32,438 bases of DNA from Alistipes sp. (GTDB lineage Bacteria > Bacteroidota > Bacteroidia > Bacteroidales > Rikenellaceae), in assembly GCA_017558115.1 (NCBI GenBank), contig JAFYWG010000033.1, positions 1-32,438 on the forward strand, in the 5' to 3' direction. Numbering within the stretch: position 1 is the stretch's first letter; each line of letters opens with the position of its first letter. The notes under the pieces are model-generated. The model had not been told where the DNA came from and searched no databases. It worked only from the letters and a program-made list of their open reading frames with translations. A program made the position numbers and the translations under genes. Positions 1-32,438 of the stretch are shown here, piece after piece.

Positions 1-180
1 ACAACCCCATTTCTGTGAGAAGTTGTATAACAAGAGCTAATTTTAGGCTTGCGAAGCTCGAAAAAGCGGAGTTTACTCGACGTAAATGAGCATTTTGAGA
101 GCGAGCGTAACGACAAAGTAGCCTTGTTAGACAGCTTCATTGTTAGCGGCAGTAGATATCTGCCTTATAATCGAAAATGC
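1..180. repeat. Intergenic repeat region 3' of the C1 peptidase (partial composite module)
   Basis: No gene is seen here. At 9-22 lies a palindromic box (ATTTCTGTGAGAAG) resembling the TTTCTTGTCAGAAG box at 15366-15379 and 27024-27037. At 142-168 lies a 27-bp block that differs at one position from 27160-27186. It contains the short hairpin GGCAG-n7-CTGCC and sits just after the stop codon of a minus-strand gene in both places. The stretch between is rich in short repeated words such as gagcga and acgta, but I could not define a fold. The left part of the element is cut by the window edge. Confidence 0.55.
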
Positions 181-1365
181 TTACTTAATGTTAAGCTTCT
201 TGCGAATATCCTTAGGAATAGCATTCTTGTGAACAACAATGTTCATAGTCTTGTAGCGAGCAAATGCCTTTGTTACATACCACAAGCCCTTGTAAGTACC
301 AGCCTCTCCCCATGAGTTCTTAACCATGTAGTACTCTGTGCCGTTCTGGTCCTTAGCGATACCATAGATCTGCATACCGTGGTCGTCGGTAGTCTCCCAG
401 TTGTCGTATGCACGCTGACGCTCCTCCTGTGTGCACCACTTCTGAGCACCTGCAGTAGCAGCCTGCTTCTGCTCCTCAGTGAGGTTGAGCCACTTAGCCA
501 TATCTGAACCCTGGAGATCAGCACCTGCAGCCTCATCGGGAAGAACTGCTGTACCCTGACGAGTAAAGCCCTTCTCGCTAACATCGCTACCCCATGCGAT
601 AGTGTAGCCCTCCATGATAGCGTTGTCGAATACCTCCATCAACTCATCGATAGGAAGGTTATATGACTGTGCCCAACGCCAGTTATCGGGAATCTCAATA
701 GCAAAGGTTGTGTAGAAGGGGTGGTGAGTGTAAGATGTCAAAGATACGTAGTCTGAAGCGTTCAAGCCCAAAGACTCGTAGAATGACTTAGGAGTGTACT
801 CCTTACCCTCATATGTAAATGACTCGGGGCGCTCGCCGAGGTATACATCGTGGATAGCCTCGATAGACTTCTTCCACAACATCTCGCCCTCATGGCTGAG
901 CTGCAAGCTGCGGTGGTTGCCCTTAGCGATAGCATCAACAACAGCGTTGCTAACAGCTGAAAGCTCGTTGTGGTTGCTGAGCTCCATGCCGTACATTACA
1001 CCGGGACGCATCTCAGCCTCAGGAACAAGACCGAAAGCCTCCATACCGTAGATTACATCGTAGAATGAGCCACCCTGTGCGAAAGATACGTCGCCGTGAG
1101 TGCGAACAGCCTTCTCAGCGCGATCGAGGTAGGTATTGTGCACGATGAACATCTCAGAGAAGTCGTACTCGCCCTTGCCCATGCGCAAAAGCTCTGACTC
1201 GATGAATGCCAAAGATGAGTAGCACCAGCAAGTACCCGCCTGGTTCTGATTCTTGATGCTTGTGATAGGGTTCTCCTTCACAACTGTGAACTCGGGAGTG
1301 AACTCCTGAGCCATCACACCCGACGCCATCATAAGGCCGAGTGCCAAACCAAAGATTTTCTTCAT
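181..1365 (-). CDS. Secreted C1-family cysteine peptidase (bleomycin hydrolase/PepC-like)
   Basis: A 394-residue protein that starts with a signal peptide (lysines, a hydrophobic stretch, then ASGVMAQ at 15-20), so it is probably exported to the periplasm or beyond. The papain-type catalytic set is visible: oxyanion Gln40, nucleophile Cys46 in GTCW, His329 in DDHGM and Asn350 in KNSWG. The wide Cys-His spacing and the GTCWCYS context fit the bleomycin hydrolase/aminopeptidase C branch (family C1B), which are usually cytosolic hexamers; secreted versions are common in gut Bacteroidales. The expected role is peptide trimming for amino-acid supply. The chosen ATG gives the signal peptide at once. 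It is transcribed alone; no TAnnTTTG promoter was found in the 96 nt before it, so readthrough from topA is possible. Confidence 0.9.
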   Translation of the reverse strand: MKKIFGLALGLMMASGVMAQEFTPEFTVVKENPITSIKNQNQAGTCWCYSSLAFIESELLRMGKGEYDFSEMFIVHNTYLDRAEKAVRTHGDVSFAQGGSFYDVIYGMEAFGLVPEAEMRPGVMYGMELSNHNELSAVSNAVVDAIAKGNHRSLQLSHEGEMLWKKSIEAIHDVYLGERPESFTYEGKEYTPKSFYESLGLNASDYVSLTSYTHHPFYTTFAIEIPDNWRWAQSYNLPIDELMEVFDNAIMEGYTIAWGSDVSEKGFTRQGTAVLPDEAAGADLQGSDMAKWLNLTEEQKQAATAGAQKWCTQEERQRAYDNWETTDDHGMQIYGIAKDQNGTEYYMVKNSWGEAGTYKGLWYVTKAFARYKTMNIVVHKNAIPKDIRKKLNIK

Positions 1366-1461
1366 AATAAAATTAGTTTTAAGGTAAATATTTATTCTGT
1401 TTTACACATGTTTCATCCCTCGCTGCTGCGGTAGGGCTCTATGCCCCCGCCCACAAGCGTA

Positions 1462-3762
1462 TTACTTCTTTGTCTTTGCAACTATGCGCTGGCAATCGGT
1501 GTAGGTGAGAGTCTCAACCTTTGAACCACGGGGGATGCGGTAGTTTTTGCCGTTGTATGCTATGTATGGACCATACTGGCCACTCTTAATCACCATCGCT
1601 GCATCCTCTGCAAAGGTACGAATGGGCTCCGATGCTGCGCGCTGCTTGGCGATGCTCTCCTGCAAGAGTTCCACAGCACGCTCGTAGCTGATAGTGTAGG
1701 GGTCGTCACTCTTTGTCAACGATGCGAAACTCTTACCGTGACGCACGTAGGGACCGAACTTACCCAAGCCAACCATGAGGGGTTCACCCTCGTAGTTACC
1801 GAGGTTGCGGGGCAATGCGAAGAGCTCCAATGCCTCCTCCAGGGTGATAGACTCGATGAGCTGTCCCTTCTTCAAGGATGCAAACTGACCCTTCTGGCCA
1901 TCTGCGCCCTCGAGCTCTACCATGGGGCCGTAGCGACCGATACGAGCCTTTACGGTCTGACCCGTCTTGGGGTCTACGCCCAACACACGTACTGACTGCG
2001 AGGTGCGCTCCATCTGGGTGCCTACTGCAGCATCCACAAGCTGATGGAAGGGGCTGTAAAACTCACATATCATAGATGTCCATGTGATCTCGCCGTCGGC
2101 TACGCGGTCGAACTCCTTCTCCACGTTTGCGGTGAAGTGGTAGTCGATAATGGACTTAAACTGCGACTCGAGGTAGTCGTTTACGATCATGCCTATGTCA
2201 GTGGGAGCAAGGCGGCTCTTCTCGCGGCCATAGCTCTCTGTTACGAGCTTCTCCGATAGCTTCTCACCCGAGAGTGTGAGCTGCACAATCTGGCGCTTCT
2301 GGCCATCGCGGTTTTGCTTCACGACATAGCCGCGGTTGATGATTGTGGTGATGGTAGGAGCGTATGTTGAGGGTCGGCCGATGCCGAGCTCCTCGAGGCG
2401 CTTTACGAGGGCTGCCTCGTTGTAGCGTGCAGGAGCCTGTGTGTAGCGCTCCGATGCTGTGATGGTGGTAGCTATGACGCTATCGCCAACCTGCATCTTA
2501 GGCAAGATGCCACCCTCACCCTCCTGCTGTGCATCCTCGTCGACGCTCTCAGAGTATAGGCGCATGAAGCCGTCGAAGCGGACAACCTCACCCTGTGATA
2601 CGAACTGCTCCTTACGCTTTGTAAGGTCGATGACAATCTGTGTGCGGTCGAGCTCCGCGGGTACCATCTGTGAGGCTACGGTGCGCTTCCAGATGAGGTC
2701 GTAGAGGCGTTTCTCGGCTGCTGTGCCCTCAATCTCGTGGCGCTCGATATATGATGGACGGATAGCCTCGTGTGCCTCCTGCGCACCCTTAGACTTAGTC
2801 TTGAAGTTGTGGGGGTACGAGTACTTGGCACCAAAGAGGCGTGTAATCTCATTTTTGCACTGCGTGATGGCCATCTGTGAGAGGTTCACAGAGTCGGTAC
2901 GCATATATGTGATGAGACCCTGCTCGTAGAGCTTCTGTGCTACGGACATTGTCTGCGACACGCTCATGCCAAGCTTGCGGCCTGCCTCCTGCTGCAAGGT
3001 AGAGGTGGTGAAGGGGGGTGCTGCATAGCGCTGCACGGGTTTCTCCTCGGCCTTAGATACGGTGAAGGTCTCGCCGATACAATCCTTGAGGAACTGCTCA
3101 GCCTCGTCACGTGTCTCAAAGCCCTGCGACAAGGTGGCCTTGAAGAGGGTCTTCTCCTGGTCGCCAGCGGCATAGAACTGCGCAACAACGCGGAACTGAG
3201 CCACAGACTTGAAGTTGATGATGTCGCGCTCACGCTCCACAATCAAGCGCACTGCGACACTCTGCACACGGCCTGCCGAGAGTGCGGGGCGCACCTTCTT
3301 CCACAATACGGGAGAGAGCTCGAAGCCCACCAAGCGATCCAATACGCGGCGTGCCTGCTGCGCATTTACGAGGTTGAGGTCGATGGTGCGGGGGTTCTCG
3401 ATAGCATCGAGGATGGCGCGCTGCGTAATCTCATGGAAGACGATACGCTTGGTGCGGTCGATGGGCAAGTCCAAGACCTTTGCGAGGTGCCATGCGATAG
3501 CCTCTCCCTCGCGGTCCTCATCGGATGCCAACCACACTGTCTTTGCCTCACGTGCCATGCGCGAAAGTTCGTCTACAACCTTGCGCTTATCCTCAGGTAT
3601 CTCGTATATGGGTTCAAAATCTTTATCGAGGTTGATACCGAGTCCCTTCTTCGCCAAGTCGCGGATATGGCCAAAGCTCGACTTTACTTTGAAGTCCTTG
3701 CCGAGGAACTTCTCGATAGTCTTCGCCTTGGCGGGAGACTCTACAATAACCAAATTCTCCAT
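1462..3762 (-). CDS. topA: DNA topoisomerase I (type IA)
   Basis: Relaxes negative supercoils by cutting one strand through a 5'-phosphotyrosine. Numbering from an in-frame GTG one codon upstream, the TOPRIM domain starts at VIVESPAKAKTI (Glu9) with the acidic triad in SDEDREGEA (Asp82, Asp84, Glu86), and the catalytic tyrosine is Tyr287 in GLITYMRTDS. The C-terminus carries three topoisomerase C-terminal repeats at about 610 (GRYGPMVEL), 668 (GKFGPYVRH) and 729 (GQYGPYIAY). There is no four-cysteine zinc ribbon as in the E. coli enzyme. The ATG at 3762 is preferred; the GTG at 3765 is directly adjacent. The gene lies 88 nt downstream of the DUF4270 gene on the same strand, with a hairpin between them. 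Confidence 0.97.
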   Translation of the reverse strand: MENLVIVESPAKAKTIEKFLGKDFKVKSSFGHIRDLAKKGLGINLDKDFEPIYEIPEDKRKVVDELSRMAREAKTVWLASDEDREGEAIAWHLAKVLDLPIDRTKRIVFHEITQRAILDAIENPRTIDLNLVNAQQARRVLDRLVGFELSPVLWKKVRPALSAGRVQSVAVRLIVERERDIINFKSVAQFRVVAQFYAAGDQEKTLFKATLSQGFETRDEAEQFLKDCIGETFTVSKAEEKPVQRYAAPPFTTSTLQQEAGRKLGMSVSQTMSVAQKLYEQGLITYMRTDSVNLSQMAITQCKNEITRLFGAKYSYPHNFKTKSKGAQEAHEAIRPSYIERHEIEGTAAEKRLYDLIWKRTVASQMVPAELDRTQIVIDLTKRKEQFVSQGEVVRFDGFMRLYSESVDEDAQQEGEGGILPKMQVGDSVIATTITASERYTQAPARYNEAALVKRLEELGIGRPSTYAPTITTIINRGYVVKQNRDGQKRQIVQLTLSGEKLSEKLVTESYGREKSRLAPTDIGMIVNDYLESQFKSIIDYHFTANVEKEFDRVADGEITWTSMICEFYSPFHQLVDAAVGTQMERTSQSVRVLGVDPKTGQTVKARIGRYGPMVELEGADGQKGQFASLKKGQLIESITLEEALELFALPRNLGNYEGEPLMVGLGKFGPYVRHGKSFASLTKSDDPYTISYERAVELLQESIAKQRAASEPIRTFAEDAAMVIKSGQYGPYIAYNGKNYRIPRGSKVETLTYTDCQRIVAKTKK

Positions 3763-3787
3763 CACTATGTCTAAACTTTATTTCAAA

Positions 3788-3822
3788 TAGCAAAACCTAT
3801 GTAGCGACACATAGGTTTGCTA
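3788..3822 (-). terminator. Hairpin between DUF4270 gene and topA
   Basis: An inverted repeat, TAGC(A)AAACCTATGT at 3788-3802 and ACATAGGTTTGCTA at 3809-3822, forms a 14-bp stem with one bulged base and a 6-nt loop. It follows the DUF4270 stop codon by about 30 nt. On the minus strand only a broken T-rich stretch follows, so it may be a weak terminator or an RNA-processing and stability element in front of topA. No TAnnTTTG promoter was found between it and topA. Confidence 0.5.
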
Positions 3823-3850
3823 ATTCTCGTTACTTATTAACGTTAACTCA

Positions 3851-5491
3851 CTATCTCACAACAGTATAAGTCAAATCCAATGAGATAGGTGCAGGATTTG
3901 CATCTGCCGCGTCGCCACCATAGATAGCCTGGTGGTTGAAGCCGAAGCGCGCTGCGGCATCGGGACCGATGTAGATGCGGCGATAGCTCACTAACGACTC
4001 CTCCTCGGGGGTGTAGTCGGCGCTAAACATCTCCAACTTAACCTTGCCATTCTCGTCGACATTATCCTGTGCCGCCATCATCAGCGACTGGATGAATGTT
4101 GAGATATCCATGGTGTAGGCTGCCAACGAGCGGTTTATATAACCATCGTACTCCAAGCCATACGACGACTCGTAGCTATAGGCGTAGTCGGCAATGCCCG
4201 TAAACGATGAACCATACGCAGCATAGAGACCCATGCGCTCCATAGCCTCGTTCATAGCCTCACCCATGACGAGGGGGTCGATCTGTAGGGGATCGTAGTT
4301 CGAGCCCTCGAGGTATATCATAAGGCGTGCCTGATTAACCGATACCACCGCATTCTTCTCGCTAAGTGCGATGTCGGCCAACGACTGGATAAACTCATCG
4401 CTGAACCACACCTCTGTTACGACGCCACCCATGCCATCGACATAGCCGATAGTCACCTCAGGGTTCTCGGCAACACTCTCAACCTTCGAGCCCGCAAAGT
4501 CGTGCGACACGCGGTTGATAGAGACGTTACCAACCTCCAATTTGCGCTCCGAAGGGTTAATAGCGAAGTGGTAGGTCATCTGCGCAGTATCGCGGATGAT
4601 GGTGGGATCCTCCTCGTAGCGGCTACGCGCATAGAGGATGAGTGCAGAGTTCTCCAAGTTTGTGGCAAACATAGCACCCTCGCCCTCAATCTCCTCGACT
4701 GGAGCGATATATACACCCCTAATCTGCTCTACAAACTTGGCCTCATTACCAGCGATATAGAGGCTATCGCTATCGTTAGCATAGCCACCATTAGCCTCGA
4801 GTTCCTCCTTCGATGTGAACATCAAGCGAGAGATATACTCACGTGTTGCATCGGTGTTCTCGAGCTTCACACGTGCGCTCAAAGGGTTCTCCATGTCACC
4901 CACATAGATACCCTTATCCTGGTTAGGATACTCGAATGTGAATATAGGCTCACTTGCGATGTAGGGCGTGGGGTCGAAGTTGATGTAGAAGGTAGAGTCG
5001 CTCTTATCCTTCGCATTAGCAATGTAGTCGTTCGACGTAATCTCGTAGACGTTGAACTTATGACGCTTTGTAGTGTCACCATGGAAGTCCTGAACATAGA
5101 GCGCCAAGACCATAGAGTCGAAGATAGGGCGATAGCCCCAGCTGCGCTCTTCGCCAAGTGTCATACCAAAGATCATCTGTGTCATGAAGCCTGCGCGACG
5201 CTCACCAAAGACCTCACTGCGCTCGGCACCGAAATATCCCATTTCGATGTTTGACGAGGCAACAGAGTCGGTCTGGTAGAGACGTGTGCTTAGAAGATGA
5301 CAGCGCTCCTTGCTATCACCCTCACGCCACTCACCCATGCGGTAGACACGGCGCTTAAGCTCCATATTCTGCTTTGTGGGCACGTACTCCGAGCCCAAGG
5401 TATAGTCCACCTCGGTGGTGCAGCCAACGGACATAATAACCATAGCCACACACGCCAATACAGAGACTATCAACCCTTTATAACTCATCAT
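3851..5491 (-). CDS. DUF4270 family lipoprotein
   Basis: About 546 residues. The reading frame stays open upstream into the preceding gene, but only the ATG pair at 5491/5488 gives a proper export signal: MSYKGL, a hydrophobic core, then SVGC with the lipid-carrying Cys at residue 24 from the first ATG. The rest is acidic, aromatic-rich and beta-type, with no catalytic motif that I recognise. It resembles the DUF4270 lipoproteins of Bacteroidota, which often sit beside the small starch-synthase-like gene, as here. The start overlaps that gene's stop (ATGATGAGTTATAA), which suggests translational coupling. The function is unknown; it is likely attached to the outer or inner membrane. Confidence 0.8.
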   Translation of the reverse strand: MMSYKGLIVSVLACVAMVIMSVGCTTEVDYTLGSEYVPTKQNMELKRRVYRMGEWREGDSKERCHLLSTRLYQTDSVASSNIEMGYFGAERSEVFGERRAGFMTQMIFGMTLGEERSWGYRPIFDSMVLALYVQDFHGDTTKRHKFNVYEITSNDYIANAKDKSDSTFYINFDPTPYIASEPIFTFEYPNQDKGIYVGDMENPLSARVKLENTDATREYISRLMFTSKEELEANGGYANDSDSLYIAGNEAKFVEQIRGVYIAPVEEIEGEGAMFATNLENSALILYARSRYEEDPTIIRDTAQMTYHFAINPSERKLEVGNVSINRVSHDFAGSKVESVAENPEVTIGYVDGMGGVVTEVWFSDEFIQSLADIALSEKNAVVSVNQARLMIYLEGSNYDPLQIDPLVMGEAMNEAMERMGLYAAYGSSFTGIADYAYSYESSYGLEYDGYINRSLAAYTMDISTFIQSLMMAAQDNVDENGKVKLEMFSADYTPEEESLVSYRRIYIGPDAAARFGFNHQAIYGGDAADANPAPISLDLTYTVVR

Positions 5492-6284
5492 AGAATTTTT
5501 TGTAGTTATCGAAGATCTCCTTAGCATCGCCCTCGGCGTACTCCAGAATCTTCTTGCCAGTACTGCGCGCATACTCCAACACTGCGGGGTCTGCATCTGC
5601 CGATGTAACGATGATACCATCGGCATACTCTAAAACGTAGCGATAGAGGTTTTCGTATGTGGGCACCTCCAAAACTGACATCTTACTATCCATAATACCC
5701 TCGCCCTCGAGCTTCTGCTTGAAGTCGGCAGCGAGTGTACCCTCAAACTTATCAGCACCCAACGACACCACAATCTTTACGTCGCGGAACAAGGGGTCGT
5801 CGTACAACACATGCTTCAAATACATGGGTACAACAGCCGAGAACCAGCCGTGGCAGTGTACGATGGTGGGCGACCAGCGCAACTTCTTGACGGTCTCCAG
5901 CATACCGCGAGCGAAGAATATAGCGCGATCGTCGTTATCCTCAAACATCTTGCCCTGCTCGTCGTGCAAGATTGCGCGACGCAAGAAGTAGTCGTCGTTA
6001 TCGATGAAGTAGATCTGCAGACGTGCTGCAGGGATAGAGGCCACCTTGATGATAAGCTGGTGATCGTTATCGTTGATAATGAGGTTCATACCAGAGAGGC
6101 GAATCACCTCGTGGAGCTGGTTACGACGCTCATTGATGCAACCATAGCGAGGCATGAACGTGCGCACCTCGGCGCCACGCTCCTGCATCTGACGTGCCAT
6201 CTCGATACTGAGCTTCGAAAGCTCATTCTCGGGCAGATAGGGAGAGATCTCCTGGCACACGTACAATATCTTATTTGTCGCCAT
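5478..6284 (-). CDS. Starch/glycogen synthase-like protein, N-terminal (GT5) domain only
   Basis: 268 residues matching only the N-terminal Rossmann half of GT5 glycogen/starch synthases: KILYVCQEISPYLPENELSK at the start, MPRYG near 45-49, and VHCHGWFSAVVPMYLK in the middle, which resembles the HxHDWxT region. The C-terminal GT-B half, which holds most of the nucleotide-sugar site, is absent. The KxGGL motif that binds ADP-glucose is also replaced (ENELSK). It is therefore probably not a complete synthase; a binding or regulatory role is possible. Such short proteins are common in Bacteroidota. It is 14 nt from queA and overlaps the DUF4270 lipoprotein start, so it is in the same operon. Confidence 0.75.
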   Translation of the reverse strand: MATNKILYVCQEISPYLPENELSKLSIEMARQMQERGAEVRTFMPRYGCINERRNQLHEVIRLSGMNLIINDNDHQLIIKVASIPAARLQIYFIDNDDYFLRRAILHDEQGKMFEDNDDRAIFFARGMLETVKKLRWSPTIVHCHGWFSAVVPMYLKHVLYDDPLFRDVKIVVSLGADKFEGTLAADFKQKLEGEGIMDSKMSVLEVPTYENLYRYVLEYADGIIVTSADADPAVLEYARSTGKKILEYAEGDAKEIFDNYKKFYDEL

Positions 6285-6298
6285 AATATACTCTATTT

Positions 6299-7348
6299 CT
6301 ACAAAATCAACATAGCATCGCCGTATGTACCAAAGCGATAACCCTCATCCTTAGCTACCTGGTAGGCATTCATGACTACGTCGTAGCCACCAAATGCTGC
6401 AACCATCATCAACTGTGTTGAGTAGGGGAGGTGGAAGTTCGATACAAAGGCATCTGCCGCAGTGAACTGGTAGGGGTGGAAGATGAACTTGTTGGTCCAG
6501 CCCTCAGTAGGCTTAATCATGCCGCCAACCGAGACTGCAGTCTCCATAGCGCGCATAACGGTAGTACCGATAGCCACAACCTTGTGACCCTCGCGCTTTG
6601 CGGCGTTGATGACACCCGCAGTCTCCTCGTTGATGAAGAACTGCTCAGAGTCCATCTTATGCTTCGACAAATCCTCAACATCCACAGTGCGGAAGTTACC
6701 CAAGCCCACGTGGAGCGTGAGGAAGGCCTTGTCGATACCCTTAATCTCCATGCGCTTCATGAGGTGCTTCGAGAAGTGAAGACCCGCTGTAGGAGCTGCC
6801 ACAGCACCCTCATGCTCAGCATATATAGTCTGATACCACTCCTCATCCTCGGGTTCAACCTTTGCGCGTACCCAGCGTGGAAGTGGTGTCTCACCCATAG
6901 TGTAGAGCGCCTCCTTGAACTCCTCGTACGAACCATCGAACAAGAAGCGGAGGGTACGGCCACGCGAGGTGGTGTTATCAATAACCTCGGCACCCATAAG
7001 CTCGTCATCACCGAAGTAGAGCTTATTGCCGATACGAATCTTTCGTGCGGGGTCTACCAACACATCCCACAAGCGCAACTCGCGGTTGAGCTCACGGAGC
7101 AAGAAGATCTCGATGTCGGCACCAGTCTTCTCCTTGCAACCCTGCAGACGTGCGGGGAACACCTTCGTGTTGTTGAACACGAACATATCCTTCTCGTCGA
7201 AATACTCGATAATATCCTTGAATGTGCGATGCTCAATCTCGCCTGTCGAGCGATGCAACACCATTAGGCGTGCGTCGTCACGATTTGTCGTAGGATACTG
7301 TGCAATCATATCCTGCGAAAAGTCGTAACCATACTGCGATAACTTCAT
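6299..7348 (-). CDS. queA: S-adenosylmethionine:tRNA ribosyltransferase-isomerase
   Basis: 349 residues, the usual length. It transfers and rearranges the ribosyl part of SAM onto 7-aminomethyl-7-deazaguanine at the tRNA wobble position, forming epoxyqueuosine. Family signatures are visible: [12 protein letters not shown] at the start, [13 protein letters not shown] at 57-69, AAPTAGLHF at 184-192 and [11 protein letters not shown] further on, then the C-terminal FHPY and [14 protein letters not shown] segments. It lies 50 nt downstream of truB, so two tRNA-modification genes sit together in the long minus-strand run. No other queuosine gene is in the window. Confidence 0.97.
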
Positions 7349-7398
7349 ATTTCTTTCAAAAAAAGCGTGTAATAATCAAGTAATATACGCAAAAACTT

Positions 7399-8112
7399 CT
7401 ATTTTGTTTCACACTCGCGCAACTTTTCCATAAAATCGTCCAGCGTGTGCGACTTTTCGACAGTAAAACCACCACTGCGCGTGCGACGCAATGATGTTAG
7501 GTAGGCTCCACTATTTAGTGCCTCACCAATCTCGAATGCCAACGAGCGGATGTAGGTGCCCTTGCTGCAACGTACGCGAATTTTGATGCGTGGCATGTCG
7601 TACTCCACAAGCTCGAGCTCGTAGATATTAATCAACGCCTTCTTAAGCTCTATCTCCTCGCCAGCACGCGCAAACTCATAGGCTCGCACGCCCTGCACCT
7701 TCTTTGCAGAGTAGAGCGGGGGAAGCTGCTCGCGCTCTCCCGTTAGCGACTTAAGCGCCTCCTCTACCATCTCGCGCGTGATATGCTCCGTGGGGTAGGT
7801 GTTATCTACTTCATGCTCCATGTCACCGCTGGGCGTAGTTGCACCGAGCATAAGCTCTGCAACATACTCCTTCTCCTCGGTCTGAAGCGCCTCCACCTGT
7901 TTCGTAGCGCGACCTATGCATACGAGCAAGATACCCGTAGCCAAGGGGTCGAGCGTACCGGCATGACCTATCTTAATCTTGGGGTAGCCGCACTTGCGCA
8001 ACTGAAACTTTATCTTGCGCACAACATCGGCACTTGTCCACTCGTAGGGCTTGTCTATTACAGCGACATAACCCTCGGGGAACTCAACCCCACGTAATGT
8101 AAAATCCTCCAT
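7399..8112 (-). CDS. truB: tRNA pseudouridine(55) synthase
   Basis: 237 residues. Converts U55 of the tRNA T-loop to pseudouridine. The N-terminal KPYEWTSADVV and the catalytic motif HAGTLDPLATG, with Asp55, are clear, followed by the conserved YSAKKVQGVRAYEFAR and CSKGTYIRSLAFEIG segments. The C-terminal PUA-type domain of longer TruB proteins is missing or very short, as in many Bacteroidota. It begins 12 nt after the uppP stop, consistent with cotranscription. Confidence 0.95.
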   Translation of the reverse strand: MEDFTLRGVEFPEGYVAVIDKPYEWTSADVVRKIKFQLRKCGYPKIKIGHAGTLDPLATGILLVCIGRATKQVEALQTEEKEYVAELMLGATTPSGDMEHEVDNTYPTEHITREMVEEALKSLTGEREQLPPLYSAKKVQGVRAYEFARAGEEIELKKALINIYELELVEYDMPRIKIRVRCSKGTYIRSLAFEIGEALNSGAYLTSLRRTRSGGFTVEKSHTLDDFMEKLRECETK

Positions 8113-8124
8113 TTATCCTATATA

Positions 8125-8919
8125 TTATAATATGTAAGAGCCGATAGCCACAACTCCAACTACGGCACAATAGATTGCAAACCATATGAGCTTACCGCGC
8201 TTGACCATGTCGATCATAAAGCGGCAAGCGAGGCATCCCACAACAAAAGCGGTCACAAAGCCAGCGATGAGTGCCCACGTGGAGATACCCGCAACGGCGA
8301 AGCCTCCATCCAAAATATGTAGCAGCGTCTCACCCATGATAGGTGCCAAGACCATAAGGAATGAGAATGTTGCCACTACATCCTTGCGATTGCCGAGCAA
8401 CAAGCCCGTAGCGATGGTGCTTCCCGAGCGCGAGAGACCTGGCGAGGCAGCAACAGCTTGTGCCACACCGATGATCAGGGCATCGCGATAGGATATAGTC
8501 TCCTTCTGGCGGGGCTTAGCATAGTAGGCAAAGGCCAAGAGTGTGGCGGTAACAAGAAGCATAGCACCCACAACAACCATAATGTAGTTCGATGCGAGCA
8601 CCTCATCTATCTGATCCTTAAGCATAAAACCAACAATACCGATGGGTATCATCGAGATTATAAGCTTTAGCACATAGGCCTTCTCCTGATTCATGCCACG
8701 TGTGAAGAGGCCTCTACCCACGCCCACTATCTCGCGCCACAGCACAACGATGGTGCTTAACACCGTAGCAGCGTGGAGCACAACATCGAATGCAAGGTTC
8801 TCCTCCAGCTCTACGCCGAGGAGCTCCTTAGCCAACTGCAGGTGGCCACTACTCGACACGGGCAGAAACTCCGTGAGTCCCTGCACAGCGCCCAAGATTA
8901 TCGACTCAAAGACCTCCAT
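8125..8919 (-). CDS. uppP: Undecaprenyl-diphosphatase (BacA/UppP family)
   Basis: 264-residue polytopic membrane protein that dephosphorylates undecaprenyl diphosphate to recycle the lipid carrier for peptidoglycan and glycan export. The BacA motifs are present: QGLTEFLPVSSSGHL at 13-27 (Glu17) and PGLSRSGST at 160-168 (Arg164), with several hydrophobic helices up to the C-terminus. Loss or gain of this activity is linked to bacitracin tolerance in other bacteria. It is 5 nt from the DUF3098 gene in the same run. Confidence 0.95.
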   Translation of the reverse strand: MEVFESIILGAVQGLTEFLPVSSSGHLQLAKELLGVELEENLAFDVVLHAATVLSTIVVLWREIVGVGRGLFTRGMNQEKAYVLKLIISMIPIGIVGFMLKDQIDEVLASNYIMVVVGAMLLVTATLLAFAYYAKPRQKETISYRDALIIGVAQAVAASPGLSRSGSTIATGLLLGNRKDVVATFSFLMVLAPIMGETLLHILDGGFAVAGISTWALIAGFVTAFVVGCLACRFMIDMVKRGKLIWFAIYCAVVGVVAIGSYIL

Positions 8920-8924
8920 ACCCT

Positions 8925-9188
8925 CTACTTCTCCTCGTTGTTACGCTTGAAACGTAGAATGATACCCAAGGCCACAGTCACAAAGCCCAAGAGCACCATG
9001 ATCGGAGCAATGGTGATGCGGCGCACAGAGTATATCGACTCGTCAAACTCCGTAACGGTGTGGTCGCCACCACCCGACATAAGTATAAAACCTACGACAA
9101 CAACCAAGAGACCAGCACCCATAAGAGCATAGTTCTTAGCACAAAAGGGCATAGGCCTCTTCTGGCCGTCCTGTTTATTCTCCATCAT
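8925..9188 (-). CDS. DUF3098 small membrane protein
   Basis: 87 residues with two hydrophobic helices at about 20-41 and 58-79, a short soluble loop between (GGGDHTVTEFDESIYSVRRIT) and a basic C-terminal end. The family is found in Bacteroidota between ftsX and uppP, which is exactly the arrangement here (1 nt after ftsX, 5 nt before uppP). The function is unknown; the position suggests a link to division or envelope synthesis. Two ATGs in a row (9188 and 9185) are both possible starts. Confidence 0.85.
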   Translation of the reverse strand: MMENKQDGQKRPMPFCAKNYALMGAGLLVVVVGFILMSGGGDHTVTEFDESIYSVRRITIAPIMVLLGFVTVALGIILRFKRNNEEK

Positions 9189-9189
9189 A

Positions 9190-10080
9190 TTAATATAAGT
9201 ATATTTTATTCGACTTCATATTCACAAACTTGTTGACTGCAAAGGCACTAAAGAGCACCGTGATAAGCACACCAACAGCCAAGAGCGAACCCGCGATGAT
9301 GCCCACCTCGCTATAGTCGAGCAGCATAAGACCCTCGGGGGTGTAGCTATCGACACCATAGACAACGCCCACAACCATCGCCGCCGCCACAATGCCCGCG
9401 ACTATACCCTGCTTTAGGGCGCTTGCCAACAAGGGGCGCATGATATACCACTTAGTAGCTCCCACGAGCTTCATGGTGTTGATAAGGTAGCGCTTAGAGT
9501 AGATAGCAAGGCGGATGGTGTTATTCAAAAGCAACAACGAAATGATGAGCAACACGGCCAAGAATGCAACGAGACCTATCGTAACGTAAGACAGGGTGTT
9601 ATGCATGCTTTCGACCACATCTACGGGAGGCACAGCTATATACTCCACACCCTCAACGCTACTCACAGCAGCGACGAAGCTATCTACAGAGGCTCTATCG
9701 GCATACTTTGCGCCGAGCGTGACCTCGTAGCTATCGCGCATAGGGTTCTCGCCAAGCAACAGATCGAGATCTACCTCAAACTGCTCGCGGAAGGCCTCAT
9801 CCTCAAACTTCTCATCCTTAGTCATGTAACGCACATCGACACTCATCTGTGTAGCCTCTATAGCCTCGGTAATTTGCGTCATCTGCTCCTTAGAAAGGTC
9901 ATCGGCAATCTCTACCGACACCACCACACCCGTCTGCAACTCGCGCGTAGCACTAAGCGCGGTGAAGGTTACGTAGCTGACAACGCCAAGCATGAATAGC
10001 ACTAATGCGATGCTGATAGTTGATATGGTATATGAGCGGCGCACCTTGCGGCTCAATCTCTTATCTCTTCCCTCTGCCAT
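9190..10080 (-). CDS. ftsX: Cell division protein FtsX, permease-like
   Basis: 296 residues with the FtsX topology: a cytoplasmic basic N-terminus, TM1 at about 17-40, a periplasmic domain of about 120 residues, then three more helices in the second half (about 168-195, 220-246, 258-283). FtsX pairs with the ATPase FtsE and activates peptidoglycan hydrolases at the septum. ftsE is not in this window, which is common in Bacteroidota where the two genes are unlinked. It lies 5 nt after the YfhO-family gene. Confidence 0.9.
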   Translation of the reverse strand: MAEGRDKRLSRKVRRSYTISTISIALVLFMLGVVSYVTFTALSATRELQTGVVVSVEIADDLSKEQMTQITEAIEATQMSVDVRYMTKDEKFEDEAFREQFEVDLDLLLGENPMRDSYEVTLGAKYADRASVDSFVAAVSSVEGVEYIAVPPVDVVESMHNTLSYVTIGLVAFLAVLLIISLLLLNNTIRLAIYSKRYLINTMKLVGATKWYIMRPLLASALKQGIVAGIVAAAMVVGVVYGVDSYTPEGLMLLDYSEVGIIAGSLLAVGVLITVLFSAFAVNKFVNMKSNKIYLY

Positions 10081-10085
10081 AATGG

Positions 10086-12662
10086 TTACTCTGTTTTACA
10101 TTTTATTGCTCGAATGCGCTTGTATAGCGGAAGGGCAGCCACGGCTACAAGCGACAATATGATAAGCCATGAGGCGATGCCAGTAATTGTGTTCGCCATG
10201 GTCCAGTTGGGGGCTCTAAAGCGCCACTCCACGGTGTGCTCACCCTCGGGGAGAACCATACCGCGAAGGATGTAGTTAACCGAGAAGTAGTCTACCTCCT
10301 TGCCGTCGACGTATGCTGTCCAGCCATCGGGATAGTATATCTCGGAGAATACGCACAACGACTCTGCAGGGGCCGTGTACTCATATTTCAGGTAGTTGGG
10401 AGCATACTCCACCAGCTCTATATCGCCCGTGGCGTCGTAGAACTTCTCCAATCCCTTTACCTCCTCGTTTACCACAGCCGTAGTGGCGAGGTCTACCCCA
10501 CCAATCATATCGAGCTCTTCGGCTGGAGTCTTAACCTCTTCGACATACTCCACAAACCATGCGGGGCCAAACGTGTAGGTCTCATTAGCCTTTTTGTCCT
10601 TAATGATATACTTTGTGTTGAGCATAGCCAATATCTCTGTGTCGCTATCATAGATATATCTTTGGAGCACATCATCATAACGCTGCAACTTAGCACCATG
10701 GTAACCATCCACCGAGCGGTGGAAGTTTGAAGCATGTGTCGTTTTCGCGTGGTCTGCGTCAAATACACGGAAGCCGAGCTCCCTATCTCGCAAAATGTCG
10801 TTATCGGCCTTCGTAGCCACAACCTCCGTAGGTGAAGCAGCACTCCACTTCTCGTCGTTGATATAGCGGTCGTCAACACCTCCAAGGTCACAAACAACTA
10901 AAAGAGTCACCACACCCAACATGCCGAGTGCAATAAAATGCCTCCAGCTACCAAAGTTCTCAGAGAGTATTATATACGCCACAATAGCGATTGCCGTAAC
11001 AGCAACGTAGGCGAGTGAACGGAGAGCATCCCACATAAAGGCATCACTACGCACATCCTCTACAATCAGGCGAAGCTGCTCAACCCAGTATGACTCACCC
11101 AAACTCTCGGTAAAGGCCGTCATGCCATAGTCGGCAATAATGGCCATAATAGCCACGAGCAACACGACAACACCACCAGCAACGCCGAGGGCGATATACT
11201 TCATCTTTGCCGATAGCTCGGTGCTAATCAGGCGCCACAAGGCGATAGCAGCAAACAGAGGCACGCTCCACTCCACAACCACAAGGGCCATAGACACGGT
11301 ACGGAAGTTACTGTAGCCGGGCAATATGTCGTACATAACCTCGTAGAAGCCCATAGCGTTGCTACCCCACGCCAAAAGAAGCATGAAGAGGCTCACAGCC
11401 AACAACCACCAGCGATAGCTATTTGGCGCGAGCACCAAGCCTACGATAGCGAGGAAGATGACCACAGCACCGAGGTAGGTAGGGCCAGCAGTGAGGGGCT
11501 GGTCGCCCCAGTAGTTCGTAGAGGCTGCATATGTGCTATTAGCCTTATTCTGGTATACCCACATGATGTCGTCATAGAGCTGGTCGTCAGTCTCAGCGTA
11601 GTACATGATGTCGTCGTAGGTGATTGTGGGGTCATACTGCTGGTACATTGCCACAACATCGTCCATTGCCGAAGTAAAGATAGCATCCTGCGTAGACTCC
11701 TCGCCGAAGTACTCCGTAACGCGGTCGTCAATATCCATCGAGCTTGAGCCCATATAGTTGGGAACAAGCATATTGAAGCTCTCCGCCTTGCCGTAGCTCC
11801 ACATGGTGTTATACTCAATCTTCTCCTGGCGCGCAGCCTTCGCGTCTACTGTCTCCGAGCCACCACGCGACGTGCTATCCTTATGCTCGAATGCGTAGTA
11901 CAAGGGTGCAAAGTTCGAGCCCACGGCCAAGAGTGCTGCCACGAGCAACATCGCCGTAGCAAGCATATACCTCTTAAAGCGTCGCTCCACTAACGAGAAT
12001 ACAAACTCACTAATCCACAACGCGATACATGCAAAGAGGAAGTAGTAGGTGATCTGCGGATGGTTAGCACCGAGCTCCAACGAGCCGAACAATGCCGCAA
12101 GAGCAGAACCCACCCACACATTCTTGCGCAAGGCATACCACACAGCACCCACCAAAGGTGGAGCATAGACCAAGGCCCACATCTTGGTGATGTGTCCCGC
12201 GTCGATGATTAGGAAGAAGTATGTCGAGAGGCCATATGCCAAACCCGCAATGATACCTATCCAGGGGTTTACACCCATGAGCACCACCGCCACCATCATG
12301 AATATCATGGCGAAGAGTATCATATTCATGGGGTCGCCAAAGATCTTGGCTACGCCACTTGCCGACTGCTTAACATCCTGCGTGGGGTACTCCACATCGA
12401 TCATATATGCTGGCATACCCGAAAACATAGCACCCGTCCACTGGGGATCCTCGCCCGTAGCCTCGCGGTGGGCACGAATATCTGCCGACATGCCCGAGTA
12501 CTGCGCTATATCGTTTTGACCCAACGACTTGCCCTCGAACTGAGGAGCGAAGAATGTGTAGCTCACACACCAGAAGATGACAAAGCCAACAACCCATGGT
12601 AGGAGCTTATGCAACCACCACTTAAAGCCACAGCGCTCTATATTATCTCCAAAAAAATTCAT
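10086..12662 (-). CDS. YfhO family multi-spanning membrane protein
   Basis: About 858 residues. Many hydrophobic helices occupy the first two thirds; the start region has WWLHKLLPWVVGFVIFWCVSY as the first membrane span. A large extracytoplasmic portion is followed by a C-terminal beta-rich part with the pattern GWTAYVDGKEVDY and LPEGEHTVEWRF, then a last helix before a basic tail. This is the layout of the YfhO family (GT-C-like fold), linked in Gram-positives to glycosylation of lipoteichoic acid; the substrate here is unknown. The frame is open 24 codons further upstream, but the ATG at 12662 gives a natural N-terminus and lies downstream of the predicted promoter. It is the first gene of the eight-gene run. 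Confidence 0.85.
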   Translation of the reverse strand: MNFFGDNIERCGFKWWLHKLLPWVVGFVIFWCVSYTFFAPQFEGKSLGQNDIAQYSGMSADIRAHREATGEDPQWTGAMFSGMPAYMIDVEYPTQDVKQSASGVAKIFGDPMNMILFAMIFMMVAVVLMGVNPWIGIIAGLAYGLSTYFFLIIDAGHITKMWALVYAPPLVGAVWYALRKNVWVGSALAALFGSLELGANHPQITYYFLFACIALWISEFVFSLVERRFKRYMLATAMLLVAALLAVGSNFAPLYYAFEHKDSTSRGGSETVDAKAARQEKIEYNTMWSYGKAESFNMLVPNYMGSSSMDIDDRVTEYFGEESTQDAIFTSAMDDVVAMYQQYDPTITYDDIMYYAETDDQLYDDIMWVYQNKANSTYAASTNYWGDQPLTAGPTYLGAVVIFLAIVGLVLAPNSYRWWLLAVSLFMLLLAWGSNAMGFYEVMYDILPGYSNFRTVSMALVVVEWSVPLFAAIALWRLISTELSAKMKYIALGVAGGVVVLLVAIMAIIADYGMTAFTESLGESYWVEQLRLIVEDVRSDAFMWDALRSLAYVAVTAIAIVAYIILSENFGSWRHFIALGMLGVVTLLVVCDLGGVDDRYINDEKWSAASPTEVVATKADNDILRDRELGFRVFDADHAKTTHASNFHRSVDGYHGAKLQRYDDVLQRYIYDSDTEILAMLNTKYIIKDKKANETYTFGPAWFVEYVEEVKTPAEELDMIGGVDLATTAVVNEEVKGLEKFYDATGDIELVEYAPNYLKYEYTAPAESLCVFSEIYYPDGWTAYVDGKEVDYFSVNYILRGMVLPEGEHTVEWRFRAPNWTMANTITGIASWLIILSLVAVAALPLYKRIRAIKCKTE

Positions 12663-12704
12663 AGTCCTAAGCCTCTGTAGGTTATAACAAAGTAATAAAT
12701 CGCC

Positions 12705-12735
12705 CAAAGTTACGAAAAAAAGTGCGTTTTTCAAT
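12705..12735 (-). promoter_or_regulatory. Promoter of the YfhO-ftsX-uppP-truB-queA run
   Basis: On the minus strand TAACTTTG (12705-12712) matches the Bacteroidota -7 box TAnnTTTG. A TTG (12732-12734) lies 19 nt upstream at the expected -33 position. Transcription would start about 35-40 nt before the ATG at 12662. Confidence 0.65.
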
Positions 12736-12756
12736 CCTTTCTCATAAAAAAATCAC

Positions 12757-12764
12757 TATCTTTG
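12757..12764 (+). promoter_or_regulatory. -7 promoter box of the polyprenyl synthase gene
   Basis: TATCTTTG matches TAnnTTTG and lies 25 nt before the ATG at 12790. The -33 position is only T-rich, not a clear TTTG. It is back to back with the minus-strand promoter at 12705-12735, so the two units diverge from one short region. Confidence 0.55.
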
Positions 12765-12789
12765 CCTAATACTTTGACCCTATATTAGT

Positions 12790-13791
12790 ATGATTACAAT
12801 TAACGACATACGCCGACCTATCAGCGCAGACCTCGAAGCATTCGACAAGTTCGTTGCCGACAACTTCAACGCGGAGGGCGAGATGCTCCAGGAGATGCTA
12901 ACCTACGCACTATCATCGCGTGGCAAGGGCATACGCCCCATACTCACCATGCTCTCGGGTCTGACGTGCACAGCCGCACCATACCGCCCCGACGAACGCA
13001 ACTGCACAAAGCGCACATACCTCGCGGCACTGATGATGGAGATGATACACACAGCATCGCTCATCCACGACGACGTGCTCGACTCGGCAGACGAGCGACG
13101 TGGCAAGCCCTCGGTGAATGCTAAGTGGCAGAGCAACCTCGCCATCATCCTCGGCGACTACATCCTTGCCCGCACAATGTCTATCGGCATGGCATCGGCG
13201 CAGTACGACATAGTGTCGTACGTAGGCTCGGCAATGGCGGCACTATGTGAGGGCGAAGTACTTCAGAGCCAGCATGCTAAGAGCCTCGATACCACACGCG
13301 AGGACTACTTCACCATCATCTACCAGAAGACGGCAAGCCTCCTTGGCGTATGTGCCGCATTGGGTGCCCTCTCGCTCGGTGCACAACGCGAAGATATCGA
13401 CCGCATGCGTAAGTTTGGCGAGGCAATAGGCATAGCCTTCCAGATTCAGGACGACATCCTCGACTACAACCGCGCGAATAACACCGGCAAGCCCGTGAAC
13501 AACGACCTCCGCGAGCATAAGATTACCCTTCCACTCATCGAGGTTATGGAGCGCAAAACAGAGCAGGAGCAGAAAGCAATAATCGCACTCATAGAGCGTT
13601 GTGACAAGGATGACGCGGCACTCGACACGCTGCACGCCATGGTACACGACGAGGGTGGTATAGAGCGCGCTACGGAGACAATGCAGGCATACCTATCACG
13701 CGCTTTGCACCTCGTTTCAAAGTATGAGGACACACCCTACCGCAAGGCCCTTATCGACCTCTGCACCTTCGTTGCCGAGCGCGATAAATAA
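12790..13791 (+). CDS. Polyprenyl diphosphate synthase (trans-isoprenyl)
   Basis: 333 residues. Builds long-chain all-trans polyprenyl diphosphate from isopentenyl units, likely the side chain of menaquinone. The first aspartate-rich motif DDVLD is at 94-98, followed by ADERRGKPS; GKGIRP at 45-50 binds the isopentenyl substrate; the second motif DDILD is at 221-225 in FQIQDDILDYN. The chain-length residues before the first motif are small or medium (HTASLIH), which fits a long product, but the exact length cannot be read. It heads a plus-strand pair with a sugar transporter, 50 nt apart, with no obvious shared function. Confidence 0.92.
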   Translation: MITINDIRRPISADLEAFDKFVADNFNAEGEMLQEMLTYALSSRGKGIRPILTMLSGLTCTAAPYRPDERNCTKRTYLAALMMEMIHTASLIHDDVLDSADERRGKPSVNAKWQSNLAIILGDYILARTMSIGMASAQYDIVSYVGSAMAALCEGEVLQSQHAKSLDTTREDYFTIIYQKTASLLGVCAALGALSLGAQREDIDRMRKFGEAIGIAFQIQDDILDYNRANNTGKPVNNDLREHKITLPLIEVMERKTEQEQKAIIALIERCDKDDAALDTLHAMVHDEGGIERATETMQAYLSRALHLVSKYEDTPYRKALIDLCTFVAERDK

Positions 13792-13841
13792 CTCCACGCA
13801 CCAACCTAAATAGCTGAATAACAATCTAACAAAATAAAACC

Positions 13842-15164
13842 ATGAGTACACAAAAAAAGAGTAATGTATTGGCTATCATCGTGATGATTCTGCTCTTCGG
13901 AATGATCTCGTTCGTAACCAATCTCGCATCGCCCATGGGTGATGTCCTTAAGAATCAGTTTGACGTAGCTAACTGGATGGGTACACTTGGCGTATTCGCA
14001 AACTTTATTGCTTACGCTTGTATGGGTATCCCTGCAGGTAATCTCCTTCAGAAGCGCGGCTACAAGTTCACCGCTTTGGCTGCCGTTGCCGTAGGTTTCA
14101 CTGGTGTTGGTGTGCAGACCATTGCCGGCCTTTTGGATGGCAACCTCGCATTCGGCGTATATCTCCTCGGTGCCTTTATCGCCGGCTTCTCAATGTGTAT
14201 GCTTAACATCGTTGTTAACCCCATGTTGAACAAGCTCGCTGGCGGTGGTAACCGCGGTAATCAGCTCTTGCAGGTGGGTGGCTCGTTCAATTCATTCATG
14301 GGTACTGCCGTAATCTTCCTCACTGGTATCTTTGTGCCTAGCATCACCAACGCCGAGATCAAGCAGGTATTCCCCTTGATGTTCATCGCATTGGCAATCT
14401 TCGCCCTCGCATTCGTAGTTATCATCTTTACTAACGTACCAGAGAATGAGCGCGTTGAGAAGATAGCATCAACCAAGGATGAGTCAAAGATTGGTCCTTT
14501 GTCATTCCGTCACTTCGTATTGGGCGCTGTCGCAATCTTCATATATGTAGGTGTAGAGGTAGGTATCCCCAACGTATTGCAAAAGTGGCTACAGAATGGT
14601 GGTCTAGAGTTCGATACATGCCCCATCTGCGGCAATGCAATGGGCAATGCCGAGAGTATCGCTGCAACTGTTGCTGCAACCTACTGGTTGCTGATGTTCT
14701 TCGGCCGCTTGGCAGGTGCAGCACTTGGTGCAAAGTTCTCGGCGAAGGCTATGCTTACTGCAGTATCACTCCTCGGTCTTGCATTGGTTGGTGGCGCAAT
14801 GATTCTCGACCCTACAAACACTGTTAACCTACCCGTCTTCAAGGGTACAGAGGGCTTCGGCATGGCAGAGGTACCTGTAAATGCAGCGTTGTTGGTATTG
14901 TGCGGTCTCTGCACATCAGTCATGTGGGGTGGCATATTCAACCTCGCTGTCGAGGGCTTAGGCAAGTATACTGAGCGTGGTGCTGGTATCTTCATGGCTA
15001 TGGTTTGCGGTGGTGGTATCTTGCCATTGCTTCAGAACGTCATCGTAGACTGGACAGATAGCTACTTGACCAGCTACTGGGTAATTGTTGCAGGTCTTGC
15101 ATACTTGCTCTTCTACGCATTGGTAGGCTCGAAGAATGTTAATAAGAATATCAAGACCGAGTAA
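13842..15164 (+). CDS. FHS-family MFS transporter (sugar/proton symporter type)
   Basis: 440 residues with about 12 hydrophobic helices. The N-terminal pattern (FVTNLASPMGDVLKNQF) and the segment NPMLNKLAGGGNRGNQLLQ are typical of the FucP/glucose-galactose (FHS) branch. It likely imports a hexose or deoxyhexose across the inner membrane; the substrate cannot be told. An unusual loop after the seventh helix carries a cysteine pair, CPIC at 260-263, followed by GNAMGNAES. No promoter box was seen in the 50 nt after the polyprenyl synthase, so cotranscription is possible. A clear terminator follows at 15189. Confidence 0.85.
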   Translation: MSTQKKSNVLAIIVMILLFGMISFVTNLASPMGDVLKNQFDVANWMGTLGVFANFIAYACMGIPAGNLLQKRGYKFTALAAVAVGFTGVGVQTIAGLLDGNLAFGVYLLGAFIAGFSMCMLNIVVNPMLNKLAGGGNRGNQLLQVGGSFNSFMGTAVIFLTGIFVPSITNAEIKQVFPLMFIALAIFALAFVVIIFTNVPENERVEKIASTKDESKIGPLSFRHFVLGAVAIFIYVGVEVGIPNVLQKWLQNGGLEFDTCPICGNAMGNAESIAATVAATYWLLMFFGRLAGAALGAKFSAKAMLTAVSLLGLALVGGAMILDPTNTVNLPVFKGTEGFGMAEVPVNAALLVLCGLCTSVMWGGIFNLAVEGLGKYTERGAGIFMAMVCGGGILPLLQNVIVDWTDSYLTSYWVIVAGLAYLLFYALVGSKNVNKNIKTE

Positions 15165-15188
15165 TCGGATAATCTACTGATAGAGAGA

Positions 15189-15218
15189 GGCTGTTGCTTG
15201 GCGCAACAGCCTTTTTTT
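15189..15218 (+). terminator. Intrinsic terminator of the FHS transporter gene
   Basis: GGCTGTTGC (15189-15197) pairs perfectly with GCAACAGCC (15203-15211) around a 5-nt loop, followed by seven T. It lies 24 nt after the stop codon. It is also the first part of the composite intergenic module. Confidence 0.93.
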
Positions 15219-15243
15219 GTTGACTTCAAAGAGAGATAGCAAA

Positions 15244-15340
15244 GGGACTAAAGGGAGATAAGTGAATTTAGGGTGGTTAGAGAGCTTAGGGATTCCACAG
15301 AGTTATCAGCAACCTTAAACTCATCAAACTCCCTAAACAA
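15244..15340. repeat. Inverted arrays of degenerate 9-bp units, copy 1
   Basis: The left arm (about 15244-15295) reads as successive 9-mers such as GAATTTAGG, GTGGTTAGA and GAGCTTAGG. The right arm (about 15312-15340) has the reverse-complement type: CCTTAAACT, CATCAAACT, CCCTAAACA. The two arms can pair across a short middle segment. The region holds no gene. The same pattern recurs at 26873-26987 and, with arms far apart, at 21270-21306 and 21703-21740. Confidence 0.65.
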
Positions 15341-15363
15341 CAACTTTCATTAGTCCCACGACC

Positions 15364-15480
15364 AATTTCTTGTCAGAAGGGCGCCGAGTGCAACACTCGG
15401 CGAAAAAGGCGACGATGGGTAGTACTTGACGTACGTTCCATTGTCGCCTTTTTAGTTAGGGTTAGCAATCGACCCCTTAT
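15364..15480. repeat. Box plus double-hairpin repeat element, copy A
   Basis: A palindromic box AATTTCTTGTCAGAAG (15364-15379) is followed by a perfect 9-bp hairpin, CGCCGAGTG (15382-15390) with CACTCGGCG (15394-15402). Then comes a 16-bp hairpin, AAAAAGGCGACGATGG (15403-15418) with CCATTGTCGCCTTTTT (15438-15453), with one wobble and a loop containing GTAGTACTTGACGTACG. T-runs on both sides make it a bidirectional terminator between the transporter and dksA-like genes. It shares box, stem and loop words with the element at 27022-27186. Confidence 0.75.
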
Positions 15481-15489
15481 CACAAGAGA

Positions 15490-15864
15490 TTATTTTCTTG
15501 CGTTTTTGGCCTCGATACACTCCGTTGCATGAGGTACACGAAGCAAGCGCTCACGAGGTATGAGCTTGCCTGTGGTCTTGCAAACGCCATATGTCTTGTT
15601 CTTGATGCGCACGAGAGCCATCTCGAGGTTGCGGATGAACTTAGCCTGACGCTGTGCGAGTGAGCCATACTCCTCACGCGAAAGCGTTGTAGCACCCTCC
15701 TCCATCACCTTGAAGGTGGGGGATGAGTCCTCGGTGTCGTTCTCGTTGCTTGTAGCGGTACGCAACATATCGTAGTCGGCGCGTGCTGACGCCAATTTCT
15801 GCTCTATCAATAGACGGAACTCCTCAAGTTCTGCATCGTTATAACGTGTCTTCTCCTCAGCCAT
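15490..15864 (-). CDS. DksA/TraR-family protein with reduced zinc finger
   Basis: 124 residues. A helical N-terminal part (coiled-coil character at about 8-35 and 60-90) precedes the C-terminal motif YGVCKTTGKLIPRERLLRVPHATECIEAK. Of the four zinc cysteines in the CxxC...CxxC consensus only Cys95 and Cys116 remain; the partners are Thr98 and Ala119. Such loss is common in Bacteroidota members. DksA proteins bind the RNA polymerase secondary channel and adjust transcription in stress; whether this one does is inferred. The frame is open 59 codons further upstream, but the ATG at 15864 starts the family homology (MAEEKTRYNDAELEEFR) and follows a promoter. Confidence 0.88.
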   Translation of the reverse strand: MAEEKTRYNDAELEEFRLLIEQKLASARADYDMLRTATSNENDTEDSSPTFKVMEEGATTLSREEYGSLAQRQAKFIRNLEMALVRIKNKTYGVCKTTGKLIPRERLLRVPHATECIEAKNARK

Positions 15865-15903
15865 AATCGTATATTTTAGTACGGTTATCAATCTTATAAT
15901 AAG

Positions 15904-15935
15904 CGAAGTTAAGCAAAAATTGTGAAACGTGCAAA
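15904..15935 (-). promoter_or_regulatory. Promoter of the dksA-like gene
   Basis: On the minus strand, TTTG (15932-15935), a 20-nt spacer, then TAACTTCG (15904-15911), one base off the TAnnTTTG consensus. It supports the start at 15864 and excludes the longer upstream reading frame, which would begin ahead of the promoter. Confidence 0.6.
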
Positions 15936-16004
15936 TATCTTTAGTAAAAAACACTAAATTAATATACAAACAGCATAAAAAAAACAATATTCCCACCCAA
16001 TATA

Positions 16005-16036
16005 TTGTATTAATAAAAATAATAATATTAACTTTG
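16005..16036 (+). promoter_or_regulatory. Promoter of the YD-repeat protein gene
   Basis: TTG (16005-16007), 21 nt, then TAACTTTG (16029-16036), matching the Bacteroidota consensus. The expected start of transcription is about 15 nt before the ATG at 16059. The whole 15865-16058 region is very AT-rich. Confidence 0.6.
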
Positions 16037-16058
16037 TTCAAACAAATTGTAATCTGTT

Positions 16059-16775
16059 ATGAAAAAGTTTATTACGCTATTGGTTCTTATAGTAGTTTCG
16101 TTTGCTGCTATGGGTCAGGAGAATCAAAATTCACGCAATGGCTGGGCTGACCACGCAACATTTTTTTTTCAACCTGTGCTAAAGGGTGATATAAGCAAGA
16201 TCATTGTCACTCACCAAGAGAGTCCTATATATATTGTTGCCATCTATGAGTTTAATACTCAAGGAGATGTCGTGTCAACGAAATACTATACGATTAATGG
16301 AGTTCTTGTCACTAGTATAGAGTATAGCTACGATTATGATAAGGGCGAAGTTTGCGAGAGGCGTTATGATAGAGGAGAGCTTACCAATGAATATACAGTA
16401 CGTATTGCAGATACCCAATCCGAATGGGCAGGTTTTGAATTTGAAGATAATTCAGAGTATACGTATGATGCCCAAGGACGTGTTGTAGAGCGACTCCAGA
16501 AGTTTAACAAAACTACATGCAGAACAATTTATGAGTATGATGCCCAAGGACGTGTTGTAGAGAAACTCGAGAAGTTTAACAAAACTACACGCAGAACAAT
16601 TTATGAGTATGATGCTAAGGGAAATAAGTCTAAGATAACTATCGAGGAGACAGACAAGCCCACTCAGCTGCAAGAGTTTATATATGATGATTGTGGCAAT
16701 GTTGTTGAATTGAATCTGCAGCCAGGCAACCACTACGAGGAGTCACACACAAAATACGATATAATCTATCGCTAA
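16059..16775 (+). CDS. Small secreted YD-repeat-like protein, hypothetical
   Basis: 238 residues with a signal peptide (MKKFITLLVLIVVSFAAMGQ), so it is exported. The middle and end contain repeats of the pattern YEYDAQGRVVE, similar to YD/RHS-type beta repeats. Two copies of a 24-residue unit (72 bp each, 16464-16535 and 16536-16607) are almost identical, and a diverged third unit follows (YDAKGNKSK), then YDDCGNVVEL. No catalytic domain is seen. The base composition is clearly more AT-rich than its neighbours, and the gene opposes the flanking minus-strand dksA and ileS, so recent acquisition or fast evolution is likely. The function is unknown. Confidence 0.75.
   Translation: MKKFITLLVLIVVSFAAMGQENQNSRNGWADHATFFFQPVLKGDISKIIVTHQESPIYIVAIYEFNTQGDVVSTKYYTINGVLVTSIEYSYDYDKGEVCERRYDRGELTNEYTVRIADTQSEWAGFEFEDNSEYTYDAQGRVVERLQKFNKTTCRTIYEYDAQGRVVEKLEKFNKTTRRTIYEYDAKGNKSKITIEETDKPTQLQEFIYDDCGNVVELNLQPGNHYEESHTKYDIIYR
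16464..16607 (+). repeat. Tandem 72-bp duplication inside the YD-repeat gene
   Basis: Two 72-bp units starting TATGATGCCCAAGGACGTG (16464 and 16536) differ at only a few bases, and TATGATGCTAAGG at 16608 begins a diverged third. The length is a multiple of three, so unit gain or loss keeps the frame. Confidence 0.9.
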
Positions 16776-16813
16776 TAATGTGGTGCAAGCGATAGTTGTA
16801 ATAGCAAAAGGAA

Positions 16814-16851
16814 AAAGCCCTGAATGGATTACAATTTCCATTCAGGGCTTT
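16814..16851. terminator. Bidirectional terminator between YD-repeat gene and ileS
   Basis: AAAGCCCTGAATGGA (16814-16828) pairs perfectly with TCCATTCAGGGCTTT (16837-16851) around an 8-nt loop. T-rich stretches follow on the minus strand (CTTTTTCCTTTT) and weakly on the plus strand. It separates the two convergent genes. Confidence 0.9.
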
Positions 16852-16891
16852 GATTTAGGGGTAGTGGGGACACTACCCTATTGCATAGCTA

Positions 16892-19800
16892 TTACGCCTT
16901 AGTAACTGCAATCTTGAGTGCCACCTCGTCGATGTCGGTGTCAACAACAAAGGCACCTGCGGGAGCTGCTGCAACATTAACATCTACGGCGAGAGTCTGC
17001 TGTGCGATGTACTGAGCAAAGCTCTCGACAGCGGGAGCAGTGAGGTCGTTAGACTCAATCTCCACGCTAATCTTGTCGGTAACCTCGAAGCCAGAGTCCT
17101 TACGGATGTTCTGGATGCGGTTTACAAGCTCGCGGGCAACACCCTCACGGCGCAACTCCTCGGTGATGGTGATATCGAGGGCCACGGTGAGCTTACCCTC
17201 CGATGCAACCAACCAGCCGGGCATATCCTCCGATGTAATCTCAAAGTCGGCAGCAGTAACAACAACCTTCTCACCATTAAGCTCGAGTGTTGTCTCGTCG
17301 TTAGTCTCAATCTCAGCAATCTGCTCCTGGGTGAATGAGGCGATAAGTGCCGACATAGCCTTAGCATGTGGCGCATAGCGCTGGCAGAAGTTCTTAAAGT
17401 TGAGCTTGATACGCTTGGTGATGATGCCTGTAGTATCGGTGATAAGCTCCACATCCTTGATGTTCACCTCGTTCATGATGAGCGCGCGAACAGCCTCGAT
17501 GCGTGTTGCCATCTCCTTGTCGAGCACAGGGATGATAATCTTCGAGAGTGGCTTACGCACGTTGATGTTCACCTTGCGGCGCAATGCGAGAACCATAGAT
17601 GACACCTGCTGCGAGAGTGCTGTGCGTGCCTCGAGCTCACGGTTGATGAGCGCCTCGTTGCACTTGGGATACTCTGCGAGGTGTACTGAAGACTCTGTGT
17701 GACGACCACTTGCGGCGTTGAGATCCGAGAAGATGCGGTCAGTGATAAATGGTGCGATAGGCGCAGCGAGCATAACGACAGTCTCCAAGCAAGTGTAGAG
17801 TGTCTGGTATGCCGCAAGCTTATCATCATTCATCGAGCCACCCCAGAAGCGCTTACGATTAAGACGCACGTACCAGTTCGAGAGGTTCTCGTTTACGAAT
17901 GCATCGATGCGGCGTGCTGCGGGTGTTGGGTCGTACTCCTCGAGCGAAGCAGTAACATCGCGGATGAGCGAGTTGAGCTCCGACAAGATCCAGCGGTCGA
18001 TCTCGGGACGGTTCTCCACGGGAATCTCTGCCTCGGCGCCTGTAAAGCCGTCGATGTTAGCGTAGAGCGCGAAGAATGAGTATGTGTTGTAGAGCGTACC
18101 GAAGAACTTACGGCGGCACTCGTCAACGCCATCCACATCGAACTTGAGGTTATCCCAAGGCTGTGAGTTAGAGATCATATACCAGCGAGTAGCATCTGCG
18201 CCATACTTCTTCAATACCTCGAATGGGTCTACGGCGTTACCAAGACGCTTAGACATCTTGTTACCATTCTTATCGAGCACCAAGCCATTAGAGATGATGT
18301 TCTTGAATGCTACAGAGTCGAAGAGCATTGTCGCGATAGCGTGGAGCGTATAGAACCAACCACGTGTCTGGTCTACACCCTCAGCGATGAAGTCTGCGGG
18401 ATATACCTGGTCGAAGCCCTCCTTATTCTCGAAGGGGTAGTGTACCTGTGCGTAGGGCATAGCACCAGAGTCGAACCATACGTCGATGAGGTCGGGCTCA
18501 CGGCGCATAGGCTCACCCTTAGATGATACCAATACGATATTGTCTACATAGGGTCGGTGGAGATCTATGTTCTTAGTAGAATAATTCTCCTTAGACATGT
18601 CGCCCACCACGAAGTTCTTGTATGGATTCTCTGTCATCACGCCAGCAGCTACAGCCTTCTCAATCTCGGCGACAAGCTCCTCTACAGAGCCGATGCACTT
18701 GAGCTCGGTGCGATCCTCAGTTGCCCAGATGGGAAGTGGTGTACCCCAGAAGCGTGAGCGTGAGAGATTCCAGTCGTTGATGTTCTCGAGCCACTTACCA
18801 AAGCGACCTGTACCTGTTGACTCGGGCTTCCAGTAGATGGTCTTGTTGAGCTCCATCATGCGCTCACGAAGCGCTGTTGTGCGGATGAACCATGAGTCCA
18901 AGGGGTAGTACAATACGGGCTTGTCGGTACGCCAGCAGTGTGGGTAGTTGTGGGTGTGCTTCTCAATCTTGAAGACCTTATTTGCCTCCTTCAAGCGGAT
19001 TGAGATGTAGATGTCGAGGTTCTCGGCAGCTGCTGCAGCCTTCTCATCATAGCGGCCATCAACAGTGTACTGGGGGTCATATGCGTTCTTCACGAAGCGA
19101 CCCTCATACTCCTTGTAGTCGGCATTCACACACTCCGCAACGAACTTCTCGTCGAGCTCCTCAGTGAGGAAGAACTTACCAGTGAAGTCCACCATTGGGC
19201 GTGTCTCGCCGCGCTTGTTGATCATAAAGAGCGATGGGATGCCAGCCTGGCGTGCTACGAAGGCATCATCAGCACCGAATGTAGGCGCGATGTGTACGAT
19301 ACCAGTACCATCCTCCACTGTAACGTAGTCACCGAGGATTACGCGGAAAGCCTTAGCCGAAGCCTCTGTCCAGTTGCCATTCTCGTCAGCCTCAACGGGC
19401 TTAACCCATGGGAGAAGCTGCTCATAGTGCATACCCTCGAGCTCTGTACCCTTCCACTTACCTACAACCTCGAATGGGATGAGCTTGTCACCCGCCTTAT
19501 ACTCCTCAAGGGCGATGCCCTCAGCCTTCTTGTTGAAGATAGAGTAGAGCAAAGGCTCAGCCACTACGGCTGTAATCTTCTCTGCGGTGTAGGGGTTGTA
19601 TGAGCGTACTGCTACGTAGTCGTACTTGGGACCCACGCATAGTGCTGTGTTTGAAGGAAGTGTCCAGGGTGTTGTTGTCCACGCGAGGAATACGGGGGTA
19701 CCCCAGCCCTCCATCTCGGCCTTAGGCTCGAGGATGCGGAACTGTGCAGTACATGTCGTGTCCTTAACATCGCGGTAGCAACCTGGCTGGTTGAGCTCGT

Positions 19801-20377
19801 GTGTCGAGAGACCAGTACCCGCTGCGGGTGAGTATGGCTGGATGGTGTAGCCCTTGTAGAGAAGGTTCTTCTCATAGAGCTGCTTCAAGAGCCACCATAG
19901 TGTCTCGATAAACTTATTGTCGTAGGTGATATATGGATCGTCCATGTTCACCCAGTAACCCATTTTGCGTGTAAGATCCTCCCATACGTCTGTGAACTCC
20001 ATCACGGCCTCACGGCACTGCTGGTTGTACTCTTCGATGGTAATCTTCTTGCCGATATCCTCCTTTGTGATGCCGAGCTTCTTCTCTACGCCGAGCTCTA
20101 CGGGGAGACCGTGTGTATCCCAGCCCGCCTTACGGTGTACGAGATAGCCCTGCTGCGTCTTGTAGCGGCAGAATACATCCTTGATGGTACGCGCCATCAC
20201 GTGGTGGATGCCAGGCATGCCGTTTGCTGAGGGGGGACCCTCATAGAATACGAACGTGGGGTGACCCTCACGCGTTGTGATGCTCTTGTGGAAGGTGTCA
20301 TCCTCGGTCCAACGCGCCAACATCTCGTCAGCCACGCCAGCCAAGTCAAGACCCTTATATTCGTTGAACTTTGCCAT
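16892..20377 (-). CDS. ileS: Isoleucine-tRNA ligase, long type
   Basis: 1161 residues. Charges tRNA-Ile with isoleucine and edits misactivated valine. Class I signatures: the HIGH-type motif GIHH at 56-59 in PPSANGMPGIHHVMAR, and KMSKR at 707-711 in NGNKMSKRLGN. The large insert between them contains the editing (CP1) domain. The C-terminus lacks the cysteine zinc finger of the E. coli-type enzyme. It ends instead with a long extension (REGVARELVNRIQNIRKDSGFEVTDKI) typical of the eukaryote-like IleRS group, whose members often tolerate mupirocin. It begins 22 nt after the YebC-family stop and probably shares its promoter. Confidence 0.97.
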   Translation of the reverse strand: MAKFNEYKGLDLAGVADEMLARWTEDDTFHKSITTREGHPTFVFYEGPPSANGMPGIHHVMARTIKDVFCRYKTQQGYLVHRKAGWDTHGLPVELGVEKKLGITKEDIGKKITIEEYNQQCREAVMEFTDVWEDLTRKMGYWVNMDDPYITYDNKFIETLWWLLKQLYEKNLLYKGYTIQPYSPAAGTGLSTHELNQPGCYRDVKDTTCTAQFRILEPKAEMEGWGTPVFLAWTTTPWTLPSNTALCVGPKYDYVAVRSYNPYTAEKITAVVAEPLLYSIFNKKAEGIALEEYKAGDKLIPFEVVGKWKGTELEGMHYEQLLPWVKPVEADENGNWTEASAKAFRVILGDYVTVEDGTGIVHIAPTFGADDAFVARQAGIPSLFMINKRGETRPMVDFTGKFFLTEELDEKFVAECVNADYKEYEGRFVKNAYDPQYTVDGRYDEKAAAAAENLDIYISIRLKEANKVFKIEKHTHNYPHCWRTDKPVLYYPLDSWFIRTTALRERMMELNKTIYWKPESTGTGRFGKWLENINDWNLSRSRFWGTPLPIWATEDRTELKCIGSVEELVAEIEKAVAAGVMTENPYKNFVVGDMSKENYSTKNIDLHRPYVDNIVLVSSKGEPMRREPDLIDVWFDSGAMPYAQVHYPFENKEGFDQVYPADFIAEGVDQTRGWFYTLHAIATMLFDSVAFKNIISNGLVLDKNGNKMSKRLGNAVDPFEVLKKYGADATRWYMISNSQPWDNLKFDVDGVDECRRKFFGTLYNTYSFFALYANIDGFTGAEAEIPVENRPEIDRWILSELNSLIRDVTASLEEYDPTPAARRIDAFVNENLSNWYVRLNRKRFWGGSMNDDKLAAYQTLYTCLETVVMLAAPIAPFITDRIFSDLNAASGRHTESSVHLAEYPKCNEALINRELEARTALSQQVSSMVLALRRKVNINVRKPLSKIIIPVLDKEMATRIEAVRALIMNEVNIKDVELITDTTGIITKRIKLNFKNFCQRYAPHAKAMSALIASFTQEQIAEIETNDETTLELNGEKVVVTAADFEITSEDMPGWLVASEGKLTVALDITITEELRREGVARELVNRIQNIRKDSGFEVTDKISVEIESNDLTAPAVESFAQYIAQQTLAVDVNVAAAPAGAFVVDTDIDEVALKIAVTKA

Positions 20378-20399
20378 AGTTAATTGCTAATTGTAGGTA

Positions 20400-21140
20400 T
20401 TACTCCTCTTCGCCCTCGTCCTCGTCAGACTCGGCCATTGTAGTGTATACGTTGGTTACATCGTCATCCTCCTCGAGGTGCTCGATAAGCTTGTTAACAG
20501 CCTCACGCTCCTCAGGAGTAAGCTCCTTAGTGTCGGTAGGAACACGTACTGCCTCACCCGATACGAGCTCGTAGCCCTTCTCCTCGATCCATGTCTGAAT
20601 TTGACCGAATGACTCGTATGCAGCATATACTGTTACCTCACCCTCCTCAGCGTAGAACTCATCAACACCGAAGTCGATCATCTCAAGCTCCATCTCCTCG
20701 AAGTCAGCACCCTCAGTAGGCTTGAACTTAAATACGCACTTGTGCTCGAACATGAAGCCCACAGAGCCAGAAGTACCGAGTGTACCACCATACTTGTTGA
20801 AGTACATACGAACAGATGCTACTGTACGGTTTGTGTTGTCGGTAGCTGTCTCAACCAATACGGCGATACCGTGAGGACCATAACCCTCATAGATCATCTC
20901 CTTGTAATCTGCGGCATCCTTATCTGTTGCACGCTTGATAGCACGCTCCACGTTCTCCTTAGGCATGTTCTCAGCCTTAGCGTTCTGGATAAGAAGACGG
21001 AGGCGGAGGTTAGACGAGGGATCTGGACCCGATGCCTTAACGGCCATCTCAATCTCCTTACCGATCTTAGTAAATACACGCGCCATGTGTCCCCAGCGCT
21101 TCATCTTTCTCGCCTTGCGATACTCAAATGCTCTTCCCAT
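20400..21140 (-). CDS. YebC/PmpR family (TACO1-like) protein
   Basis: 246 residues starting MGRAFEYRKARKMKRWGHMARVFTKIGKEI, the family's standard opening. The conserved PDPSSNLRLRLLIQNAKAENMPKENVERAI segment follows, with the YEGYGPHGIAVLVE motif near the middle. The C-terminal tail is very acidic (MAESDEDEGEEE). The family includes transcription factors and ribosome-associated factors that help translation of proline-rich stretches; which role applies here cannot be read. It is the first gene of a two-gene unit with ileS. Confidence 0.93.
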   Translation of the reverse strand: MGRAFEYRKARKMKRWGHMARVFTKIGKEIEMAVKASGPDPSSNLRLRLLIQNAKAENMPKENVERAIKRATDKDAADYKEMIYEGYGPHGIAVLVETATDNTNRTVASVRMYFNKYGGTLGTSGSVGFMFEHKCVFKFKPTEGADFEEMELEMIDFGVDEFYAEEGEVTVYAAYESFGQIQTWIEEKGYELVSGEAVRVPTDTKELTPEEREAVNKLIEHLEEDDDVTNVYTTMAESDEDEGEEE

Positions 21141-21199
21141 AATCTTAGTTTTTTATATTTTTTAGTTGCTTTATACCTCTATATATATAAACAATAGCG

Positions 21200-21230
21200 C
21201 AAAGATAGTAAAAAAAATTAGAAATTGAAA
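21200..21230 (-). promoter_or_regulatory. Promoter of the yebC-ileS unit
   Basis: On the minus strand TATCTTTG (21200-21207) matches the -7 box exactly. A TTTC 19 nt upstream (21227-21230) occupies the -33 position. The leader would be about 50 nt. Confidence 0.6.
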
Positions 21231-21269
21231 TGGGAAAAGCAGAAAAAAGCGGAGAAAAAAGTGTTTCTT

Positions 21270-21306
21270 TTTAGGGAATTTAACTGGTTTAGAGAGTTTA
21301 GGAAGG
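21270..21306. repeat. Degenerate 9-bp units, left arm of copy 3
   Basis: Reads in steps of nine as TTAGGGAAT, TTAACTGGT, TTAGAGAGT, TTAGGAAGG. The complementary-type arm is at 21703-21740 (CAAACTCCC ... TAAATTCCC, TAATCGCCC). In this copy the two arms are about 400 bp apart and enclose the predicted small RNA gene. Confidence 0.5.
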
Positions 21307-21454
21307 GTTGCTATTTGAGCCAAAATCCTATAAAATCTCAAAATTCACTAAAAATGCCACCTCGACCCATACACCTCCAACCCCCTCTCAGACAGCGTTA
21401 TAAGCGTGATTTGACAAAATTTTGCAAAAATTATTGAAATTTTTTAATAAAATA

Positions 21455-21486
21455 TTTGCATAATTAAAAAATACCCCCTACCTTTG
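21455..21486 (+). promoter_or_regulatory. Strong consensus promoter of the predicted small RNA
   Basis: TTTG (21455-21458), a 20-nt spacer and TACCTTTG (21479-21486): both boxes and the spacing match the Bacteroidota housekeeping promoter. No open frame starts in the next 150 nt that looks like a gene, so it points to an untranslated RNA starting near 21492. Confidence 0.8.
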
Positions 21487-21491
21487 CAGCG

Positions 21492-21634
21492 AAGTTTTAA
21501 GGTTCATTTAGGTTAGTAGTTTTAGGTTGGAGAGGCCAATCGATGGGTATGACAAAGGTCGCACACTTGTAAACCAAGAGGTTGCGAGATGAGAGCTTTG
21601 TCATAGACACCCTTCGGTTGCCTCATTTTTTTGT
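21492..21634 (+). ncRNA. Predicted structured small RNA, about 140 nt
   Basis: After the consensus promoter come about 40 nt with four AGGTT words (consensus TTTAGGTT), then one long imperfect hairpin. The outer stem pairs 21532-21548 with 21609-21624 (one bulge, one T-T mismatch, one wobble). A 4-nt bulge (21605-21608) separates it from a perfect 9-bp helix (21549-21557 with 21596-21604). Inner helices are 21559-21563 with 21583-21587 and 21566-21569 with 21575-21578. A run of seven T follows, giving an intrinsic terminator. It is not tRNA, tmRNA or RNase P, and lacks the SRP apical motif. A 6S-like or regulatory RNA is possible; I cannot name a family. Leader attenuation of the glycosyltransferase is an alternative. 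Confidence 0.7.
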
Positions 21635-21702
21635 CCTTTTTCGAAGTAACTTTTAAGAGTTTGGACTGTATCACTACAATCTTCATCACCACTCACCGCA
21701 CA

Positions 21703-21740
21703 ACTCCAAACTCCCCACATCCATTAAATTCCCTAATCGC
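21703..21740. repeat. Degenerate 9-bp units, right arm of copy 3
   Basis: Reverse-complement type units (CAAACTCCC, TAAATTCCC, TAATCGCCC) opposite in sense to the array at 21270-21306. It lies just upstream of the glycosyltransferase promoter. Confidence 0.45.
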
Positions 21741-21773
21741 CCGCTCGCGATTTTCATTTTCCATTTTTTTTGC

Positions 21774-21781
21774 TATCTTTG
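21774..21781 (+). promoter_or_regulatory. -7 promoter box of the glycosyltransferase gene
   Basis: TATCTTTG matches TAnnTTTG, 43 nt before the ATG at 21825. The -33 region is only T-rich. Its presence downstream of the small RNA terminator suggests the two are separate transcription units. Confidence 0.55.
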
Positions 21782-21824
21782 CGAGGTATATGTGCCTACT
21801 ACTATGTAGACCGAATAAAAAACG

Positions 21825-22982
21825 ATGAAACGTAGCATTACCATAGGCTTCGACGCGCGATATGCAATGACCGACCACGAGGAGTTCGGTGCATATAGTC
21901 GTCTCGTTATCGAAGCGATGGCTCACGCCGCACCGCGATACACCTATTTCCGCGCCTACGCACCCCTACGTGCCCCCTATGCCCCATATAACAACATCGA
22001 GAGAGTACACAACATTGAGACCATGGAACCCGATGGTGCTATATGGCGTAAGCTACGCCTACCTTGGCGTATATGGCGCATTGCCAACGACCTACATAAC
22101 GGCAACGTAGAGCTATACCACGGCCTCGCAGAGCACATACCCATGCGCCTCGAGAAGCACAACATACGCAGCGTGGTTACGATCCACAACATGGAGTTCC
22201 TCTACGACAACACCTTCACCAACTCCCCCGAACACCTTGCACACCGCATCTACATGGGTCGCATGCTACATCGTGTAGACCGCATCGTAGCAGTTAGCGA
22301 GTGCGTTAAGCGCGACATTACCAAGCACTTCCGTATATATCCCGAGAAGGTAGACGTAGTATATCCCGGCGTGGCAAAACGCTTTACGGAGGAGCTTAGC
22401 GAGAGTTACATCGAGGATGTACGCACACGCCTCGACCTTCCGGAGCGCTTCCTACTCAGCGTGGGCATGCAGCTCGAGCGCCGCTCTATGATTAAAGTAG
22501 TCAACATACTACCTCTACTCGACGGCGATATGCACTACGTCATCGTGGGCCGCAACACATGGCACACCTCGAGGCTTCAGCGCGCAGCGCGCGACCTCGG
22601 CGTGGCAGACCGCCTACACATCATCGAACACGTAGACGATGAGGATATGCCAGCAGTATACCGCATGGCAAGCATACATATAAACCTCTCGCGCTACGAG
22701 GGCTTCGCTACAAACATTGCCGAGGCGATGGCCGTGGGCACACCCGTTATCACCACACGCTCTTCGAGCATGGAGGAGGTGGCAGATGGCGCTGCCATGT
22801 ACATAAACCCCAACAACCGCGACGAACTTGTAGATGCCATACGCACGCTTTCGAAGGAGTGCGAACTACGCGACGTGCTTATAAACCTCGGCAAGCGACA
22901 TGTTTCGCGCTTTAGACCCGAGGTTGTGGCATACAACCTAATAAATAGCTACCGCCGTCTCGACATCGACATACGCGGATAG
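21825..22982 (+). CDS. Glycosyltransferase family 4 protein
   Basis: 385 residues with a GT-B layout. An N-terminal acceptor half (IGFDARYAMTDHEEFGAYSR near the start, ELYHGLAEHIPMR near 100) is followed by VVTIHNMEF and IVAVSECVKRDI, then a C-terminal donor half starting near FLLSVGMQLERRSM. The donor-site pair of glutamates is Glu292 and Glu300 in SRYEGFATNIAEAM; the usual Gly after EGF is Ala. It probably transfers a sugar from a nucleotide donor to a surface glycan or lipid, on the cytoplasmic side. No other glycan genes sit next to it, so the product is unknown. It is a single-gene unit with its own promoter. Confidence 0.88.
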   Translation: MKRSITIGFDARYAMTDHEEFGAYSRLVIEAMAHAAPRYTYFRAYAPLRAPYAPYNNIERVHNIETMEPDGAIWRKLRLPWRIWRIANDLHNGNVELYHGLAEHIPMRLEKHNIRSVVTIHNMEFLYDNTFTNSPEHLAHRIYMGRMLHRVDRIVAVSECVKRDITKHFRIYPEKVDVVYPGVAKRFTEELSESYIEDVRTRLDLPERFLLSVGMQLERRSMIKVVNILPLLDGDMHYVIVGRNTWHTSRLQRAARDLGVADRLHIIEHVDDEDMPAVYRMASIHINLSRYEGFATNIAEAMAVGTPVITTRSSSMEEVADGAAMYINPNNRDELVDAIRTLSKECELRDVLINLGKRHVSRFRPEVVAYNLINSYRRLDIDIRG

Positions 22983-23018
22983 CAAAGAGTAAAACAGACA
23001 AATTTACACTACGCACAT

Positions 23019-23045
23019 ATACTTAAAACAGAGCAATTTAAGTAT
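23019..23045. other. Perfect 9-bp hairpin after the glycosyltransferase gene
   Basis: ATACTTAAA (23019-23027) pairs with TTTAAGTAT (23037-23045) with a 9-nt loop. No T-run follows, so it is not a classical terminator. It may protect the 3' end of the transcript. Confidence 0.4.
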
Positions 23046-23095
23046 CAGGGTGCAAATTAGTAGGGTAAAAATAGTACCAATTAGGCAAAAATAAG

Positions 23096-23103
23096 TATCT
23101 TTG
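23096..23103 (+). promoter_or_regulatory. -7 promoter box of the etfB-etfA-acyl-CoA dehydrogenase operon
   Basis: TATCTTTG matches TAnnTTTG, 68 nt before the etfB ATG. The -33 element is not clear. Between it and the ATG there is a short leader without obvious structure. Confidence 0.5.
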
Positions 23104-23171
23104 CCCGGCTCAACTCCACAGAGTGGGATAGGAGCGAAGAGTGAGAAAAATATACATATATTAATATAGTT

Positions 23172-24047
23172 ATGGAAAGAGTTAAGAAAATTGTAGTTAT
23201 GGCAAAGCAGGTGCCCGACACACGCAATGTGGGCAAGGATGCCATGACTCCGGAGGGTACGGTAAACCGTGCTGCTCTCGCTGCAATCTTCAACCCCGAG
23301 GACCTCAACGCCCTCGAAATGGCGCTTCAGATGAAGGAGCGCATCGCAGGCTCGGAGGTTTATGTATTGACCATGGGTCCACAGCGCGCAAGCGACGTTA
23401 TCCGCGAGGCAATGTTCCGCGGTGCTGACGGCGGCTACTTGCTCTCAGGTAAGGAGTTTGCAGGCTCTGATACGTTGGCTACATCATACGCCTTGTCGTT
23501 GGCACTTCGTAAGATCCAGCCCGACATCGTAGTAGCAGGTCGCCAGGCTATCGACGGTGACACCGCACAGGTAGGCCCCCAGGTAGCTCAGAAGCTCGAC
23601 CTCCCACAGATCACATACGCCGAGGAGCTTATCGACATCAACGACACCGAGATCACCATCAAGCGCCGCTTGGAGCGTGGCTCAGAGGTTGTAGTATGCC
23701 CACTCCCCGCGCTTATTACAGTAAACTCATCGGCTAAGGAGTGCCGCCCCCGCAATGCTAAGCGCGTGATGAAGTACAAGCGCGCACTGGCTACTTCGGA
23801 GATGGCAAACGTTGATGCACAGTGGAACGCCTTCATCGAGGAGCGCCCCTACTTGCACATCGTGGAGTATAGCGCAGCAGACGTAAACCCCGATCCCACA
23901 CAGCTCGGTCTCAGCGGTTCACCTACCAAGGTTAAGAAGATTGAGAACGTAGTCTTCCAGGCTAAGGAGGCTAAGGCCCTCACCGCAGAGGATAAGGATA
24001 TCGAGGCTCTCATGCAGGAGCTTATTGCGAGCCACACGCTCGGTTAA
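23172..24047 (+). CDS. etfB: Electron transfer flavoprotein subunit beta
   Basis: 291 residues. Pairs with EtfA to carry electrons to or from an acyl-CoA dehydrogenase. The opening KKIVVMAKQVPDTRNV (KQVPDT at 12-17) and IFNPEDLNALEMALQMKE resemble the ETF group found with butyryl-CoA dehydrogenases of anaerobes, rather than the mitochondrial type. ADGGYLLSGKEFAGSDTLATSYALS and VAGRQAIDGDTAQVGPQVAQKL are the conserved nucleotide-binding segments. It is first in a three-gene operon: 19 nt before etfA, then acyl-CoA dehydrogenase. Confidence 0.95.
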   Translation: MERVKKIVVMAKQVPDTRNVGKDAMTPEGTVNRAALAAIFNPEDLNALEMALQMKERIAGSEVYVLTMGPQRASDVIREAMFRGADGGYLLSGKEFAGSDTLATSYALSLALRKIQPDIVVAGRQAIDGDTAQVGPQVAQKLDLPQITYAEELIDINDTEITIKRRLERGSEVVVCPLPALITVNSSAKECRPRNAKRVMKYKRALATSEMANVDAQWNAFIEERPYLHIVEYSAADVNPDPTQLGLSGSPTKVKKIENVVFQAKEAKALTAEDKDIEALMQELIASHTLG

Positions 24048-24066
24048 CAGCCTAAGAATTAAGAGT

Positions 24067-25086
24067 ATGAATAACGTATTTGTATATATCGAGATCGAGG
24101 AGCGCGAGATTGCCGACGTATCGTTGGAGCTCCTCACAAAGGGTCGTGAGTTGGCTAATACGCTCGGCGTAAAGCTCGAGGCTGTGGTTATCGGTCACAA
24201 CGTCAAGGACCTCGCACCCGAGTTGGCAAAGTATGGTGCAGACACCGTATGGGTTGCCGACAACGAGATTTTCTCTCCCTTCCGCACATTGCCCCACACA
24301 GCAGTTATGGTGGGTCTCATCCAGCAAGAGAAGCCACAGATTGCACTCTTCGGTGCAACACCCGTAGGTCGCGACTTCGCACCACGCGTATCGTCGGCTC
24401 TCCACAGCGGTCTTACAGCCGACTGCACAGAGCTTGTTATTGGCGAGCACAAGGATGCTAAGAGCGGCAAGGAGTACGACTCACTCCTCTACCAGATTCG
24501 TCCCGCATTTGGCGGTAACATCATCGCTACTATCGTTAACCCCGAGTGCCGCCCACAGATGGCGACAGTTCGTGAGGGCGTTATGCGCAAGGAGGCGCTT
24601 GCAACCCCCGCCGCTGGTGAGGTTCGCGAGATTGAGTGGCAGCCTATGGTTAAGGATACAGACCTCGCAGTGCGCATCGTAGAGCGCCACATCGAGGAGC
24701 GCAAGATAAACATTAAGGGCGCGTCAGTCATCGTTGCTGGTGGCTACGGTGTAGGCTCTAAGGAGGGTTTCCAGCTCGTACACGAGCTCGCTAACGTACT
24801 TGGCGGCGAGGTAGGTGCTTCACGTGCTGCAGTAGATGCAGGCTTCACGGAGCATGAGCGTCAGATTGGCCAGACAGGTGTCACAGTACGTCCCAAGCTC
24901 TACATCGCTTGCGGTATCTCTGGTCAGATTCAGCACACAGCGGGTATGGATGGCTCGGCTATGATTGTGTCAATCAACACCGACCCCGAGGCCCCCATCA
25001 ACAAGATTGCCGACTACGCAATCACTGGTAGCGTGGAGGAGGTAATCCCCAAGATGATTAAGTATTACAAACAGAACTCAAAATAG
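24067..25086 (+). CDS. etfA: Electron transfer flavoprotein subunit alpha
   Basis: 339 residues from the ATG at 24067 (MNNVFVYIEIEEREIADVSL); a longer open frame would overlap etfB and is not expected. The C-terminal FAD domain is clear: VIVAGGYGVGSKEGF, GASRAAVDAGFTEHERQIGQTG (about 250-271) and YIACGISGQIQHTAGM. No additional N-terminal ferredoxin domain is present. Together with EtfB it forms the heterodimer in the cytoplasm that serves the acyl-CoA dehydrogenase encoded 7 nt downstream. Confidence 0.95.
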   Translation: MNNVFVYIEIEEREIADVSLELLTKGRELANTLGVKLEAVVIGHNVKDLAPELAKYGADTVWVADNEIFSPFRTLPHTAVMVGLIQQEKPQIALFGATPVGRDFAPRVSSALHSGLTADCTELVIGEHKDAKSGKEYDSLLYQIRPAFGGNIIATIVNPECRPQMATVREGVMRKEALATPAAGEVREIEWQPMVKDTDLAVRIVERHIEERKINIKGASVIVAGGYGVGSKEGFQLVHELANVLGGEVGASRAAVDAGFTEHERQIGQTGVTVRPKLYIACGISGQIQHTAGMDGSAMIVSINTDPEAPINKIADYAITGSVEEVIPKMIKYYKQNSK

Positions 25087-25093
25087 GAGAAGC

Positions 25094-26803
25094 ATGGCTA
25101 ACTTTTATATAGATAATAAGGATTTGCAGTATCACCTCTCTCATCCCTTGATGAAGAGGATCATTGAGCTCAAGGAGCGCAACTTTGCCGATGCTAAGGA
25201 GTACGACTACGCGCCTCAGGATACGGAGGATGCACTCGACTCATACCGCCGCGTATTGGAGATCGTGGGCGACGTATGTGGCGAGGTTATCGCAGCCAAC
25301 GCAGAGAGCGTAGACCATGAGGGTCCCCGCGTTGTTAACGACCACGTGGAGTATGCTTCAGGTACTGTACGCAACATTGAGGCCCTCAACGCTGCAGGCT
25401 TGGGTGGTATGACCCTTCCCCGCAAGTATGATGGTTTGAATATGCCCGTTACATGCTTCGCCATGGCTAACGAGATGGTGGCACGTGCCGATGCCGGCTT
25501 CGAGAACATCTGGGGCTTGCAGGACTGCGCAGAGACCATCAACGAGTTTGCTACCGAGGAGATCAAGCAGCGCTTCTTGCCCCGCGTATCTGCTGGTGAG
25601 ACCTGCGCAATGGACCTCACCGAGCCCGATGCAGGTTCGGACCTCGGCGCTGTAATGCTTAAGGCTACATGGGATGAGGCAGCTGGCGTATGGCGCCTCA
25701 ACGGCTGTAAGCGCTTCATCACCAACGGTGATGGCGACATTTCACTCGTGTTGGCACGTACCGAGGAGGGCACGAAGGATGCACGAGGACTCTCAATGCT
25801 CATCTACGACAAGCGCGACGGTGGCGTTAAGGTGCGCCGAATCGAGAATAAGCTCGGTATCAAGGGTTCACCTACTTGTGAGTTGGTATTCAACAACGCC
25901 CCCGCAGTGTTGGTGGGCGACCGCAAGATGGGACTCATTAAGTACGTAATGTCGCTCATGAACGCAGCACGTCTTGGTATCGCAGCACAGTCTACAGGTT
26001 TGTGCGAGGCAGCTTACCGCGAGGCATTGAAGTATGCTAAGGAGCGTGAGCAGTTCGGCAAGGCTATCTACGAGTTCGCAGCCGTACGCGAGATGCTCAA
26101 GAATATGGAGGCTAAGACCATCGCATCACGCGCTATGCTCTACGAGACAGCACGCTTCGTGGATATCTACAAGCAGCTCACTCACATCTCTCACGATCGC
26201 TCGTTGGAGGCTGAAGAGCGCCAGGAGATGAAGTTCTACAACCGCTTGGCTGACGGCTTTACCCCTCTTGCTAAGATGTTTGCTTCGGAGTATGCTAACG
26301 AGGTTGCCTACGACTCTATCCAGATTCACGGTGGCTCGGGCTACATGAAGGACTACGCTTGCGAGCGCTTGTATCGCGACGCACGCATCATGAATATCTA
26401 CGAGGGTACTACTCAGTTGCAGGTTGTTGCAGCCATCAACCACGTTACTAAGGGCACCTACCTCGAGCAGATCATGCGCTACGAGGAGAATGCACGTACC
26501 GAGGCTACAAAGGCTATGGGCGAGCAGTTGGTGGAGTTGCGTAAGGTATACGAGCAGGTTGTTGAGCGCGTAGAGACCATCGACAAGGAGACAAACGGCT
26601 ATAAGGAGTTCCACTCACGCCGCCTTGTTGAGATCGCGGGCTACATCATCATCTCACACATCATGTTGCGCCAGGCAGCGGAGTGCGAGGCAGAGTACTT
26701 GAACCCGGCAAAGATTTTCGTTAAGTACGCAGCGAAAAAGATCACCGAGGCAGCAGCATATATCAATGCTTCGGAGGCATCAGACGTAGAGTTGTTCGCA
26801 TAA
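25094..26803 (+). CDS. Acyl-CoA dehydrogenase with C-terminal extension
   Basis: 569 residues, longer than the ~380-residue short-chain enzymes. Conserved elements: CAMDLTEPDAGSDLGAV (flavin and substrate region), RFITNGDGD, NKLGIKGSPTCELVF, EREQFGKAIYEFAAV, QIHGGSGYMKDY and RIMNIYEGTTQLQ, where Glu437 is the expected catalytic base. About 130 residues follow this point, mostly helical and charged, as in the long acyl-CoA dehydrogenase subfamily of Bacteroidota and other anaerobes. The substrate is uncertain: butyryl-, branched-chain or aryl-acyl-CoA are all possible. Placement 7 nt after etfA indicates a dedicated ETF partner. Confidence 0.92.
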   Translation: MANFYIDNKDLQYHLSHPLMKRIIELKERNFADAKEYDYAPQDTEDALDSYRRVLEIVGDVCGEVIAANAESVDHEGPRVVNDHVEYASGTVRNIEALNAAGLGGMTLPRKYDGLNMPVTCFAMANEMVARADAGFENIWGLQDCAETINEFATEEIKQRFLPRVSAGETCAMDLTEPDAGSDLGAVMLKATWDEAAGVWRLNGCKRFITNGDGDISLVLARTEEGTKDARGLSMLIYDKRDGGVKVRRIENKLGIKGSPTCELVFNNAPAVLVGDRKMGLIKYVMSLMNAARLGIAAQSTGLCEAAYREALKYAKEREQFGKAIYEFAAVREMLKNMEAKTIASRAMLYETARFVDIYKQLTHISHDRSLEAEERQEMKFYNRLADGFTPLAKMFASEYANEVAYDSIQIHGGSGYMKDYACERLYRDARIMNIYEGTTQLQVVAAINHVTKGTYLEQIMRYEENARTEATKAMGEQLVELRKVYEQVVERVETIDKETNGYKEFHSRRLVEIAGYIIISHIMLRQAAECEAEYLNPAKIFVKYAAKKITEAAAYINASEASDVELFA

Positions 26804-26830
26804 CGACTTCACCATACAAACATACAAAGA

Positions 26831-26865
26831 AAAAAGTCCACCCCGAAAAGGAGTGGACTTTTTTT
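26831..26865. terminator. Terminator of the etf/acyl-CoA dehydrogenase operon
   Basis: AAAAAGTCCAC (26831-26841) pairs with GTGGACTTTTT (26853-26863), and the run of T continues to 26865. The stem extends outward through ATACAAAG and TTTGTAT. It lies 27 nt after the stop. The A-run in front makes it usable in both directions. Confidence 0.93.
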
Positions 26866-26872
26866 GTATCGG

Positions 26873-26987
26873 TTTTAGAGAATTTAAGGAACTTAGGGAG
26901 TTTAGAGACTTTAAGGTATCTAAATCAACCACCCTAAACTCCTTAATCTCTCTAAACTCCTTAATCTCTCTAAACTCCTTAATCTCT
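26873..26987. repeat. Inverted arrays of degenerate 9-bp units, copy 2
   Basis: The left arm (26873-26917) splits into 9-mers GTTTAGAGA-like, ATTTAAGGA, ACTTAGGGA, GTTTAGAGA, CTTTAAGGT. The right arm is a perfect 18-bp tandem, CTAAACTCCTTAATCTCT, repeated three times (26934-26987), itself two 9-mers. The two arms are reverse complements in type and could form a long cruciform or RNA hairpin. No gene is present; the short frames here only show three-residue periodic repeats. Confidence 0.85.
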
Positions 26988-27021
26988 ATCGCGAACAAAC
27001 GCTGATTAGCACCGATACCCT

Positions 27022-27186
27022 AATTTCTTGTCAGAAGTCGTGAGATGACATTCATTAGCGTAAGGGGCGTTTATAGTCAGAAGGCTGCAGATACAACGCT
27101 CGACAAAAATGCCGTCGATGGGTAGTACTTTGGCGTACGCCCCATTGACGGCACTTTTTGTTAGCGGCAGTAGATGTCTGCCTTAT
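27022..27186. repeat. Box plus hairpin repeat element, copy B
   Basis: Begins with the box AATTTCTTGTCAGAAG (27022-27037), repeated in part as GTCAGAAGG at 27076-27084. The main hairpin pairs AAAAATGCCGTCGATGGG (27105-27122) with CCCATTGACGGCACTTTTT (27141-27159), with one bulge and one wobble. The loop contains GTAGTACTTTGGCGTACG, nearly the same as in copy A. T-runs flank it on both strands. It ends with the 27-bp block (27160-27186) that is also at 142-168 and reaches the stop codon of the CoA-transferase gene. Confidence 0.8.
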
Positions 27187-28478
27187 TACTTTAATCTTAG
27201 GAAGCCGATACCGAAACGCTCCACTGCTGCACGCTCGAGATCCTCGCGGACTGAGGGGTCAGCAATAGAGATAAGGAGCTTAGCACGCTCAGCGAGCGAC
27301 TTGTTACGGAGATATACGATACCGTGCTCGGTAGCGATATACTGCGCCTGGAAACGTGTGGTCACAACACCTGCACCCTTAGTGAGTGTAGGTACAATCT
27401 TAGACTGACCCTTTGAGGTGATAGATGGAAGGGCAATGAAGCACTTACCACCCTCAGAGAGTGCACCGCCATACATGAAGTCGTGCTGGCCACCTACACC
27501 CGAGAAGATGCGCTCACCGATAGAGTCGGCGCAAATCTGACCTGTGAGGTCGATCTCGATAGCTGAGTTCACAGCCATAACCTTAGGGTTCTGACGAATA
27601 TTCTGTGGGTCGTTTGTCCAAGCCACGTCGCGGATGACAACGTCGCGGTTGCCATCGAGATAGTCGTAGAGGCGCTGACTACCGAGGCAGAGGCATGCTA
27701 CAGACTTACCGGGATAGATCTTCTTCAAAGAGTTGTCGATGATACCCTTCTGGATGAGGGGCACCACGCCGTCGGTCATAGCCTCGGTGTGGAGGCCCAG
27801 GTGCTTGTGACCCTGCAGAGTATCAAGCACAGCGTTAGGAATACCACCTACACCGATTTGAAGTGTTGCACCATCAGGAATCTCGCCAGCGATGTAGTTA
27901 CCGATAGCGCGCTCCACAGCGTTGGGCACAACAGTAGGCACCTCAACAAGTGGCTCGTCACCGCGCACCATAGCGTCAATCTTCGACACGTGGATAACGG
28001 GGTCTCCAAATGTGCGAGGCATATACTTATTCACCTGCGCGATGATAACCTTTGAGCACTCTGCAGCCGAGAATGCGAGGTCGGCAGATACACCATATGA
28101 GCAGTAACCCTCCTCATCGGGCTCCGACACGTTGAGAAGTGTCACATCGAGAGGCACCTGGCCTGAGCGGAAAAGGAAGGGAATCTCACCCAAGAATGCG
28201 GGGATGGTCTGTGCCACGCCCGAGTTAATGGCATTACGCAAGTTGTTAGCAACGAAGAAGCTAAGTGGCTCGAATGAGTCGCGTAGCTCCGCCTTAGCAT
28301 AAGGAGCATCGAAGCGACCGATAGCGAATGCTGTATATACCTTTACACCACGAAGCTCTGGCGCGCGGTCGGTCATCGCCTGCACCAATACCTCGGGGAT
28401 AGATGTCGAGCCCTGGATATATACCGAGTCACCCGACTTGATAAGCTTGACGGCCTCAGCCGCACTTACTAAATTCAT
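27186..28478 (-). CDS. Cat-type CoA-transferase (acetyl-CoA hydrolase/transferase family)
   Basis: 430 residues from the ATG at 28478 (MNLVSAAEAVKLIKSGDSVY); an in-frame GTG lies two codons upstream. The expected catalytic glutamate is Glu232 in LGLHTEAMTDG. The oxyanion loop is GVGG at 209-212, and GGQHDFMYGG at 329-338 resembles the GGQxDF signature of butyryl- and 4-hydroxybutyrate-type CoA-transferases. It therefore most likely moves CoA between an acyl-CoA and acetate or another acid rather than hydrolysing it. It lies downstream of the aminotransferase-ior genes but behind a terminator-like hairpin, and converges with the acyl-CoA dehydrogenase operon. Confidence 0.88.
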   Translation of the reverse strand: MNLVSAAEAVKLIKSGDSVYIQGSTSIPEVLVQAMTDRAPELRGVKVYTAFAIGRFDAPYAKAELRDSFEPLSFFVANNLRNAINSGVAQTIPAFLGEIPFLFRSGQVPLDVTLLNVSEPDEEGYCSYGVSADLAFSAAECSKVIIAQVNKYMPRTFGDPVIHVSKIDAMVRGDEPLVEVPTVVPNAVERAIGNYIAGEIPDGATLQIGVGGIPNAVLDTLQGHKHLGLHTEAMTDGVVPLIQKGIIDNSLKKIYPGKSVACLCLGSQRLYDYLDGNRDVVIRDVAWTNDPQNIRQNPKVMAVNSAIEIDLTGQICADSIGERIFSGVGGQHDFMYGGALSEGGKCFIALPSITSKGQSKIVPTLTKGAGVVTTRFQAQYIATEHGIVYLRNKSLAERAKLLISIADPSVREDLERAAVERFGIGFLRLK

Positions 28479-28495
28479 ACACACTATTCTTTAAA

Positions 28496-28525
28496 AAGGG
28501 CTGTCCTTTGACTTCGGGCAGCCCT
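28496..28525 (-). terminator. Terminator after the ior-aminotransferase genes
   Basis: On the minus strand AGGGCTGCCC pairs with GGACAGCCCT (plus 28516-28525 with 28497-28506), followed by TTTTT. One pair is mismatched. It lies between the aminotransferase stop and the CoA-transferase start, only 18 nt before the latter, so it may limit but not abolish expression of the CoA-transferase. Confidence 0.7.
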
Positions 28526-28542
28526 ACATTAATTTATCCGAT

Positions 28543-28571
28543 GAAATTGTATAGCCTTGCTATACGATTTC
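28543..28571 (-). other. Hairpin directly after the aminotransferase stop
   Basis: GAAATTGTATAG (28543-28554) pairs with CTATACGATTTC (28560-28571), 12 bp with one wobble and a 5-nt loop, beginning one base after the stop codon. There is no T-run. Together with the next hairpin it forms a tandem structure in the short intergenic region. Confidence 0.6.
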
Positions 28572-29888
28572 TTAATAGTCCTGGCTAAATAGACGGAGAC
28601 GCTTGTCGAGCTCATCGTACTGGTAATCCGAAATCATCGACACGCAACCACGCAAGCCCTGACGCGAGCTACCTGTAGGTGCGAGGGTGATAGCCGAGAT
28701 ACCGTAGTAGATAAGCTTGTTGATAAGCTGCTCGCCTGTCATATCCTTGTAGCCGAATGTAAAGAAGAAGCCATCGCTGACATCCTGATCGCAGTCCTTA
28801 TCGTAGACGATATGGAAGCCATTCTTTACCATGATCTCCTTTACCTTCTGCGCACGACGTGCATACTCGCGTGTGTGCTCAACATAGTTGAGGCGACCAT
28901 CCGACGCCGCACGGAACATAGCAGCGAGGGCGTACTGTGCAGAGTGGGGAACACCCGATGACAATACGTAGAGGATGTTGAAGATGAAGTTACGACGGAA
29001 CTGACCATCGTTGCCATACTTCTTAGCGAAGTTGTCGTAGCAGCGCTCCGCGAGTGCGGGGTTCATAGCCACAACGGCGATACGCTGACCAGCGTACGAG
29101 AACATCTTCGAGCCTGACAAGAGGTGCAAGCAGTTGTCTGTATAGCGTGCTACAGAGGGCTGGTATGGCGCCTCGAAGGGCTTCGAACGATCCTCGCGGA
29201 AGTCCATATTGAGGTATGCCAAGTCCTCTACAACGATAACGTCATACTTCGTAGCCATGCGACCGATAATCTCCAACTCCTCCTCGTTGAGGCACATCCA
29301 TGTTGGGTTGTTGGGGTTAGAGTATACGATACCGCTGATGCGACCAGATGAGAGCACCTCCTCCAACTTAGCCTCCAACGCCTTACCACGGAAGTCGATG
29401 ACGTCGAACGACTCGATGCGGATACCCTGAACCTTACACTGTGCCTTCTGCACGGGGAAGCCGGGGTCGATAAAGAGGATAGTATCGCGGTCCTCACGCA
29501 TCTGGTGGAGTGCCATGAAGGTTGCAAAAGCACCCTGCATAGAGCCCACCGTAGGCACAATGCACACGGGAGGGATGTCGAGGTTGATGAATGCCTTGAT
29601 GAAGCGCGAAGCCTCCTTTGTCAAGGGCTCGATACCTGTGATGAGGGGATACTTCGAGCCTACGCCTGCGAGCAACGCCTCGTGCTCTGCCTCGATACCA
29701 ATCTGCTCGGCGGGAAGGCCTGGCTCACCAATCTCCATGCGGATATACTCCACACCCATCTTAGCCTCGATGTCCTTAACGACACTCACAAACTGGCGGA
29801 TAGATGCTGCGCCAAGCTCCTTGGCGTTGCGGAGTCCATTGGCAATACAGATATTGTCTACGGTCTGCTTATCTAATGGTCTCTCCAT
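28572..29888 (-). CDS. PLP-dependent aminotransferase (class I/II), ior-linked
   Basis: 438 residues from the ATG at 29888, 4 nt after the iorB stop; the longer open frame runs back into iorB and is rejected. Fold type I motifs are clear: YPLITGIEPLTKEASRF, the NPNNPT segment at 191-196, VVEDLAY with Asp222 (pairs with the PLP nitrogen) and the Schiff-base Lys261 in SGSKMFSYAGQR. It probably transaminates an aromatic or branched amino acid to the 2-oxoacid used by IorAB; linkage to iorBA is the main argument. It is a cytoplasmic enzyme, third in the operon. Confidence 0.9.
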   Translation of the reverse strand: MERPLDKQTVDNICIANGLRNAKELGAASIRQFVSVVKDIEAKMGVEYIRMEIGEPGLPAEQIGIEAEHEALLAGVGSKYPLITGIEPLTKEASRFIKAFINLDIPPVCIVPTVGSMQGAFATFMALHQMREDRDTILFIDPGFPVQKAQCKVQGIRIESFDVIDFRGKALEAKLEEVLSSGRISGIVYSNPNNPTWMCLNEEELEIIGRMATKYDVIVVEDLAYLNMDFREDRSKPFEAPYQPSVARYTDNCLHLLSGSKMFSYAGQRIAVVAMNPALAERCYDNFAKKYGNDGQFRRNFIFNILYVLSSGVPHSAQYALAAMFRAASDGRLNYVEHTREYARRAQKVKEIMVKNGFHIVYDKDCDQDVSDGFFFTFGYKDMTGEQLINKLIYYGISAITLAPTGSSRQGLRGCVSMISDYQYDELDKRLRLFSQDY

Positions 29889-29892
29889 GCTA

Positions 29893-30474
29893 CTACTTCT
29901 TGATTGAGTTTTCATAACCGGCACGTACTGCAGCAAGGTTCTTCTCGATAACCTCCTCACCCTTACGAGCGAAGATACGACGTATACCTGCCTCGATCTT
30001 CTCATACTCTATGTCGAGCATGGGGATAGCAGCACCCAAGAGTACCATATTTGCCGCCTGAAGGGGGGCACCAGCCTCCTTTGCCAACTCCTCAACGTTG
30101 AGTGACACGCAGTGTGGCAATGCCGCGAGGTGAGCGTTAATCTCCTCCTCTGCGGGGTAGTTAGGAATATTGATAAATGGAACGTTCGATGTCACTACCC
30201 AGCCATCCTTCTTCAAGTACTGCAAGTAGCGCAACGCCTCCATAGGCTCGAGTGAGATGATGATGTCGGCACCACCCTTAGCGATAAGGTCCGATGCGAT
30301 GGGCTCAGTCGAGAGACGCAAGTTACTCTGCACGTCACCACCACGCTGGCTCATACCGTGAACCTCAGCCTGCTTGATGTTCCAACCCTCGGCCAAGGCT
30401 GCCTCGCCAATGACCGTAGCAATCGACAGAATACCCTGTCCGCCGACGCCTGCCAAAATGATATCTTTCTTCAT
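29893..30474 (-). CDS. iorB: Indolepyruvate:ferredoxin oxidoreductase, beta subunit
   Basis: 193 residues, the usual size for the small gamma-type subunit of 2-oxoacid:acceptor oxidoreductases. The opening KKDIILAGVGGQGILSIATVI (GVGGQG at 9-14) and EVHGMSQRGGDVQSNLR are the family hallmarks. With IorA it decarboxylates aryl-pyruvates to aryl-acetyl-CoA while reducing ferredoxin. It lies 35 nt after iorA and 4 nt before the aminotransferase. Confidence 0.93.
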   Translation of the reverse strand: MKKDIILAGVGGQGILSIATVIGEAALAEGWNIKQAEVHGMSQRGGDVQSNLRLSTEPIASDLIAKGGADIIISLEPMEALRYLQYLKKDGWVVTSNVPFINIPNYPAEEEINAHLAALPHCVSLNVEELAKEAGAPLQAANMVLLGAAIPMLDIEYEKIEAGIRRIFARKGEEVIEKNLAAVRAGYENSIKK

Positions 30475-30509
30475 AATTGTTTCTTAGTTATATGTTAGCA
30501 TTAGCGGAC

Positions 30510-32132
30510 TTACTCCTTCTTTGCAGCTGCAGCGCGAGCCTTAGCGTGACGCTTAGCTGTCTGGATACACTCGCGACGTGGGATGATAACCGATACACCC
30601 TTGTACTCGATCTCCTCGCGCAAGATAGACTTTATCTCCTCCATGTTCTTTGGCAGAGGCACAACAACGCGTACGTGCTCGGGCTTAACGCCTACGCCAC
30701 GGCAGATATCCTCAATCTTGCCTGTACCTGCTGAGTCCTGACCACCTGTCATACCTGTTGTGAGGTTATCAGAGATAACAACAACAACATTTGCGTTAGA
30801 GTTTACGCAGTCCAACAAGCCTGTCATACCTGAGTGAGTGAATGTAGAGTCACCGATAACAGCAAATGCGGGGAACTGACCAGCGTCCGAAGCACCCTTA
30901 GCCATGGTGATTGAAGCACCCATCTCTACGCAAGCGTGCAATGCCTGGAATGGGGGCAATGCGCCGAGAGTGTAGCAGCCGATATCACCAAAGATGCGAG
31001 GATTCTCATACTCTGCAGCTACCTCGTTCAACGCCTTGTACATATCGCGGTGACCGCAACCCTGGCACAATGCGGGTGGACGTGCTACAACGATATCGTC
31101 TGCCTCGAGGTTCTCCAAAGCCTCCATGCCCAACGACTTGCGTACGCTGTCGGGGTTGAGCTCGCCTACGCGTGGAAGATCGCCTGTCAAGCGACCCTTA
31201 ACCTCAACTGTAGAGGGCACAATAGCGCGAATCATCTCCTCAACAACGGGCTGACCCTCCTCCATTACGAGGATCTCCTTTGCACCATCGGCAACCATCT
31301 TCTCGATAAGCTCGATGGGGAGAGGATACTGTGAAATCTTGAGTACGCTACGCTCATCGCAGTTTGCAGCGTTCTCCATGTAGTAGTTGTATGCGATACC
31401 AGTGCAGATAACACCACGCTCAGGGTTAGTACCCTTGCGGTAGAAGTTGTACTTAGACTCTACAGAGGCCTTCTGGAGGTCATCCTGCTGAGCCAAAAGC
31501 TCTACGTAGCGCTTCTTAGCGAATGCGGGCAACAAGATCCAGCGACGAACATCCTCAGGACGGCTGATCTCGTTCTGCTTGCGAGGCTCCTCTGTTACAT
31601 TAACAACGGCACGTGAGTGAGCCATACGTGTAGTTACACGCATCAACACGGGCAACTTAACAGCCTCCGAGAGCTCGAATGCAGCACGTGTCATGTCGTA
31701 AGCCTCCTGCTGTGATGAGGGCTCGAAGATGGGCATCAACGCAAACTTACCATAGAAGCGAGAGTCCTGCTCGTTCTGTGATGAGTGCATAGATGGGTCG
31801 TCGGCAGCAACAACCACCAAGCCACCATTAACGCCAGTCATAGCTGAGTTAACAAATGGGTCGGCAGCAACGTTCATACCTACGTGCTTCATACATACGA
31901 GGGCGCGCTTGCCCATGTACGACATACCGAGAGCACCCTCCATAGCGGTCTTCTCGTTAGTAGCCCAGCGGCAGCAGATCTTATTCTCTGCATCACCGCG
32001 CTTCTCCTCGCGGAGCTGAATGAATTCTGTAATTTCGGTTGAAGGCGTTCCAGGATAAGCGTAGACACCCGATAGACCAGAGTCGATAGCGGCCTGAGCA
32101 ATAGCCTCGTCACCGAGAAGTAGTTTTCTCAT
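30510..32132 (-). CDS. iorA: Indolepyruvate:ferredoxin oxidoreductase, alpha subunit, without ferredoxin domain
   Basis: 540 residues. The N-terminal pyrimidine-binding domain begins LLLGDEAIAQAA and contains VYAYPGTPSTEITEFI. The thiamine diphosphate domain has CQGCGH at 356-361, GDIGCYTLG and the GDS...ISDN motif starting at 427. Archaeal and many bacterial IorA proteins exceed 600 residues because of a C-terminal domain with two CxxCxxCxxxC cluster motifs. Here the protein stops after IIPRRECIQTAKRHAKARAA with no such motif, so the [4Fe-4S] relay must be elsewhere. It is first in the operon; a -7 box is visible upstream. Confidence 0.92.
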   Translation of the reverse strand: MRKLLLGDEAIAQAAIDSGLSGVYAYPGTPSTEITEFIQLREEKRGDAENKICCRWATNEKTAMEGALGMSYMGKRALVCMKHVGMNVAADPFVNSAMTGVNGGLVVVAADDPSMHSSQNEQDSRFYGKFALMPIFEPSSQQEAYDMTRAAFELSEAVKLPVLMRVTTRMAHSRAVVNVTEEPRKQNEISRPEDVRRWILLPAFAKKRYVELLAQQDDLQKASVESKYNFYRKGTNPERGVICTGIAYNYYMENAANCDERSVLKISQYPLPIELIEKMVADGAKEILVMEEGQPVVEEMIRAIVPSTVEVKGRLTGDLPRVGELNPDSVRKSLGMEALENLEADDIVVARPPALCQGCGHRDMYKALNEVAAEYENPRIFGDIGCYTLGALPPFQALHACVEMGASITMAKGASDAGQFPAFAVIGDSTFTHSGMTGLLDCVNSNANVVVVISDNLTTGMTGGQDSAGTGKIEDICRGVGVKPEHVRVVVPLPKNMEEIKSILREEIEYKGVSVIIPRRECIQTAKRHAKARAAAAKKE

Positions 32133-32438
32133 ATTAGTATAGTTTTTAGGTTTGTGATCTCGTTTTAGTTAATACACTATTACGCATCTTCAAAGTTAAG
32201 CAAAATTTTTCAATCTGCGAAATATTTTTTTGCTTTATGACTATTTATGAGTCCTGATAGGCTCTTATAAGTTTTATCCGGAATACATACAACACACAAC
32301 AGCCCTTGTAAACAACACAATGAGTCTGTCTAACAATCAAAAAAGTTAGGCAGGCTCTATTTATTATAAAGTTAAACATTTCAGGATATTGGCGCTTTTT
32401 CGCGATTTTAGTATTAGGCGACTGGCACATGCGTAGCA
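32133..32438. other. Upstream region of iorA with promoter box and hairpin
   Basis: No gene is supported here. On the minus strand TAACTTTG (32191-32198) matches the -7 box for iorA, about 59 nt before the ATG; the -33 element is weak. Further out, on the plus strand, GAGTCTGTCTAAC (32322-32334) pairs with GTTAGGCAGGCTC (32345-32357), 13 bp including two G-T pairs, with an A-rich loop and an AT-rich stretch behind. It could be a terminator for a plus-strand gene or part of an upstream unit. A 61-codon frame on the minus strand (32245-32430) lacks support. Confidence 0.5.
32191..32198 (-). promoter_or_regulatory. -7 promoter box of the iorA-iorB-aminotransferase operon
   Basis: TAACTTTG on the minus strand, an exact TAnnTTTG match. 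The sequence about 20 nt upstream is TTCG-like rather than TTTG, so the promoter may be moderate or activator-dependent. Confidence 0.5.

Follow-up and report, generated by a model that had tools for sequence, protein, structure and literature searches.

A predicted small regulatory RNA gene with a near-invariant unstructured leader in Alistipes and related Rikenellaceae

The intergenic stretch that separates a YebC-like gene from a glycosyltransferase-like gene in the window, that is, the whole stretch of Alistipes sp. DNA analysed (32,438 nucleotides), very probably encodes a small regulatory RNA. Judged by sequence comparison, this RNA belongs to a small-RNA family of the Rikenellaceae with no match in the copy of Rfam searched. 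Its most conserved part is the unstructured leader (positions 21491 to 21530), not the hairpin, a feature overlooked in the earlier note on this DNA. Comparison of the relatives reveals a conserved gene unit with an unstructured, near-invariant leader, a covarying 3′ fold and a terminator-like end, from which we infer transcription, base pairing, a target and its repression. We consider it probable that positions 21479 to 21632 specify a trans-acting small RNA of ~140 nt, in which the leader most likely pairs with mRNA and the 3′ domain would terminate and protect the transcript.

The locus and its predicted transcript

The promoter proposed in the earlier note is borne out, with TTTG and TACCTTTG separated by 20 nt, and the 93-nt hairpin, its 9-bp upper helix and the seven T that follow were likewise recovered. 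The features of the locus are:

20400 to 21140, minus strand: YebC-like gene, name read from the translation
21455 to 21458, plus strand: TTTG, −33 element of a predicted sigma-ABfr-type promoter, from the sequence
21479 to 21486, plus strand: TACCTTTG, predicted −7 element, 20 nt after TTTG, from the sequence
21491 to 21530, plus strand: unstructured 5′ leader GAAGTTTTAAGGTTCATTTAGGTTAGTAGTTTTAGGTTGG, proposed pairing region, from conservation and fold
21532 to 21624, plus strand: 3′ structured domain, 93 nt, from fold and compensated pairs
21532 to 21536 with 21620 to 21624, plus strand: helix P1
21538 to 21543 with 21614 to 21619, and 21545 to 21548 with 21609 to 21612, plus strand: helix P2
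21549 to 21557 with 21596 to 21604, plus strand: helix P3, 9 bp, AUGACAAAG/CUUUGUCAU, with the upper stem enclosed
21626 to 21632, plus strand: seven T after the hairpin, predicted intrinsic terminator, from the sequence
21825 to 22982, plus strand: glycosyltransferase-like gene, name read from the translation

The hairpin is predicted to fold at −46.6 kcal/mol, compared to −24.3 ± 3.3 kcal/mol for its shuffles (z = −6.73; 0/200 as stable), which upholds the claim that its pairing goes beyond chance, while the whole predicted transcript gives a fold z of −4.73. The leader of the window folds at only −1.7 kcal/mol, with an unpaired centroid.

As the earlier note had supposed, the RNA could not be matched to a known type. 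No Rfam family reached its gathering score in the whole window, and at E-values up to 10 the region from 21400 to 21700 gave just three unrelated chance matches. ARAGORN identified neither a tRNA nor a tmRNA in the window, the SRP and RNase P family models were without a match in it, and Rfam searches of 20 relatives' loci returned five tRNAs and nothing else. A 6S RNA was rejected as a candidate, as no Rfam 6S model matches within the window; the genome search with RF01685 (6S) matched no control, and its genus-level outcome is thus uninformative.

Conservation of the leader and distribution of the family

A 211-base query matches 34/61 genomes, including 32 of the 37 genomes of the same genus (the window's own among them); the other two, from different families, are weak matches and extend over the promoter or 24 bases only. 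The five same-genus genomes that lack a match are 72-83% complete. The matches have the promoter and leader in common, but not the hairpin. At least 120 stretches in genome contigs carry the leader pattern, and the matches listed are all titled Alistipes, Tidjanibacter or Rikenellaceae. No exact match to this pattern occurs in viral contigs, nor does any match spanning 80% of the query in phages and plasmids.

Among 144 distinct copies the 35-nt leader is identical in 94 and carries one extra T in 39 more, although 109 of the 144 come from loci picked by an exact leader pattern. The other 35, mostly derived from a similarity search, comprise 23 identical leaders, nine with the extra T and three with differences in T-run length or in one base. 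The −33 element is also retained across the 144 copies (T 56%, T 99%, T 87%, G 85%), and the −7 element in most of them is TATCTTTG or TACCTTTG. The promoter-like boxes and terminator that accompany the RNA in most relatives thereby support the earlier reading of this region as a small RNA gene.

A 17-base leader core with two free positions is present in 80/120 family genomes, 31/32 same-genus genomes and 11/22 genera, its exact form being missing from the remaining 40 genomes and 11 genera; the reversed control pattern has three sites among the 120 genomes. Both free positions are A in 112/113 listed sites (counted by hand). There are at most three exact core sites in any of the 120 genomes, and the genome of the window (85% complete) has one. 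Of 37 core sites from 30 same-genus loci, 34 are preceded by 16 bases, not part of the search pattern, that depart from the consensus in T-run length at most; two of the remaining three contain one substitution, while in L303 ~65 extra bases split the halves of the leader. A run of at least five T lies within 140 bases of the core in 28/37 sites and further on in six, with none seen in three (hand count).

In the wider order, a 22-base leader probe searched with up to three mismatches against 393 genomes is exact in 5/5 family genomes. Outside the family it finds 56 sites (hand count) in 44/388 genomes, fewer than the reversed control, and just one of these, in an other-family genome that is 68% complete, has a single mismatch. 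Similarly, a 16-base core yields six sites in 247 genomes, namely five in the family and this outlier (L219), against four for the control. The outlier (minus strand, 1501; G230:C109) lies just past the 3′ end of a DnaK-like reading frame, with a terminator-like hairpin directly after it, and may be either a 3′UTR-derived relative or a binning artefact.

Several deviating leaders can be observed within the family. Repeated UUAGGUU units occur within the leader, and a 14-base unit, GGTTAGTAGTTTTA, is found in tandem in L118 (1136), at G435:C1:1285274 and 1285288, and at G488:C21:17151 and 17165. Variants with A-to-G changes are found in L007 and in paralogues in L232, L235 and L237. The variant leader in the latter three loci, which belong to two other genera of the family (L232 at 912; L235, minus strand, at 1031; L237, minus strand, at 1026), is AAGGTTTCTTCATTTATTTAAGTTTGGGTTAGTAGTTTTGGG; the L237 variant begins AAAGTTTC. 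This element is followed by a terminator-like hairpin, while no promoter was seen by eye.

The 3′ domain and the place of the window copy

The part downstream of the leader varies. Around 95 of the 144 copies carry a three-way junction or long hairpin and ~42 a plain terminator hairpin, with seven undecided, a split moved from 96/41/7 by L063, which was sorted as junction type and yet is a plain hairpin by eye. The junction form consists of P1, P2 and the arms P3 and P4, with conserved junction letters (UAA, GAAU) and a GUGCU loop. In seven Tidjanibacter copies the terminator directly precedes a tRNA-Leu gene, and in some copies the T-run appears only after a further hairpin. That the leader is constant while the downstream part changes supports the view of the leader as the working part.

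Alignment A1 and the covariance model R1 derived from it were made with 51 of 62 non-redundant junction-type copies, the window copy and ten others being omitted by the analyst's choice, and the leader is not included in R1. In A1, pairing at the 24 pairs is 92.1% standard, and both-side changes amount to 200 cells, compared to 61.8 ± 9.0 in shuffles (0/500 as high) and at most 57 when the pairing is slid by one to three columns. R1 matches 31/61 genomes, all of the same genus (31/37), many of which are training members. On 23 further loci, some of which may be training records, it finds 20 on the right strand with at least 46 bits and one more, weakly, on the opposite strand. Furthermore, seven of the ten left-out junction copies are found on the right strand (40-74 bits), while L166 is matched weakly (16 bits), L139 on the opposite strand only, and L057 not at all. 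An insertion of ~80 bases lies in the junction domain of L328 (1519-1697), for which R1 still gives 64.7 bits.

R1 does not match the window, even at E-values up to 10, and also misses the nearest relatives of the window copy (L057 and L168). The window copy is thus tied to the family by its leader, its promoter and its close relatives. Long hairpins (window, L168, L057), copies that add a second arm (L139, L166) and clear junctions (L002, L059, L128) constitute a graded series, and the window copy together with seven relatives, eight sequences picked by hand, shows compensation in 10/30 predicted pairs. Taken with the changes in A1, the compensatory helix changes among homologues on which the earlier note had staked its proposal are present. 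The window copy is, on this comparison, a divergent variant of the family, and in our reading its hairpin probably derives from the junction form.

Additional copies or parts of copies occur beside some of the genes. A second 3′ domain lacking leader and promoter is found in three genomes (G003:C40:340800-340892, G029:C2:101148-101239 and G030:C2:35050-35137; loci L017, L020 and L016), ~195-460 bases past the full gene and partial in two of them. Their arrangement resembles a duplication of the 3′ end through insertion of a small element. Plain-hairpin and junction copies also stand in tandem, ~320-460 bases apart, in L014, L019, L022, L304, L306, L322, L326 and L327, and L304 contains a third copy 823 bases further off.

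The leaderless second domains, together with the terminator-like end, could be taken to indicate that the locus is nothing more than an intergenic repeat or a strong terminator and has no function by itself. This is very unlikely, as the RNA comes with promoter-like boxes of its own and a leader that is better conserved than its hairpin, and a terminator needs no near-invariant leader. We consider it more improbable still, to the point of being barely credible, that the RNA belongs to a mobile element or marks an integration site. The partial 3′-end duplications in G003, G029 and G030 would fit such an origin, whereas the low number of exact core sites per genome and the viral, phage and plasmid searches described above count against it.

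Neighbouring genes, target searches and mode of action

The neighbourhoods of the 144 copies were compared over 3 kb in each direction. The yebC neighbour that the earlier note had expected in homologous regions occurs in only 5/144 neighbourhoods, that of the window included. Glycosyltransferase matches number 27 (L064 and L086 being counted twice), of which eight lie downstream of the RNA on the same strand, 11 are divergent and eight lie upstream on the same strand. Their identity ranges from 80% down to 33%, and given the low values some of these neighbours may be other glycosyltransferases; both orientations also occur among matches with at least 57% identity (L168 and L139 versus L057). 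Were the RNA a cis-acting leader or attenuator that controls the glycosyltransferase gene (21825-22982), this would account for its place directly before that gene on the same strand, seen in the window and seven other copies. The 19 divergent and upstream matches speak against this reading, as do the T-run, which would terminate the RNA, and a separate promoter-like TATCTTTG preceding the glycosyltransferase gene. The variable orientation makes a fixed cis role unlikely and favours action in trans, and we regard the attenuator as highly improbable.

Under the trans-acting reading that we prefer, the RNA would be transcribed from its own promoter to ~140 nt, and the 5′ leader (21491-21530) would remain single-stranded and do the work, most likely by base pairing close to the start codons of one or a few mRNAs, with repression of the target as the outcome. 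The structured 3′ domain would terminate transcription and protect the RNA. A frozen unstructured leader on a changing scaffold, with promoter boxes and a terminator, has the appearance of a base-pairing small RNA, and the A-to-G changes in leader variants would, by forming G-U pairs, still permit pairing with the same target, which lends the proposal weak support. The 35 contiguous conserved bases exceed the length of a typical seed, and conservation of this extent would also fit protein binding.

Target prediction covered ~17% of the genome of the window and part of two others. A long antisense target was rejected, since sites complementary to 20 bases with up to three mismatches were in no excess over the reversed control in 31 genomes (one extra site versus three in 19 same-genus genomes, six versus 15 in 12 others); the one extra site in the window's own genome (G000:C14) has three mismatches, against none for the control. 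Predicted pairing with 257 start regions of this genome equalled that of shuffled leaders (−14.06 versus −13.99 ± 0.38). Upstream of 153 genes in the window's genome, AACCTAAA ranked first among 168 words of the same composition and was tied first for 446 genes of relatives, while CTTAAAAC had rank 1/420 in the window's genome and rank 12 in relatives. In fresh samples, AACCTAAA was found in 3/182 start regions of G020 (rank 3/168) and 0/153 of G003 (rank 76), and CTTAAAAC in 0/182 (rank 100/420) and 2/153 (rank 9), respectively. Generic start-region pairing was dropped on account of this failure in G020 and G003. Start regions containing 7-10-base words complementary to the leader were in no excess over dinucleotide shuffles in three genomes, the sole excess arising in a control set, the post-gene regions of G020, at 10 bases (6/300 shuffles as high). 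Word sums exceeded those of the reversed sequence but stayed within the range of the shuffles (81 to 985 of 1000 as high). Envelope and lipoprotein genes, rejected as a target class, were not enriched (one-sided p = 0.92), a crude signal pattern having marked 53/257 genes. Three matches in the window's genome exceed the SusC cut-off.

An RRM protein (PF00076) was detected in 0/23 same-genus genomes, while 8/14 other-family genomes were positive and the Bacteroides control matched, and Hfq was detected in 0/13 genomes, nine of them of the same genus. This leaves no known chaperone; mRNA pairing, if real, proceeds without an RRM protein or Hfq, or via another helper.

The main rival to mRNA pairing is protein binding by the leader, in which the RNA would sequester or guide an RNA-binding protein without pairing to mRNA, following the CsrB-like or 6S-like logic. 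We judge this a possible, though less probable, explanation. The near-invariance of an unstructured 35 nt with repeated UUAGGUU units, the negative target searches and the similar conservation of the junction residues and GUGCU loop in the three-way-junction form would all suit a protein partner. The two candidate partners sought, however, are both absent (RRM protein in 23/23 genus genomes, Hfq in 9/9), and the A-to-G variants that keep pairing would alter a protein site, a weak argument against it.

The preferred mRNA-pairing reading has parallels in Bacteroides thetaiotaomicron. Passages of PMC11697453 describe FopS as paralogous sRNAs with a canonical sigma-ABfr promoter, a single-stranded conserved 5′ stretch and a terminator hairpin, present in 12-15 copies per genome, with the RRM protein RbpB as partner and susC start regions as targets. 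The plain-hairpin form of the Alistipes RNA shares this layout at the level of sequence and fold. It differs in that no genome has more than three exact core sites, rather than 12-15, and in the three-way junction carried by many copies, the comparison being one of described layout and not of seed letters; the Rfam searches gave no match to it. Given the absence of the RRM protein from the host genus (23/23 genomes), this is not the FopS-RbpB circuit. GibS, described in passages of PMC7366714 as a ~145-nt intergenic RNA of B. thetaiotaomicron with an unstructured conserved 5′ part that pairs around start codons, resembles the Alistipes RNA, by description and not by sequence, in its intergenic location, similar length and unstructured conserved 5′ part, whereas the host family is different.

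Within the open-access literature searched on RNAs of Alistipes and Rikenellaceae, no description of a small RNA gene was found. Passages of a stool small-RNA sequencing study name Alistipes species only as community members. PMC8040213 reports 3161 numbered intergenic structured RNA candidates from human microbiomes; the sole Alistipes passage in its main text, which was the part compared, deals with a candidate of 49 bp that lies upstream of ribosomal protein L20, and the present family may sit among the 3161 under a number.

A more speculative and rather unlikely extension of the mRNA-pairing proposal is that the family places a 35-nt seed, near-frozen across much of the Rikenellaceae, on a fast-evolving scaffold. 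In Alistipes this scaffold would have become the three-way junction, whose conserved residues (UAA, GAAU) and GUGCU loop may respond to a ligand or protein by turning the seed on or off, with no known chaperone involved. If true, this would constitute a trans-acting small RNA that carries its own receptor.

Alistipes and related bacteria are common in the gut. The widespread occurrence of a near-frozen leader in a genus without Hfq (9/9) or an RRM protein (23/23) makes small-RNA action that uses no known chaperone directly testable, and the predicted RNA offers a handle on post-transcriptional control in the Rikenellaceae.
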